Origin: an uncultured Prevotellaceae bacterium
GTDB lineage: Bacteria; Bacteroidota; Bacteroidia; Bacteroidales; Bacteroidaceae
Direction: 5' to 3'
Assembly: GCA_902769705.1 (NCBI GenBank)
Contig: CACXPX010000032.1
Location: forward strand, 1-57,230
Length of the DNA stretch: 57,230 nt
The notes beneath the pieces were generated by a model, which was not told the DNA's origin, made no database searches, and was given only the letters and a program-made list of their open reading frames with translations. Within the stretch, counting starts at the first letter, position 1. Each line of letters opens with the position of its first letter. Positions 1-57,230 of the stretch are shown here, piece after piece. The position numbers were made by a program, and so were the translations under genes.

Positions 1-61
1 CGTTTGGCGGCAAATAATAGTCTATAACAGGTAGAAACTCTCAACCTAAGTTGAGACATTA

Positions 62-105
62 GCCCTTGGCATTTCTTTTTCAGATTTAGCCAAGGGCCTT
101 TTTTT
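62..105 (+). terminator. Rho-independent terminator
   Basis: Perfect 9-bp stem GCCCTTGGC (62-70) and GCCAAGGGC (89-97), an 18-base loop, then a run of T residues to 105. It ends transcription of a gene lying left of the window. A smaller hairpin, CTCAAC/GTTGAG, lies just upstream. Confidence 0.8.
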
Positions 106-154
106 ATGCCTTTTTGTAACTTTATGGCTCAAAACGTATAAAAAACAAAGAATA

Positions 155-1393
155 ATGAACAAGCAAACCATTATCACCATCCTGCTCGCCCTTGTCGCGA
201 TGGCGGGGCATTGTCAAGACTTTAACACGTGTCAACCGATAGCTGGGCGTATTCTGACTGCTGCACAGAATCATAAGCCTGATGGCATTGACGAACTATT
301 GGCACCCGACTTCCATTTCAATAACATCAAACAGCCACTGGCCGCCAAAGTTTTGAAACAAATTATTGCCCAAATGCCTGCTATGACGAGTTGGGAACTG
401 GCTGGCACCGAACAGGACAGCACGGGACTGACGTTGCGTTACATTATAACGAGGCCCGACAGCACTACCTCGGAGGCAACAATCCTTTTTAGTGCTGACA
501 ACTTGGTGCTTGAAGCCAATTTGCTGTCAGGTAATGTCTCTCTTCTAAAAGCCAATCCCACACCCAATAAACAACCCGAAGTGAGCATGGTTCGCGTACC
601 AATACATCGCCATAACGGGCTACCCATCGTAACCGTCATCATTGATGGTCAACCGTGTAATATGTTCTTCGATGCAGGTGCGCCTGGCGTCATTCTCAAC
701 AGCAAGTATTTCGACCACAACATTGATGGGCAGGTGATGGGAAGTGGAGGCCGAGGTGCCGTCGGCACAGGTTCTGTGAGCGGTATACACCATGTGAAGC
801 TGATGGACATGGGCGGTGTTACGCTCCAAGAGACGGACATCATGACAACGGACTTGAGTAATCTGGAGACCGTCGGCGTAACGGTGCACGGCATCTTGGG
901 TCAGAGCTACTACAAAGATTTTGATGTGCTGTTCGACTTCAAGTCTGGCGAGATAGTGCTGTTAACCCCAGATACCACGCACCAATGGCTGCTGAACGAG
1001 GGCTACCAATACCAGACGGTGAAAGGCGTGAAGAAAGGCCATCTGCTGACCTTCGACTGCCAAGTTGGCGGTGTACCCGTTGTGCTTGCTTTCGACAGTG
1101 GAGCAGAAAGCAACTTGCTCGCCAACGATTGGCCACAACTGCATCCGTCCACTGTTAAGGGCATCAAGAAAGCCCACCTCACGGGCTATGGTGACGGTCG
1201 AGCATCGATTACAAAGGGCAAGACCATCCTTACACTCGGAGGGCGCACGTTCAAGAAACTGCAAACAGCTTTCTCCGACGTGTCTCATCTAAAAGAGAGC
1301 AAAGGCATAGATGGCCTCTTTGGTTGCGAGGTACTTGCCAAGCAAAAATTGCTAATCTCTTACAAACGCCAAGAACTGCTAATGATTGATTAA
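155..1393 (+). CDS. Exported retropepsin-like aspartyl protease domain protein
   Basis: 412 residues. Residues 1-20 form a signal peptide (MNKQ, then a hydrophobic stretch ending in HCQ), so the protein should be periplasmic or exported. Two retropepsin-like halves are visible: FFDAGAP with Asp173 and AFDSGAE with Asp314, each followed by a hydrophobic and glycine-rich pattern (ILGQSYY, GLFGCEVL). This matches the pepsin/retropepsin-like family common in Bacteroidetes. The first motif is D-A-G, not D-S/T-G, so catalysis by the pair is uncertain. A weak TAACTTTA box lies at 117-124. The next gene starts 13 bases after the stop and has an almost identical signal peptide, so the two probably form an operon. 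The substrate is unknown. Confidence 0.75.
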   Translation: MNKQTIITILLALVAMAGHCQDFNTCQPIAGRILTAAQNHKPDGIDELLAPDFHFNNIKQPLAAKVLKQIIAQMPAMTSWELAGTEQDSTGLTLRYIITRPDSTTSEATILFSADNLVLEANLLSGNVSLLKANPTPNKQPEVSMVRVPIHRHNGLPIVTVIIDGQPCNMFFDAGAPGVILNSKYFDHNIDGQVMGSGGRGAVGTGSVSGIHHVKLMDMGGVTLQETDIMTTDLSNLETVGVTVHGILGQSYYKDFDVLFDFKSGEIVLLTPDTTHQWLLNEGYQYQTVKGVKKGHLLTFDCQVGGVPVVLAFDSGAESNLLANDWPQLHPSTVKGIKKAHLTGYGDGRASITKGKTILTLGGRTFKKLQTAFSDVSHLKESKGIDGLFGCEVLAKQKLLISYKRQELLMID

Positions 1394-1406
1394 AAGCGCA
1401 AGTAAT

Positions 1407-2177
1407 ATGAACAAGAAACTTATCATCACCACACTGCTCGCCCTCGTTGCAATGGCAGGACAGGCACAAGAGGCACGTATCGATACAATCGTTCCGAAGT
1501 TCTTAATCAACGGTTATTTCTTCCGTGAAATGCCGAAACTTCCTGATGCGATGCCAAGCGTGACAAGGCTTAGGGACAACGAGGGAAATAGTGTGGTAGC
1601 CATCGGGCTTGATGTCGATTTACCCAAGTCGGTCATTCGTCAGTCTATCCCGCGTGAGCAGGTTCACAACGCCGACCAGTTCCAGAATGGCGTTAACATG
1701 ATGCGGACGATGCAGGAATTGACACAGGCAAATGTCAAAGCCGACGGCACATTTTACTCGCCCAAGGCAGGAGAGCACTTCCCCCAGTTCAGCGAGAAGG
1801 ATATGGATGGGCGCACATGGACGAACGACAGCGTCCTAGGCCACGTCATGGTTCTCAACCTCTGGTACTCGGGCTGTGGCCCTTGCCGAGCAGAGATGCC
1901 CATCCTCTCCGAGTGGAAAGAGCAATTGCCCAACGTGATGTTCTTCTCAGCCACCTACCACGATGCCGAGACGGCCAAGCGCATTACTGACAAGCACCAC
2001 TTTACATGGACGCATCTCATTGAGGCGAAAGATATGATGGCGTGGATTGGCACCGAAGGGTTCCCACTCACCATCGTTGTTGATAAGAAGGGCATCGTCC
2101 GTCACGCCGTCCATGGCACCAATGAGATGAAGCGCGAAGAACTATTAGCGATAATCAAAGAGGCAGAGGCGGAATGA
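1407..2177 (+). CDS. Exported TlpA-like thioredoxin-fold protein
   Basis: 256 residues from the ATG at 1407. An in-frame TTG at 1386 would add seven residues before a perfect signal peptide, so I prefer 1407. Signal peptide 1-21 (ends AGQAQ), a poorly conserved N-terminal region of about 100 residues, then an AhpC/TSA/TlpA thioredoxin domain (about 115-255) with active-site Cys157-Gly-Pro-Cys160 in WYSGCGPCRAEM. Expected role: periplasmic thiol-disulfide exchange. It sits 13 bases behind the retropepsin-like gene and is probably cotranscribed. The physiological partner cannot be deduced. Confidence 0.85.
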   Translation: MNKKLIITTLLALVAMAGQAQEARIDTIVPKFLINGYFFREMPKLPDAMPSVTRLRDNEGNSVVAIGLDVDLPKSVIRQSIPREQVHNADQFQNGVNMMRTMQELTQANVKADGTFYSPKAGEHFPQFSEKDMDGRTWTNDSVLGHVMVLNLWYSGCGPCRAEMPILSEWKEQLPNVMFFSATYHDAETAKRITDKHHFTWTHLIEAKDMMAWIGTEGFPLTIVVDKKGIVRHAVHGTNEMKREELLAIIKEAEAE

Positions 2178-2879
2178 TACAACAATAACCCTCGTGACCC
2201 ATTCACTTTATATCTAACTTTCAAAAAACAGTAAGGATGATGGAGAAGGAATGGGGGGATGTAGAAAACACGCTGCTGATTGATTAGAAAGCTATTCAAT
2301 TTGAATTTAGAGAACCATTTATTTTTCCCAATTATTTTTACAAAATCGTATCGAGTGTGCCATTCATTCTAGAGCGGAAATAAGGGGGAAAAAAGCGAAA
2401 AAAATGCGCTTGAGCCTCGACTTTTGACGAGTGGTTTTGTCAGAAGCGGCTTCTGAGGGTGTCAGATGTGGCTTCTAACGCGCTCACTTGTGGCATCTGA
2501 CGGCCTTAGAAGCCATCTGTGACGGGGTCAGAAGCCACAAGTGACAACCCAAAAGCATCGTTTTTGAGGAGTGGAAAAATGTAAGAAAAACGGAAATAGT
2601 TGATTATCAGCCATTTGCAAAAATATCGATTTTTTGCGTTTTTTCGGCCAATATCCCGTTCAGTTGAAACGAAGGTCTGTTTTTAGGGGTCAAAATTCGG
2701 AATTATTTTGACATTTTTAAAGGATGACGGAGCATTTTTCATGAAGGTTTCATTCTTCACTTGATGTCAAGTTGCTATATTTCAGGCGCTGACATAGTAA
2801 CTTGACAAAGGCAGTTCACAACGAAAAAGCGGAGAGGCAACGTTGCTTCCCCGCTTCTGCAATTGTTTCGGCAAGAAGT
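2178..2879. other. 702-bp intergenic region between convergent genes
   Basis: Contains the five-unit 22-bp-period array at 2440-2544 (separate entry). The flanking sequence is AT-rich. I see no coding remnant, no RNA gene and no convincing terminator outside the array. Confidence 0.6.
2440..2544. repeat. Five-unit palindromic array, 22-bp period (array A)
   Basis: Five 17-bp units start at 2440, 2462, 2484, 2506 and 2528, each separated by exactly 5 bases (GGGTG, CGCGC, CGGCC, CGGGG). Units have the shape TCA-N11-TGA with a central GTGGC or GCCAC. The first unit, TCAGAAGCGGCTTCTGA, is a perfect palindrome around its centre. The last unit is in the opposite orientation to the third. The array is followed by CAA. 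The same architecture recurs at 38324-38428. Function unknown; protein-binding site cluster or structured RNA are possibilities. Confidence 0.85.
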
Positions 2880-3718
2880 CTATCTTTTCTTTGTAGTTGT
2901 CTTCTTGGCTGTAGTGGTTTTCTTGGCAGTTGTCTTCTTCGCCGTTGTGGTTTTCTTTGTGGTTGTGGCCTTCTTTGTAGTAGTCGGCGTTGTAGCCACC
3001 ACAGGCGGGGTGTAATACTTCAAGGCCTCGGGCAGGAATTTGTTCTTGATGTTGTTGATGCGTGTTGCATCGCTGGGGTGGTCGCTCAGGAACTCAGCCG
3101 TGCTGCTGCCGCCAGATGCTGCCATTTCAGGTTGCGGAACTGCAATCCCTGCTGTGCGATGATTTGAGCAATGCTGAGCGTGTTGGTTCCCATACCGAGT
3201 GCGCTGAGCACGCCCGAAGCGATCTGGGTGCCATACTGCTGTTTGATTTGCTTTGACATCTGCTCTGCTGAGTGGTAGGCCACGGCGTGTGCAATCTCGT
3301 GTCCGAGCACTACGGCGAGCGAGGCTTCGTTTTGGGTGATGGGGAGCAGTCCTTCGTAAACCACAATCTTTCCGCCGGGCATGCAGAATGCGTTCACATT
3401 CTTGTCCTGCACCAGATTGAACTCCCATGCATAGTTCTTCAGTTCGCTTTCATAGCCGTTGGCTCTCAGATAGGTCTGCACGGCGCTGGCCAGCTTCTGC
3501 CCACAACGCTGCACCATGGCGGTGTTGGTGGCGTCGACAGACTTCTTGGCGCTCTGCATGTACTTGGTGTACTCTTGTGTACTGAGGCTCAACACATCAG
3601 CGTCGCTGATCATCAAACTCTGTTTGCGCCCCGTAAGAGGAACGGTGCGCGAGGTGCCACACGCCGAAAACAGTACGGCGGCAACCATTGCTAAGACGTA
3701 AAATCTAAACTGTTTCAT
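2880..3718 (-). pseudogene. M48-family metalloprotease lipoprotein, disrupted by internal deletion
   Basis: From the start at 3718 the frame gives a lipoprotein signal (lipobox ending at Cys20), then an M48 peptidase domain with the zinc motif HEIAH (His140-His144). After FRNLK, at about 3121-3130, the frame runs out to a premature stop near 3086. In the next frame the sequence resumes as the usual M48 tail (EFLSDHPSDATRINNIKN) and ends at 2880 with a Lys/Thr-rich tail. The stretch between, which in this family carries the third zinc ligand in an ExxxD motif, is missing. This looks like a deletion of a few dozen codons plus a frame change, so the product is probably inactive. An assembly error is the alternative. 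Confidence 0.8.
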
Positions 3719-3770
3719 CTTGGTATCGTTTTTTAACTTGGTATTTTCCAACATATGTCTGAGATAGGGG

Positions 3771-3778
3771 CAAAGATA
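3771..3778 (-). promoter_or_regulatory. -7 box (TATCTTTG) for the M48 gene
   Basis: A perfect Bacteroidales -7 element read on the minus strand, about 53 bases upstream of the M48 start. The promoter looks intact even though the gene is broken. Confidence 0.65.
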
Positions 3779-3840
3779 ATGTAATTTTAGCAAATCTCAA
3801 AATAAACCGACTTTTTTTTATTCTTTTGTCAAAAATAATC

Positions 3841-4170
3841 GTAATAATATCGCAGTTGACCCTTTCGGATAAAGAGCGGCCTACAAGGCCAACCCGCTCA
3901 TAGCCCAGTGCAGCGCCCTGGGTGAGAGGCGTGTGAGGAAGGACGCGCTGTAAGTGCAATTGAAGTGCAAGGCGAACCAAGAGCCGAGCTCGCTCGAGCT
4001 ATGCTGAGCCGCAGCCTTCAATCGCTTTAAGCAAAAGCACTACAAGATGCAGGTGCTGTTCCCAATGCTTTTGCCCCTGTTTACTCCCAACTCTCTCCCC
4101 CAAGGCGTTGCCTTGGGCTGGTAGCTACTGCCCCGTCGGGGCGTTTTGGGTCTACTGCTGTATCATTCCC
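3841..4170. repeat. TIR-bounded structured repeat element, copy 1
   Basis: Begins with the left terminal repeat (TAATAATATCGCAGTTGAC) and ends with a degenerate inverted copy (GGGTCTACTGCTGTATCATTCCC region). Inside are several small hairpins: CGG-CCTACAAGG-CC type, CAGTGCAGCGCCCTG, CCAAGGCGTTGCCTTGG and GCCCCGTCGGGGC. It also has a central module with CAAAAGCACTACAAGATG and a nested hairpin GAGCCGAGCTCGCTCGAGC (3981-4016). It encodes no transposase, so it is MITE-like or an interspersed RNA-like repeat. Copies 2 and 3 are at 5603-6004 and 25732-25993. Confidence 0.8.
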
Positions 4171-4334
4171 AAAATAAATTGGCATTTATTTTGTTCTGCT
4201 CTCGATTTTTTCGTATCTTTAGCTTCGCTGAAAGGCTACGGGTAGGCGAACGGAGTTCGGGAATGGATACTTCATCTCGGCATAAAAAATAAATTGGCAT
4301 TTATTTTGTTCTGCTCTCGATTTTTCGTATCTTT
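4171..4334 (+). repeat. 50-bp direct duplication of a promoter region
   Basis: 4171-4220 and 4285-4334 are the same roughly 50-bp sequence apart from the length of one T tract. Each ends at a -7 box: TATCTTTA at 4214-4221 and TATCTTTG at 4328-4335. The 64 bases between them look unrelated. The duplication lies directly against repeat-element copy 1. Confidence 0.85.
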
Positions 4335-4335
4335 G
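4328..4335 (+). promoter_or_regulatory. Promoter -7 box TATCTTTG
   Basis: Perfect TAnnTTTG box with a TTTG at 4305-4308, a 19-base spacer, 27 bases upstream of the small basic protein's ATG. Confidence 0.75.
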
Positions 4336-4362
4336 TACCGTAAACCTTTAAACCGCAAAGAA

Positions 4363-4572
4363 ATGGCTAAAAGAAAAAAGAAAGACCTCTGGTGGTACAT
4401 CAATAACGAATATGGCATTTCGGCCATCAAGCGCAAGTTCTCGCGCAAGACGGGCATTCCCACCACGAAGGCGGGAGTGGAACGCAAGTTGGGTTCTGTG
4501 TTGCTCGGATGGCTCTTGGGCGGAAGCAAGAAGAGCAAGAAGCAGAGCGAGGAAATTGAAGAGGAAGAATAG
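4363..4572 (+). CDS. Small basic hypothetical protein
   Basis: 69 residues starting at the ATG at 4363, which the promoter box at 4328 supports. An upstream in-frame start at 4294 would lie before the promoter. The protein is strongly basic at the N-terminus (MAKRKKKDLWWYINNEYGIS), with a short hydrophobic segment LGSVLLGWLLGG at about 43-54, and ends in an acidic tail (EEIEEEE). The charge split suggests a small nucleic-acid- or ribosome-associated or membrane-peripheral protein. No family is recognised. A hairpin of the CCCCTCTC/GAGAGGGG type follows at about 4585-4605. Confidence 0.65.
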   Translation: MAKRKKKDLWWYINNEYGISAIKRKFSRKTGIPTTKAGVERKLGSVLLGWLLGGSKKSKKQSEEIEEEE

Positions 4573-4687
4573 CCTCACCCCCAACCCCTCTCCCGTAGAG
4601 AGGGGGGAATTGAAATAAACAAATTATTAAAGTGGCTTCCCAAGCCTCTCCTTACGGAGGGGAGGTTGGAGGAGGCATTCCAAGAAA

Positions 4688-5572
4688 ATGAAGCAACTGA
4701 ACATAGGAATCATACAGCAGCACAACACTGCCGACCGCGAATTGAACCGCCAGCGGCTGGCTGAATCCATCAGGGCCTTGGCTGCAAAGGGCGCCGAGCT
4801 GGTGGTGTTGCAGGAACTGCACAACGGCTTGTATTTCTGCCAAACTGAGAACGTCGGCCTCTTCGACCAAGCAGAACCCATCCCTGGTCCTTCCACCGAC
4901 TTTTATGGTGGGTTGGCAAAAGAGTTGGGAGTGGTCATCGTCACCTCGCTCTTTGAACGTCGCGCCCCAGGGTTGTATCACAACACGGCGGTGGTGATGG
5001 AAAAAGACGGAAGCATTGCCGGCTGTTATCGCAAGATGCACATCCCCGACGACCCTGCCTACTACGAGAAATTCTATTTCACGCCTGGCGACTTGGGGTT
5101 CCATCCCATCGACACCAGCGTTGGCCGCTTGGGCGTACTCGTGTGTTGGGACCAGTGGTATCCTGAAGCAGCAAGGCTGATGGCTCTGCAAGGGGCCGAA
5201 ATGCTCATCTATCCCACAGCCATCGGATATGAGTCGAGCGACACAGCTGACGAACAGGAACGCCAGCGCGAGGCGTGGACAACCGTGCAGCGTGGTCATG
5301 CTGTGGCCAACGGACTGCCTGTCATCACGGTGAACCGAACCGGACACGAGCCCGACCCTTCAGCTCAAACCAACGGAATCGAGTTCTGGGGCTCGTCAAT
5401 GGTGGTTGGCCCACAGGGAGAGTTCCTCTACAGGGCTCCAATAAAAGAAGAAGCCGTTGAGATGGTGACCATTGACTTGGAGCGCTCTGAGCAGGTGAGG
5501 CGCTGGTGGCCATTCCTCCGCGACCGCCGAATCGACCAATACGGTGGGCTCACACAACGTTTCATCGACTGA
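4688..5572 (+). CDS. aguB: N-carbamoylputrescine amidase
   Basis: 294 residues, full length for the nitrilase/C-N hydrolase family. The catalytic triad is visible: Glu43 in VVLQELHNG, Lys116 in YRKMHIPDDP and Cys153 in VCWDQWYPEAARL. The HIPDDPAYYEKFYFTPGD signature and the C-terminal RRWWPFLRDRRID are typical of AguB. It hydrolyses N-carbamoylputrescine to putrescine, CO2 and ammonia, the last step of the agmatine deiminase route to polyamines. The usual partner, agmatine deiminase (aguA), is not in the window. No signal peptide, so it is cytoplasmic. The gene is flanked on both sides by repeat-element copies. Confidence 0.9.
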   Translation: MKQLNIGIIQQHNTADRELNRQRLAESIRALAAKGAELVVLQELHNGLYFCQTENVGLFDQAEPIPGPSTDFYGGLAKELGVVIVTSLFERRAPGLYHNTAVVMEKDGSIAGCYRKMHIPDDPAYYEKFYFTPGDLGFHPIDTSVGRLGVLVCWDQWYPEAARLMALQGAEMLIYPTAIGYESSDTADEQERQREAWTTVQRGHAVANGLPVITVNRTGHEPDPSAQTNGIEFWGSSMVVGPQGEFLYRAPIKEEAVEMVTIDLERSEQVRRWWPFLRDRRIDQYGGLTQRFID

Positions 5573-5602
5573 CGTACAAACACCGCCATCCCATTTTTTT
5601 GG

Positions 5603-6004
5603 GCAATAATATCGCAGTTGACCCTTTCAGATTAAGAGCGGCCTGCAAGGCCAACCCGCTCATAGCCCAGGGCATCGCCCTGGGTGGGCATGGCGCATGA
5701 AGTGCAATTGAAGTGCAAGGCGAACCAAGAAAGCAGCGAGAGCAGAGTCAAGTTCACTTGAACTATGCCGAGTCGCGTTCGAGGTAGACAGATGTCATTG
5801 CAGAGCCGAGCTCGCTCGAGCTATGCTGAGCCGCAGCCTTCAATCGCTTTAAGCAAAAGCACTACAAGATGTAGGTGCTGTTCCCAATGCTTTTGCCCCT
5901 GTAGGGCGCTGGTTTACTCCCAACTCTCTCCCCCAAGGCGTTGCCTTGGGCTGGTAGCTGCTGCCCCCTTCTGGGGCGTTAGGGTCAACTGCTGTATCAT
6001 TCCC
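5603..6004. repeat. TIR-bounded structured repeat element, copy 2
   Basis: Same left terminus as copy 1 (CAATAATATCGCAGTTGAC) and right terminus GGGTCAACTGCTGTATCATTCCC region. The central module is in the same orientation as copy 1. It carries an extra segment at 5735-5784 (a hairpin-rich stretch with GAACTATGCCGAGTCG) that is missing from copy 1 and related to 19341-19379. The nested GAGCCGAGCTCGCTCGAGC hairpin is at 5803-5838. Confidence 0.8.
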
Positions 6005-6616
6005 TTTTTTTTCACCTACAAGCTTCAGAATGAGTTCTCTCCCAAGAGTTTGTTCTGAGAAGCAAGCCATACGCGAATGCAGCGTGTGGCATGCTCTTTT
6101 TATAGAATCTTGCGTCGTCATTCTATATATAATAATGTGTACCCCACTCTGCCGTTCGTCTTGACCGACCAAAAGGGGACTTGAAATGTTAAAATCGAAA
6201 AAGTTTTGAAGAAAAAATTGCAAAGATTAAAATAATATCATATATTTGCAGAACGGAATTAATCAAAAAAACTATCACATTCATAAAACTATGAGAGCAA
6301 GCACCCAACGTCATGTCTTCCGCCGAGCGGAACAGTTGATATTATAGCTATCCAAGCTGTAGGGGCTACGGCATTATGTCGTGTCAAGGCCCCCAGAAAC
6401 TGAAACGACTTACTGACCGTTAGGGTGTTCTTTGACTTATTGAAACACTGTTGTTTATGATGTGATAGGATGTGACACACAATTACATTCTCTCTATGAT
6501 ACCAACGGGCAACTGCATCGGCATTGCCCATAGACTCTTGCGCTCTTATCCTCAAAGAGCATTCCCGTCATTTTTCTTCAGCTTTTTACATTATACAAAC
6601 ACACAACTTAGGGATT
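6005..6616. other. 612-bp non-coding region with one promoter box
   Basis: A TATATTTG box lies at 6241-6248. If it drives the downstream ATPase, the leader would be about 360 bases long. An 18-codon reading frame starts at 6291 but has no other support. I recognise no riboswitch or RNA gene. Confidence 0.45.
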
Positions 6617-8251
6617 ATGATTAAGGATTTCCAACATCAAAAAGCGAACACAATCATGGACTTTCTCGCTCAGGAAGGCAATCGGCCCCGCATCTTCTCT
6701 TCTTGCTTGAATGGGTTCCACCCATTGCTACGTGATAATAAAACTTACATTTACTCTTATTCTAACGAACTGGTCGTCGTGGTCTTCGACAACTCTACGG
6801 CCAAAACTGAACTCGCCGACGACGAAACGCTTTTAGGAGAACAATACCCTTTCTTCTACTCGGAATCTGCTCATCGCGAAAGTCCCGTTGCCGCCCTCTC
6901 GGAACTTCTGCAAGACATCTCGAAAACCATCAACGAAAGCGGTCTGGAACCGCCACGCGTCTGGGGAGTGCTCGTCACGAATCCTTTCATTCTCAACAAA
7001 GACGACATGATGGAAAAATGGCAGCAGAACAACATCACCGTCATCGACGAGGTGAAATTTGATGAAGAACCAGAACTTCCGTTGAACGACAATTGGAACA
7101 TGTCGGCTGCAAAATGGACAAAAGCCTTCATCGACAAGAAGAGCGACGGCTTGATATCTGCCTACTTCAAGTTTCAGAAGCTGTGCGACGATGTCAGCAA
7201 ATTGAAGACTGACGAGCACGATGATGATGACGACGACTTGAATCTGGATGACGACGACGACGACATTGACTTGAATCTGGACGACGATGATGACGACATC
7301 GACTTGAATCTGGACGACGACGATGACGACGAAATCGAATTCCCCGACGGCGAACTGATGCTGCACCCCAACAACACCTTACGCGTGGAAATCTTGCGTC
7401 CCATCAAGAATCCGCGTGAGGAACTCGACAAACTGGTGGGTTGCAAAGACATCAAGAACCGCATCGACGAGATGGTGGAGCTGACTAGCTACAACAAGAT
7501 GATTCAAAATCTGAATCCTGAGGGAAAACTGCACGTCGTATCTCTTCACGGCATATTCACCGGCCGTCCAGGAACAGGGAAGACCACGCTCTGCAAGATC
7601 TATGGCTCGCTGCTGCGCGAAGCGGGAGTGCTGAGCAAAGGCCACGTGGTGGTCACAAGCCGCAACACCTTCATCGGCTCGAACTGGGGTGATGAGGAAC
7701 GCGTCATCAGAGAAGTGGTGGAGATGGCTCAAGGAGGGGTGCTGATGATTGACGAAGCCTATCTCTTGAACGGCGACAACAAGAACGACCCGGGCAAGAT
7801 GGTCATCCCTCTGCTGATGGATATTCTTGCCAACGAGAAAGAACGCGACATCGCCATCATTCTCTGCGGATACAAGAACGAGATGGGAAGACTCATCGAA
7901 TTGAACCCTGGGTTGCAATCGCGATTCCCCAACAAGTTTGACTTCCCCGACTTCACCATCGACGAACTGCTGGAAATCACCCGCCGGCGCATCAAGGAGT
8001 ACAACTACCACTTCACACGCTCGGCTTGGGCGAAATACAAGTCGCTGCTGGAACTCGCCTTCACCAATCGCGACCCGCTGACTTGGGGAAACGCCCGCTT
8101 CGTGGCCAACCAACTGGAACGCATCTATGTGAATCACGCCCACCGTTGCGTCCGCGCCCGCAAGATGGACAAGAAGCACATTCTGACCATCACCTCTGCC
8201 GACATTGAAGCCATCGAGGTGCCGACGCCCAAGCCACGCATCGGCTTCTAA
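6617..8251 (+). CDS. AAA+ ATPase of the SpoVK/CbbX type with Asp-rich linker
   Basis: 544 residues from the ATG at 6617; an in-frame ATG at 6524 would add 31 atypical residues. Three parts are visible. An N-terminal domain (about 1-200) matches no family I know. A highly acidic linker at about 200-245 contains three 11-residue repeats of DLNLDDDDDDI. The C-terminal AAA+ module has Walker A (GRPGTGKTTL), Walker B (GVLMIDEAYLL), and a sensor/arginine region with NPGLQSRFPNKFDF. This is the CbbX/SpoVK class, remodelling ATPases that act on protein complexes. The target is unknown. The gene is monocistronic and followed by a terminator at 8283. Confidence 0.85.
   Translation: MIKDFQHQKANTIMDFLAQEGNRPRIFSSCLNGFHPLLRDNKTYIYSYSNELVVVVFDNSTAKTELADDETLLGEQYPFFYSESAHRESPVAALSELLQDISKTINESGLEPPRVWGVLVTNPFILNKDDMMEKWQQNNITVIDEVKFDEEPELPLNDNWNMSAAKWTKAFIDKKSDGLISAYFKFQKLCDDVSKLKTDEHDDDDDDLNLDDDDDDIDLNLDDDDDDIDLNLDDDDDDEIEFPDGELMLHPNNTLRVEILRPIKNPREELDKLVGCKDIKNRIDEMVELTSYNKMIQNLNPEGKLHVVSLHGIFTGRPGTGKTTLCKIYGSLLREAGVLSKGHVVVTSRNTFIGSNWGDEERVIREVVEMAQGGVLMIDEAYLLNGDNKNDPGKMVIPLLMDILANEKERDIAIILCGYKNEMGRLIELNPGLQSRFPNKFDFPDFTIDELLEITRRRIKEYNYHFTRSAWAKYKSLLELAFTNRDPLTWGNARFVANQLERIYVNHAHRCVRARKMDKKHILTITSADIEAIEVPTPKPRIGF
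7235..7333 (+). repeat. Three 33-bp in-frame tandem repeats
   Basis: Units begin at 7235, 7268 and 7301, each encoding DLNL followed by an Asp run. The DNA copies differ only at a few GAC/GAT synonymous sites. Because 33 is divisible by 3, copy-number change would lengthen or shorten the linker without a frameshift. Confidence 0.9.
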
Positions 8252-8282
8252 GCAAAAGAGTGTTGCCGCATCAAAAAAAGAG

Positions 8283-8322
8283 AACGGGCGAGGAGTCATC
8301 TGATTCTTCGCCCGTTTCTTTA
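8283..8322 (+). terminator. Terminator after the AAA+ ATPase gene
   Basis: Inverted repeat AACGGGCGA (8283-8291) and TCGCCCGTT (8308-8316), followed by TCTTT. It lies between convergent genes and could serve both strands. Confidence 0.65.
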
Positions 8323-8383
8323 TTCAACAGTTTCTTAATCCTTCACCGTTATTCTGTTCCTAACGAAAACGATTTGAATCCGT

Positions 8384-9685
8384 CTATGCCTCTTCTTCCT
8401 GTTTCTTCTTTCCGAATTCGGGGTCGATTTTCAAGAACGACGTGACGATAAACGTCACAGCACAGCAAATCATCACGATGATGAAGAAAGAGCGATAGCC
8501 CACTGCTTCCTGCAATGCTCCTGCAAAAAGGCCAGGTATCATCATCGAGAGTGCCATAAAGGCGGTGCAAAGAGCATAGTGCGACGTCTTGAAATCACCC
8601 TGACTATAAAGAATAAGGTACAACATGTAGGCAGTGAAACCAAAACCATAACCGAATTGTTCGATAAAGACACAGACATTCACCACCAGCAGACTAGATG
8701 GCAACGCATAACTCATGTAAACATAAACGAGGTCGGGAAGTGTGATGGCACATACCATCGGCCACAACCAACGTTTCAATCCGTCGCGACCTGCACAGAT
8801 GCCACCCAATATGCCACCGAGCGTCAATCCTACGACGCCCACGGTTCCTTGCACCAATCCATATTCTTGGGGTGAAAGACCCAAGCCGCCATTATGGGCT
8901 GAGTCGATGAGGAACAATGCCGAAACCTTGGCCAACAGTCCTTCTGGCATTCGATACAGCAACATGAAAAGAATGCCGACGATGACTTGCGGTTTCTGGA
9001 AGAAAGTGACGATGGTATGTACAAACTCACGCCAGATGGTTATTGCATTCACGTCTGCACGCGGTGCGTCTTCCTTCGGACGCGGCAGAATGTAGCTGTG
9101 CCAAAGCCACAAGGCAATGAACAGTCCCGTCACGCCATAAAACATCAGGCTCCAAGAGTAAGGAATGCTGTTGCGATAGAGCACCTGCAGATTGCCGGCA
9201 ATCATCACAAGGATGCCTTGTCCGAAAATGGTGGCCAAGCGATAGAAAGTAGAACGAATGCCCACAAACCACGCCTGACTGTGCTCGTCGAGTCCCAGCA
9301 TGTAGAAACCGTCGGCAGCAATGTCGTGGGTGGCACTCGAGAATGCCATCACCCAGAAGAAGAACAAGGTGCCTTGCAACCAGAAACTTGAAGGAATGGT
9401 GAACGCCACACCTCCAAAAGCAGCACCGATGAGCAGTTGCATAGTGCGAATCCACCAGCGCTTGGTTTTGATGAGGTCGATGAACGGACTCCACAACGGT
9501 TTGATGACCCAAGGCAGATAGAGCCACGACGTGTAGAAAGTGATTTCTGCGTTCGACAACCCCAACTGCTTGTACAACACCAGCGAGATGGTCATCACCG
9601 CCACATAGGGTAGTCCTTCGGCAAAATAGAGTGTGGGAACCCACCCCCACGGAGAACCTTTAGTAGATTTTGTTGATGTCTGCAT
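8384..9685 (-). CDS. AmpG-like MFS permease (muropeptide transporter type)
   Basis: 433 residues with about 12 hydrophobic membrane segments and a short charged C-terminus (KKKQEEEA). The N-terminal motif [20 protein letters not shown] and the segment [12 protein letters not shown] are characteristic of the AmpG branch of the major facilitator superfamily. AmpG proteins carry anhydromuropeptides across the inner membrane for cell-wall recycling. The start overlaps the end of the upstream GT-DUF4922-SpoIID gene by 26 bases, which implies translational coupling and a shared pathway. The assignment to muropeptides, not another substrate, rests on family resemblance. Confidence 0.8.
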
Positions 9686-12600
9686 TTTTATAATAGTGTT
9701 TCAAGATTTCTTCATACGTTTTTCCCTCGTCGCCCATGACGGCGGCACCAATCTGGCAAAGTCCCACGCCGTGCCCCCAACCGCGTCCGTGAAGCACGAA
9801 ACGAGTGGGCAGTCCATCAGCATCCAGGTCTTTCGCCTCCACATCGAAGGCGCTGCTTTTCAGATGGCTCTCGCTGAGGATGCGGCGAATCTCCAATTCC
9901 TTTCCTATCGTAAACTGGTTGACGTCGCCCCCCACTCCATGCAAACGAAGCTTCCATATACGGCCGCTCTTGCCACGTTCGAGGGCTTCTAACGCCACTA
10001 TACGCCCCAAATTGAGTTTCATCTTCTCGTTCACCAGACGCGACAACTCGTCGGCCGTATATTCCACCTTCCATTCATAGAAGTCGTGGGTCTCTTGGTC
10101 GTAATCGTTCAATATCTGGCGAATAACTCGTTTGTCATTGGTGTTGCAATAAGGGCACTCCACCGAAACCAGATAAGGTTTGGGCGTGTCGTCCCAGCAA
10201 TACTGATACTCCTCGGTGCGACCGCCACAACATTTAGCAAAACGTGCATCGCAAATCTGCCCTTCCGACATCAGCACCTGTCCGCTCGTGGCTTTAACAG
10301 CCTCAGCCACATGTGGGTTGGCCACCCGAGTGATACCCTGATAGCGTTGGCAATGGTCGTCGGCACACACGTCGAAGATGGTGTGGTCTTCACGGTCGTA
10401 CCAACGAATCAGCTCGTCGTCTTTCTTGATGAACGAGAAGAAATTGTTCTCTCCGCCCTTTGCCTCAAGTTTCTTGTTTCTGCGCTCCATTTGGGCCAAC
10501 AGCCACGAACGCGAAACCACAGCGTGAGCCTTCAGCAGTTCTAATGACGACGTTGCACTCATTTCGCTCGAAATGACACTTTCCAGATATTGCTCTATGG
10601 GCAACTCGTTGATGGCACAAATCTTGTCGGCCTCAACCACGAGTTTCAAAGTCCCCACGAAAGTTTGTCTCTCTTTGCGTTCCCAATGGAAATTCACTCC
10701 AATCACGACATCCTCCAACGAGAACGAAGCCGACGACGAAGTGGGAAGGAAACTCAACTCGCGATACTGGTTGCCATTCCAAAGTATTCCACCTTCTGAA
10801 AAGTCGACCTCTTGCTCACCAACAATCTCCACTCCCTTTGCCAGATATGGTTTGTTGAGCGTGAAGCGGATATGCTCGCCACTCACAATTCCCACCTTGA
10901 CAGTCGGAAATTCCTCTTCACCACCTTTCCAAGTGTATGAAGAAGTTGCTGTCTGTTGTTGATTCCACTCATCGGATGAGGAGAAGGATTTTATCATCTC
11001 GGCCATCTGCCCGATTCCCTCCTCGTCCATACTGCACTCAGCCATGATTTGCTCCACTTTCTCCGGTGTCAGGCTCTCAAAATCCTGCTGACGCGGAGTG
11101 ATGAGAAGGCCCGACATATCCAGTGCTCCTGGGCTCACCAGTAACTGTTCGCCGCCTTCCTTGAAATAGCAATCCGGACGATGTTTCCTTCGTGGGAAGA
11201 CCACTGAGATATACTGCTCACCTTGCCGCCAAGCCACAATGTTCATCATGGGTTCTTCGCCCTCTTCGATGACGGCTTGTGAAAGTTGCACCTTTTCCAT
11301 CGTCTGACGGAGCAACTTGAACAATCGCGAGTCGCCTTCGCTGCTCTTGCTGCGAATCACAAAGGCAGGGCTCACAAAGTCTGTCAGCAGCGAGAGACTC
11401 TCACCGTCCTCCTCACCGCAAACCACTTCCAGGTTCCTGCTCAGTCTCGCCCACCCTTGCTGAAGCGGAAGCACACCACTCGTTCCTGCTTGCAGATGAC
11501 CGTGGTCGGGAGCCGACGCGCCACAATGAGGCCCGTTATAGAAAACCATCAGCTCGGGGAATGATTCCAGCAGACGGTGAATCTCCTCATAGTTGCCCTC
11601 TATCTTTTGCGGCCGATGTCTGAGCAACGGAATCGTGAAATGCATGGGCAGGATGGGATACGGATTCATCAGCAGTTCCATCCGTTCGTCGAACCGTTTC
11701 GCAATCTGCTCCTGTGGCCTGTTGCGCGAACAGAGGAAACACGGACGCTCAGCTATGGATTGCTTGTCAATCTTCGCACCCGTTGACACCATTCGTGCCG
11801 GATTCCATTGCACACGCAGCACATTTTCGCCACACGCCACCTCACGAGTCTTTGCCTGTCGCAGGTCGCGGTAGTTCTGGCGAGCCAAAGGCCATTTCTC
11901 CATCTGACGGTCGAAAAAGCGAGTCAAGGCGTCGCCGTGTCTCACCTGCCGCTGACGTGCACGAATCTCGAGCGTGCGCAACTGGTCTTTGTATTGATTG
12001 TTGGCATTCACCTTTTCAATCGACAAGTCGGCATCTGAATTGCCACCCCATCGTCTGCACAGATACAGCTCGCTGAAGATGCGGCCTATTCGCCAATGGC
12101 GAGAAAAAGCCAAACCTAGCGCATAGTCTTCTCCGTAACTGGTATTCGGGAAAGGTGTCTCGCGCAGCAACGGCGTGAAGAAGGCTCGTGGAGCCCCCAA
12201 TCCATTGATGCGCAAGGCGTTGTTAGGTCCATTCTCGTCGGTCCATTCAGCATGGTCAATCAATCCTGGCGGCAACGTGTTCAGTTCAAAATCACACATG
12301 CGATAGCTACCAATCACCATTGCTGCCTGCTGGCTGTAGAATGCTTCAACGATGGTTTGCAGCGTGCGCGGAGAAGAATAGAGGTCGTCGCTGTCCAACT
12401 GAACGGCAAACCGTCCGCAATGTTCGCTTCCGACGGCTTCGTTCCAACATCCGCCAATTCCCAAATCGGTGCGACTGGGAATGATATGCACCAACCGCCC
12501 ACTTTCTGCATCTTGCTTCTTGTCAGCTGTTTCCTGCAACTCCTTGAGAATATCCGTTGTGCCGTCGGTGGAATGGTTGTCCACAACAATCACATTGAAC

Positions 12601-13379
12601 GGGAAAGTGGTTTTCTGCCCCAAAGCACTCTTTACCGCATCAGCAATGGTCTTTGCCCTGTTGAAGACGGGAATCACCACCGAGGCCTCCACAGCGAACT
12701 CCTGCTCGCTGAAGTCGATGGCTTCACGTTCGCTTGTATCCACCAAAGCTCCTATCGCCGACAGATGGCGTGTGGCCACACGTTCCATCTCTATTTGCAC
12801 CTCACGGTTGCGAGGGTTCACATAGTCGAACTGACGTTCACCACTCCGCCGCAAGTCGCGTTCCTGCTCGGTATAGAGGAATTCGTGCAGATGCAACAAC
12901 TCCCCTTGACGGCTCAGGAAAAGACGAAGGTCGTAGAGGGCGGCATACAGGTAGGACTCTCCAGCCTCCGATGCCCACTCTTTCAACTTGTCGCCCCTGA
13001 CGAGCCACAACGAACCGAAATCGAAATCATCGCGAATGGATCCCAACTGATAGTCGATGACGGGATGGCGAAGGGTCTCTTCACCCCGCGTCTCCCAACG
13101 GTCGGCATACACCATTACGGCATCACTCTCTTCAGCTGCTCTAACCATACGTTGCAAAGCACCCGCACCAATTCTGACGGGTACGTCCTTCAGGCACAAA
13201 AGTGCATAGTCGCTATCCAGACTCGTGGCAACCGAACGCAATGCATCGGTGGACATCAGGGTTCCTAAAGCCACATATTGAATATTCTGCACCAACTTGT
13301 CTTCCTGCAGTTGTGCTGCCGTTTGCTCAGCCACAACCTTGTCTGTATCTGGGAGGAAACAATCAATGATCTGTCTCAT
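9660..13379 (-). CDS. Large fusion: glycosyltransferase + DUF4922 + SpoIID/LytB domain
   Basis: 1239 residues without a signal peptide. Residues 1-220: a region resembling a degenerate GT-A fold. Residues about 232-470: family-2 glycosyltransferase ([21 protein letters not shown], DxD at 329-331 in [10 protein letters not shown]). Residues about 515-830: DUF4922, with CFLC (547-550) and PDHGHLQAG (His626, His628), resembling HIT/GalT-type nucleotidyl transferases. Residues about 920-1239: SpoIID/LytB domain ([15 protein letters not shown] near its start, [15 protein letters not shown] near the end). SpoIID proteins elsewhere are peptidoglycan lytic enzymes. Coupling with AmpG suggests a role in handling imported cell-wall fragments. 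An export-type domain joined to cytoplasmic-type domains is odd. The start ATG at 13379 has a promoter box 51 bases upstream. Confidence 0.8.
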
Positions 13380-13429
13380 ATTTTTCTTTCACCATAAAAC
13401 CGATGCACCGGGCATCGCATAATTAGTTG

Positions 13430-13437
13430 CAAATATA
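13430..13437 (-). promoter_or_regulatory. -7 box TATATTTG for the fusion gene/ampG-like operon
   Basis: Perfect minus-strand TAnnTTTG element, divergent from the rlmN promoter at 13500. The leader between box and start carries a small GATGC/GCATC hairpin at about 13402-13417. Confidence 0.7.
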
Positions 13438-13499
13438 CAAAAGTTTTTCCGATTGACAAATATCTTTTGCCATTTTTCGGTTTTCTCTTTTTTTTTCTT

Positions 13500-13507
13500 T
13501 AACTTTG
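13500..13507 (+). promoter_or_regulatory. -7 box TAACTTTG for rlmN
   Basis: Perfect match 28 bases before the ATG at 13535. A transcript starting about 7 bases downstream excludes the in-frame TTG at 13505 as start. Confidence 0.75.
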
Positions 13508-13534
13508 CAAGTTGAAATCGTTATTCCTCCAAGA

Positions 13535-14590
13535 ATGGCCAATGCAAAGAAACAACTTTTAGGTCTCTCGCTCGACGAACTTCGCGAAGTGGCCCGACAA
13601 TTGGGAATGCCTGCCTTCACCGGCGGACAGATGGCGAAATGGCTCTATGTTCAGCATGTCAGCTCGATTGACGATATGACCGACATCTCGAAGAAGAACC
13701 GTCAGAAGCTGGCCGAGGAATACGAAATTGGTTGTGCGCTGCCCGTCTACGCCCACCACTCCGTCGACGGCACCATCAAGTTTCTCTTCCCTGTGAGCAA
13801 CACCTCACACTACGTTGAAACCGTCTACATCCCCGATGGCGACCGTGCCACGCTTTGTGTGTCGTGCCAGGTGGGATGCAAGATGAACTGCTTGTTCTGC
13901 CAGACGGGAAAACAGGGATTCCAAGGAAACCTCACGGCAGCCGACATCCTCAACCAAGTCTATTCGCTCCCCCAACGCGACAACCTCACCAACATCGTCT
14001 TCATGGGACAAGGTGAGCCGATGGACAACCTCGACGCTGTGCTGCGAGCCACCGAGGCGCTGACGGCCGATTGGGGATTCGCGTGGAGTCCGCGACGCAT
14101 CACCGTGAGTTCGGTGGGTGTGAAAGGAAAACTTAAACGGTTCATCGAGGAGAGCGAGTGCCACGTGGCCATCAGCCTCCACTCGCCCATCAGCGAGCAA
14201 CGTTCAATGCTGATGCCAGCCAACCGGGCCATGCCCATCGAAGACGTGGTGGAACTGCTTCGACAATACGACTTCTCCCACCAGCGACGGCTGTCGTTCG
14301 AATACATCGTGTTTGGCGGACTCAACGACTCCACCACCCACGCCCGCGAACTCATCCGCCTGCTCAAGGGACTCGACTGCCGCATCAACCTCATCCGCTT
14401 CCACCAGATTCCCAACGTCGACCTGCATGGAGCCGACGATGCCACCATGCAACGCTTCCGTGACTATCTCACCCAGCACGGCATTTTCACCACCATCCGC
14501 GCCAGCCGCGGACAAGACATCTACGCGGCCTGCGGACTGCTCTCTACGGCTGGGAAAGAGGGAGAGCAAAAAGAAGATGCAGAGGAATAA
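13535..14590 (+). CDS. rlmN: Dual-specificity 23S rRNA/tRNA adenine C2-methyltransferase RlmN
   Basis: 351 residues. Radical-SAM enzyme with the cluster-binding Cys115-x3-Cys119-x2-Cys122 in CQVGCKMNCLFCQTG. Family signatures include NIVFMGQGEPMDNLDAVL, RRITVSSVG and the C-terminal GIFTTIRASRGQDIYAACGLL, which holds the methyl-carrying cysteine. It methylates A2503 of 23S rRNA, and A37 of some tRNAs, in the cytoplasm. The N-terminal accessory domain (GMPAFTGGQMAKWLYVQ) is intact. The C-terminal extension after LLST is short and charged. The gene begins a probable same-strand series with pdxA 87 bases downstream. Confidence 0.95.
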   Translation: MANAKKQLLGLSLDELREVARQLGMPAFTGGQMAKWLYVQHVSSIDDMTDISKKNRQKLAEEYEIGCALPVYAHHSVDGTIKFLFPVSNTSHYVETVYIPDGDRATLCVSCQVGCKMNCLFCQTGKQGFQGNLTAADILNQVYSLPQRDNLTNIVFMGQGEPMDNLDAVLRATEALTADWGFAWSPRRITVSSVGVKGKLKRFIEESECHVAISLHSPISEQRSMLMPANRAMPIEDVVELLRQYDFSHQRRLSFEYIVFGGLNDSTTHARELIRLLKGLDCRINLIRFHQIPNVDLHGADDATMQRFRDYLTQHGIFTTIRASRGQDIYAACGLLSTAGKEGEQKEDAEE

Positions 14591-14677
14591 GAAAGGGAGA
14601 CTCCGCTTTAATGTAAGATTTTGAGAATGAACAAATAAAATATAACTGTTAAAGAAGTAGTAAAACCTATTACAACA

Positions 14678-15778
14678 ATGGAAGACAGAAAAATTCGCGT
14701 GGCTATCACGCAAGGCGACACCAACGGTATCGGATATGAACTGATTTTTAAAACCTTCGCAGCCCCCGAGATGCTGGAGCTTTGCACTCCCGTCATCTAC
14801 GGCTCGCCCAAGATTGCAGCCTACCACCGCAAGGCACTCAACACGGAAGCCAACTTCAGCATCATCAGCAAAGCCGAAGACGTGAAAGACGGGCGTATCA
14901 ACCTGCTCACCTGCTTCGACGACGAGGTGAAAGTGGAACTGGGTGTCTCCACTCCCGAGTCTGCAGAAGCTGGTGTCAAAGCCCTCAAACGCGCCCTCAG
15001 CGATGCCAAGGAAGAGGCTTTCGACGCACTCGTTGTGGCTCCGCTCGACAAGAACGCGCAAGCCAAGTTCCCGGGACAGGCTGAGTTCATCGCCAACGCT
15101 CTGGGCACCAAAGGCAAAAGCTTCTGCATGATGGTCAGCGAACAGCTGCGCATCGCATTGGCCACCGACGACCTCTCCATCAAAGACGTCGCCAATGCCA
15201 TCACTAGCGACAACATCGTGAATAAGATTTCCACCCTCCACCAGACGCTGAAACGCGACTTCCGCATCTCCAACCCACGCATTGCCGTGCTCGCCTTGAA
15301 CCCCAATGCCGACGGAACGGAAGAACAGGAAATCATTGCTCCCGCCATCAACCAGATGGCTGATAACGGCGTTCAAGCCTTCGGTCCCTTTGCTGCCGAC
15401 GAATTCTTCGGCACCGAGAAATACAACGCCTTCGACGCTGTTCTGGCGATGTATCACGACCAAGGTGTCACCCCGCTGAAAACCCTCTCCACCGCAGGCA
15501 GCTACGGCTTCTTTGCCGGACTTCCCATCGTCTGCACCGAATCGGGCGACACTCCATCATTCAGCATTGCCGGCAAAAACATCACCGACGAAAACACCTT
15601 CCGTCAAGCCATCTATACCGCCATCGACACCTGCCGCAACCGCATCAACTACGACGAGCCGTTTGCACACCCTCTGCCTAAACTCTACCACGAGAAACGC
15701 GACGAGAGCGAGAAGGTGAGGTTTGCCATTCCCAAGAAACGCGCTCCCGAAAACGCTGAGCAGAAAGAAAACGAATAA
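14678..15778 (+). CDS. pdxA: 4-hydroxythreonine-4-phosphate dehydrogenase
   Basis: 366 residues, cytoplasmic. It oxidises 4-phosphohydroxy-L-threonine with NAD in the DXP-dependent route to pyridoxal phosphate. Visible signatures: VAITQGDTNGIGYELIFKT at the N-terminus, APLDKNA, and AMYHDQGVTPLKTL, the metal-binding and active-site motif of PdxA. GDTPSFSIAGKN replaces the more common GTA-containing string near the C-terminus. Length is slightly above the usual 330 because of a charged C-terminal extension (KKRAPENAEQKENE). Start ATG at 14678 follows an AT-rich leader. The next gene begins 21 bases after the stop, so they are likely cotranscribed. Confidence 0.93.
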   Translation: MEDRKIRVAITQGDTNGIGYELIFKTFAAPEMLELCTPVIYGSPKIAAYHRKALNTEANFSIISKAEDVKDGRINLLTCFDDEVKVELGVSTPESAEAGVKALKRALSDAKEEAFDALVVAPLDKNAQAKFPGQAEFIANALGTKGKSFCMMVSEQLRIALATDDLSIKDVANAITSDNIVNKISTLHQTLKRDFRISNPRIAVLALNPNADGTEEQEIIAPAINQMADNGVQAFGPFAADEFFGTEKYNAFDAVLAMYHDQGVTPLKTLSTAGSYGFFAGLPIVCTESGDTPSFSIAGKNITDENTFRQAIYTAIDTCRNRINYDEPFAHPLPKLYHEKRDESEKVRFAIPKKRAPENAEQKENE

Positions 15779-15799
15779 CCACCCACGCCCCCAACGGGT

Positions 15800-16891
15800 A
15801 TGAACAATAAGGACAACACGACGAACCGCAACAAGAGAAACCGCTATCAAAACGTGTTCCTCTGCATAGGTGCCGTCGTGTTGTGCATTATGGTCACCCA
15901 ACTCGACTTCGCAGAAGTGTGGAGCGGCCTCCGTCATGCTGGCTATTGGTTCTTCGCCGTTGTGGCCCTTTGGGCGTTCCTCTACATCTTCAACACCTCC
16001 GCCTGGTACCTCATCATCAAGAGCGGTGCACAAGACGAAAACTCCAACACCCAACAACCATCCCCCAATAGCGAAGACAATTCCTCATCCCTCACTCCTC
16101 ACTCCTCTAAAACCGTCCCCTTCTGGTGGCTCTACAAAGTGACCATCAGCGGATTCGCCCTCAACTACGCCACCCCTGGCGGACTCATGGGAGGCGAACC
16201 CTACCGCATCATGGAACTCGCCCCCAAGATTGGCACCGAACGGGCATCATCATCGGTCATCCTACACACCATGACCCACATGTTCAGCCACTTCTGGTTC
16301 TGGCTGCTCTCCATCTTCCTCTACATCCTCACCCAACCCGTCAACTTCTTCATGGCCATCGTCCTCACGTCAGCTGGAGCCTTCTGCCTGCTCGGACTAT
16401 GGTTCTTCATCGTAGGCTACCGCAAAGGATTGGCCTTCCGGGCCATGAACTTGCTGCGCCACATCCCTTATGTCAAGCGATGGGCAAAACCCTTTATCGA
16501 AAACCATCGACAGCAACTCGATACCATCGATGCACAGATAGCAGCCCTCCACCGACAGAACCCGCGCACCTTCGTGGGAGCCGTCTCCCTGGAACTCGCT
16601 TGCCGCATCCTCTCGGCGCTCGAAATCTTCTTCATCCTGCTCGTCATCATGCCCAGCGCCAACTATATCCAATGCATCCTCATCCTCGCCTTCACCTCGC
16701 TGCTCGCCAACCTCTTGTTCTTTATCCCCCTGCAGCTCGGAGGTCGCGAAGGCGGATTCCTACTCTCCGTTGACGGCTTGGGAATGACAGCCAGCGCCGG
16801 CATCTTCGTCGCCCTCATCGTCCGCCTGCGCGAACTTATCTGGACAGGCATCGGACTGCTCCTCATCAAGGTTGGCAAAACAAAGGACTAA
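15800..16891 (+). CDS. YbhN/LPG-synthase-type integral membrane protein
   Basis: 363 residues with about eight hydrophobic segments. The order and motifs ([17 protein letters not shown], the C-terminal [13 protein letters not shown]) fit the lysylphosphatidylglycerol synthase transmembrane domain/UPF0104 family, thought to include lipid-linked flippases or transporters. The aminoacyl-transferring domain is absent. A low-complexity hydrophilic insert at about residues 75-104 (rich in Ser, Asn, Pro, Gln) interrupts the first part. Its DNA contains a heptamer tandem repeat (16082-16109) that resembles this genome's intergenic repeats. Likely cotranscribed with pdxA. Confidence 0.75.
16082..16109 (+). 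repeat. Heptamer tandem repeat inside a coding sequence
   Basis: Four units, TCCTCAT, CCCTCAC, TCCTCAC and TCCTCTA, within the membrane-protein gene. Seven bases is not a multiple of three, so gain or loss of one unit would shift the frame. Similar heptamers occur in intergenic DNA at 26269-26296 (opposite strand). Confidence 0.8.
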
Positions 16892-16956
16892 AAAAACTCG
16901 AAAAAAATCTCTCTCTCCAACTTAATATTCTCCCTCGGCTGACGTAATATAGATGT

Positions 16957-17475
16957 ATGACACAGTCAGAATTCGAACATATCGCCCAGCAGTTGAGAGC
17001 GCAGATGCTGAAAGTCGCACTCGATTTCTTCCACTCGCAAGATGATGCCGAAGATGTGGCACAAGAAGCGATGGTACAGCTCTGGCGCTACTGCGAAAAG
17101 ATCGACGGCAGTCGCAACATCTCGGGACTGGCCGTGAGAGTGGCGAAGAACTGCTGCATCAGTCTCTACCGCAAACGGCAGGCCGAACAACAGCTGAGCC
17201 ACGCCGACACCGACCTTCGGATGCTCAACCAGCACGACTCCTCCGGGTCGCCACAAGAACTGCTCGAGGCAAAGGACGTGCAACGGATGCTGACAGAGGC
17301 GATGGCTCTGCTCAAGCCGCGAGAACGACAACTCTTCGAGATGAGACAAACGGAGAATCTCTCCACAGAGCAAATCTCCCAACAGACGGGAATACCCAAA
17401 CCCTCAGTCACAGCAATGGTCTCAGCAGCCAGAAAGAAAGTATTCACAGAACTCAAAAGGAGGATGAAACAATGA
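16957..17475 (+). CDS. ECF-type RNA polymerase sigma factor
   Basis: 172 residues. Region 2 (about 5-75) has DAEDVAQEAMVQLWRY, the core-binding and -10 recognition helix. Region 4 (about 105-170) has LLKPRERQLFEMRQTENLSTEQISQQTGIPKPSVTAMV-type helix-turn-helix. Extracytoplasmic-function sigma factors redirect RNA polymerase to a small regulon on an envelope or stress signal. Start ATG at 16957; an ATG at 16953 is out of frame. The stop overlaps the next gene in ATGA, which ties it to its probable anti-sigma factor. No autoregulatory promoter is obvious in the 65-base gap upstream. Confidence 0.9.
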   Translation: MTQSEFEHIAQQLRAQMLKVALDFFHSQDDAEDVAQEAMVQLWRYCEKIDGSRNISGLAVRVAKNCCISLYRKRQAEQQLSHADTDLRMLNQHDSSGSPQELLEAKDVQRMLTEAMALLKPRERQLFEMRQTENLSTEQISQQTGIPKPSVTAMVSAARKKVFTELKRRMKQ

Positions 17476-17957
17476 CAAACAAAGACATACAAACACTCAT
17501 CGACCGATATCTTGAAGGAGAAACCTCCCCACAGGAAGAACGCCTGCTGGCTCGCGAACTCCAACGCGACAACCTGCCCGAAGAGTGGCAAGCCATCCGG
17601 CTGATGCTTGGAGAACTCGCAATGGGCGAAGCCCAGTATGATGCCATCATGGAGCAGCGCAGCAACAACCAGCCTGCAGCCATCGAAGAGCAGCACACCA
17701 GCCAGCCGTCAACCCTCCTCAGAACCATCCGCGTTGTCTCCACCCTCGCCGCCATCTATCTCGTAGGCCTGTTCTTCTATCAGCAGATGCCCGAGACGAG
17801 TGCCGAGCAAGAAATGAATGAAGTACCTCATTATTATACCCAAGACCAGTTGCGGGGCAGCACCCTCAAGGACGTGTACACAAGCCGCCTGCGCGCCAGT
17901 CAAGAGAGAACCATCACTTATCACCAACTAAAAAACCTGAATTATGAAAAAGATTAG
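17472..17957 (+). CDS. Probable membrane-anchored anti-sigma factor
   Basis: 161 residues. The N-terminal cytoplasmic part carries a pattern typical of Bacteroidetes anti-sigma proteins (TLIDRYLEGETSPQEERLL). One membrane segment follows (about 83-104, TIRVVSTLAAIYLVGLFF), then a short periplasmic tail of about 55 residues. By position (4-base overlap with the sigma gene) it most likely binds and holds the ECF sigma factor at the membrane. No zinc-binding HxxxCxxC is visible, so it is not a standard zinc anti-sigma factor. It overlaps the lipoprotein gene by 14 bases. Confidence 0.75.
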   Translation: MTNKDIQTLIDRYLEGETSPQEERLLARELQRDNLPEEWQAIRLMLGELAMGEAQYDAIMEQRSNNQPAAIEEQHTSQPSTLLRTIRVVSTLAAIYLVGLFFYQQMPETSAEQEMNEVPHYYTQDQLRGSTLKDVYTSRLRASQERTITYHQLKNLNYEKD

Positions 17958-19032
17958 TCTCGGCGTGTTGCCCCTCATAGCCACCATCATCCTCGCATCG
18001 TGCGGCGAGTCGAATGTCAGAATGCACACCACCATCCACAAAGACGGAAGTTGCGAACGCGAAGTCAGCTACTCCACCATCATGTCCCAAGCTCAGCGCG
18101 ACTCTCTCTGGCAAGGCAACACTGCGCCCCTCGCCTACCCCATGCCCAACTGCCTGAACAGACAAGCCTTCATGGGTTCGCTCACCAACGTGGAAGGCGA
18201 CACCGTCACCACAACCCTCTCACGCGGCTTCCGCTCCGTAGAAGATATGTGCAAGGAGACTCCCCTGACACTCAACGGCACCCAACTCCATTCAACAGCA
18301 AAGTTCGAAAAGCATTTCCGCTGGTTCTACACCGAGTACTCCTTCCAGGAAACCATCTCCTGCGTGGGCGACACCTTCAAGCTCTCAGCCACCGACTATG
18401 CCGACAAAGACGTGGTGAGCTACTGGTTCACCGGACAACCCAACCTGGTGCACGGCATGAGTGGTGCAGAAGCGTCCGAGAAACTCAACGAGATGGAACC
18501 CAAAATCACCCACTGGCTCAACGACAACCTCTTCAAGACGTGCTTCGACTATATCGTCAACCACTACGACTCCATCGCCAACCCACCCGTCAGCCGAGAG
18601 CGGTTCGTAGAACTCCGCGACTCCCTCGCCAAGAAGATTCTCGAAGGCAACGACGACATTACGAATGTTGAGCCCGCCGAAGCCCTGCGCAACTTCTTCC
18701 ACTCCGACGCCTATGCCATCTTCTTCGACGAGAATACGCCCTGCGGCAAGGGAATGAACGACGAGCTCGCCAACCGCATGAACATCCTCTGGTTCTCCGT
18801 GCCCTACACCCTATCCATGCCGGGAACTGTCACCGATGCAGGCACAGGCATCATCAAGGGCGACGTCATCTACTATCCCCTCACGGGCGAACGGCTCATC
18901 CCCAATGACTATGTCATCAGCGCCACATCACGTGCCACCAACATCTGGGCCTACATCCTGACTTTCCTCATCGTCCTCCTCGCCCTCGCCACCTTCTTCA
19001 TCAGCCGGAAATCGAAAGGAAAGCAGAAGTAA
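17944..19032 (+). CDS. Lipoprotein with C-terminal membrane anchor, function unknown
   Basis: 362 residues. N-terminal lipoprotein signal (hydrophobic segment then LASC, lipid-attached Cys at about 20). A long soluble domain begins HTTIHKDGSCEREVSYST. A hydrophobic helix lies near the C-terminus (about 333-355, IWAYILTFLIVLLALATFFIS), followed by a basic tail RKSKGKQK. Having both a lipid anchor and a transmembrane helix is unusual and would fix both ends in the inner membrane. It is the third gene of the overlapping sigma/anti-sigma operon, so it is a candidate sensor or effector of that pathway. No family recognised. Confidence 0.7.
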   Translation: MKKISLGVLPLIATIILASCGESNVRMHTTIHKDGSCEREVSYSTIMSQAQRDSLWQGNTAPLAYPMPNCLNRQAFMGSLTNVEGDTVTTTLSRGFRSVEDMCKETPLTLNGTQLHSTAKFEKHFRWFYTEYSFQETISCVGDTFKLSATDYADKDVVSYWFTGQPNLVHGMSGAEASEKLNEMEPKITHWLNDNLFKTCFDYIVNHYDSIANPPVSRERFVELRDSLAKKILEGNDDITNVEPAEALRNFFHSDAYAIFFDENTPCGKGMNDELANRMNILWFSVPYTLSMPGTVTDAGTGIIKGDVIYYPLTGERLIPNDYVISATSRATNIWAYILTFLIVLLALATFFISRKSKGKQK

Positions 19033-19054
19033 AGGGGTAGAAAAATGATAAATG

Positions 19055-19106
19055 AACCAACGGTCGCCAACAACCCTCCCATTCCTTGCTAGCGACCGTT
19101 GGTTTC
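19055..19106 (+). terminator. Terminator-like inverted repeat after the sigma operon
   Basis: AACCAACGGTCGC (19055-19067) pairs perfectly with GCGACCGTTGGTT (19092-19104). The T run is weak. Part of the right arm recurs at 56788-56801, so it may also belong to a dispersed repeat. Confidence 0.55.
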
Positions 19107-19167
19107 TCCTTCCTCCTTCCTCGAAATTCCTCCCCCCTTCTGGGGGGATTAGAGGGAGGCTCTGGCT

Positions 19168-19572
19168 CTACTCTCCAAACAGATCTCCCTCCACCATTTT
19201 CACCCGTTTTCTTTTCCTCGTCCGCTTAGACGCCTCCGTCCCAGCCTGCTCGCTCTTAATCGGGACAATCAAAAAACTCTCCGTCTTTTCATCTTCACAT
19301 TTTAATTTTTCATTTTTGCCCATATGGCGAAATTCCTCACGCTCGGCATAGCTCAAACTCGTTTGGCTCTGCTCTCGCTCAATCGGATTTTTCATTTTTC
19401 CTTTTTCATTTAGCGCAGCGCCTCCAACTCTCTCCTCTTTAGAGAGCGAAGCGCCTCGAGCACTCTCCACTTTAACGCGGGCTTCACCCGTAATAAACTC
19501 CGCCATCTTGAACAGTCCTTCCATAAACTGGTCAAACAACTCATCAATTGGATTTTTTCTCTTTGCTACCAT
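19168..19572 (-). CDS. Hypothetical charged protein with embedded repeat sequence
   Basis: 134 residues from the ATG at 19572, chosen because a TATCTTTG box (19610-19617) lies 38 bases upstream. The longer frame from 19680 would start before that box. The first 35 residues (RKNPIDELFDQFMEGLFKMAEFITGEA) look like a real amphipathic segment. The rest is low-complexity and highly charged, ending RTRKRKRVKMVEGDLFGE. The central part (SQTSLSYAEREEF) is encoded by a dispersed repeat (19341-19379) also seen at 5735-5784. The C-terminal half may therefore be repeat-derived. No family recognised. Confidence 0.5.
   Translation of the reverse strand: MVAKRKNPIDELFDQFMEGLFKMAEFITGEARVKVESARGASLSKEERVGGAALNEKGKMKNPIEREQSQTSLSYAEREEFRHMGKNEKLKCEDEKTESFLIVPIKSEQAGTEASKRTRKRKRVKMVEGDLFGE
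19341..19379. repeat. Dispersed hairpin-rich repeat within an ORF
   Basis: Read on the minus strand it gives AGCGAGAGCAGAGCCAAACG followed by a GAGCTATGCCGAGCG end. This is closely similar to 5735-5776 in repeat-element copy 2. A related but distinct hairpin (GAGCTATGCTGAGC) is at 3981-4016, 5803-5838 and 56855-56890. Confidence 0.7.
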
Positions 19573-19609
19573 ATTCTTAAAATTTAAGTGATACAATAAA
19601 AATCTGGTG

Positions 19610-19617
19610 CAAAGATA
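19610..19617 (-). promoter_or_regulatory. -7 box TATCTTTG
   Basis: Perfect minus-strand box upstream of the 134-residue hypothetical protein. It lies between that gene and the end of the WYL regulator gene. Confidence 0.65.
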
Positions 19618-19657
19618 ATCGGAGGGTGTCCCAAAACGCAGGACACCCTGTAAAACT

Positions 19658-20548
19658 TTAATATCTTTTAAGATCTTCAAGAATCAAAAGCCTCATTTTT
19701 TCACGTACGTTAACGGGCGAGATGATTTCAACGCCACTTCCATACGACATCAGTTCGCCAAGGAAGTCAGCAGTGGGTCGGATGTCGAATGCGAAATCTG
19801 TATAGTCGGCTCCCGCTGCCACCACATGCTGCGAGTGATGCAGCGGCAGCGTGCGCAGATAGTCGCGCGTGCGATTGTAAGCTCTCACCACCACATGCTC
19901 CATCTGAGTGCCATCCGTCAGCACACCGAAGTAGTCGGCGAAATAAGCCTGTGCCGAAAAGCCCTCAGGCATCTCGAACACCTCGTCCAGCAGCGTAGCC
20001 TCGTTCATGCGGTCGAGGGCATACACGCGCATCTGCTCCTCTTCGTTCTTCCCCAGCAGGTACCAGCGCTGGTGGAACAACTTCAGCGCATAGGGACACA
20101 CCGTCTTCACGTAGCCCTCCGTGCCAAACTTCCGGTAGCCGATGCGCAGGCGGTGGTTCGTCTTGATGGCCTTGACGATAGTGTTCAAGTACTCCAGTCC
20201 CAGCGGCACGTTCTCCAGCACCACGCGGTCCTTCACCGCCCCGCTGTCCTCCAGCACGCCGTGCACCGTGAGCGTTGAGAAGAGCCACTGTTCAATCGAG
20301 TCGTCCTGCAGCACCTCCTCGTTACCTATATAATACTTATACGTCTGCAGATTGCAATCTATCACGATGCCAAACATGCTGAGGATTGCCTCGCGATGCC
20401 TGTTGAACGACGACCGTTGCAGCACGTTGCCGTTCGCCACGCGATCCTCCACCCACTTCTGCTTGAGTTCCTCAAACGTCAGTCCGCCACTCTTCCTCAG
20501 CGTATTGATGATCCAGATATACTGGTGAAAAATCATACCTTGTTTCAT
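19658..20548 (-). CDS. WYL-domain transcriptional regulator
   Basis: 296 residues. Residues about 1-80 form a winged-helix-like N-terminal part (RSSFNRHREAILSMFGIVIDC). Residues about 115-205 form the WYL domain, with Trp162-Tyr163-Leu164 in HQRWYLLG. A WCX-type C-terminal extension follows (YGSGVEIISPVNVREKMRLL). WYL proteins bind ligands, often nucleic acid or nucleotides, and regulate transcription; in many bacteria they control defence or stress genes. No defence operon lies beside it here. The start codon coincides with the first unit of a heptamer tandem repeat (20546-20573). Confidence 0.85.
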   Translation of the reverse strand: MKQGMIFHQYIWIINTLRKSGGLTFEELKQKWVEDRVANGNVLQRSSFNRHREAILSMFGIVIDCNLQTYKYYIGNEEVLQDDSIEQWLFSTLTVHGVLEDSGAVKDRVVLENVPLGLEYLNTIVKAIKTNHRLRIGYRKFGTEGYVKTVCPYALKLFHQRWYLLGKNEEEQMRVYALDRMNEATLLDEVFEMPEGFSAQAYFADYFGVLTDGTQMEHVVVRAYNRTRDYLRTLPLHHSQHVVAAGADYTDFAFDIRPTADFLGELMSYGSGVEIISPVNVREKMRLLILEDLKRY

Positions 20549-20573
20549 AACTCATCACTCATAATTCATAACT
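20546..20573. repeat. Heptamer tandem repeat abutting a start codon
   Basis: Units CATAACT, CATCACT, CATAATT and CATAACT. Read on the minus strand they are AGTTATG-type heptamers, the last of which supplies the ATG of the WYL gene. Confidence 0.75.
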
Positions 20574-20586
20574 TAGTAGCTTCCTT

Positions 20587-22713
20587 CTATTTAATCAGGA
20601 TTTTCCTTACCGCACCATCCTCCAAACGTTCTATACACACACCCTTTTTATCAGGTTCAAACAGTGTACCGTTCAAATTAAAACGCGCTATTTTTCGAGA
20701 ATAATCATTTTCCCCCTTAATAATCGGAATATCTGTATAATCAAACTCCTTTATATCAAATCCATTCCACCCTCTTTCTTTATATAAGTCTGTTGTTCCA
20801 AGCGGTACGTATAATGTTTTGGGTAATGTATCCTTTATTGGCTCTTTCAATCTTATGGGCATTTCCCAATGAGCATACAAATCCATTCCACCTGTCTCAG
20901 CAAAAGCATACCAACCAATTTCTTTAATTGATAGTGGCAAATGCAAACAAGTTAGTTTTCCACTCCATGCAAAAGCTTCTCGTCCAATGGTTTCCAACCC
21001 TTCGGGCAATTCCATTTTCTCTGCTTTAAAAGAAGCGAAAGCCCTATTTCCAATAGATTTTAGACTTTTTGGCAGGCGTATATCCTTTAATTGGGTGTTG
21101 ACAAAGGCATAATCTCCAATAGAAGTTATATCATCGTTAAAAATCACACTACTCAACTTTGTACATTGGCAAAACAGCCTGTCCGTAATAGCTTTCACAT
21201 CATTTCCTATAACAACACTCTCCACATCTGGAAAGGGAGAATTAGAAGTCGATGTTTGGGAAGATTTCACAGCTAAAAGCCTGTTCATCGTTATAGAACG
21301 TACATTCGGGAAACAATTATCACCTAAAAACAGCGTGTCTGTTCCTTCTTCGAATACAACATTTTCCAACTGTTCACAACCATAAAAAGCATCATCCCCT
21401 ATTTCACGAATACATCCTGGGATTTTTAATGATTTTAATGCCGGACACCCTTTAAATGCATTTTTTCTAATTTCCGTCACAGCAAACGTCTTACCGTTCA
21501 TTTTGACTTTTGAGGGTATAACCAAATGAGTCGTGTTAAAGTTTTCACTGACTCCAGTAATAGAGGCATTACCATCTTTTGTGTAATCCACTTCCAGACC
21601 ATCTTGGAAAAGTGGAGGATGAACATTTACGATAGCCCCCCTTCCATAACTATAGTCGCGACCTTCTAGCGGAACCAGGGAGGAGAGAATGAAATAGCCG
21701 TTATACCTTCCGCCCCATCCCCAGTTGATATGAAAATAACCGTCTGAGCGATATCCATCACAAACAAACAAATGGCCTCTACTGCCCGACCGCCCATGAC
21801 CGTGCATAATCATTGGCCTTCCCATTTCAAGCTCGTGATACATGATTGCTTCAGCATCAGCACCATCAACATTGAGATATTCTGAACCACGATTATAACC
21901 AAAGTTTTCAATTAAAGCGTTTTCAAGTCTATCAATACTTGTGCTGCTGCCGTCTGTCCCATAGGCCATACTTGAAGCAACGCCACAGTCATACATCAAT
22001 TGCGCCACAGCATGGGATTGTTTATCGGTATAGCCACCATTCGGATAGCTATCCAACATGTCCTCCCATTGGTATTCCGATTGCGACAAATCCTCATGAA
22101 TGGTCTTGGTTGCTCCATTCATCTTGAAAGAGTATTCGCAAATCCCCTTTCCCCTTTCAGGCCATTTATGATAATACAAAACCTGAGCCATAGCTGTCGC
22201 TCCACATCCCGTAAAAGTAGAAGCGCCATTTTCGTCCTTCGGGCACAACAGGTTATATGGACTTCCTTGATTCCACGTACATGTTAACAAAGGATTGATG
22301 TCAGACCTTTTTTCATTTGTTTTTTGCAGGGAGCAAGCTCCGGTTTTTGCCCTTATCAATTTGATTTCATGGGAATAACCGTCCAATAACCACGACATAG
22401 CTTCTGGTATATTCTCCCTATCAAAACGACCAGCTTCGCAATATCCCAATACCAAATCCGCCCCCTTCTCTCCCGAAGAAATGACAAAGCCCCCATCTTT
22501 GTTATTGAAAATGTATATTACCGGTTGATTCGCCTCGTCTAGAATTGAGCAACTAAGTTCCAATTTGTCACTCTGGCATAAAGCTTTTAAGACAACATCC
22601 CCCTTAGATGCTTCCTCCAATCCCTTTATACACTCCTGTGGCGATAGAAGTTGCCCATAAATCGTGTTTGCAGCCAATAAAAAAGCTAATGACAAATATA
22701 TTTTTTTATTCAT
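20587..22713 (-). CDS. C10-family cysteine protease (streptopain/interpain type) with BspA-like leucine-rich repeats
   Basis: 708 residues. Signal peptide 1-20. An inhibitory propeptide with the GGFVISSGEKGADLVLGYCE pattern (about 73-95). Catalytic domain with Cys170 in FTGCGATAMAQ and His314 in RGHLFVCDGY, followed by FHINWGWGG. From about 395 to 650 it carries BspA/LRR_5-type repeats (FKGCPALKSLKIPGCIREI). The last residues (ARFNLNG to VRKILIK) resemble a type IX secretion C-terminal signal. Expected role: secreted or surface protease using the repeats for adhesion or substrate binding. The gene is visibly AT-richer than its neighbours, which suggests horizontal acquisition. Confidence 0.88.
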   Translation of the reverse strand: MNKKIYLSLAFLLAANTIYGQLLSPQECIKGLEEASKGDVVLKALCQSDKLELSCSILDEANQPVIYIFNNKDGGFVISSGEKGADLVLGYCEAGRFDRENIPEAMSWLLDGYSHEIKLIRAKTGACSLQKTNEKRSDINPLLTCTWNQGSPYNLLCPKDENGASTFTGCGATAMAQVLYYHKWPERGKGICEYSFKMNGATKTIHEDLSQSEYQWEDMLDSYPNGGYTDKQSHAVAQLMYDCGVASSMAYGTDGSSTSIDRLENALIENFGYNRGSEYLNVDGADAEAIMYHELEMGRPMIMHGHGRSGSRGHLFVCDGYRSDGYFHINWGWGGRYNGYFILSSLVPLEGRDYSYGRGAIVNVHPPLFQDGLEVDYTKDGNASITGVSENFNTTHLVIPSKVKMNGKTFAVTEIRKNAFKGCPALKSLKIPGCIREIGDDAFYGCEQLENVVFEEGTDTLFLGDNCFPNVRSITMNRLLAVKSSQTSTSNSPFPDVESVVIGNDVKAITDRLFCQCTKLSSVIFNDDITSIGDYAFVNTQLKDIRLPKSLKSIGNRAFASFKAEKMELPEGLETIGREAFAWSGKLTCLHLPLSIKEIGWYAFAETGGMDLYAHWEMPIRLKEPIKDTLPKTLYVPLGTTDLYKERGWNGFDIKEFDYTDIPIIKGENDYSRKIARFNLNGTLFEPDKKGVCIERLEDGAVRKILIK

Positions 22714-22837
22714 AACTCACGACTTTAACAAATCCGGTGTAAAGGTACAAACAAATAAACAAAAATCCAAACTTTTACCTTTTAACTTTGTTACCCTTTT
22801 TTCCTTTAGGTCTTCACCCGCGTCCTTCGGCCGAGTG

Positions 22838-22925
22838 GTCAAATCGTCAAATAGTCAAATAGTGAAATGGTCCAATCGTCAAATTGTCAAATAGTCAAAT
22901 CGTCAAATTGTCAAATTGTCAAATG
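22838..22925. repeat. 8-bp tandem repeat, 11 units
   Basis: Eleven uninterrupted units of GTCAAATN; two units vary internally (GTGAAATG, GTCCAATC). The eighth base changes freely between units (C, A, A, G, C, T, A, C, T, T, G). The array sits between the divergent C10 protease and CotH genes. Confidence 0.92.
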
Positions 22926-22980
22926 GCTGCTATTGTCCACTTTTTTAATTCTTTATTTTTTCATTTTCATTTTTTCTTGC

Positions 22981-22988
22981 TATATTTG
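22981..22988 (+). promoter_or_regulatory. -7 box TATATTTG upstream of cotH-like gene
   Basis: Perfect box 56 bases downstream of the 8-bp array and about 142 bases before the ATG at 23131. Confidence 0.6.
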
Positions 22989-23130
22989 CAGCAGAATACG
23001 ACGACAAATAGCCAGGTCTCCTTCCCCCTACGGAGGGATTAGAGGGGGCTATTTTCTTAATACATTATTCATTATCCTTTAGAGCGGAGCTCGCGAACCG
23101 ATGACAGCAATACAGATACCCCCCAAGACC

Positions 23131-24672
23131 ATGAAGAGAAGCCTACTGCTCTTTCTCCTCCCCATGCTCCAATGTCTCGCCATAGCACAGAGCTATCCTC
23201 CTGTCGCCACCGACGTCCGTATCCATGAGACCAACCTGCCCATCGTGTTCATCAACACCCTCGGACACCAGATCGACCGCGACGAACATGTCTCCGCCTA
23301 TATGAAGATTGTCGACAACCCCAACGGGCTCAACTACGACGACACCATCGCACACCCCCACCAGCCCACCGACTACGAAGGCTACATCGGCATCAAATAT
23401 CGCGGCAACTCATCGTTCACTTACTCCGCCAAGAAACCCTACTCCATCAAACTCCTCACCGACAGCTACGAGAACAATGGCGCCAAGCGCAAAGCCTCGC
23501 TGCTGGGCATGGGAAAAGACAACGACTGGTGTCTGCTGGCTCCCTACAACGACCGCTCCCTCCTCCGCAACGCCCTCTCCCTCTCGCTCGCCCGGGGATA
23601 CCTCGACTATGTTCCCCAGACACGCTTCTGCGAGCTCATTCTCGACGGCATCTACTATGGCGTGCACAGTCTCACCGAACGCGTGCGCACAGGCTCCGGA
23701 CGGCTGAACATCAAGTCTCCCGGCGATGAGGGCGACGCGCTCACAGGAGGATATATCATCTGCGTCGACCGCAACGACGAGCCTCTCACACACGCCAGCC
23801 AATACCACCCCACCAACTCCGCTGGCGACATATTCACCGACAAGACCATCTGGGTGCAATACACCGACCCCTCGTGGGATGAAATCACCGAGGCCCAACG
23901 CACATACATCGACAGCCGTTTCGACGCGTTTGAAGATGCGTTGGCATCCCCCCAGTTCATGGATGCCGACAAAGGATACAGGCAGCACATCGATGTCACC
24001 TCCTTCATCGACTACCAGCTCTCCACAGAGATAGCCAACAACATCGACGGCTACCGCCTCAGCACCTATCTCTACAAACATCGCGACAGCGTCGACCCAC
24101 GCTTCAAGATGACCCTCTGGGACCTCGACCTCGCTTGGGGACTGCCCGACTTCGAGAACATCCACACCGGCTACATGACTGACATATGGACCTACAAAAA
24201 CAACGATGCCGGACTGGGCACCAAGATGCCGTTCTGGTTCGACCGCCTCATGCACGACCCCTCGTATGTCGCCCAGCTGAAAGCCCGCTATGCCGACTAT
24301 CGTCAGGGCCGCTATGCTGATGTGCCTGCCACTGTAGACTCCCTCGCCACGTTGCTCACGGCATACGGAGCAGCCCAGCGCGACCATCAGGCGTGGCCAC
24401 GTTGGGGAGAGGTCATCTTCCAGAACTATTATCTCGATGCCACCACCTACGCCGAGGAAGTGGCCTATGTCCGCAACTTCGCCGCCGCCCGCATCGCTTG
24501 GCTAGACCAGCAACTGGGCTACGACCCCGCCTCCATCTCCACCCTGCGCCATCCAGAGTCCACGCCACAGGCCGTCTATTCAGCCGATGGCGTCAGGCGA
24601 GCCACCCTGCAGCCCGGCCTCAACATCGTCCGCTACAGCGATGGCACAACCCGAAAAATCGTGCGAAAGTGA
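23131..24672 (+). CDS. CotH-kinase-family exported protein
   Basis: 513 residues from the ATG at 23131, which gives a clean signal peptide (MKRSLLLFLLPMLQCLAIAQ). An in-frame ATG at 23101 would add ten residues before it. Family marks: RGNSS at about 91-95, SIKLL, the APYNDRSLLRNALS block, GVHSLTERV, and LWDLDLAWG at about 335, the Asp-rich motif of CotH kinases. CotH proteins phosphorylate proteins in spore coats; in Bacteroidetes they are exported proteins of unsettled role. The C-terminus (VYSADGVRRATLQPGLNIVRY to RKIVRK) resembles a type IX secretion signal. A terminator follows at 24712. Confidence 0.85.
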   Translation: MKRSLLLFLLPMLQCLAIAQSYPPVATDVRIHETNLPIVFINTLGHQIDRDEHVSAYMKIVDNPNGLNYDDTIAHPHQPTDYEGYIGIKYRGNSSFTYSAKKPYSIKLLTDSYENNGAKRKASLLGMGKDNDWCLLAPYNDRSLLRNALSLSLARGYLDYVPQTRFCELILDGIYYGVHSLTERVRTGSGRLNIKSPGDEGDALTGGYIICVDRNDEPLTHASQYHPTNSAGDIFTDKTIWVQYTDPSWDEITEAQRTYIDSRFDAFEDALASPQFMDADKGYRQHIDVTSFIDYQLSTEIANNIDGYRLSTYLYKHRDSVDPRFKMTLWDLDLAWGLPDFENIHTGYMTDIWTYKNNDAGLGTKMPFWFDRLMHDPSYVAQLKARYADYRQGRYADVPATVDSLATLLTAYGAAQRDHQAWPRWGEVIFQNYYLDATTYAEEVAYVRNFAAARIAWLDQQLGYDPASISTLRHPESTPQAVYSADGVRRATLQPGLNIVRYSDGTTRKIVRK

Positions 24673-24711
24673 ATTGTAAACCATCATTCAGTTATAGAAT
24701 CAATGTGAGGG

Positions 24712-24743
24712 TGCCGAACGCCAATTCGGCATCCTCTCTTTTT
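24712..24743 (+). terminator. Terminator after cotH-like gene
   Basis: TGCCGAA (24712-24718) pairs with TTCGGCA (24725-24731), followed by a pyrimidine run ending TTTTT. Confidence 0.7.
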
Positions 24744-24835
24744 GCCGTCCAATCGTGAAATTCTTTTAGTCGGCTTCGCCTTAAGAACAGTAATGAGAAT
24801 AACAGTAATGTCTTCATAACTCATCGAATATATTA

Positions 24836-25080
24836 TTAATCCGTTCTTTCTACTATTTTTATTTCATCGTCTGTCAAGCCGTAGAGTTTATAGACGAGAC
24901 GGTCAATTTGATTCTCTAAAGGCAAAACATCTTCTCAGTTATTATTCTTTTTATGTTTCATTTCTTCGTTTACACAAAATCGAGAAGCGGCTCGAAATCT
25001 TCATTGTTCAGTCCTGATTGAGTCGAGTCATCGGATTTAGCCCGTTGTAATATAGCCTCTACTTCTCCGAAGGATGGCAT
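24836..25080 (-). pseudogene. Decayed C-terminal remnant of a restriction-modification methylase-type protein
   Basis: On the minus strand, ATG at 25080 opens 35 codons (MPSFGEVEAILQRAKSDDST and on) that stop. Further downstream, after a frame break and a TGA, 30 codons read EDVLPLENQIDRLVYKLYGL and continue TDDEIKIVE to a stop at 24836. The IDRLVYxLYGLTxxEIxIVE tail is what I know from the C-terminus of Eco57I-type DNA methyltransferase/restriction proteins. The two pieces look like the last part of such a gene, broken by stops and frameshifts. No catalytic part remains. Confidence 0.6.
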
Positions 25081-25486
25081 TTATAGTGATAGGTTGGAGG
25101 GGGTTACGCCTTAGGTTTCTATTCTGCAATGATGCGGTTTAGCGAGAGCAAAGAGAACTGGTTCATATTTGCCAAGCGTGAGCATCATCACCACTTTCAA
25201 TGGCAAAGATACAAAAAATCGGGCAAAATGCAAAATTTATCATGACTTTTTTTTGACAACCGGAGGGACCTTCGCCATGTTCGACAGGGACAGGGTTGAC
25301 TACAAAAGGGAACACACTGCCTCCACCTTCAGCGAGGAACGGCAGAAAAACTGCAGGAGTTCATCGGAAACCCCAAGACGATAACAGGCTGAGGATGAGG
25401 AGGATAGCGATTCATTTCGGCTCATGCAAAGCGAGAGGGCAGACTTATTGAGAACAATCAAATCTGTCAGCCCCAATCAGGAAAAA
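25081..25486. other. Intergenic debris
   Basis: A perfect minus-strand TATCTTTG box lies at 25204-25211, pointing toward the restriction remnant; only a 21-codon frame follows it before stops. On the plus strand at about 25277-25385 a 36-codon frame (MFDRDRVDYKREHTASTF and on) looks like a gene fragment, but I cannot name it. Confidence 0.4.
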
Positions 25487-25662
25487 TGTAACATGTAACA
25501 TTTGTAACATGTAACATTAAGGTGGTTCCCATATTCCAAGATGAAATTTCGGTTTTAAATTGACAGATTATATTATATATTATAATAACCCATAGGTATA
25601 GGGGGCGCTTTGCACATGTGGAAGGTGCTTAATGTTACATGTTACAAATGTTACATGTTACA
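25487..25662. repeat. Perfect 35-bp inverted repeat
   Basis: Arms 25487-25521 and 25628-25662 are exact reverse complements. Each is itself built from two TGTAACATGTAACA-like palindromic halves separated by TTT/AAA. The 106-base spacer contains an AT-rich core (TTATATTATATATTATAATA region). It could be a cluster of repressor sites or a replication-like structure. Confidence 0.9.
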
Positions 25663-25731
25663 AAATGTCTTTCCCACCGATATTTAACACATTTTCACAA
25701 TGCACAAAATCGCGATTGAGTGAGCGGATTG

Positions 25732-25993
25732 GCAATAATATCGCAGTTGACTCTTTCGGATAAAGAGCGGCCTGAAAGGCCAACCCGCTCATAGCCCAGG
25801 GCATCGCCCTGGGTGAGAGGGATAAAGCAAACCAACGCCCTACAGGGGCAAAAGCATTGGAAACAGCACCTGCATCTTGTAGTGCTTTTGCACTTTCAGC
25901 GCGTCCTTCTCACATGCCCCTTACCCAAGGCGCTGCCTTGGGCTGGTTGCTGCTGCCCCGTTGGGGCGTTTGGGTCAACTACAATATTATTGC
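25732..25993. repeat. TIR-bounded structured repeat element, copy 3, inner module inverted
   Basis: Here both terminal repeats are clear: left GCAATAATATCGCAGTTGAC and right GTCAACTACAATATTATTGC. The central module (about 25825-25922, with CATCTTGTAGTGCTTTTGC) is the reverse complement of the corresponding module in copies 1 and 2, while the outer hairpins keep the same order. It is inserted in the left copy of the long repeat. Flanking AAAATCGC/AAAATCGC strings may be a target duplication. Confidence 0.8.
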
Positions 25994-26352
25994 AAAAAAA
26001 TCGCCCTTTTTCGCCTGGATTCTTTTTGATTGTGCAAAAGCTATGTAATGACTGCCTCATAGCATAGCTTTGACCAGCTCATTCGTGGTCTTTTGGCAGC
26101 CGCAAAAACAACGAAATAGGAATGTAAAGATTTTTTACCATGAAATTTGGTAGTTCGGATTTTTTTCACTAACTTTGCCATGTAATTCCGAGGAATGTGG
26201 AATGAAGAATGTGGAATGAGAATAGCATGGGAAATGGGGGGCTGAAGAGGTGGTACGCCGGGATGGCGGAGTGAGGAGTCAGGAGTCTGGAGTGAGGGGG
26301 TGAGGATTGCCAAGCGCGCAGGCTATTGTCCAAACTCCTAAACTCCCAAGAC

Positions 26353-26401
26353 CTATGAACTATGAATTATGAATTATGAACTCAGAACTCAGAACTCAGA
26401 A
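26353..26401. repeat. Heptamer tandem repeat, 7 units
   Basis: CTATGAA twice, TTATGAA twice, then CTCAGAA three times. It is the inverted counterpart of the long heptamer tract at 56477-56637. A second heptamer run (GGAGTGA, GGAGTCA, GGAGTCT, GGAGTGA) lies at 26269-26296. Confidence 0.8.
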
Positions 26402-26500
26402 CTAGTTTCGCTTCCAAACTCCTCTAAACTAGAGAGAATTAACTAATTAACCATTAGTCAAAAACGAGGAAGGAGGATTTGAGCGGAGGCGCCGCTCGCA

Positions 26501-27058
26501 TTACTTCTCGGGCACCATTTTGGGGTCGCCAGCCAGGACGGCTTTCTGGAGCTGTTCGAAGAGTTTCACGAGGGGATGGTTGGCGGATGTGGCCTTGGCT
26601 CGCTGAGCGGTGAAGAAGAACTCCCAGCGGGAGCCGTCGAGCATGTTGTCGGGGCTCACCTCGGAGCTGCCTACGGCATCGCGCCACATCTCCATCAGCT
26701 TGCGGGCTTGCCGGGCGGTGATGTCGAGGGTGTAGGTCTTAACGGCGGGTGCCTGATATTGGTCGGGGTTCTTGGTGGCTTTCCAGATGCTGCTCTCGGC
26801 CACTTTGTAGACGAGCTGGCCGGCTCGGGCATCGTAGCTCAGGGCCGACTGGAGTCCGTTGGAGGGTGTGACGACGACGCCGAATCCGGCTCCCTGGGGA
26901 AGGAGCAGGCGGTTCATCTCGCTATAGAACAACGACAGGCGTGGGCTGCCGGCACGCACGTCGAGGGTCTGGCTGTCGATGCGGACGAGTTTTTCTTGGG
27001 CTGCCATCGTGAGTGTGGCGAGGGCGAGCAGCAGGGTGAGGATGGATTTTTTTGTCAT
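26501..27058 (-). CDS. Exported hypothetical protein
   Basis: 185 residues with a signal peptide (MTKKSILTLLLALATLTMAAQ). The mature part has no recognised family. Motifs include LDVRAGSPRLSLFYSEMNRL and LDITARQARKLMEMWRDAVG, followed by Lys/Pro-rich ends. A TACTTTTG box (27112-27119) lies 54 bases upstream of the start. Expected to be periplasmic. The GH53 gene upstream on the same strand is separated by this promoter, so the two are probably not one operon. Confidence 0.7.
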   Translation of the reverse strand: MTKKSILTLLLALATLTMAAQEKLVRIDSQTLDVRAGSPRLSLFYSEMNRLLLPQGAGFGVVVTPSNGLQSALSYDARAGQLVYKVAESSIWKATKNPDQYQAPAVKTYTLDITARQARKLMEMWRDAVGSSEVSPDNMLDGSRWEFFFTAQRAKATSANHPLVKLFEQLQKAVLAGDPKMVPEK

Positions 27059-27111
27059 TTTCGTTTGGGTTGAGTTGATTTGTTCTTCCGAGGAAGTTTC
27101 GTTTTCGGCTG

Positions 27112-27119
27112 CAAAAGTA
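27112..27119 (-). promoter_or_regulatory. -7 box TACTTTTG
   Basis: Near-perfect minus-strand TAnnTTTG element for the 185-residue exported protein. Confidence 0.55.
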
Positions 27120-27163
27120 ATAAAAATGTTTTAAACGCCTCATTTTTTCGGTGGAAAAATCGC

Positions 27164-28192
27164 TCACTCGAGGAAGGCTTCCATGATGGCGGTGGGTGCG
27201 GCCTGGCTGTTGAAGGCGCCCAGCTTGTAGCCTCCGGGCAGGCACTGGGGTTCCCAATAGAACACGCCGCGGCAGTGGCCGTCGGTCTGTGTGCGGGCTT
27301 CGCGGATGACGCGTGTGAGCTGTCGGCGGCCTTCTTCCATCACCTCTGGATGTTGCTCGTCGACCTCGAATCCGGTCTCCACAATCATCACGTCGCAATG
27401 GAATTTCTGGCTAACGTGCCGGATGTTGGCGATGCAGTCGGAAATGATGTTGTCGGCCAACAGCTCGGGATGGTCTTTGCGGGCCCAATAGGGATAGAGC
27501 GACATGCCGACCATATCGAACTTGCCTCCGTGCTGGAGGACGATGCCGAGGTTCCAGTCGTAGAGCGACTGCTTGTGTCCGCGGTCGAGATGTAGGATGA
27601 CGATGGCCCCAGGGAAGACTTCTTTCACGGCATCGTAGCCGGCTCGGATGAATCCGGCATACTGCTCGGGATGTTTCTCGATGTGGCCCTCGTCCCAGAG
27701 CAGTCCGTTGGCGGTCTCGTTGCCCACCTGCACCCATCGGGGCTCCACGCCGTTCTGCTTGAGGAGGGTGAGCACGTCAACGGTGTGGTCGCGTAGGTCG
27801 CGTTTCATCTGCTCGTAGCTGTGTCCGCGCCACGCCTGCGGGATGGGTTGCTTGGCGGGGTCGGCCCACGAGTCGCTGTAGTGGAAGTCGATCATCACGT
27901 CCATGCCGAGGGCTTTTGCCCGGAGCGCCATCTTGAGGACTTCCTCTTTTCCGCACGTTCCGCCCCGCGGATTGACCCACACGCGGAGCCGGATGGCACT
28001 CATCTGGTAGTCGTTCTTGAGGAGTTCGAGGCACTCGCGCTCGCGGCCCTGGCGGTCGTGGAACTTCACTCCGCGGGCTTCTTGTCCGGCAAGGAATCCC
28101 ACGTCGGCACCCTTCACGAAATCGGTGGCGGGCTGTGCTACCAGCGGAATGGCACAAAGGAGGAGAAGCAGGGAGATGATGGTTTTCTTCAT
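27164..28192 (-). CDS. GH53 endo-beta-1,4-galactanase (arabinogalactan hydrolase)
   Basis: 342 residues from ATG 28192. The upstream in-frame ATG at 28237 would add 15 non-signal residues before MKKTIISLLLLLCAIPLVAQ. Catalytic acid/base Glu159 in VQVGNETANGLLW and nucleophile Glu272 in IVETGFEV fit GH53. Other family marks are KGADVGFLAGQE, RLRVWVNP, DFHYSDSWADPAKQ and SLYPYW. It cleaves beta-1,4-galactan side chains of type I arabinogalactan/pectin in the periplasm or outside. No SusC/SusD genes are beside it. The GH2 beta-galactosidase 10 kb away could take the released oligosaccharides, but that link is inference. Confidence 0.9.
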   Translation of the reverse strand: MKKTIISLLLLLCAIPLVAQPATDFVKGADVGFLAGQEARGVKFHDRQGRERECLELLKNDYQMSAIRLRVWVNPRGGTCGKEEVLKMALRAKALGMDVMIDFHYSDSWADPAKQPIPQAWRGHSYEQMKRDLRDHTVDVLTLLKQNGVEPRWVQVGNETANGLLWDEGHIEKHPEQYAGFIRAGYDAVKEVFPGAIVILHLDRGHKQSLYDWNLGIVLQHGGKFDMVGMSLYPYWARKDHPELLADNIISDCIANIRHVSQKFHCDVMIVETGFEVDEQHPEVMEEGRRQLTRVIREARTQTDGHCRGVFYWEPQCLPGGYKLGAFNSQAAPTAIMEAFLE

Positions 28193-28309
28193 ATGGGTTT
28201 TGTTTTTAGGAGTTTGGGAGTCTGGGAGTTTGGACATTAGCTTCTCACGCGCAAAGGGTTATCTACCGGCTCCCGTCTACTGTCTCCTGACTCCTCTTAA
28301 ATTACATCG

Positions 28310-28317
28310 CAAAGGTA
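28310..28317 (-). promoter_or_regulatory. -7 box TACCTTTG for the GH53 gene
   Basis: Perfect minus-strand box 118 bases upstream of the GH53 start. The leader carries GGGAGTCT-like short repeats at about 28212-28236. Confidence 0.6.
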
Positions 28318-28420
28318 GTGTTTTTTTCTGATACCGCAAGCGTGCAAGGACTTTTTGTTGAGAAAAAGATGCCATCCGCGATTGGAGTTTGCCTGGTGAA
28401 GAGCGGGGGCAATCAAAATC

Positions 28421-28576
28421 TTGGCTATTCGGAATTCATTGTAGATTTGTAGAAAATTCCGAATAGAAATGCGGTTGTAATCGGAATTTATTGTAAATTT
28501 GCAGAAAATTCCGAATGAAAGTTTGGTTGTAATCGGAATTTATTGTAAATTTGCAGAAAATTCCGAATGACTATGG
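28421..28576 (+). promoter_or_regulatory. Three tandem copies of a promoter-operator-start unit
   Basis: Units start at 28421, 28475 and 28527 (periods 54 and 52 bases). Each has TCGGAATT, then a -7 box (TAGATTTG 28442, TAAATTTG 28494, TAAATTTG 28546), then AAATTCCGAAT, so a palindrome brackets the promoter core. Units 2 and 3 both end in GAATGA, and the ATG in unit 3 is the gene's start at 28567. A TTG lies 20 bases before the third box. The layout suggests repression by a protein binding the palindromes, and a very short leader. Confidence 0.85.
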
Positions 28577-29829
28577 AACGTTACATTCAAAGAGAGGCAT
28601 ATCTACTCCAACTGACAAACAGGATGGGGAATGGCGAAGTGAAGATTATCACAGGTCCCAGACGGTCGGGCAAGTCGTGGCTGCTCAACAGGATTTTCAA
28701 GGACTATCTGCTCAGCCAAGGGGTGGCAGAAGACAACATTATCATTGTGTCTTTTGACATGGACAACGAAGAGGATATTGGCAACATCACTGACCGCCAA
28801 GCGCTGAAATCCTATCTTTATAGCCGCATCACGGACGATGCTTCACCATATTATGTTATCCTTGACGAGGTGCAAGAGGTGGAGGGGTTCGAAAAGTTGG
28901 TCAACAGCCTGAACGCCAAAGACAATGTGGACGTATACATTACAGGGAGCAATTCGCATTTCCTTTCTTCCGACATCAAGACCATCTTCCGCGGACGGGG
29001 CGACGAAGTGAAGGTTTGGCCATTCTCTTTCCGTGAATTCTGTACTAACAGGACTGAACCGGTCGGCGAATTGTGGAAGGAGTATTACACCTATGGCGGC
29101 ATGCCCGGCCTGCTTCGCCAACGCACACCAGAACAGAAGGTTGCCTACCTGCAACGGCTGTGGAACAAAACTTATCTCGATGATGTCGTGGAACGCCACA
29201 AGGTGAAGAATCGCGAGGCTCTTTCAGCACTTGCCGATGCACTATGCTCATCGGTAGGGTCGCTGACAAATCCCAACCGCATCAGCAATGTGTTGAGAAA
29301 CGTACAAAACACCAAGATTGACCCTGAGACCGTCTCCAATTACATCAGTTATCTGGAAGAGGCGTTTCTGTTTGAAGGAGCCAAGCGCTACAACATCAAG
29401 GGCAACAAGTACTTCGAGAGCATCCGGAAATACTATTCGGTGGATGTGGGGTTGCGAAATGCCAAACTTAATTTCCGACAGCAGGAGGTCAACCACATCA
29501 TGGAGAACGTCGTCTATAATGAACTCCGGATGCGAGGCTTCGCTGTGGATGTCGGCGTGGTGGAGGCTCGTGAGATGAGGAACGGCAAGTCTGAGTACAT
29601 TCAGTATGAGATAGACTTCATTGCCAGCAACGGAAGAGACAAATACTACATTCAGTCGGCCTTCTCCTTGGAGAGCGAAGAAAAGAGACGGCAAGAACTC
29701 AGGTCGCTCCTCAAAGTGGACGACAGTTTCCAGAAGATTGTCATCACAGGCAACGACATAGCCGAATATACCGACGACAAGGGCATCCGTTTCATGGGGC
29801 TCTTCCAGTTCTTGCTCTCTGGAATCTGA
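28567..29829 (+). CDS. ATP-binding protein, AAA_14/DUF4143 family
   Basis: 420 residues. N-terminal P-loop ATPase: Walker A GPRRSGKS starting at residue 30, Walker B YYVILDEVQEVEG at about 95-105, sensor YITGSNSHFL. The C-terminal DUF4143 domain (about 195-400) has YYSVDVGLRNAK and a nuclease-like NELRMRG to IDFIAS stretch. These proteins are abundant in Bacteroidetes; many occur in multiple copies and their role is unsettled (proposed ties to DNA metabolism or toxin-antitoxin-like behaviour). Start could be 28567 or 28573. It is monocistronic and controlled by the triplicated promoter unit. Confidence 0.88.
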   Translation: MTMERYIQREAYLLQLTNRMGNGEVKIITGPRRSGKSWLLNRIFKDYLLSQGVAEDNIIIVSFDMDNEEDIGNITDRQALKSYLYSRITDDASPYYVILDEVQEVEGFEKLVNSLNAKDNVDVYITGSNSHFLSSDIKTIFRGRGDEVKVWPFSFREFCTNRTEPVGELWKEYYTYGGMPGLLRQRTPEQKVAYLQRLWNKTYLDDVVERHKVKNREALSALADALCSSVGSLTNPNRISNVLRNVQNTKIDPETVSNYISYLEEAFLFEGAKRYNIKGNKYFESIRKYYSVDVGLRNAKLNFRQQEVNHIMENVVYNELRMRGFAVDVGVVEAREMRNGKSEYIQYEIDFIASNGRDKYYIQSAFSLESEEKRRQELRSLLKVDDSFQKIVITGNDIAEYTDDKGIRFMGLFQFLLSGI

Positions 29830-29956
29830 TATGAGCATGAAATTCCGATGACGGGCATTCTTCTTGACGAATGACTATTACGGGGTGAATTGAACAGAGA
29901 TGGTTACGAAAAAAAAGAAAATTGCCCTTTTCGCTTGCCGTCTGAATTGTTTTTAG

Positions 29957-29964
29957 TATATTTG
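29957..29964 (+). promoter_or_regulatory. Promoter -7 box TATATTTG
   Basis: Perfect box with TTG at 29935-29937 (19-base spacer), 32 bases before the next ATG. Confidence 0.75.
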
Positions 29965-29995
29965 CACCGCTAAAACTATTATTAGGATTGAAAAA

Positions 29996-30829
29996 ATGAA
30001 AAAAACTCTGATTTCCCTGGCCTTGATGGCCGCATGTGTGAGCACCTCGAATGCTCAAGTGAATAATCCGTTCCCTTGGGATTTCCCACAGGATTTCAAG
30101 ATTACAGCCGACCCCGGCCAGTGGGTGCTGAGCTGCTATACGTTCTACCCCCTCGCCTTGAAAGAGAACAAGAAGGTGGAAGAAGAGAACCTCATCTTCT
30201 ACAGCACGACAATGACACAGGTGGGTCCGCAGAAGTCGATTGTGGGCGGAGACGCCGAGATACCAAACGCCCTCATCATCCCACTCGACAAGAACGCAAA
30301 GGCGAAGAAGGGTGATATCTTGCTCACTTGGTGGCAGGGAGGAAGTGGTTTGCAACGCGCCATCGTGAAAGACGACAGCAATCCTGCTGAGCCGAAGGTG
30401 GACTTCCTGGATTTGAGCTACGACGACAAACGTCCGGAATTCAGTTTTGCCATCAAATATGGCGACAAGCAACTCGAGCCCGGCTCTTTCACCGTGTTGG
30501 AGGACGGCAAATGGATGAGTGGCGCTCAGGTGGCCGTTCGCGACGGTGGCAACTGGCTCTGCACCACGCTCATCAACATGACCGAAGACAAAGTGATTGT
30601 TTTGAAATGGGGTGACCATGTGGGTGCCTACAAGAAAGCCGACTGCCGTCTGGTTCCATTCAAGGAGAAACTGAAGAAGGGCGATGCCGTGTGGGCCGAG
30701 TGGGTAGGAAAATACCGCAGTGGCTACAAGGTGGAGAAGGTTGACATGAAAATCGGTCGCGTATGGGTTGAGAAAGACGGCGACGTGGAAGTGAAGAGCA
30801 TCGCTGAAGTAACGAAAGTGCTGGAGTAA
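29996..30829 (+). CDS. Exported protein with Tudor/SH3-like repeats, function unknown
   Basis: 277 residues with a signal peptide (MKKTLISLALMAACVSTSNAQ). The mature part shows two similar segments built on KKGD-(hydrophobic)-x-W: KKGDILLTWWQGGSGLQRAIV at about 102-122 and KKGDAVWAEWVGKYRSGYKV at about 227-246. This is the usual look of small barrel (Tudor/Agenet/SH3-like) folds. I recognise no specific family. It is followed by an SH3b-like protein after a 27-base heptamer-repeat gap, so the two are probably an envelope-associated operon. Confidence 0.65.
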   Translation: MKKTLISLALMAACVSTSNAQVNNPFPWDFPQDFKITADPGQWVLSCYTFYPLALKENKKVEEENLIFYSTTMTQVGPQKSIVGGDAEIPNALIIPLDKNAKAKKGDILLTWWQGGSGLQRAIVKDDSNPAEPKVDFLDLSYDDKRPEFSFAIKYGDKQLEPGSFTVLEDGKWMSGAQVAVRDGGNWLCTTLINMTEDKVIVLKWGDHVGAYKKADCRLVPFKEKLKKGDAVWAEWVGKYRSGYKVEKVDMKIGRVWVEKDGDVEVKSIAEVTKVLE

Positions 30830-30855
30830 TTAACAATTAACAATTAATAATTCAC
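30828..30855. repeat. Heptamer tandem repeat before a start codon
   Basis: AATTAAC, AATTAAC, AATTAAT, AATTCAC, then A and the ATG at 30857. The repeat fills the whole space between two coding sequences, including the upstream stop codon. Confidence 0.75.
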
Positions 30856-30856
30856 A

Positions 30857-31354
30857 ATGAAGAGATTGATTGTTTTCTTCGCCGCCCTTGCAATGTGTGG
30901 CACAATATGGTCGCAGGAGGTGTTCACTGTGGTTCATGCCACCTCGGACGACGGGTTTGTGAACCTCCGTTCGCGCCCATCGAGCAAGGCTCCTGTACTG
31001 TCGAAGGTTTACCAGTTGTTCCACGGTCTTGGCAACGGCGTTCTGCTCGGTCAGCAAGGCGCGTGGAGCAAGGTGAGCGTGAACAATGTGACTGGATGGG
31101 CCTACACGAAATATCTGGGCAAGCAAGACTGGTTCACCGGTGAGGGCGACAGCATCCTGATTGCCAACAAGGAGACCACTCCCATCTACATGGACAACCT
31201 CTCTGACGATGACGAGGATGTGGTGTTCACCACCGTGAAGAAAGGCACCATCCTGGCCGACCAATTCGAGAAGAACGAAACGCATTACATCCTCATCACG
31301 GGACACGATTATCTGTTCATCAGGCACGAAGACGCCAAGGTGATGAGAAAATAA
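30857..31354 (+). CDS. Exported SH3-domain protein
   Basis: 165 residues. Signal peptide MKRLIVFFAALAMCGTIWSQ. A bacterial SH3 (SH3b) domain at about 22-90 has GFVNLRSRPSSKAPVL and WSKVSVNNVTGWAYTKYL, the fold used to bind peptidoglycan or other envelope polymers. The C-terminal half (DDDEDVVFTTVKKGTILADQ to YLFIRHEDAKVM) resembles a second, degenerate SH3-like unit. Probable role: envelope-associated binding protein; no enzyme motif. Second gene of the operon started at 29996. Confidence 0.75.
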   Translation: MKRLIVFFAALAMCGTIWSQEVFTVVHATSDDGFVNLRSRPSSKAPVLSKVYQLFHGLGNGVLLGQQGAWSKVSVNNVTGWAYTKYLGKQDWFTGEGDSILIANKETTPIYMDNLSDDDEDVVFTTVKKGTILADQFEKNETHYILITGHDYLFIRHEDAKVMRK

Positions 31355-31418
31355 GGTAAAAAACAGGGTGAAGTATTAAAAAAACTGACAAAATTGCAGT
31401 TATCTCGAATAAAATATG

Positions 31419-31426
31419 TAATTTTG
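31419..31426 (+). promoter_or_regulatory. -7 box TAATTTTG with near-leaderless start
   Basis: The box ends only 9 bases before the ATG at 31435. Transcription normally starts about 6-7 bases downstream of this box, so the mRNA would have a leader of 0-3 bases. A TTG at 31394-31396 gives a slightly long 22-base spacer. Confidence 0.6.
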
Positions 31427-31434
31427 TCACCCCA

Positions 31435-32688
31435 ATGAACACAGAGGAGATCAAAAGGGTCAAACAACGATACAACATCGTGGGCAATAGCGACGGGTTG
31501 AATCGTGCGTTGGATGTCGCCTTACAGGTGGCACCCACCGATTTGTCTGTGCTCATCTTCGGTGAGAGCGGTGTGGGAAAAGAGATCATCCCACGCGTGA
31601 TTCACGACAACTCTCCACGCAAGCGAGAGCGCTATTTCGCCATCAACTGTGGCTCTATTCCCGAGGGAACCATCGACAGCGAACTCTTCGGACATGAGAA
31701 GGGCTCGTTCACGGGAGCCATCGGCGAGAGCGAGGGCTACTTCGGAGTGGCGAACAAGGGAACCATCTTCCTCGACGAAGTGGGCGAACTGCCATTGGCC
31801 ACTCAGGCACGACTTTTGCGTGTGCTGGAAACGGGTGAGTACATCCGCGTGGGGGGACAGAAGATCATGAAGACCGATGTGCGCATCGTGGCGGCCACCA
31901 ACGTGAACATGCAGAAGGCCATCAGCGAGGGGCGCTTCCGTGAGGACCTCTACTACAGGCTCAACACGATTCCCATTCAGATGCCTTCGTTGCGCGAGAG
32001 AGGTCAGGACATCATCCTTCTGTTCCGTCTTTTCGCCCTGCAGATGGCAGAGAAATACCGGCTGCCGAAAATCACGCTCACCGAAGAGGCCAAGCAGATC
32101 ATGCTGAAATACAAATGGCCGGGCAACGTGAGACAGCTGAAGAACATCACCGAGCAGATGTCGGTGCTCAGCCAGAACAGGGAAATAGACGCCAAGACGC
32201 TTCTGCAGTTCATTCCACAAGACATCGAGAGCACTCAGCTGGCCACCATCGGTGGCGGCGGCTCACACTCGTATGAGAGCGAACGCGAGATGGTGTTCAA
32301 AATTCTCTACGAGATGAGAGGAAGCATCAGCGACCTGAAACGCGAGATGAACAGCATGCGCAAGCAGCTGGACGAAGCCCACAACCTGACAGGAGCCGCA
32401 TATGGTGGGCAAATCACCTCGTTTGACTCTGCTGCAACCGCTCTGACGCCCGTGGGAACGCAGTCGCCCTCCCCTATCGCCAACATTGAAGAGGCAGAGG
32501 CCGAGGAGATTCGCGAGCCCGAGACGCTGAACCTGAGCCACATCGGAAGGCAGATGTTGGAAAAAGCATTGGAAAGAAACGGAGGCAACCGGAAGAAGGC
32601 CGCCCAAGAGCTGGGCATCTCCGACCGCACACTATATCGCAGAATAAAACAATATGGATTGGACAAAGACAAGCAAGATGAAGAATAA
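31435..32688 (+). CDS. Sigma-54-dependent transcriptional activator
   Basis: 417 residues. No receiver domain; the AAA+ module starts almost at once: Walker A GESGVGKE at about 43-50, the sigma-54 loop as GSFTGA (variant of GAFTGA), Walker B GTIFLDEVGELPL, then RFREDLYYRLN and PSLRERGQDI. A linker (about 265-350) precedes a Fis-type helix-turn-helix (GGNRKKAAQELGISDRTLYRRI). It hydrolyses ATP to open sigma-54 promoters. The gene sequence activator-lptE-TPR-secG is one I know from many Bacteroidetes. The next gene overlaps its 3' end by 11 bases. Confidence 0.92.
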   Translation: MNTEEIKRVKQRYNIVGNSDGLNRALDVALQVAPTDLSVLIFGESGVGKEIIPRVIHDNSPRKRERYFAINCGSIPEGTIDSELFGHEKGSFTGAIGESEGYFGVANKGTIFLDEVGELPLATQARLLRVLETGEYIRVGGQKIMKTDVRIVAATNVNMQKAISEGRFREDLYYRLNTIPIQMPSLRERGQDIILLFRLFALQMAEKYRLPKITLTEEAKQIMLKYKWPGNVRQLKNITEQMSVLSQNREIDAKTLLQFIPQDIESTQLATIGGGGSHSYESEREMVFKILYEMRGSISDLKREMNSMRKQLDEAHNLTGAAYGGQITSFDSAATALTPVGTQSPSPIANIEEAEAEEIREPETLNLSHIGRQMLEKALERNGGNRKKAAQELGISDRTLYRRIKQYGLDKDKQDEE

Positions 32689-33211
32689 GACATCGGTGGG
32701 GACACACGCAATGGGTGTGCTTCTGCTGCTTGCTTGCACAGCCATCCTGACAGCGTGCAGTGTGAGCTATTCGTTCAACGGCTCGAACATCGACTACACC
32801 AAAACCAAGACCATACAAATCGCCGATTTCCCCATCAGGTCGAGCTATGTGTGGGGGCCAATGGGACCGCTCTTCAACAACCAGTTGAAAGACCACTTCG
32901 CCAACCACACGAAACTCATACAGGTGAAACGAAACGGCGACTTGAAGGTGGAGGGTGAAATCACCCAATATGCACAAAGGAACAAAGGTGTGTCGAGCGA
33001 AGGATATTCGGCTCAGACCGAACTGTCGATGACCGTCAACGTGCGCTTCACCAACACCAAGAAGCACGAAGAAGACTTCGAGAAACAGTTCACTGCCACA
33101 GCCAGCTATGAGACTACACAAAGCCTCAGCTCTGTGCAGGAGGAACTGGTCACACAGATGACGAAAGAACTGTGCGACCAGATCTTCAACGCAACTGTGG
33201 CACAATGGTAA
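32678..33211 (+). CDS. lptE: LPS assembly lipoprotein LptE
   Basis: 177 residues from ATG 32678; an in-frame ATG at 32654 is also possible. Lipoprotein signal with lipobox LTAC, followed by SVSYSFNGSNIDYTKTKTIQ, the characteristic start of Bacteroidetes LptE (LPS-assembly lipoprotein). The ending CDQIFNATVAQW is also typical. LptE sits in the outer membrane with LptD and inserts lipopolysaccharide into the outer leaflet. It overlaps the sigma-54 activator by 11 bases and is followed 23 bases later by the TPR gene, so it is in one operon. Confidence 0.88.
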   Translation: MKNKTSVGTHAMGVLLLLACTAILTACSVSYSFNGSNIDYTKTKTIQIADFPIRSSYVWGPMGPLFNNQLKDHFANHTKLIQVKRNGDLKVEGEITQYAQRNKGVSSEGYSAQTELSMTVNVRFTNTKKHEEDFEKQFTATASYETTQSLSSVQEELVTQMTKELCDQIFNATVAQW

Positions 33212-33234
33212 TAAAACTGTAGAGCAGCACGAAA

Positions 33235-33990
33235 ATGGAACTGACAAAACTGATACAGCATCCGGAACTCATGGACAAGGAGACGCTATACGACCTCCGA
33301 AGTCTCATCGCGCTCCACCCCTATCATCAGAATGCCAGAATCCTCATGCTGCAGAACCTCTACCTGCTCCACGACCCTACATTCGACGAGGAACTCAGAA
33401 AAGCAGCCATCTACATCAACGACCGAAAAGTGATTTTCAACCTCGTTGAAGCCGCACACTACAAGTTCAGAAACGAAACGAAAGCCAAGCAGCAGAAAAA
33501 CGAGGGACAACAGACAGAAAACAGGACCATCAGCCTCATCGACTCGTTCCTGCACTCCATCCCCGCCCAAGACGAAGAGGAACGCAAGACAAGGCGCAAA
33601 CCCACACCAGCCGACGCGGCAGTGGACTACGTCTCCTACCTGCTCGACATCGAAAGCGAGGAAGAGGCTCAGCAAGCTGAAGAAACCCCACTCATGAAGG
33701 GACAAAACCTGATTGACAAATTCATCAACGACGAAGGTGGGAGAATCGTCTTGAAGGAAGAACCCGAATTCGTTCCGGAAATCGAAATCGCTGACGAAAA
33801 CGATGAAAAAGAGACCGACGAGGGCTATTTTACCGAAACTTTAGCAAAAATTTACATTAAACAAGGCAGATATGCAAAGGCTTTAGAAATTATTCAGCGT
33901 TTAAATTTGAATTATCCAAAAAAAAATGCTTACTTTGCAGACCAAATTCGTTTCTTAGAGAAATTGATATTAAATAATAAAACAAAATAA
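33235..33990 (+). CDS. Tetratricopeptide-repeat-containing protein
   Basis: 251 residues, cytoplasmic, very acidic in the middle (ESEEEAQQAEE, IADENDEKETDEG). The last 55 residues contain a TPR-like unit (TETLAKIYIKQGRYAKALEI, then IQRLNLNYPKKNAYFADQI). An N-terminal helical pair (LYDLRSLIALHPYHQNARIL) is also repeat-like. Conserved in this position between lptE and secG in related genomes from what I know. Precise function unknown; TPRs suggest a scaffold. The last 150 bases are AT-rich compared with the rest. Confidence 0.75.
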   Translation: MELTKLIQHPELMDKETLYDLRSLIALHPYHQNARILMLQNLYLLHDPTFDEELRKAAIYINDRKVIFNLVEAAHYKFRNETKAKQQKNEGQQTENRTISLIDSFLHSIPAQDEEERKTRRKPTPADAAVDYVSYLLDIESEEEAQQAEETPLMKGQNLIDKFINDEGGRIVLKEEPEFVPEIEIADENDEKETDEGYFTETLAKIYIKQGRYAKALEIIQRLNLNYPKKNAYFADQIRFLEKLILNNKTK

Positions 33991-33999
33991 ACAAAAAAA

Positions 34000-34413
34000 A
34001 TGATTTACACATTATTAGTAGTACTCATCGTAATCGCATCATTACTGATGATTGGTATCGTGCTCATTCAAGAGTCTAAAGGCGGAGGCCTCTCCTCCAA
34101 CTTCTCATCGTCGAACGCCATCATGGGCGTGCGCAAAACCACCGACTTCATAGAAAAAGCAACGTGGGGTCTTGCAGCATTCATGGTCGTTCTCAGTGTC
34201 TTCTGCGCTTATACAGCTCCCACTGCCGTCACCGACCAGAGCGTGCTTGAGAAAGCTGCAACAGAAACACAGACCACCAATCCCGTGAACACTCAGGGAT
34301 TCGGCGCTGGACAGCAAGCTGCTCCCGCTGCCGACACCAAGGCCGCTCCTGCTGCCGCAACAGAAAATGCTCCCGCTGCTCCTGCAGCTCCAGAAGCTCC
34401 TGCAAAGAAATAA
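34000..34413 (+). CDS. secG: Preprotein translocase subunit SecG
   Basis: 137 residues. Two hydrophobic helices (about 2-22 and 55-75) flank the signature SKGGGLSSNFSSSNAIMGVRKTTDFIEKATW. An Ala/Pro-rich low-complexity tail follows from about 90 (AAPAADTKAAPAAATENAPA), which is typical of Bacteroidetes SecG. It is the accessory subunit of the SecYEG channel in the inner membrane. It begins 9 bases after the TPR gene. Confidence 0.93.
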   Translation: MIYTLLVVLIVIASLLMIGIVLIQESKGGGLSSNFSSSNAIMGVRKTTDFIEKATWGLAAFMVVLSVFCAYTAPTAVTDQSVLEKAATETQTTNPVNTQGFGAGQQAAPAADTKAAPAAATENAPAAPAAPEAPAKK

Positions 34414-34424
34414 CAAAAAAATAT

Positions 34425-34457
34425 CGGGAATTATTTGGTCATTCCAAATAATTCCCG
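34425..34457. terminator. Perfect 14-bp hairpin between secG and tRNA-His
   Basis: Arms 34425-34438 (CGGGAATTATTTGG) and 34444-34457 (CCAAATAATTCCCG) with a 5-base loop TCATT. On the minus strand it is followed by a T run, so it could terminate minus-strand transcription from guaD. On the plus strand no T run follows. Its left arm contains the tRNA promoter's -33 TTG (34435-34437). Confidence 0.65.
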
Positions 34458-34465
34458 TACCTTTG
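34458..34465 (+). promoter_or_regulatory. -7 box TACCTTTG for tRNA-His
   Basis: Perfect box, TTG at 34435-34437 (20-base spacer), 30 bases before the mature tRNA 5' end. It abuts the 14-bp hairpin. Confidence 0.75.
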
Positions 34466-34495
34466 CACTCGCTTTTAAAAAGCACCAACTATTAT

Positions 34496-34570
34496 GGTGC
34501 CCGTAGTTCAGTTGGTTAGAGCGTCAGATTGTGGTTCTGAATGTCGTGGGTTCGAGTCCCACCGGGCACC
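34496..34570 (+). tRNA. tRNA-His (GTG)
   Basis: Acceptor stem GTGCCCG/CGGGCAC, D-arm GTTCAGTTGGTTAGAGC, anticodon stem-loop TCAGA-TTGTGGT-TCTGA giving anticodon GTG, T-arm GTGGGTTCGAGTCCCAC. The extra G at 34496 opposite C73 (34570) is the G-1 specific to tRNA-His. CCA is not encoded. A strong terminator follows at 34579. Confidence 0.95.
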
Positions 34571-34578
34571 CAACAAAG

Positions 34579-34609
34579 AGACATCGCCGAAAGGCAATGT
34601 CTTTTTTTT
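34579..34609 (+). terminator. Terminator after tRNA-His
   Basis: AGACATCGCC (34579-34588) and GGCAATGTCT (34593-34602) with loop GAAA and one mismatch, followed by eight T residues. Confidence 0.85.
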
Positions 34610-34616
34610 GTGAGAA

Positions 34617-34632
34617 GTCCCACCGGGCACCC
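34617..34632 (+). repeat. 16-bp duplication of the tRNA-His 3' end
   Basis: GTCCCACCGGGCACCC at 34617-34632 is identical to 34556-34571, the T-stem and acceptor 3' half of tRNA-His. The two are 61 bases apart. This is the pattern left by integration at a tRNA 3' end, here with no element left between. Confidence 0.8.
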
Positions 34633-34700
34633 TCCAAAGTAAAACCTTGTAAGTTGGACTTACAGGGTTATTCGCTTTCAGCCGTGTTTCTACGCACAAT

Positions 34701-36005
34701 TCACTCCACCTCCTTCGGCTCCATAATTTCCTTGCCACGGCAGAAGCGGCGCAAGATCTGACGATCGTCGCCCACATAGATGTATCGCTCCAAGCGATGG
34801 ATGAGCGAGTATTCATCGGGGTGCAGCACATCATCATCGATGACCAAGGCGTCGAAATCGTAACCGGGTTCGAAACTACCCACCTTTCCAAAGAAACTTC
34901 CTGCCGACTTGGTGGCAATCCAGAACACTTCGGGCAACGTGAGGAAGGCCTTGCTGTGGTCTAATTGATATTGCATCTTGCTGACCTGAATGGCATACGT
35001 CAACATGCGGAACATGTTCAGGTCGTGTCCGCCACTGATGTCGCTGCCCAGCCCCACGCGCAATCCTTCGTCGAGGAAGGTTCGAATGGGAGCCATTCCA
35101 GACGACAGATTGAAGTTTGATGTCGGACAGTGGGCAACCATAACATCGTGACGCTCCATCATTTTCAGTTCCTCGCCCGAAGTCCAAACACAGTGGGCCA
35201 TGATGGTTGGTGTCTGTCCGAAGAGTCCATAGCGGTAATAAGCATCTCCATAGCAGGTGCTCTCTTTTTCCAAATCCTGCACCCAGGCAATCTCCGATAT
35301 ATTCTCCGACATATGCGACTGCACGGGCAGTTGGTATTTGTTGGCCAGTTCGCCACAGGCCTTCAGCAACTCCGGCGTACACGACGGCACGAAACGCGGG
35401 GTGATGATGGGACGAACCAATGCATCGGGCCGATTGAACTCGGCTATCAGCCGTTCATTGCCCTCAACGGCGGCCTCCACGTCTTCTGAGAGATTGTCTG
35501 GACAGTGGCGGTTCATGGCCACTTTGCCGACCAATGCACCCATACCGGCATCCTGATACAACTTCATCAGCAAGCGGGTGCTTTCGGTGTGTATAGTGCC
35601 GAAGACACAGCTACGCATCGTGCCGAAAAGCCACTGTGTATGCAAGAAACGACGATACATGCGCTCTGCATAATGGATGTCGGAATACTTGGCTTCCTCA
35701 GGGAATGTGTAGTTCTGCAACCACGGGAGCAACTCCAAATCCATTGCCACACCCTGATTATGAACCTGAGGTGCATGCACGTGCATGTCGTTCATTGCGG
35801 GAATGAGCAGACAGTTGCCGAAGTCTGTGACCTCAACGTCTCTCCATTGTTCATCGGACGTTGAACATTGCTCCCTGAGTTCGGCCAAGTTGCTGAACAC
35901 GCCCTTTACAATGCCATCTTCAACGGCAATATAGCCGTTCTCATATTCTTCGAAACGACTTTTCTCCTTTGTGAAAAGGATATGTGCTTTATATATGTTC
36001 TTCAT
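34701..36005 (-). CDS. guaD: Guanine deaminase
   Basis: 434 residues from the ATG at 36005; the frame extends upstream to 36083 but that part overlaps the preceding gene. Amidohydrolase fold with metal-binding motifs MHVHAPQ, QSHMSEN, MAHCVW and LGSDISGGHDLNMF, and the substrate loop TPRFVPSCTPELL typical of GuaD. It deaminates guanine to xanthine and ammonia in the cytoplasm, for purine salvage or nitrogen supply. It starts 25 bases after an exported hypothetical protein on the same strand and is probably cotranscribed with it. No other purine gene is adjacent. Confidence 0.9.
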   Translation of the reverse strand: MKNIYKAHILFTKEKSRFEEYENGYIAVEDGIVKGVFSNLAELREQCSTSDEQWRDVEVTDFGNCLLIPAMNDMHVHAPQVHNQGVAMDLELLPWLQNYTFPEEAKYSDIHYAERMYRRFLHTQWLFGTMRSCVFGTIHTESTRLLMKLYQDAGMGALVGKVAMNRHCPDNLSEDVEAAVEGNERLIAEFNRPDALVRPIITPRFVPSCTPELLKACGELANKYQLPVQSHMSENISEIAWVQDLEKESTCYGDAYYRYGLFGQTPTIMAHCVWTSGEELKMMERHDVMVAHCPTSNFNLSSGMAPIRTFLDEGLRVGLGSDISGGHDLNMFRMLTYAIQVSKMQYQLDHSKAFLTLPEVFWIATKSAGSFFGKVGSFEPGYDFDALVIDDDVLHPDEYSLIHRLERYIYVGDDRQILRRFCRGKEIMEPKEVE

Positions 36006-36030
36006 TATATAACTACAATTACATCCAAAA

Positions 36031-36693
36031 TCATGGCTCTTTTCTCGAGTTGAACTGATAGCCGTCCCATTCCAGCACTTCATTCCACCGACCTCCTCCG
36101 CCTGCTGCTGAAACTCTGATGTTTTTTCCTTGTCGCGGAAGGAAGAACACGGTCAGACCGTCACTGTCGTACAGCGCACCAATGTCCTCGGCCAAGACTT
36201 CTCGCATGATGCGTGTGTTATTGTTATAGACATAAAAATAGGAGCCTATATAGTCATCCCAACCATAATCGCCATCCATTGCCCAGTAGGCGTTGGCACA
36301 CACCAGTTTGCGTTTTCCATCGGCGCAGTTCCAGAAGCACATCTCCATCACTATAGTGTCCTTCTCTTCCGGATTCAGGATTTCATAGTGCATGTATCCG
36401 TTCTTCGTGTCCACACTGATGCTAACGTTTTTGCTTAGTGGTTTCTTTTGCTGGAATCGCTGCCATTCGCTGTACACCTTGTCAAAGAAATTCTTCGTCT
36501 TCGAGTGGTTGAGGAATGCTGTTGCAAAGTCGGAGATGGTTGGACGGCTTCCCTGATATTTCACGGCAATCTTCGCTCCATCAGGATACTCTGGATATTC
36601 GAACGATTGTGCAGCTGTCCCCTGCATCCACATCAGCATCGCTATCATCAACGCATACACCAACGGACGATGTTTCCTTTCTTTCTTGTTCAT
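36031..36693 (-). CDS. Exported hypothetical protein
   Basis: 220 residues. Basic N-terminus and hydrophobic segment (RPLVYALMIAMLMWMQGTAAQ) form a signal peptide. The mature part contains an aromatic-rich stretch (DYGWDDYIGSYFYVYNNNTR) and ends VLEWDGYQFNSRKE. I recognise no family and no enzyme motif. A TATATTTG box (36743-36750) lies 50 bases upstream of the start at 36693. The product is likely periplasmic, so being in one unit with cytoplasmic guaD does not show a shared pathway. Confidence 0.65.
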   Translation of the reverse strand: MNKKERKHRPLVYALMIAMLMWMQGTAAQSFEYPEYPDGAKIAVKYQGSRPTISDFATAFLNHSKTKNFFDKVYSEWQRFQQKKPLSKNVSISVDTKNGYMHYEILNPEEKDTIVMEMCFWNCADGKRKLVCANAYWAMDGDYGWDDYIGSYFYVYNNNTRIMREVLAEDIGALYDSDGLTVFFLPRQGKNIRVSAAGGGGRWNEVLEWDGYQFNSRKEP

Positions 36694-36742
36694 ATTTCGT
36701 TTTTTTAGGTTATTCTGTTCATGGTCATACTACATACGTTTG

Positions 36743-36750
36743 CAAATATA
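36743..36750 (-). promoter_or_regulatory. -7 box TATATTTG
   Basis: Perfect minus-strand box for the exported hypothetical protein and guaD. Confidence 0.7.
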
Positions 36751-36845
36751 GAGAAAAAAGTGGATTAATCCTACGCAAACTGAAAAATTAACATTTGCAT
36801 CCACAAAACAACAGCTGTTCTTCGTTTGGGGAGAATGCCACCAAA

Positions 36846-37199
36846 CTATTTCTTCTTTCTGCTCTTATACTTTGCCTTGACAATCTCATAAGAGTTCCTT
36901 GTCAGTTCCTTCAGCAGGGCATCTGGGGCAGTGTTGGGATTGACGCCTATCCAATGTTTGGGCGATTCGTTGTACGGATTTCCGATACAATCATACTGTG
37001 CTTTCAGGTCTTCAATGCGGTCGGGCTGGCATTTAAGCGAAACGACTAAGAAATCGTTGCAATCGAAGAACGAGAACATGTGGCCTTGCACGTAGAAAAC
37101 CAACACGCCCTCTCCGCCTTTGAACTTCTGGAAAGGCAGCTTCTCCTCCACGTCATCTCCCAATGACAGGCAGTAGTCGCGATAGTCTTCTATGTTCAT
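36846..37199 (-). CDS. MmcQ/YjbR family protein
   Basis: 117 residues. Matches the YjbR/CyaY-like fold family: YRDYCLSLGDDVEEKLPF at the start, FFDCNDFLVVSLKCQPDRIEDLKAQY, and HWIGVNPNTAPDALLKELTRNSYEIV at the end. The family is described as DNA-binding or unknown; the C-terminal tail here is basic (KAKYKSRKKK). The start overlaps the stop of the preceding small gene by one base (TAATG), so translation is coupled. Confidence 0.85.
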   Translation of the reverse strand: MNIEDYRDYCLSLGDDVEEKLPFQKFKGGEGVLVFYVQGHMFSFFDCNDFLVVSLKCQPDRIEDLKAQYDCIGNPYNESPKHWIGVNPNTAPDALLKELTRNSYEIVKAKYKSRKKK

Positions 37200-37444
37200 T
37201 ATAGCATCGTTTCAAGCGTCTCAACCGCTTGGGTGATATCCTCCTGAAACCTCTTGTGGTCGCGGAGGAAGTCTGCCCTACCCTCGCTGACGGCATCATA
37301 CAACTCCGGGCTCATGTCTTCGGTAAAGGATGCTATAGCCATCTCTATGTCATCCCTTTGCCAGTCGAGGGTGGAATGGATGTATACGTTCCGCTTCTGG
37401 TGCAGGAAACTGTAGGCGGTCTCGATGCTGTCTTTTGTTATCAT
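37199..37444 (-). CDS. Small hypothetical protein upstream of yjbR
   Basis: 81 residues, predicted mostly helical and acidic (EMAIASFTEDMSPELYDAVSEG). No membrane segment or signal. It lies 3 bases after DUF4250 and shares TAATG with the YjbR gene, so all three are one transcript. No family recognised. Confidence 0.65.
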   Translation of the reverse strand: MITKDSIETAYSFLHQKRNVYIHSTLDWQRDDIEMAIASFTEDMSPELYDAVSEGRADFLRDHKRFQEDITQAVETLETML

Positions 37445-37447
37445 TCT

Positions 37448-37648
37448 CTATTTATCGTATCCTATCGGACGGAATTGCTTTTGCTGCTCGCTATACACAA
37501 ATCCGTGTCCCCATAGGTAGTTCTTTATCTCTTTCGGCTCTGTTCCAAAGCTGTAGCACAACGATTCCAGCGTGTCGAACTCTTCATCCCTGAGAAGCAT
37601 GTTGACACTTGAAACCAATATGGCCGGGTCTTTTGGCAGATAGTCCAT
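37448..37648 (-). CDS. DUF4250 protein
   Basis: 66 residues. The pattern LPKDPAILVSSVNMLLRDE, then LESLCYSFGTEPKEIKNYLW, then GFVYSEQQKQFRPIG is that of DUF4250. Function unknown; a small helix-turn-helix-like fold is plausible. First gene of a three-gene operon with a TAACTTTG promoter at 37684-37691. Confidence 0.85.
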   Translation of the reverse strand: MDYLPKDPAILVSSVNMLLRDEEFDTLESLCYSFGTEPKEIKNYLWGHGFVYSEQQKQFRPIGYDK

Positions 37649-37683
37649 CGTTTTTTAATTCAATGATGTTGTTTTTTGACATG

Positions 37684-37721
37684 CAAAGTTAGTCATTTTC
37701 GCCCGATTTTCTGTAAATTTG
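37684..37721. promoter_or_regulatory. Divergent promoter pair
   Basis: Minus-strand TAACTTTG (37684-37691) for DUF4250 and plus-strand TAAATTTG (37714-37721) for the Imm32-like gene. Both match TAnnTTTG. Only 22 bases separate them, so their upstream elements overlap. Confidence 0.7.
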
Positions 37722-37743
37722 CAACCATAATTTAGGATTGTTT

Positions 37744-37986
37744 ATGAAGAGCTCATCAGACAAATCAGAATTTATGGAAATAAAATGGGAAGACGGATTC
37801 AGAATCAAGGTGGGTGTTGATGATGAAAACACGGTATTGATTTCAGCCAATCAAGAGGGCTTGCTTTCCTTAGCTGCCCAGCTGGAGGCTTTGGCTAATG
37901 AAGATGCTGGAAGCCATATTCATTACGATGAAGATAATTCACTCGAAAAAGGCTCCTCGAATTTAATCATAGAAAAAATCGATTGA
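37744..37986 (+). CDS. Imm32-like immunity family protein
   Basis: 80 residues. The string VLISANQEGLLSLAAQLEAL and the ending GSHIHYDEDNSLEKGSSNLI are what I associate with the Imm32 family of polymorphic-toxin immunity proteins. It is small, acidic and cytoplasmic. No toxin gene is adjacent, so it would be an orphan immunity gene or a family member with another job. A short coupled gene follows. The ATG at 37738 (two residues longer) is also possible. Confidence 0.6.
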   Translation: MKSSSDKSEFMEIKWEDGFRIKVGVDDENTVLISANQEGLLSLAAQLEALANEDAGSHIHYDEDNSLEKGSSNLIIEKID

Positions 37987-38030
37987 ATGCCGACTTATCA
38001 AACCGTTTCATCATAAACAGAAAGGAAGAA

Positions 38031-38267
38031 ATGACAGACTTTGATTCCATCTGGCGCACTCAGGACGAAATCAGGACAGTGGTGAACGCTGTCGTGGGGG
38101 AATGCATCTTTTCTTTGGCGTATTCGCAAGAGAGGACAGCCATTGAACTCGAGTTGTCTGTCCGGCTTGACGAAGATGCCGTCTCCACCCTTTGCAGCCA
38201 GTTTCCCATCTCAGGCGATTACGACGGCGAAGGGAGTGAAGGCACCAAGTTCGTTTTCTTCCTTTGA
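38031..38267 (+). CDS. Small hypothetical protein, partner of the Imm32-like gene
   Basis: 78 residues from ATG 38031, which has one of the few good ribosome-binding-like sequences here (AAGGAAGAA). An in-frame TTG at 37983 overlaps the previous gene. The sequence (TDFDSIWRTQDEIRTVVNAV, then ELSVRLDEDAVSTL) matches no family I know. It begins 44 bases after the Imm32-like stop. Confidence 0.55.
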   Translation: MTDFDSIWRTQDEIRTVVNAVVGECIFSLAYSQERTAIELELSVRLDEDAVSTLCSQFPISGDYDGEGSEGTKFVFFL

Positions 38268-38323
38268 TTCGCACGTACATATTCAAATACACATCGTCTG
38301 GAAAAGCTGTGTTCTCGGTGTTG

Positions 38324-38428
38324 TCATTTGTGGCTTTTGACACTCTCATTTGTGGCCTTTGACACCCTCATTTGTGGCTTTTGACACCCTCATTTGTGGC
38401 TTTTGACCGCCTCAGATGCCACAAGTGA
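38324..38428. repeat. Five-unit array, 22-bp period (array B)
   Basis: Units start at 38324, 38346, 38368, 38390 and 38412. Four are TCATTTGTGGCTTTTGA, one with a single C change; the fifth is TCAGATGCCACAAGTGA, in opposite orientation. All are separated by 5 bases (CACTC, CACCC, CACCC, CCGCC) and followed by CAA. This is the same length, unit number, period and inverted last unit as array A at 2440-2544. Confidence 0.9.
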
Positions 38429-38490
38429 CAATATCGGGTGGAATAACACACAAAAATGAGGTTTTCTTTTGCGCTTTGCTCTCTTATTTG

Positions 38491-38498
38491 TATCTTTG
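38491..38498 (+). promoter_or_regulatory. -7 box TATCTTTG for the GH2 gene
   Basis: Perfect box; TTTG at 38468-38471 gives a 19-base spacer. It lies 62 bases downstream of array B and 107 bases before the GH2 start. Confidence 0.7.
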
Positions 38499-38604
38499 CA
38501 TTCAAATTGCGACACAAATTGCTAGACAATGAAAATCCTGTGGGAATCCGCAGTCTCACATCATTGCATCTGGATGATTATAATGCAAACTAATTAAAAA
38601 TAAC

Positions 38605-41600
38605 ATGAACCTAAAAAGACTTTCACTCTGCCTATTTGCTGCTTGTTCGCTGCAAATGAACGCTCAGTATCTGGAGCACATTTACGATTACATCGAGAAC
38701 ACTGCTGTTTTTGAGGAAGGACAGGAAGAGGGACACGCCTACTATCTGGCCCCTAATCATCTGTCGCTCAATGGACAGTGGCAATTCTTCTTTGCCAACA
38801 CACCCGAGGAAGTGCCGCAGCAATTCTTCCAAACGAATTTCAAGGACAGCAAGTGGCGCACCATCCGAGTGCCAAGCAACTGGGAGATGGAAGGCTATGG
38901 CGATGCACAGTTCCGCAATGTGCCTGCTCCGTTCAAGGCTAATCCACCTTTTGTTCCGAGAGATTACAATCCAACCGGAGCTTACCGAAAGACGTTCACT
39001 CTGCCCGCCAAGTGGCAGGGACAGCAGATTTTCCTGCGTTTGGAGAAGACCCAGAGTGCTTCGTTCGTATGGATCAACGGTCAGCAGGTGGGTTATAACG
39101 AAGGCGGACAAGAGCCTGCAGAATACGATGTGACACCCTATGTTCGTCCGGGCAAGAATGTGTTGGCCGTCTGTGTGCTGAAATACAGCGATGGCTACTA
39201 TCTGGAAGGTCAAGACTATTGGCGATTGGCTGGTATCTTCGATGATGTGACTCTCTATGCCACACCCAAGACCCGACTGTTCGACTGGTATGTCACCACC
39301 GACCTTGACGACCAATACCGCGATGCCACGATGAAGGTGAATGTTGACGTGAAGAAATACGAAGACGCAAGTGGCTCATACGCTGTGCGCGCCACGCTGA
39401 CAGACAAGGTTGGCAAGCAGGTGAAACAACTGACGTCCGACCGCTTCACGATGAACGGCAAGGGGAAGAAGTCGGTTGAACTCTCATCGCTCATCACCAA
39501 CCCCGACAAGTGGACTTGTGAGACACCTGTGCTCTACGGACTGAAGTTGGAACTGCTGAATGAAGCAGGAACGGTGGTGCAAGAAATCAACAGCAAGATG
39601 GGATTCAAGGAGACGGAAATCCGCCACCAGACGTTCTATCTGAACGGCCAGCCCATCAAAGTGAACGCCATCAACACCCACATGCAGCACCCCGAACTGG
39701 GACACGCCATGAACGAAGAAACCATCCGCAAGGATATGGAAATCCTGAAGCAGCACAACTTCAACGCCGTTCGCACCTCACACTATCCGCCTGTGAACAA
39801 ATACTTGGAACTGGCTGACGAATATGGGCTCTATATCATAGACGAGGCTGGTACAGAAGCTCATGCTACGGAATACATCTCGAACGACCAGCGGTTCCGT
39901 GGGATGTATCTGGAGCGCGTGCAGAAGCTGGTGTTGCGCGACCGCAATCACGCCTGCGTGCTCTTCTGGAGTGCAGGCAACGAGAGCGGTGAAGGTCCGC
40001 TCATCACCGAAGTGGTGAAAGAAGGCAAGCGGCTCGACCCCACTCGTTACTTCATGTATGGCGGCAACGCTTACGCGCATCCGGGAGAGGAAATCATCGG
40101 TCCGCGCTATCCAACGCCCTATGAGCTGGAGATGAACACGGCAATGGTGCCTGAGTCTGAAGACCCGCGTCCCTCGTTCATGGACGAATATCTGTCCGTA
40201 GCTGGTAATGCAGGCGGCGGAATGGACGAATTCTGGGCTGTCATCCGCCGTCAACCTCGCGTGATGGGTGGTGCCCTCTGGGACTTTGTCAACCCTGGTC
40301 TCACGGAACACATCCGCCCATTGACCGACAGTTCACCTTATAAGACACCCGCCCACTTGATGGGCAATGCTAAAGTGGAGAAGGGTACGCTTCGCCTGAA
40401 CGGCCACGATGAATGGGTGGAAGTGTATCGCAGCAACAACGTTGAACTCTCCAGCAAGGAACTGACCATCAGCTTCGATGTAAAACCCGGAAAACTGAGC
40501 GGAACATACGAAGGTGCACCCTACATCACGAAGGGTAACACGCAGTTTGGTGTGGTTCAAAAAGGAAAAGAAAAACTGCAGTTCTATCTGCACTCAGGCT
40601 TGAAGCACACGCTCGATGTTGACCTTCCTGAAAACTGGATAGGCAACTGGCACCACGTAACAGCATCGTGGGACGGAAAGGAGATGAAACTCTACATCGA
40701 CGGACAGCTGAAGGGCACGGAGAAGACTGCCGCTCCAGAAACAGGAAACCAGCGCCGCGGAAACAGAGGAGGTGGCGGTGGTGAACGCGGAATCTTGAGC
40801 AACTTCCCCTACCCCATCAACATCGGACGCATTGCCGGCAACCACGCCATAGACCCGATGACCACCTATACAGCAGATGCCGAGATGGACAACGTTGCCA
40901 TCTACAGCAAATGTCTGGCTGACGGTGAAGGACGGGCTGAGGATGCAGTGCTCTACCTCACGTTCGACGGCAATGGCGACACGGGCACATTCTTCACCAT
41001 CGGCGGCAACATGCGCACCTACGGCTGTATATGGCCCGACAGAACCGTGCAGCCCGAGATGAAACAGATGAAGTGGACCACGCAGCCCGTAAGCGTTCGT
41101 CTGCTCAATGCAGAGACCGGAGAGGTCGAGATTACCAACCGGTTGTTCTTTACCGACCTTTCCCAATACGCTTCACATTGGACTTTGACGGCCGACAACC
41201 AAGTGTTGGAAGAAGGCGACATCCAATTCTCCACAGCACCTCAGCAGACGCAAGTGGTCCGCATTCCATACCACAAGCCGACTATCGTTGCCGGAAAGGA
41301 ATACCGCATCACCATCAGCTCTTCCTTGAAACGCGACGAGGTTTGGGCTAAGAAAGGCCATGAGGTGGCGTGGAATCAGCTGGAACTCACCTCCTGGAAC
41401 ATTCCCGCTCAAGAGCCTCAACTGTCTGCCAAGAATATCAATACGCAAGAAGACGAAAAGCAAATCAAGATAAGTGGCAACGGCTTCTGCTATGTGATTA
41501 GCAAGGAAACGGGCAATCTTGAGCAGATTGAGGTTGAAGGCAAGTCTATACTCAAATCGCCTATCGAGTTCAACCTGTGGCGTGCTCCTATTGCCAATGA

Positions 41601-42381
41601 GTTCGACTCATGGGACGCTTTCCGCGTCAACGGAGGCTATGCTGAAGGCTACGGAAACCAAGTGGCCACGCTGTGGTACTCGAAAGGTGTGCAGCAGTTG
41701 AGAGTCCGTCCGGCACAAGTGCGTCTGAACAGCAACCAGCACGAAACAACTGTCACCGTCAGCCAGTTGGTGCAAGTAGGCGCATCTTCCTACGGTGCTC
41801 TCGACCTCTATATCTCTGGCGTTCAGTTGGCTGGCTTCTCGCTCGACTATACTTATCATTTCTTCGATGACGGCACTGTCAAAATCGAAAACCATCTGAG
41901 CCCGCAAGGCCGTCTGCCCGAGCTTCTCCCACGCATCGGCTTCACCACCTCTGTTGCTAACGACTTCGACCAAATCACATGGTATGGTCGCGGCCCAGAA
42001 GAGAACTATCCCGACCGCAAGACGGGCTACAAGGTGGGTGTATGGAGCAAGGCCGTGAAGGACATGTACGAGCCTTACCTCTTCCCACAAGACCACGCTC
42101 TGCGTACGGACAACCGCTACGTGCAACTCTTGGACAAGAATGGACACGGCGTGCAGATATCGATGAACGAGCACTTCAACTTCAACGCCTATCAGTTCAC
42201 TACAGACAACCTGACGAAGAGCCAGTTCACCTATCAGCTGCAGCCACAGGCTGACCGCTACACCCTCAACCTCGACTACGCCACTACTGGTGTGGGATGT
42301 ACCTGCATCTATGTGCTAGATGAATACAGGGTGAAGCCCGAAGCTTACAACAGAGTGATTACCATCAAGCCCAAGAAATAG
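38605..42381 (+). CDS. GH2 beta-galactosidase with inserted LamG domain
   Basis: 1258 residues; signal peptide 1-20. Domains: GH2 sugar-binding (about 45-220), immunoglobulin-like (about 225-335), TIM barrel (about 340-585) with acid/base Glu460 in WSAGNESGEG and nucleophile Glu528 in SFMDEYLSVAGN. A LamG/concanavalin-type domain is inserted at about 590-790 (WHHVTASWDGKEMKLYIDG), with a Gly/Arg-rich loop RRGNRGGGGGERG. After it come the second Ig-like domain and the beta-sandwich small chain (about 960-1255, WYGRGPEENYPDRKTG). It should release terminal beta-galactose from glycans in the periplasm or outside. Standard LacZ-type enzymes are about 1030 residues; the LamG insert explains the excess. 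Confidence 0.92.
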   Translation: MNLKRLSLCLFAACSLQMNAQYLEHIYDYIENTAVFEEGQEEGHAYYLAPNHLSLNGQWQFFFANTPEEVPQQFFQTNFKDSKWRTIRVPSNWEMEGYGDAQFRNVPAPFKANPPFVPRDYNPTGAYRKTFTLPAKWQGQQIFLRLEKTQSASFVWINGQQVGYNEGGQEPAEYDVTPYVRPGKNVLAVCVLKYSDGYYLEGQDYWRLAGIFDDVTLYATPKTRLFDWYVTTDLDDQYRDATMKVNVDVKKYEDASGSYAVRATLTDKVGKQVKQLTSDRFTMNGKGKKSVELSSLITNPDKWTCETPVLYGLKLELLNEAGTVVQEINSKMGFKETEIRHQTFYLNGQPIKVNAINTHMQHPELGHAMNEETIRKDMEILKQHNFNAVRTSHYPPVNKYLELADEYGLYIIDEAGTEAHATEYISNDQRFRGMYLERVQKLVLRDRNHACVLFWSAGNESGEGPLITEVVKEGKRLDPTRYFMYGGNAYAHPGEEIIGPRYPTPYELEMNTAMVPESEDPRPSFMDEYLSVAGNAGGGMDEFWAVIRRQPRVMGGALWDFVNPGLTEHIRPLTDSSPYKTPAHLMGNAKVEKGTLRLNGHDEWVEVYRSNNVELSSKELTISFDVKPGKLSGTYEGAPYITKGNTQFGVVQKGKEKLQFYLHSGLKHTLDVDLPENWIGNWHHVTASWDGKEMKLYIDGQLKGTEKTAAPETGNQRRGNRGGGGGERGILSNFPYPINIGRIAGNHAIDPMTTYTADAEMDNVAIYSKCLADGEGRAEDAVLYLTFDGNGDTGTFFTIGGNMRTYGCIWPDRTVQPEMKQMKWTTQPVSVRLLNAETGEVEITNRLFFTDLSQYASHWTLTADNQVLEEGDIQFSTAPQQTQVVRIPYHKPTIVAGKEYRITISSSLKRDEVWAKKGHEVAWNQLELTSWNIPAQEPQLSAKNINTQEDEKQIKISGNGFCYVISKETGNLEQIEVEGKSILKSPIEFNLWRAPIANEFDSWDAFRVNGGYAEGYGNQVATLWYSKGVQQLRVRPAQVRLNSNQHETTVTVSQLVQVGASSYGALDLYISGVQLAGFSLDYTYHFFDDGTVKIENHLSPQGRLPELLPRIGFTTSVANDFDQITWYGRGPEENYPDRKTGYKVGVWSKAVKDMYEPYLFPQDHALRTDNRYVQLLDKNGHGVQISMNEHFNFNAYQFTTDNLTKSQFTYQLQPQADRYTLNLDYATTGVGCTCIYVLDEYRVKPEAYNRVITIKPKK

Positions 42382-42386
42382 ACAAA

Positions 42387-42425
42387 GATAGGGTTAGGCT
42401 TCACTCGCAGAAGCCTAACCCTATC
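42387..42425. terminator. Perfect 16-bp bidirectional terminator
   Basis: GATAGGGTTAGGCTTC (42387-42402) and GAAGCCTAACCCTATC (42410-42425), loop of 7. It lies between the convergent GH2 and LamG-esterase genes. Confidence 0.8.
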
Positions 42426-42460
42426 TAATACCCACGAAAATATCATTTCTTACCCCTTCC

Positions 42461-43930
42461 CTATTTTATATTTGCCGACTGCATTAGCTTGCGCATCTCC
42501 TGATTGCTGACAGCATAGTTGAAGATACGGAAGTCAGCAACGTCAGTCTGCGTCAGGAATTTGTCACCTCTGAACGGTGCACGCCCAATCCAACAATTGG
42601 CTGGAGCATCCTTGAATATTTCGGCGAGGATGGGCATTTGGTCGTTACGCCCGATGAGTTTCCCGTTGAGGAAGAGTTCACCTTTGTGTCCCTGTTGTCT
42701 GTAGAGCACATGCACCCATACATCGCGCTTGGGTTTTCCGCCCTGCATAATAATCTGCTCGTGCTCGTATCCGCCAGTAGAGGTCTCAAAGCGTTGTTCG
42801 TTCAGGCGCATAGCCATATAGGGTCCTTCGTGGGCACTGTTCTCGGCTAATGCGGAGAAAGCGAAGAGGAAATGTCCATAACCATCGAGTTGGTTCTCGG
42901 AACTGACTTTGAACCATACGGAAACAGAGAAATCACGCAGATTCTTGATGAGTGCTCCCGTCTCAGCCGTGAGGTCATAGTATCCGTTTTTGCCCCCCAG
43001 ATGGAGGATGGAGGAGTTTGTCTCGTCAATCTTCGCATCACGCCTCAGATACTCGGGTTGCCATTGGAAACGGTACTCTGCCTGCTGTTCTGCCTTCACA
43101 TTAGGCTGAGGCAAGGCCGAAGTCATTTTGTCAGTAATCCGCTTGATATGGTCTTTCAGAATCTTGTAGGCTGGCTGCGGCATAGCACCGTGATCGTAGC
43201 CTTGCATCTCGTAGAGCGTCACATCCTTGTGCCCCGCAAGTTTCAGCATGCGCCAGAAGTAGGCCTGTTCCTCATAGCGGCCAAACAGTTCCAGCTCTCT
43301 GTCACCAGAAATGATGACGATGGGTGGGGCATCAGGACGAACATAGGTGAGCGGGGCATATTGGTCGATAGTGGCTTGGAGCGGCCCTATCCCCTGCTGC
43401 TTGCGGATGTTGTAGTGAGTGATGCATTGTCCGCTGAAAGGAACAAGGGCTGCCAATGAATCGGCATCAACACCATACTTCGCCAACCAACGTTTGTCCA
43501 GACCAATAACATCGAGCAGATAGCCTCCTGCAGAATGGCCTGCAACAAAGATTTTCCGTTTGCTGCCACCGTATTTCGAGATATTCTTATAAGTCCACGC
43601 CACAGCTGCTGCGGCATCATCCAGTATATCATCGATTTTTGCTTTCGGCAACAGTCTGTAGTTGGCCGCAACCACCACGAGCCCGCTGTTTTTGAGTTGC
43701 GGGTCAATGTGCTTGCTGCCACCCTCAATGCCACCACCGTGGAACCACACCACCACAGGAGCATCCTGCAAATCGGTGGAGTAATACACATCGAGTTTGC
43801 AGCGTTCCTGAGCATAGGCATCCGATGATTCTGTGTACGGAATGTCGTTGACCTGTTGATACTGTGAACGGGCAATGGAGGTGGAAAGCAGTAGTGCAAC
43901 CGCAGTACAAATCAAATTCTTATAACTCAT
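42461..43930 (-). CDS. Exported alpha/beta hydrolase (esterase-type) with C-terminal LamG domain
   Basis: 489 residues from ATG 43930, which gives a signal peptide (LICTAVALLLSTSIARS). Residues about 25-290 are an alpha/beta hydrolase: oxyanion HGGG in VVWFHGGGIEGG, nucleophile elbow GHSAGGYLL, and late catalytic residues in the IISGDRELE and GYDHGAM segments. About 300-485 is a LamG-like domain (FSVSVWFKVSS, VHVLYRQQGHKGELFLNG). Likely a carbohydrate esterase acting on decorated glycans, with the LamG domain for binding. The start lies 47 bases after the ABC permease stop, so it may be the last gene of the efflux operon or have its own promoter. Confidence 0.8.
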   Translation of the reverse strand: MSYKNLICTAVALLLSTSIARSQYQQVNDIPYTESSDAYAQERCKLDVYYSTDLQDAPVVVWFHGGGIEGGSKHIDPQLKNSGLVVVAANYRLLPKAKIDDILDDAAAAVAWTYKNISKYGGSKRKIFVAGHSAGGYLLDVIGLDKRWLAKYGVDADSLAALVPFSGQCITHYNIRKQQGIGPLQATIDQYAPLTYVRPDAPPIVIISGDRELELFGRYEEQAYFWRMLKLAGHKDVTLYEMQGYDHGAMPQPAYKILKDHIKRITDKMTSALPQPNVKAEQQAEYRFQWQPEYLRRDAKIDETNSSILHLGGKNGYYDLTAETGALIKNLRDFSVSVWFKVSSENQLDGYGHFLFAFSALAENSAHEGPYMAMRLNEQRFETSTGGYEHEQIIMQGGKPKRDVWVHVLYRQQGHKGELFLNGKLIGRNDQMPILAEIFKDAPANCWIGRAPFRGDKFLTQTDVADFRIFNYAVSNQEMRKLMQSANIK

Positions 43931-43977
43931 ATTCTTGATTGTATGATGGGGTGAATAATCCTTGCAGCAACCTTGAT

Positions 43978-45225
43978 TCAAGTTGTTGTAGTTGGAATTT
44001 CAGGTGTAGGGGCAGGAGCAGTTGGTGTAGCATATTTCTTGGCCAAACGGAACTGGTGGCGATAGACCAAGCAAGCCATTCCGAGATAGGCGGCAGCCTG
44101 AATCCAGAGAATGCGAATCTCGGGCAATATCTGACTGACGCTGGCTCCCATAGAGTTGACACGGATGAAGGCGCGTACGCCGAATGTACTGGGGAACAGC
44201 CATGAGACGCCCTGCCAAGCACCGGGGATGCTGGACTGAGGCCACGAAACTCCCGTCAGGAAGAGCAAAGGCACGGAAACGAAAACCATCAGGAGCATCA
44301 CGTTCTCACGGTAACGCACCAGACACGATACCGTCATTCCGAAGAAGATGCTGGCAATGGTATAAGGTAGAAGCATCAAAAACAGCGTCCAACCATCGGC
44401 CAGCTGCGGAAAAGAGAACATGCGGGGGACCGCCATAGAAAGATAGGCAGCGGCAACAGCACCCGTCATTCCATAGCAAAGGGCCTTACCCCAAACGATA
44501 CGATAGGCACCACGGTAGTGCGGGTCGTCGTGAGGGATGAGTTGTCCGTTCTTGTGACGCTCGCGAGCCGTTCCTGCCGCCATTCCGATACCGAGTGCAA
44601 GAGCCTGCTGCAAAAGGAGCATGAGCACGGCTGGCAACACACACGAGCCGTAACCACCTGAGGGATTATACATCGCCACTTCATCAACGGCCAGAGGCTG
44701 TGCCGTAATCGCATCCTCTCGCTTGGTGTAGTTACCGGCCTTCTTGATGTTCAGTCCTGCGCCGAGCCGTCCGGCTTCAATCATTGCCGTCTGATAGACA
44801 GCCTTATAAGCCAACATCAACGACATGTCGCAATAAACGCTGACAGTTCCTTGTTCGCCGCGGCTGATGTTCGTAGCGAAGTCTGCGGGAATGACATAGA
44901 TGCCCTTACAAAGCTGACGGCTGACCAACGAGCGGGCCTCATCGAGATCCTCAGCATAGTATTTCACATCGACGTCGGGCGTGGCATCGCAATCGTGGAT
45001 GAACTGGCGCGAGAGTGCAGAGTGAGACTGGTCGACCACAACCACAGGCACCTCATGTACCGACTCGTTGTTATAAATCCACGAGTAGAGAAGCGGGTAG
45101 CCCAGCGGCACGATGACGAGGAACATCAGCACTCCTTCGTCCTTGATGACTTTCACCATCTCATGCCGCCAGATATAGAGCACATCGGTGAAGTGCTCGC
45201 GTAATCGATTAAGGAATGTAGACAT
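43978..45225 (-). CDS. ABC-2 type transporter permease (second)
   Basis: 415 residues. One N-terminal membrane helix (MFLVIVPLGYPLLYSWIY), a large periplasmic domain (about 55-215, PVVVVDQSHSALSRQFIHD), then about five C-terminal helices: the YhgE/ABC2_membrane_3 layout. The C-terminus is Pro/Thr-rich (TPTAPAPTPEIPTTTT). It would form the channel of a drug or lipid exporter with the preceding permease. It overlaps that permease by 17 bases. No ATP-binding subunit is encoded in the operon. Confidence 0.85.
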   Translation of the reverse strand: MSTFLNRLREHFTDVLYIWRHEMVKVIKDEGVLMFLVIVPLGYPLLYSWIYNNESVHEVPVVVVDQSHSALSRQFIHDCDATPDVDVKYYAEDLDEARSLVSRQLCKGIYVIPADFATNISRGEQGTVSVYCDMSLMLAYKAVYQTAMIEAGRLGAGLNIKKAGNYTKREDAITAQPLAVDEVAMYNPSGGYGSCVLPAVLMLLLQQALALGIGMAAGTARERHKNGQLIPHDDPHYRGAYRIVWGKALCYGMTGAVAAAYLSMAVPRMFSFPQLADGWTLFLMLLPYTIASIFFGMTVSCLVRYRENVMLLMVFVSVPLLFLTGVSWPQSSIPGAWQGVSWLFPSTFGVRAFIRVNSMGASVSQILPEIRILWIQAAAYLGMACLVYRHQFRLAKKYATPTAPAPTPEIPTTTT

Positions 45226-46378
45226 AGTTCAACATTGCGTTTTTAACTTTACGGAGAACAAACCAAGGCAGCAGCGTGAAAGCTATGAGTGCCACATGAT
45301 GGAACCAGGCATCGATGATGGGGAAGCCATTGAGCACTGTCACCTGATAAACCATCCAGTAGTGGCGCAGAGGGAATAGCCACGACATAGCTTGCAGCGG
45401 TGGGTCCATTCCCATGACGGGAAAAGCCGAACCGCACATCGACATGCCGAGCACAAACCACAGCGAAGAGATGCTCATCGACATTCGTAGCGAGGGCATC
45501 AAGCCAAAAGCGAAGACGCCGAAACCGAGAGATGCGGCTACCTGCAACAACGTGAGCCTCACGATACTCCACACACCGCCAAGGTGCGGGAAGTGGAGTT
45601 CGTTGAAGATGTAATACTGATAAAGGAATATCACGAACAAGAACACCAGTGCATGGACAAGATACTTTCCGAGTATGGCCACGATGATGTTGTTGTTGGC
45701 ACGGGCAAGCCACTCCTTGCCTGTGTCGAATTTCAGTTCCATACCGAGAGAATAGGCCGACAGCAACGCCATGAAGAGCATCAGAATGCCCGGAACGAAG
45801 ACGGTGGTCAGGCTATAGTTGTAACTGCCATGTGGATTGGCTATCATGTGCGCATCGATGGTGACGGGTTGCAGGGCTGCTTTGATCTGTCCATCCGTGG
45901 CACCCTTGGCGCTCAGCGTGGCTTTTCCCACAGCCATCGAACCCAGCGTTCCGATGGTCTTCAGGTCCTTCGAAGCCATCGAACCTGCCGAGAGACAAGT
46001 CATCGTGTAGTAGTACGATATCTTCGGCTGTCGGCCTGCCAAGAGTTTAGCTGCCGTTCCGTCAGGGATGTAGAGGTAGGCATACACCTTTCCCTCCTGC
46101 ATGGCGTTTCGTGCCTCAGTCACCGTTGCAAAGCGATACATGACGCGCGAACTCTGCATAGCATCGAGATTGCGGACAAGACCACGCGATGTAGAGCTGT
46201 TGTCTTGGTCCACCACACCGATGGGCAGATCTTGCGGCAATCCCTCATCAAGCATTGTTGTGAAAAACAATACCAGCACCAGCGGGAACACCAACATGCA
46301 GAAGCCGTATATACGGTTCTTGCGCAGTATGTCGAGTTCACGGAGCGCGATGTCGAGGATTTGAGAAATATACTTCAA
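45209..46378 (-). CDS. ABC-2 type transporter permease (first)
   Basis: 389 residues, same architecture as its neighbour: first helix at about 25-45, periplasmic domain with LPIGVVDQDNSSTSRGLVR, then about five helices at the C-terminus (FVPGILMLFMALLSAY; FPVMGMDPPLQAMSWLFPLRHYW). Pairs of such permeases work together in YbhSR-like exporters. It follows hlyD after 78 bases that contain imperfect heptamers. Confidence 0.85.
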   Translation of the reverse strand: MKYISQILDIALRELDILRKNRIYGFCMLVFPLVLVLFFTTMLDEGLPQDLPIGVVDQDNSSTSRGLVRNLDAMQSSRVMYRFATVTEARNAMQEGKVYAYLYIPDGTAAKLLAGRQPKISYYYTMTCLSAGSMASKDLKTIGTLGSMAVGKATLSAKGATDGQIKAALQPVTIDAHMIANPHGSYNYSLTTVFVPGILMLFMALLSAYSLGMELKFDTGKEWLARANNNIIVAILGKYLVHALVFLFVIFLYQYYIFNELHFPHLGGVWSIVRLTLLQVAASLGFGVFAFGLMPSLRMSMSISSLWFVLGMSMCGSAFPVMGMDPPLQAMSWLFPLRHYWMVYQVTVLNGFPIIDAWFHHVALIAFTLLPWFVLRKVKNAMLNYVYIP

Positions 46379-46456
46379 TGCTATAACGATTTACATATTC
46401 ACAATTAACGATTCACTGCTGCCTCGCGTTTGGGTGGCAGCATACGATTCACATCC

Positions 46457-47455
46457 TCACTTGGCGTTCTTCATGATCACCGACATACCGGGTCTGACGC
46501 CATCCAGTTTCTCCGTTGGACGGGCCTTTACCTCGAAGGTCTTTTGGTCGTACTGACCGCTAGCCTTAGTGGCCTTCCACACCGCAAACGAGCCTTTGTC
46601 CTTCATGAAATAGACCTTCATCTTCAGTTCTTTGTCAAGTGCGGGAACATTGACCGTTATCTCGGAGCCAATCTTCACATTCTTCAGCTGGTCTTCACGG
46701 ATGTTGAATGTTGCCCACACATCGTCCATCACGGCAATAGACATGATGGGAGTGCCTGTTCCAACGAGTTCGCCAATCTTCGGATAGACATCGGTCACCT
46801 CACCAGCCATCTGAGCAATCTGTACGGTTTCGCGGATGTAGCTTTTCACTTCCTGCACAGCACCCTGAGCCTGGCCTACCGTTGCCGATGCAGCCCGGCG
46901 CTCCTCCAGGCGAGAGCCGTTTACAGCCATCTCATATTGGCTCCGCGCAGCTTTCACCTGAGCCTGAGCCGACTTGTACATAGCTTCGGCTTCGTCGCGT
47001 TTTTGTGCCGAAACCACTTCTTCATCATACAATTGCTGCATGCGCTTATACGACTTCTCAGCAATCTCCAAGCCTGCTTTTGCCTGTTCCAAGAGTTGTG
47101 CGGCCGACTGTATCATTTCCTTGCGAGCACCATTGCGGGCCATCTGCTCCAAGGCAGAGGCGGCATCAACGGCACTTCTTGCCTGCGACATCTTTGCCTG
47201 CACCTCAGGAGCCTCGATGATGGCCAATGTGTCACCAGCCTTCACGACATCACCCTCTTTCACACGGAGTTCCAAGATACGCCCCGGAACTTTACCCGAC
47301 ACACGATACTCCTCAACCTCCATCTCTCCTTGAATCACTTCGGGGTCACGACCCAAAGCGAGGAAACCGATGAGAGCCACGATGGCCACTACAATTACGA
47401 ATCCTGCGACAGCTAGCAGGATGTTGTTATGCTGTTCTTTTGCTTGATTTGACAT
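46457..47455 (-). CDS. HlyD/EmrA-type membrane-fusion protein
   Basis: 332 residues. One N-terminal membrane anchor (ILLAVAGFVIVVAIVALIGF), then a biotinyl-lipoyl-like half (VSGKVPGRILELRVKEGDVVKAGDTL), an alpha-helical hairpin (about 85-200), the second half-lipoyl (MAGEVTDVYPKIGELVGTGT) and beta-barrel parts. It bridges the inner-membrane permeases to TolC. Thirty-five bases separate it from tolC, filled with heptamer units (47468-47488). Confidence 0.9.
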   Translation of the reverse strand: MSNQAKEQHNNILLAVAGFVIVVAIVALIGFLALGRDPEVIQGEMEVEEYRVSGKVPGRILELRVKEGDVVKAGDTLAIIEAPEVQAKMSQARSAVDAASALEQMARNGARKEMIQSAAQLLEQAKAGLEIAEKSYKRMQQLYDEEVVSAQKRDEAEAMYKSAQAQVKAARSQYEMAVNGSRLEERRAASATVGQAQGAVQEVKSYIRETVQIAQMAGEVTDVYPKIGELVGTGTPIMSIAVMDDVWATFNIREDQLKNVKIGSEITVNVPALDKELKMKVYFMKDKGSFAVWKATKASGQYDQKTFEVKARPTEKLDGVRPGMSVIMKNAK

Positions 47456-47490
47456 AATTGAATAATAAACTATGAATTATGAACTATAAA

Positions 47491-49020
47491 TTACCTTAAT
47501 GTACCCAATGCTTTCTGCAGTTCCACCTGCGAGAGCTTGACACCAATTTCGGCGTCAATCTTCTTCGATTGAGCCAACTGCCAAGCGGTCTGAGCCTCCA
47601 TGACAGTGGTGAAAGAGACTGTTCCCTCCTTGAAACCGAGGTTCGCCATACGCAGGTTCTCTTCGGCGTTGGCGATATTCGCGTTCGCCATCTCCAGCTT
47701 CTTGTTAGCCTCAGTGACGCGGAAACTGCTTTGGTTCACCTGCAGTTCAATCAACTCACGTGCTTCAGCCAACTCCAGATTAGCCATCGTTGTGGCACCC
47801 TTCGAGGCACGCACTTTATACTTCACGTCGCCCCAGTTCCAAATGGGTATACGCATCAGCACACCCACGTTCCAAAAGCCTCCGAACTTCTTCTCAAAGC
47901 CATTGAACGTATTGGGATTTGTCACTGCATAGCCACCTGTGAGCAACACCTGCGGCAGGTTGGCAGCCTTCAGCACGTTGGTGGTCTGTTTGCTCAAGTC
48001 AACCGTATTCTGCAGCAGTTTCAGCTCTGGACGATAGGCTGCTGCGGTCTCTATAGTAGCTTCGTGCAAGCCTGCTGCACCAGCATTTCCTGACAGTTCT
48101 GTTGCAGTCTCGTCAACGAGTGTGATGTTCTCATCTACGGGAAGTCCGCACAGCTGGCAGAGCAGCATCTTGGCCAACACCAAACCGTCCTTCACCTCCA
48201 TCAGCGCAATCTCAGCCTCGTTCACCCTCACGCCAACGCTCAGTCCGTCGCCCTTCGTGGCCACACCCTTGTCAATCATCTTCTGCACGTCGCTCTTCAG
48301 TTTCTTCACGAGTTCAACGTAGCTTTCAGCCAACTTCTGCTTGTGGTGCAACGACACCACTTGCCAGTAAGCATGGTCGATGCTGTAGAGGATGCTCTGC
48401 TGCTTGGCCTCCAACGAGTTGGCCGCCATCTCTTCGTTGATGTCAGCAATCTTGTTAGCCGCCGTGATGGCACCACCCATATACACGGGCTGCGTCACCA
48501 TCACCGCTCCGGCAAACATGTTATGCGTATCCGTACGGAAGCCGTTGACAACACCCTGCCCCACCTGGTCGAGAGCACCGCCAAACTGCGCCAAGTCTTG
48601 CGCCACCTTTGCCTGTGCGGCAACAGGAAGTTGCGAAATGATGGGAGACAGCGTGCTCTGCAGATTGGCAGAAGCATTCGTACCCAGATTGTTCAACACC
48701 GACTTCTGGTCGTCGTTCAGGATGGAGATTTCACGGCTCATCCACATATATCCGCCCAGCGCGCTCACTTTTGGCAAATAGTTCGTGCGGGCCGACTTCC
48801 GCAAGTTGGCGTTCACCTCTTGCTTCGTCTTTGCCACACCCATCTGCTTGTTGTTCCTCAGCGCCATCGCCCTGCAACTGTCGAGCGACAGAATCCTTGT
48901 TCTCGGCGCACTGTTGTCCATTTGCGAGCCTTGAGCCTGGCCATTCATTGGCAACAGCACCAACAGGCCGAGCACCATCGCCCCTCCTATTGTTACCTTC
49001 ATCGTTTTCATGTGTTTCAT
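47491..49020 (-). CDS. TolC-family outer-membrane efflux protein
   Basis: 509 residues. Signal peptide (VTIGGAMVLGLLVLLPMNGQAQ), then two long coiled-coil repeats typical of TolC proteins (SLDSCRAMALRNNKQMGVAK; NLELAEARELIELQVNQSSF, and the late FKEGTVSFTTVMEAQTAW). It forms the outer-membrane channel of the exporter. First gene of a probable four- or five-gene operon with hlyD and two permeases. In-frame ATGs at 49011 and 49002 are alternative starts. Upstream lies the remnant of a serine hydrolase. Confidence 0.9.
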   Translation of the reverse strand: MKHMKTMKVTIGGAMVLGLLVLLPMNGQAQGSQMDNSAPRTRILSLDSCRAMALRNNKQMGVAKTKQEVNANLRKSARTNYLPKVSALGGYMWMSREISILNDDQKSVLNNLGTNASANLQSTLSPIISQLPVAAQAKVAQDLAQFGGALDQVGQGVVNGFRTDTHNMFAGAVMVTQPVYMGGAITAANKIADINEEMAANSLEAKQQSILYSIDHAYWQVVSLHHKQKLAESYVELVKKLKSDVQKMIDKGVATKGDGLSVGVRVNEAEIALMEVKDGLVLAKMLLCQLCGLPVDENITLVDETATELSGNAGAAGLHEATIETAAAYRPELKLLQNTVDLSKQTTNVLKAANLPQVLLTGGYAVTNPNTFNGFEKKFGGFWNVGVLMRIPIWNWGDVKYKVRASKGATTMANLELAEARELIELQVNQSSFRVTEANKKLEMANANIANAEENLRMANLGFKEGTVSFTTVMEAQTAWQLAQSKKIDAEIGVKLSQVELQKALGTLR

Positions 49021-49047
49021 TGTATATGTTTATAAGTTTGTATTCAT

Positions 49048-49203
49048 TTAAAGTATAGGCAGAATGTGTTCCCACACCAAGTTCAGCTCACCCTGCAAAT
49101 CACCCACATCGGAGGTGATAGCGACGACGGCATTCTTGTCGGGGACAACGATGATATATTGTCCTCTAGCACCATCGGCACGGAAGCAGCCCATCTCAAC
49201 TTT
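49048..49203 (-). pseudogene. C-terminal remnant of a beta-lactamase-family serine hydrolase
   Basis: On the minus strand 51 codons read KVEMGCFRADGARGQYIIVV, then PDKNAVVAITSDVGDLQGEL and NLVWEHILPIL before a stop at 49048. This is the usual last segment of the beta-lactamase/PBP4-type serine hydrolase family. The catalytic SxxK and YxN parts and the start are gone, and the ATG at 49214 is out of frame. It lies just upstream of tolC. Confidence 0.75.
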
Positions 49204-49374
49204 CTTGTTTTCATGTCGGGTTAGTTTTTAGATTTTCTTTTGTTTTTTCAATCTTCAATTGCCAAGCGGTCCGCCACACAAAGGCCCTATGCCGAAACCA
49301 TTTTTTGTGGTTTCCAAACCGTTGCAAAGTATCTTGGTTTTTGTTGTTGGTGAAATAAATCTCAAATGTTGGCA

Positions 49375-49382
49375 CAAATATA
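49375..49382 (-). promoter_or_regulatory. -7 box TATATTTG, minus strand
   Basis: Perfect box 355 bases upstream of tolC and in front of the serine-hydrolase remnant. It may be the old hydrolase promoter now driving the efflux operon. It is divergent from the box at 49405. Confidence 0.6.
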
Positions 49383-49404
49383 AAGAAAATTCGGGTATTA
49401 TTAC

Positions 49405-49412
49405 TATTTTTG
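49405..49412 (+). promoter_or_regulatory. -7 box TATTTTTG
   Basis: Perfect plus-strand box 35 bases before the flavoprotein ATG. Confidence 0.65.
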
Positions 49413-49446
49413 CAACATATTTTTTAATTTTTTTTTTGACTAGACT

Positions 49447-50226
49447 ATGGACAGAAGAGATTTTATCAAGAAGACAGCTTTGGCTGCTGCTGGCACTGCC
49501 ATCATCGCTCCTACGTCGGCCATGCTGGCAAAAGCAGAGTCTGCAGGACTATTGGAAAACGCAGTCGAGCCCACACAAAACACGTGGCAGGAGGGAAAGA
49601 CGCCGAAGGTTTTGTTAGTCAACGGCAGCCCACGCCCCGACGGCAACACATTTTGCTGTCTGCAAGAGATTGAGACACAACTGAAGAAACACGGATTGGA
49701 AACAGAGATTTTGCAGATAGGCCGCCAACCAGTCCGCATGTGCATCAACTGTGGAGGCTGTCATCGGAATGGCGGGAAAGGTTGCGTGTTTGACGACGAC
49801 ATCTGCAGCACGCTGACCGAGAAAATGGCTACGGCTGACGCACTCGTGGTGGGTACGCCTGTCTACTACGGCCAACCCAACGGTGGCATTCTCTCGCTGA
49901 TGCAGCGCCTGTTCTTCTCGGCAGGACATCTGGTTCAAAACAAGCCTGCTGCAGCACTAGCCGTCTGCCGAAGAGGCGGAGCAACAGCCACGCTACAAAC
50001 CATGAACATGATGTTCGAGATGATGAACATGCCGGTGGTCACTTCCCAATATTGGAACATCGCCTACGGAGCCGGCAAGGGAGAGGTGAAACTCGACACC
50101 GAGGGCATGCAGACAATGCGCACACTCGGCAACAACATGGCTTGGCTGCTGCAGAAGATTCACGCCGACGGAAAACCGGCACCTGAACGCGAGGAGCGCC
50201 CCGTGTTCATGAACTTCATCAGATAG
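49447..50226 (+). CDS. Tat-exported flavodoxin-fold (NADPH-dependent FMN reductase type) protein
   Basis: 259 residues. The N-terminus MDRRDFIKKTALAAAG is a twin-arginine signal, so it is exported folded, with cofactor. The flavodoxin-like domain (about 53-225) has LLVNGSPRPDGNTFCCLQEI and GTPVYYGQPNGGILSLMQRL for FMN binding. The cysteines in CINCGGCHRNGGKGC resemble iron-sulfur flavoproteins. Expected role: periplasmic redox enzyme of unknown substrate. Monocistronic; a strong terminator follows at 50269. Confidence 0.85.
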   Translation: MDRRDFIKKTALAAAGTAIIAPTSAMLAKAESAGLLENAVEPTQNTWQEGKTPKVLLVNGSPRPDGNTFCCLQEIETQLKKHGLETEILQIGRQPVRMCINCGGCHRNGGKGCVFDDDICSTLTEKMATADALVVGTPVYYGQPNGGILSLMQRLFFSAGHLVQNKPAAALAVCRRGGATATLQTMNMMFEMMNMPVVTSQYWNIAYGAGKGEVKLDTEGMQTMRTLGNNMAWLLQKIHADGKPAPEREERPVFMNFIR

Positions 50227-50268
50227 GATAAAAAGTCCCCTACCCCGTGGAGATTCCTGGAAAAACAA

Positions 50269-50302
50269 AACCACTACCTCCAGAACGAGGTAGTGGTTTT
50301 TT
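50269..50302 (+). terminator. Terminator after the flavoprotein gene
   Basis: AACCACTACCTC (50269-50280) and GAGGTAGTGGTT (50287-50298), loop of 6, followed by TTTT. The A run on the 5' side also makes it usable on the other strand. Confidence 0.85.
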
Positions 50303-50380
50303 AATGTAAACTTCCAAAGCCCCCAAAAGCCGCTTTCAGGAAGGGTTGAAGGATTGAAGAGCGGAAAGGTTGAAGACCGC

Positions 50381-51445
50381 TTAGAAATTCTTGCGGACGC
50401 CCTGCCACTCGGGGAATTTCATCTTCAGATAGTCATCATCGAGGAAGAGCGCCGATTGCCCCACTTTCCCCTTCAGCTGCCAATCCAGCCACTTCACCAC
50501 AGCCTTGGCATAGTTGCCGCCATGTTTCTCGTAGTAGGTTCCACTGTGGCCGTCTTTCGAATTGAGCATCACCACCGGGATGTTGTCGGCAATGCGTTCA
50601 TAATCCTTTTGTGCGTTGGCGTATGCGATGTCGGCCGGACCGCCAATCATATAGAACATCGGCTGGTGCAGGTTCTTCAGATTCTCTTTCGTCGAGCCCA
50701 TCATCTCCATGTCGCCGATGCCCGTATTCAGCATCACGCAGGTCTTGATGCGCGGATCGTGGGAGACACCCAGCACCTGTGCGCCGCCACACGACTGGCC
50801 CATCGCTGCCACATGGTCGAGGTCCAGACAATGGTAGTATTCCGACTTGGCATCAGCATTCTGGTCGGTAAGCCAATCCAGCACCTCGAGCAACATCTTG
50901 GGATAGGTTCTGAAGGGCGGCTCAGCCGGTTGCTGTTTCTTCGATTTCTTGGCCTTCTTGGCGTTCTTCTGAGCCTGCTCCCTCTGCTTGGCCTGCTGCT
51001 CCTGCTGAGCCTTTCTCTCTTCGGCAGTCATCGGCAAAATCTTCTCGCCGTTGGCCATCACAACCTCACCCTTCGTCTCGGGATAAGCCGACTTCAGCAC
51101 ACCCCTCCACTGAGCCATCACGTCGGCTTCGTCATACGGACCGATGGCTGCTGCCACATACCCGTAGGAAGCCACCTCACTCAACAACAGGCGCATCTCA
51201 ACATTGTTGTTGAAACAGGCTCCGTTGGCGTAGACAATCACGGGCAGAGCACCCTGCCTGGCCACCACCTCTTTCAGGTTCTGCGGACGATACATCGTGA
51301 AGCCGGTACAGGAAGCGTCGCCCACCACTTCCGATTTGAACGGACCCGTTCCACCGTCTTCCACCACTTGCCTCTGAGCCGTCTGGGCTTCCATCAGCCC
51401 AACACTTGCGGCGAACATCACCGCCGTCATCAATAATTTCTTCAT
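50381..51445 (-). CDS. Exported alpha/beta hydrolase with Lys/Gln-rich insert
   Basis: 354 residues from ATG 51445, which starts a clean signal peptide (MKKLLMTAVMFAASVGLMEA). The hydrolase core is visible: LPVIVYANGACFNNN (oxyanion region), nucleophile elbow MGQSCGGAQ, and a C-terminal DGHSGTYYEKHGG. An extended charged insert (about 140-175, EERKAQQEQQ to KKAKKSKKQQ) splits the fold. Esterase or lipase-like activity on an unknown substrate. The gene just upstream on the same strand is ridA (60 bases away), so cotranscription is possible. Confidence 0.8.
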   Translation of the reverse strand: MKKLLMTAVMFAASVGLMEAQTAQRQVVEDGGTGPFKSEVVGDASCTGFTMYRPQNLKEVVARQGALPVIVYANGACFNNNVEMRLLLSEVASYGYVAAAIGPYDEADVMAQWRGVLKSAYPETKGEVVMANGEKILPMTAEERKAQQEQQAKQREQAQKNAKKAKKSKKQQPAEPPFRTYPKMLLEVLDWLTDQNADAKSEYYHCLDLDHVAAMGQSCGGAQVLGVSHDPRIKTCVMLNTGIGDMEMMGSTKENLKNLHQPMFYMIGGPADIAYANAQKDYERIADNIPVVMLNSKDGHSGTYYEKHGGNYAKAVVKWLDWQLKGKVGQSALFLDDDYLKMKFPEWQGVRKNF

Positions 51446-51504
51446 AATCAATATATTATACAATTCTATTAATCAATTCAAACAACGCTCCGAATCGCCT
51501 CTCA

Positions 51505-51891
51505 TCACTCCGCAGCTGCCACCACCTCGATTTCCACCAAGGCTCCTTTCGGCAACGCTTTCACGGCAACAGCCGAACGGGCGGGATAAGGTTCTTTGAA
51601 GAACTCGGCATAGACGCCGTTCATCTCGGCAAAGTCGTTCATGTCGGCCATGAAAACGGTTGTTTTCACCACATTGGCCATCGTCAGCCCAGCCGCTTCA
51701 AGAATGGTCTTCACGTTGGTCAACGACTGTCGTGTTTGCTCTTTGATGCCACCTGGCACAAACACCCCCGTGGCAGGGTCAATGGGAATCTGACCGGAGG
51801 CAAAAACGAGGTTGCCCACTCTGATGGCCTGACTATACGGGCCGATGGCTGCAGGAGCCTTGCTTGCAAAAATCTTTTCCATATTTTCCAA
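51505..51891 (-). CDS. ridA: RidA family deaminase
   Basis: 128 residues, full length for RidA/YjgF. Signatures: [24 protein letters not shown], then [20 protein letters not shown], then [25 protein letters not shown]. RidA hydrolyses reactive enamine/imine intermediates from PLP enzymes and protects PLP-dependent metabolism. Cytoplasmic. TACATTTG box at 51933-51940. The ATG at 51882 is an alternative start. Confidence 0.93.
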
Positions 51892-51932
51892 TTCTTTTTT
51901 CAGGTTTTCTGCGAATCATGTGTTTTGTGTTG

Positions 51933-51940
51933 CAAATGTA
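51933..51940 (-). promoter_or_regulatory. -7 box TACATTTG for ridA
   Basis: Perfect minus-strand box 42 bases upstream of the ridA start. Confidence 0.7.
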
Positions 51941-52028
51941 AGGAAAAATCTTGACATACGGTGCACCATTTCTTGTTAAACTTGCTTAAAGACTCAATTA
52001 AACCGCTTGCCATATGAATGATTTGCCT

Positions 52029-52036
52029 TATCTTTG
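52029..52036 (+). promoter_or_regulatory. -7 box TATCTTTG for the GPx-nitroreductase gene
   Basis: Perfect box with TTG at 52006-52008 (20-base spacer), 40 bases before the ATG. Confidence 0.75.
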
Positions 52037-52075
52037 TAGAATTAGATACCAACACAATTAAAACATCAAAGAAAC

Positions 52076-53212
52076 ATGAAAAAACTGATAACCCTCTGCC
52101 TCCTGGCAGTCACATGTGTGCTGAGCACATCTGCACAAAGTATCTACGACATCAAAGTGAAGGACGATGCCGGCAAAGACGTCTCGCTGGCCGACTACAA
52201 GGGCAAGGTGCTGCTCATCGTCAACACCGCCACCCGTTGCGGCTTCACGCCCCAGTACAAAGAGCTGGAGGCGCTCTACGAGAAATATCGCGCCCAAGGC
52301 TTCGAGATTCTCGACTTCCCCTGCAACCAGTTCGGCGCACAAGCGCCCGGAAGCATCAAGGAGATTCACGAGTTCTGCACCGCCAACTTTGACATCCAGT
52401 TCCCACAGTTCGACAAAATCGAGGTGAACGGAGCCAACGAGCACCCGCTCTACACCCTCCTGAAGGCGCAGAAGGCTTTCGCGGGATTCGACCTCAACGA
52501 CCAGCGCGGCAAGATGATGGACGGCATGCTGCGCCGACAGGATGCCGAATACGACAAGAAGACCGACATCAAGTGGAACTTCACCAAGTTCCTCGTCTCG
52601 CGCGACGGACGAGTGCTGAAACGCTATGAGCCCACCGACAAGATGACCGATGTGGAAGCCGACGTCTGCATGGAGGCCAACCCCGTGCTGAGCGCCATCA
52701 TGGCCCGCCGTTCCATCCGCAAATACCTCGACAAGCCCGTTGAGCACGAGAAGCTGGAGGTGGTGGTGCGAGCAGGCATCAACGCGCCCAGCGGCATGAA
52801 CGCCCAGCCTTGGGTGGTGCGTGTGGTGGAAGACCAGAAACTCATCGCCGATGTCAACGAGGTGTACAAGAAAGCCAACGCCGAACAGGTGAAACGCGAC
52901 AAAGACTTCAAGAACATGTTCCGCAACGCCCCCACCCTCATCTGCGTCTGCTCACCCGCTAACGGAGGCGACCTCGATGCAGGCCTCTTGGGCGAGAACA
53001 TGATGCTGGCTGCACAAGCCATCGGACTCGGCACCTGCTGTCTCGGCGGACCCGTCCGCTGGCTCAACTCCAATGCCGGAGCCAAGTTCTTCCTCGACCG
53101 CCTCGAAATCCCCGAGGGCTACCGGCTCAACTACATCCTCGCCATCGGCTATCCCGATGAGCAGCCCGATGCCAAACCGCGCGATGCCTCAAAGGTGAAG
53201 TTCATCCAGTAA
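52076..53212 (+). CDS. Exported glutathione peroxidase-nitroreductase fusion
   Basis: 378 residues with a signal peptide (MKKLITLCLLAVTCVLSTSAQ). Residues 22-200: glutathione/thioredoxin peroxidase domain, peroxidatic Cys55 in NTATRCGFTPQY, Cys83 in DFPCNQFGAQAPGS, and the WNFTKFLV motif. Residues 205-378: nitroreductase (FMN-binding) domain: IMARRSIRKYLDKPV, INAPSGMNAQPWVV, LGTCCLGGPVRW. Both domains are near their normal family lengths, so this is a true in-frame fusion, not a misread stop. It suggests a periplasmic enzyme combining peroxide removal and a flavin reductase, perhaps with electron sharing; the electron donor outside the cytoplasm is unknown. Confidence 0.9.
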   Translation: MKKLITLCLLAVTCVLSTSAQSIYDIKVKDDAGKDVSLADYKGKVLLIVNTATRCGFTPQYKELEALYEKYRAQGFEILDFPCNQFGAQAPGSIKEIHEFCTANFDIQFPQFDKIEVNGANEHPLYTLLKAQKAFAGFDLNDQRGKMMDGMLRRQDAEYDKKTDIKWNFTKFLVSRDGRVLKRYEPTDKMTDVEADVCMEANPVLSAIMARRSIRKYLDKPVEHEKLEVVVRAGINAPSGMNAQPWVVRVVEDQKLIADVNEVYKKANAEQVKRDKDFKNMFRNAPTLICVCSPANGGDLDAGLLGENMMLAAQAIGLGTCCLGGPVRWLNSNAGAKFFLDRLEIPEGYRLNYILAIGYPDEQPDAKPRDASKVKFIQ

Positions 53213-53326
53213 GCCAGCTCTGAGGCCCAAAATCCTCCTCATCCACATGCTGGCGTGAGGATTTGAGTTCCAGCCTTCCTCTTTATGGACGACAATCGTC
53301 TCGTTAAATACAGTTTCATGCATATT

Positions 53327-53400
53327 TTTTGTCTCCGAATTCGCCAAAAATACGAATTTGGAGACAAAATTCTATAAAATCGCCATTATTTGAGACAAAT
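53327..53400. promoter_or_regulatory. Palindromic operator and half-site upstream of abiE
   Basis: TTTTGTCTCCGAATTCG (53327-53343) pairs with CGAATTTGGAGACAAAA (53353-53369), one mismatch, 9-base spacer. A further partial site GAGACAAAT is at 53392-53400, next to the -33 TTG at 53403-53405. Placement fits autorepression by the AbiEi protein, which in characterised systems binds inverted repeats at its own promoter. Confidence 0.75.
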
Positions 53401-53425
53401 GTTTGGTGATATAAATTAAAAAGGG

Positions 53426-53433
53426 TATTTTTG
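53426..53433 (+). promoter_or_regulatory. -7 box TATTTTTG for abiE operon
   Basis: Perfect box with TTG at 53403-53405 (20-base spacer), 37 bases before the AbiEi start. Confidence 0.75.
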
Positions 53434-53470
53434 CAACAAATTTAGTCCCGTATTCATAAAATAAGCGAAT

Positions 53471-54232
53471 ATGACAACAAAAATACAGCAAATATTAAAA
53501 ACTGCTCCCAATGAATCTGTTTTGTTCGGCTCTTGGCTTTCAAGTCTGGGGTTGGACGCCCGTGGACAACACGCTTACATGAAAAGTGGATGGCTTGACC
53601 GAATATCGAAAGGGGTTTATAAGATACATGGTTCAACTCCTTCACTGATGGCAACCATATCTTCATACAACACACAGCTGGGTAAAAGTTGTATAGTGGG
53701 GGCGTATACAGCACTGGAACATCGTGGGTATTCCCATTATTTACCTATGGGGAAGCCTACGGCTTATCTGTTTACAGACAAAAACAACAAGTTGCCTTCG
53801 TGGTTGCTAAAAGAGGAGTGGGATATGACTATAAAATACATGACCACCTCTTTTCTGGGCGATGAACTGCTGGGGGTAGAAACAATGGCTATCAATCAGC
53901 ATGATTTGCTTGTGTCCTCACCCGAGCGTGCCATATTGGAATGCTTGAACCTGCCGGATGCATCATCTGCTTTGCTCGACATCTATTATATCATGGAGAG
54001 CATGACTACATTACGTCCCAAGTTGGTACAGACGTTGCTGGAGACCTGCACATCTCAGAAAGTGAAACGTCTGTTCCTCTATATGGCAGAAAAGGCCGGC
54101 CACGCTTGGTTTAAAGCATTGAAACTGGAGGATATCAGTCTTGGCACATCAAGGTTTATGATCACCCCAACAGGAAAGTACATCAGAAAGTATAATATGA
54201 CAATCTCCAAAGAGCTTGCTGAATATGAGTGA
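53471..54232 (+). CDS. AbiEi-family antitoxin/transcriptional regulator
   Basis: 253 residues. N-terminal winged helix (about 1-60, SWLSSLGLDARGQHAYMKSG, then GWLDRISKGVYKI) and a C-terminal AbiEi domain with SPERAILECLNLPD. In type IV toxin-antitoxin systems AbiEi represses the operon and counteracts AbiEii. It overlaps the toxin gene by 8 bases. The DNA is AT-richer than neighbouring genes, which suggests horizontal transfer. Palindromic operators lie upstream. Confidence 0.85.
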   Translation: MTTKIQQILKTAPNESVLFGSWLSSLGLDARGQHAYMKSGWLDRISKGVYKIHGSTPSLMATISSYNTQLGKSCIVGAYTALEHRGYSHYLPMGKPTAYLFTDKNNKLPSWLLKEEWDMTIKYMTTSFLGDELLGVETMAINQHDLLVSSPERAILECLNLPDASSALLDIYYIMESMTTLRPKLVQTLLETCTSQKVKRLFLYMAEKAGHAWFKALKLEDISLGTSRFMITPTGKYIRKYNMTISKELAEYE

Positions 54233-55136
54233 TTTGAAATCCAGTGTTTACGCTCAGAAGGTAGAACTGCTGCTCCGTCTCATTCCGATTGTGATGGATG
54301 AGGAGGTGTTTGCCATACATGGTGGTACAGCCATCAATCTGTTTTTGAAAGATTTGCCACGCTATTCTGTTGATGTTGATTTGACCTATATTCCATTGGC
54401 TGACCGTCAGACAAGTCTGGATGACATCAATTTGCATCTGAAATCCATTGCGGAAAAAGCAAAGAAAGCTTTCAAAGGTATGCATATTGTTCCCAACTTT
54501 GGCAATTGCAAACTGTTGTGCGAGTACCGGGGTAAGCAGGTGAAGATAGAGGTTAATCAAACCAAGAGAGGGATTGTTGGCGGTGATGTACAAACCATAC
54601 CATTGAGCGAGAAGGCACAAAATGAGTTTTCCCTCTATTGTGAAGCAAATATCGTGCCGATGACTCAATTATACGGGGGCAAGATTGCAGCAGCATTATC
54701 ACGACAACATCCTCGCGATATGTTTGATGTGAAGTATATGGACATTCCTTTGAGCGAATGCCGTGAAGGACTCATCTTCTGCTTCCTAGGCAGCGACCGT
54801 CCAATCCATGAGTCTCTCGCTCCACGCCTGATTGACCAGCGGGAGGCAATGGAAAACCAATTTGCGGGAATGACTGATATTCCATTCACGTATGAAGAGT
54901 TTGAAGAGACTCGTGCGAAACTCATTAATGATGCCAAGTCGTTGCTGACTGAAGCAGATAAGAAGTTCTTAATCAGTTTCGAAGCTGGGCAGCCCGAATG
55001 GGATGGCTATGAATTTGAATACTTCAAGAATTATCCATCGGTACAATGGAAGCAGGTCAATTTGAAGAAACTCGCCAAGCAGAATCCGCAGAAGCTGCAG
55101 GAGGAAGCAGAGAAATTGAGGCATGTTCTGCACTGA
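54225..55136 (+). CDS. AbiEii-family nucleotidyltransferase toxin
   Basis: 303 residues from ATG 54225. The nucleotidyltransferase motif is present: GGTAINLFL at 33-41, then SVDVDLTY with Asp50 and Asp52, and the KVEI-like KQVKIEVNQ as third acidic position. AbiEii toxins transfer nucleotides to tRNA or other targets and arrest growth; such systems abort phage infection or stabilise mobile DNA. The catalytic residues look intact, so the pair may be active. The C-terminus is helical and basic. Confidence 0.87.
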   Translation: MSDLKSSVYAQKVELLLRLIPIVMDEEVFAIHGGTAINLFLKDLPRYSVDVDLTYIPLADRQTSLDDINLHLKSIAEKAKKAFKGMHIVPNFGNCKLLCEYRGKQVKIEVNQTKRGIVGGDVQTIPLSEKAQNEFSLYCEANIVPMTQLYGGKIAAALSRQHPRDMFDVKYMDIPLSECREGLIFCFLGSDRPIHESLAPRLIDQREAMENQFAGMTDIPFTYEEFEETRAKLINDAKSLLTEADKKFLISFEAGQPEWDGYEFEYFKNYPSVQWKQVNLKKLAKQNPQKLQEEAEKLRHVLH

Positions 55137-55217
55137 AATCCCCGTTTTCTGCATCAAAACTATTGGAAAATGATGCAGAAGAAGGCCGTTGGGTGCCGAT
55201 ATTTCAAAAATAATGCG

Positions 55218-55225
55218 TAATTTTG
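55218..55225 (+). promoter_or_regulatory. -7 box TAATTTTG for greA
   Basis: Perfect box 25 bases before the ATG at 55250. It excludes the in-frame start at 55223. Confidence 0.7.
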
Positions 55226-55249
55226 CGGCCAAAAAGCATAAGGATTGAT

Positions 55250-55714
55250 ATGGAATACATGTCTCAGGAAGGCTACGACAAGTTAGTGGCCGAGCTACAT
55301 CAGTTGGAGCGTGTCGAGCTGCCACGCGTCAGGGAAGCCATTGCCGAAGCACGCGCGCAAGGCGACCTCAGCGAGAATTTCGAGTATCATGCCGCCAAGC
55401 GCGAGCAAGGACGCCTGTTGAGCCGCATCAGCTTCAAGCAGAAGGTGCTGGAAAACGCACGAGTACTCGACACCAACCGGCTCGCCTCCGACACCGTGGG
55501 CCTGCTCTCGAAGGTCGAAATCACCAATCTCGGCAACAACGCCCGCACCACCTACACCATCGTCAGCCCCCACGAGGCCAACATCCAGGAGCGCAAAATC
55601 TCCATCAAGTCGCCCATCGCCCAGGCTTTGACGGGCAGGAAAGTGGGCGACATCGTTGAAGTAAGGGTCCCTGCCGGCCTCCAGCGCCTGCGCATCGAAA
55701 GCATCACGCTCTGA
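55250..55714 (+). CDS. greA: Transcription elongation factor GreA
   Basis: 154 residues. N-terminal coiled coil with the Gre acidic tip (RVREAIAEARAQGDLSENFEYHAAKREQ) and C-terminal domain (VGLLSKVEITNLGNNARTTY, then SPIAQALTGRKVGDIVEVRV). It stimulates RNA cleavage by stalled RNA polymerase. Start ATG at 55250; 55259 is also possible. Confidence 0.95.
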   Translation: MEYMSQEGYDKLVAELHQLERVELPRVREAIAEARAQGDLSENFEYHAAKREQGRLLSRISFKQKVLENARVLDTNRLASDTVGLLSKVEITNLGNNARTTYTIVSPHEANIQERKISIKSPIAQALTGRKVGDIVEVRVPAGLQRLRIESITL

Positions 55715-55747
55715 CGCTTCCCCCACCCCAAACGCTCAAGAAAGGCC

Positions 55748-56479
55748 TCATTTCTTCCTCACAATCACGAACAGGCGCTGACAGGATTCGATGGGGATAT
55801 TCCACATTTTGTCGAACACTGCAATCTCCACCGACCTGTTGAAGTTGTCATTTTCGTACACATTCCTATACTCGTCAACGGAATCCTGAATGTAAAAGTG
55901 ATTCCCATCGTAGCCCACCACAGGCACATAATGCAGCGTTTTCCCGTTGAAAAGCAGCACGATGGCGGGCGTTCCCTTGCTGACAGCGTTCTTCAGGTCG
56001 TCGGTGTCACCCGTGTAATATTCCGCCGTGTAGTTGCCCATTTGCTCCTCGAACAGCACCTTGAAGCATCTGGGATAAGCTCCCTCGCTGTGTTTGCAGG
56101 GGAAAGACGGCTGGTTGAACATCTCCACTCCGTTGGCGCTCTCACCGTAGAAGCGCAGCAGATAGGCGCTGGAGCAGCCCGAACACTCGCAGGAGGTCTG
56201 AGTGTCGGGGGCCGGGTTGGGAGATATGACGTACGACGCCGGATGGTCCTTCCGGTTGACATAAGCCTCGGGAGCCACCAGCCAGTTGGCACGTGCATAC
56301 GCCTTCTGCTCATCCGTCATCTTGCCGAGCATCACCATCAGTTTGCTCAACGAATTGCCCTCATTGCCCGGCTGTCCCTCCTGATTCTGGGCGGAAACAG
56401 CCGTCACCCAAGAGAGCGTCACAACGACCAACAGGGCCTTCAACATCGATTTCATATTCATTTTTCTTATCATTTTCAT
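55748..56479 (-). CDS. Exported C39-like cysteine peptidase domain protein
   Basis: Up to 243 residues; the start is uncertain because five in-frame ATGs (56479, 56473, 56461, 56455 and 56446) precede the signal peptide (ALLVVVTLSWVTAVSAQ). I show the longest. A papain-like C39-type pattern is visible: CECSGCSSAYLLRFYGE (candidate catalytic Cys) and TLHYVPVVGYDGNHFYIQDS (catalytic His, then Asp). Likely periplasmic; substrate unknown. The 5' end abuts a 161-base heptamer tract that could affect its expression. Confidence 0.7.
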   Translation of the reverse strand: MKMIRKMNMKSMLKALLVVVTLSWVTAVSAQNQEGQPGNEGNSLSKLMVMLGKMTDEQKAYARANWLVAPEAYVNRKDHPASYVISPNPAPDTQTSCECSGCSSAYLLRFYGESANGVEMFNQPSFPCKHSEGAYPRCFKVLFEEQMGNYTAEYYTGDTDDLKNAVSKGTPAIVLLFNGKTLHYVPVVGYDGNHFYIQDSVDEYRNVYENDNFNRSVEIAVFDKMWNIPIESCQRLFVIVRKK

Positions 56480-56637
56480 AGTTCACGGTTCATAGTTCAC
56501 GGTTCATAGTTCACGGTTCATAGTTCATAATTCAGAGTTCATAATTCATAGTTCATAATTCATAGTTCACGGTTCATAGTTCATGGTTCATAGTTCATGG
56601 TTCATAGTTCATAGTTCATAATTCATAGTTCAGAGTG
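56477..56637. repeat. Heptamer tandem repeat, about 23 units
   Basis: A continuous 7-bp ladder: CATAGTT, CACGGTT, CATAATT, CATGGTT and CAGAGTT variants, starting at 56477 inside the first possible start codon of the C39-like gene. Several stretches alternate two variants, which gives an apparent 14-bp period. Confidence 0.92.
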
Positions 56638-57137
56638 TTTTTGCCTGCGCGCTTGGCAATCCTCCTCCTCGAACCCTTTTTTCATTTTTCATTTTTAATT
56701 TTTAATTTAGCGAAGCGCTGCTTCCTCTTCAGCCCCCCATTTCCCATGCTATTCTCATTCCACATTGCTTTCCCTCGCTTTGCGAACAGCGACCGTTGGT
56801 TCCTCATTCCACATTCCTCGGAATTGCACAGCAAGTAAAGTGCAAGGCGAGTGCAGAGCCGAGCTCGCTCGAGCTATGCTGAGCCGCAGCCTTTACTCGC
56901 CATGTACCTTCTCAAGTACATGGAAAATCCAATCCTCCAAATTTCATGGTAAAAAATCTTTACATTGCTATTTTGTTGTTTTTGCGGCTGCCAAAAGACC
57001 ACAAATGAGCTGGTCAAAGCTATGCTATGAGGCAGTCATTACATTGCTTTTGCACAATCAAAACGAATCCAGGCGAAAAATGGCATTACCTTTGCGCATT
57101 GTGAAAATGTGTTAAATATCGGTGGAGCAAGACATTG
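56477..57137. repeat. Mosaic long repeat, right inverted copy
   Basis: Reverse complement of the left copy (25664-26401) in the same block order. Between blocks it carries a different insert: the GAGCCGAGCTCGCTCGAGC hairpin (56855-56890) and a perfect CCATGTAC/GTACATGG hairpin at about 56901-56924. The frame running through 56765-57115 looks like an open reading frame but is repeat sequence. Confidence 0.8.
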
Positions 57138-57140
57138 TCT

Positions 57141-57230
57141 TGTACTGAAATAGGTTGACTCCCATGCAGCCTTAAATGTTAAATTATTAAATTCATTTAA
57201 GTAAAATGGGAAACAAGAAATTCAGTCGCG
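57141..57230 (+). mobile_element. Left end of an insertion sequence (partial)
   Basis: From 57141 (TGTACTGAAATAGGTTGAC) the sequence leaves the long repeat. The terminus begins with TG, as in IS3-type ends. An ATG at 57206 opens MGNKKFSR, which looks like the start of a transposase/HTH protein, and is cut by the window edge. The IS family is my inference from this short stretch. Confidence 0.5.
57206..57230 (+). CDS. Putative transposase start (truncated by window edge)
   Basis: Only eight codons (MGNKKFSR) are visible, 65 bases inside the presumed insertion-sequence end. Basic and short, consistent with an IS3-type orfA, but far too little sequence to be sure. Confidence 0.4.

What the first reader, a model, noticed from the sequence alone, without database searches (positions are those of the whole stretch)
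25732..25993. Repeat element with terminal inverted repeats whose inner module is flipped in copy 3
Copies 1 (3841-4170) and 2 (5603-6004) have the central module (CAAAAGCACTACAAGATG direction) in one orientation, and copy 3 has its reverse complement (CATCTTGTAGTGCTTTTGC) while the outer hairpins keep the same order. Termini are inverted repeats of about 20 bases. This suggests an element mobilised in trans whose interior can be inverted or exchanged. The many hairpins could also make it a structured RNA.
Basis: seen in the sequence. Interest (0 to 1): 0.75.

Follow-up and report, generated by a model that had tools for sequence, protein, structure and literature searches.

The report
Mobile hairpin repeat with two-way core
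A small repeat, probably moved by a borrowed transposase, is scattered through the genome of a Prevotella-like bacterium, and its hairpin-rich core points one way in some copies and the other way in others, probably because short palindromes on both sides of the core let it turn round or be swapped.

Summary
Copy 3 (25731-25994) has the ends and outer hairpins of copies 1 and 2, but its core (about 25821-25923) is their reverse complement. It is not a one-off: of 28 copies examined in this draft genome, 10 have the copy-3 direction, 14 the other, 3 lack the core and 1 has N there. Single outer arms identical over 75-81 bases occur with both directions; on the tree of outer arms the direction changes 8 times, no fewer than with shuffled labels.

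The ends are those of an IS1595-family insertion sequence: matching terminal repeats, 8-bp target duplications, and an IS1595 transposase gene in the genome. These are non-autonomous IS1595 elements (MITEs). The cargo is a hairpin cassette found in related genomes, there often a long near-perfect palindrome; in genome G045 it sits between unrelated ends with 7-bp duplications. There the loop keeps one direction in all 23 informative copies of 40.

Most likely the core inverts, or is exchanged in flipped register, at palindromes H2 and H3. Template switching is favoured but not shown. Flipping in living cells was not testable. Verdict: new variant of a known kind.

The parts
25731..25994 (+). 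Copy 3 of the element, core in direction F
   Evidence: no target duplication at this copy (3 of 8 bases)
25731..25753 (+). Left terminal repeat, IS1595 type
   Evidence: 1 mismatch to GGCAATAATATCGCAGTTGACCC
25765..25790 (+). Outer hairpin H1 (GAGCGGCC..GGCC..CGCTC)
25794..25814 (+). Palindrome H2, left border of the flipped core
25821..25923 (-). Core that is inverted with respect to copies 1 and 2 (outer limits; uncertain by about 10-20 bases)
   Evidence: collinear and inverted BLAST blocks
25834..25850 (+). Core hairpin p (AACGCCCTACAGGGGCA)
25889..25903 (+). Core hairpin q (TGCACTTTCAGCGCG)
25924..25944 (+). Palindrome H3, right border of the flipped core
25956..25968 (+). Outer hairpin H4 (CCCCGTTGGGGCG)
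25972..25994 (-). Right terminal repeat, IS1595 type
   Evidence: 3 mismatches
3840..4170 (+). Copy 1, core in direction R; flanking 8-mers agree at 7 of 8
3930..4098 (+). Core of copy 1 (direction R, with module y)
3958..4032 (+). Module y inside the core of copy 1 (AATTGAAG..CGCTTTAAGC); limits read by eye
5602..6004 (+). Copy 2, core in direction R; flanking 8-mers agree at 7 of 8
5687..5931 (+). Core of copy 2 (direction R, with an enlarged y module)

Best explanation
These are non-autonomous elements (MITEs) of an IS1595-family insertion sequence. They move when an IS1595 transposase made elsewhere acts on their ends (inferred from ends and target duplications). Their cargo is a hairpin cassette that is widespread in related genomes. 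In this genome the middle of the cassette is bordered by two short palindromes, H2 and H3. Because each border is itself a palindrome, H2 and H3 are at once direct and inverted repeats of each other. Strand slippage, template switching or recombination between them could therefore delete the middle, invert it, or swap in the middle of another copy in either register; both directions, and copies lacking the middle, then spread by transposition. Shown: two directions in many copies, including copies that share one outer arm letter for letter; copies without the core; one fixed direction in another genome. Inferred: at least two separate inversions, template switching as the event, and its rate.
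For: Directions in 28 copies examined: F 10, R 14, no core 3 (C35b, C15, C31b), N run in place of the core 1 (C14a). Opposite-direction copies sharing an arm: left arms of C47 (F) and C11 (R) identical over 81 bases; right arms of C46 (F), C34 (R) and C35a (R) identical over 75 bases; no such pair is identical in both arms. Direction changes 8 times on the tree of outer arms (23 copies; shuffled mean 7.4; 84% of 1000 shuffles at or below 8) and 6 times on the p-to-q core tree (21 copies; shuffled mean 6.7, 37% at or below 6). With the junction spacers kept it changes twice (24 copies; 0 of 1000 shuffles at or below 2), which I read as at least two inversions. H3 stems are complementary in all 26 copies with a right arm (of 28), in two versions (19 and 7) that differ on both sides, as arm homogenisation would give. 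IS1595 origin: a whole 2469-bp element with the same ends, 8-bp duplication and PF12762 transposase in L169; own-genome IS1595 transposase at C43:6571-7557, 70% identical, no stop, in an element whose duplication TTAGTTTA I read by eye; exact 8-bp duplications at 4 of 12 own pairs of ends and 10 of 31 pairs (any content between them) elsewhere, against 0 of 132 and 4 of 930 mismatched pairings. Arm homogenisation and spacer inversion by template switching between short inverted repeats are described in PMC8604942 (passages read).
Against: In G045 the cassette has nearly perfect long arms, yet the loop keeps one direction in 23 of 23 informative copies of 40. In G059, read by eye, two loop types (5 and 2 copies of 9 fetched) each keep one direction. 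So palindromic arms alone do not make flipping frequent. Exact inverted runs between left and right arms are short in this genome: 6-14 bases in 23 of 24 copies, 21 in one. The published yeast inversions changed 2-5 bases, not about 100. Copy 3 has no target duplication, which fits exchange between copies as well as inversion in place. Most branches of the short trees are poorly supported, and the inner tree with spacers may partly reflect junction bases that belong to the arms. The assembly is a draft; one copy has a run of N in its core, so some joins could be wrong.
Confidence: 0.62

Rival explanations
1. No inversion in place in recent time: two old core lineages (F and R) exist, and recombination or gene conversion between dispersed copies keeps swapping outer arms around them, so that the same arm is seen with both directions.
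For: Whole cores with junction spacers need only 2 label changes, while arms are shuffled (8 changes). The opposite-direction pairs share one arm but not both. Copy 3 lacks a target duplication. One copy, C38a, has left-type arms at both ends, as exchange in flipped register would give.
Against: The p-to-q core without spacers does not separate F from R (6 changes, shuffled mean 6.7). Even this reading needs inversions to start with.
Confidence: 0.3
2. A site-specific invertase flips the core as a switch.
For: Two directions exist; such switches are common in Bacteroidales (recalled, no call).
Against: No constant inverted site at the borders: H3 carries CCCAAGGC where H2 carries CCCAGGGC in most copies, exact inverted runs between the arms are 6-14 bases in 23 of 24 copies and vary in sequence, and junction bases vary. 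No recombinase gene was looked for, and effects on neighbouring genes were not tested.
Confidence: 0.05
3. The flipped direction is an assembly artefact of a draft genome.
For: 72 contigs, several of which start or end inside these elements; an N run inside one copy.
Against: The ten F copies have different arm types and core contents; an assembler would have to make the same kind of inverted join many times.
Confidence: 0.03

Closest known systems
MITEs of the IS1595 family (ISPna2-like group by host, recalled)
   Same: Terminal repeats of a whole IS1595 element, 8-bp target duplications, no transposase inside, IS1595 transposase in the genome.
   Different: Carries a multi-hairpin cassette in two directions; a homologous cassette sits between unrelated ends in another genome.
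BIMEs / REP palindromes (E. coli type; PMC3733652, passages seen)
   Same: Intergenic mosaics of palindromic units.
   Different: Bordered here by transposon ends; no Y1 (RAYT-type) transposase found in the genome.
Inversion of a spacer by template switching between inverted repeats (PMC8604942, passages seen)
   Same: Inverted-repeat arms are homogenised and the part between them is found inverted.
   Different: The inverted part is about 100-250 bases and spread over many copies; the published cases changed 2-5 bases in yeast genes.
BOX elements of Streptococcus pneumoniae (recalled, no call)
   Same: Modular repeat built of sub-units with variable middle parts.
   Different: No direction change of the middle is known to me; different host and sequence.

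Membership tests
IS1595-family MITE | Terminal inverted repeats shared with an IS1595 element | tested here: met
   Same 23-base ends on a 2469-bp element with PF12762 + PF12760 transposase; the own-genome element with the intact gene has less similar ends (4 and 6 mismatches)
IS1595-family MITE | 8-bp target duplication | tested here: met
   Family level: 4 of 12 own pairs exact, 6 of 12 at 7 or more of 8; 10 of 31 pairs elsewhere exact. Copy 3 itself: 3 of 8, not met
IS1595-family MITE | No transposase inside; transposase available in trans | tested here: met
   Elements are about 110-400 bp; IS1595 transposase gene without stops at C43. That it acts on these ends is not tested
REP/BIME with RAYT | Y1 tyrosine transposase (PF01797) in the genome | tested here: not met
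   0 matches in the 99.4% complete genome; the control rang in 5 of 14 genomes
REP/BIME with RAYT | GTAG or CGTC tag at the palindrome | not tested
   no call made
Site-specific invertible element | Constant inverted recombination site at both borders | tested here: not met
   Longest exact inverted run between arms 6-14 bases in 23 of 24 copies, of varying sequence
Site-specific invertible element | Recombinase gene nearby | not tested
   no call made
Site-specific invertible element | Both directions in one population | not testable with these tools
   one genome per species; long flank matches at best about 80% identical
Known structured RNA | Match to an Rfam family | tested here: not met
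   at gathering scores only a tRNA at 34497-34570 in the window
Template-switch spacer inversion | Homogenised arms and inverted spacer | tested here: inconclusive
   Both are seen, but the event was not observed, and another genome with better arms shows no inversion

The most novel reading that the evidence does not exclude
The hairpin cassette is a mobile module of its own kind, a passenger that MITEs of unrelated families pick up (IS1595 ends with 8-bp duplications here; CTGAACTTTCGC-type ends with 7-bp duplications in G045; a third kind of end, read by eye, in G059), and whose palindromic borders let it be flipped, lost or exchanged between elements, so that the core still inverts in living cells.
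Probability: 0.22. Interest if true: 0.68.

Novelty: new variant of a known kind. Interest (0 to 1): 0.42.

Why it matters
Small repeats are usually pictured as fixed units that differ only by deletion. Here one family keeps its ends while its middle is found turned round and swapped, and a homologous middle is carried between unrelated ends elsewhere. That offers a natural data set for how palindromic borders cause deletion, inversion and exchange in bacteria, and it warns that such repeats cannot be aligned or assembled as single units.

Tried and rejected
Chance and one-off explanations of the flip: rejected by the copy counts. REP with RAYT: no Y1 transposase. Rfam RNA: no match in this stretch. 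Gene-context preference: 9 tandem, 6 convergent, 4 divergent, 6 unresolved of 25 copies by a crude ORF caller that reads through masked bases; nothing concluded. Same-locus comparison with relatives: done for the 5.1-kb surroundings of copy 3 only; in 249 genus genomes (own included) the long matches outside our genome reach about 80% at best, and I recognised no orthologous site with or without the element. F and R junction words in viral contigs: 0 and 0. Similar DNA in plasmids and phages: only the part from H1 to H4, on one Segatella copri DSM 18205 replicon at 68% and in three unannotated phage records from human faeces.

Literature: the nine searches (one search found no paper) listed none that I could recognise, from titles and starts of abstracts, as describing this element or a flipped MITE core; the nearest title was a Porphyromonas gingivalis MITE with a minisatellite (PMC4596501, listing only). 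This covers only the held open library. Passages were read of PMC3733652, PMC8101967 and PMC8604942; no paper was read whole.

Rows left out: in the copy count, partial copies at contig ends and fragments seen (for example L034 29-151, L047, L049, L052, L055, L042, L057, L058, L031 1-94, and L050, which overlaps C18) were not used. C38a is labelled by its left arm only, because its right end is also a left-type arm, and was left out of the arm trees; the p-to-q tree has 21 of 24 labelled copies because p or q was missing in three. In G032, of 7 places, only the two with IS1595 ends and a readable core were counted; four others have cassettes of the palindromic kind or with other ends, or are cut short, and one has IS1595-type ends but no core. 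The G059 reading is by eye; its third kind of end was not tested for target duplications. The module seeds were not used further.

Full report
What was checked. The three copies lie at 3840-4170, 5602-6004 and 25731-25994. BLAST of copy-3 parts against the window shows collinear outer parts (copy 3 up to 25820 and from 25924) and an inverted middle (about 25821-25923, against 3930-4098 in copy 1 and 5687-5931 in copy 2). The middle of copies 1 and 2 also holds an extra module, y, which copy 3 lacks.

Copies in the genome. The genome (3.6 Mb, 72 contigs, 99.4% complete) gave 78 matching pieces to copy 3. I fetched the places with flanks and read their order of modules. The full order is: left end, H1, H2, core (p, x, sometimes y, q), H3, H4, right end. 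Of 28 copies chosen for readable arms, 10 have the core as in copy 3 (F), 14 as in copies 1 and 2 (R), 3 lack it and 1 has a run of N in its place. Loop type xA and module y occur in both directions by motif; loop types xB and xC also do, but in one direction each rests on a single copy read by eye (C35a for xB, and the ambiguous C38a for xC). Where p or q and x were both found, the loop turned with p and q, so this is inversion of the whole core rather than change of one arm.

How often it turned. On a tree of outer arms (23 copies) the label changes 8 times; shuffled labels give 7.4 on average, and 84% of 1000 shuffles are at or below 8. On the core from p to q (21 copies) it changes 6 times (mean 6.7). 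On the whole core with its spacers (24 copies) it changes twice, and 0 of 1000 shuffles do as well. My reading: direction is independent of the arms, so arms and cores have been recombined, and the spacers next to H2 and H3 record at least two origins of F. Most branches of these short trees are poorly supported, so the counts are guides. The clearest evidence is shared single arms: C47 (F) and C11 (R) share an 81-base left arm letter for letter, and C46 (F), C34 (R) and C35a (R) share a 75-base right arm letter for letter; none of these pairs is identical in both arms.

What moves it. Among these, one 2469-bp element has ends without mismatch to the pattern, the duplication TAAAATTT and a transposase with PF12762 (E 3.6e-45) and PF12760. 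IS1595-family members usually have 8-bp duplications (PMC8101967, passages read). Own elements with two recognisable ends have exact 8-bp duplications at 4 of 12 (6 of 12 at 7 or more of 8, against 5 of 132 mismatched pairings); pairs of ends elsewhere, whatever lies between them, 10 of 31 (4 of 930 mismatched pairings exact). Copies 1 and 2 agree at 7 of 8; copy 3 at 3 of 8. The genome has one IS1595 transposase match, 70% identical and without stops, within an element of 2493 bp with less similar ends and, by eye, the duplication TTAGTTTA. Contigs C23 and C36 end, and C29 and C51 begin, in ends that resemble the MITE ends better (2 and 3 mismatches); no contig that continues the left one was found. 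This may be the closer partner.

What the cargo is. A search with the element gave a match, often to the H1-H2 part or the H1-H4 part only, in 20 of 100 genomes, our own being one of them. The H1-H4 part is also on a Segatella copri replicon (68%) and in three unannotated phage records from human faeces, one of them over a third of its length only. In several relatives it is a long near-perfect palindrome. In G045 (one contig; 40 places fetched) it sits between other ends with 7-bp duplications: 6 of 18 pairs exact, 1 of 306 mismatched pairings. There the loop, matched with up to 4 mismatches, has one direction with respect to the outer arms in all 23 informative copies, 17 being uninformative. 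In G059 it sits between yet other ends; of 9 copies, two loop types in 5 and 2 copies could be read by eye, each in one direction. In G032, the two places with IS1595 ends and a readable core, of 7 fetched, are both R. So homologous cassettes are carried between unrelated ends, and both directions are common in this genome but not in the two others with several readable copies.

Mechanism. H2 and H3 are palindromes: of 28 copies, H3 stems are complementary in 26 of the 26 with a right arm, in two versions, and H2 stems in 21 of the 26 read. Being palindromes, they are direct and inverted repeats at once, which would explain both the loss of the core and its inversion. Template switching between short inverted repeats is described to homogenise arms and invert spacers (PMC8604942, passages). 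Exact homology between arms is short here, which speaks against ordinary RecA-dependent exchange within one element, but exchange between copies is open. The main argument against a simple template-switch account is that the better palindromes of G045 do not flip; a recent spread from one master copy there could explain this, but I did not test it.

Other readings. REP with RAYT fails on the missing Y1 transposase. A site-specific invertase fails on the lack of a constant border site, though no recombinase search was made. A structured RNA cannot be excluded: folding is far better than in shuffles for DNA and RNA alike, which DNA palindromes alone would give; Rfam has no match here.

Verdict. 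It is a MITE of a known family with an unusual hairpin cargo whose core occurs both ways round and appears to be exchanged between copies: a new variant of a known kind. Flipping in living cells is not shown.

Noticed in passing
26027-26103 and 56985-57060: By eye, the right flank of copy 3 reappears in reverse complement near the window's end, next to a solitary y module (56831-56900); y thus also exists outside these elements.
   Followed up: partly
4171-4210 and 4286-4325: A perfect 40-bp direct repeat just right of copy 1, 115 bp apart.
   Followed up: no
25500-25521 and 25628-25649: A perfect 22-bp inverted repeat (ATTTGTAACATGTAACATTAAG) with 106 bp between, left of copy 3.
   Followed up: no
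20587-22713: A predicted C10-family cysteine peptidase with a Spi-type inhibitor domain and BspA-type leucine-rich repeats.
   Followed up: no
L259 1394-3886 (own genome C43), L226, L169: Elements with IS1595-type ends that carry ORFs other than the transposase; some hold a KKQVIRLTESDL-like stretch; the four such ORFs of L226 and L169 that were tested have no Pfam match.
   Followed up: partly
L031 4519-4859 (own genome C38): A copy with a left-type arm at both ends, perhaps the product of exchange in flipped register.
   Followed up: partly
own genome, L036 and L056: A second kind of border (GGACATTAGCCTCAAGCAAAGAG-like on the left, GTTACGAGGTTCCTCC-like on the right) around the same cassette, without inverted ends that I could recognise.
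   Followed up: partly
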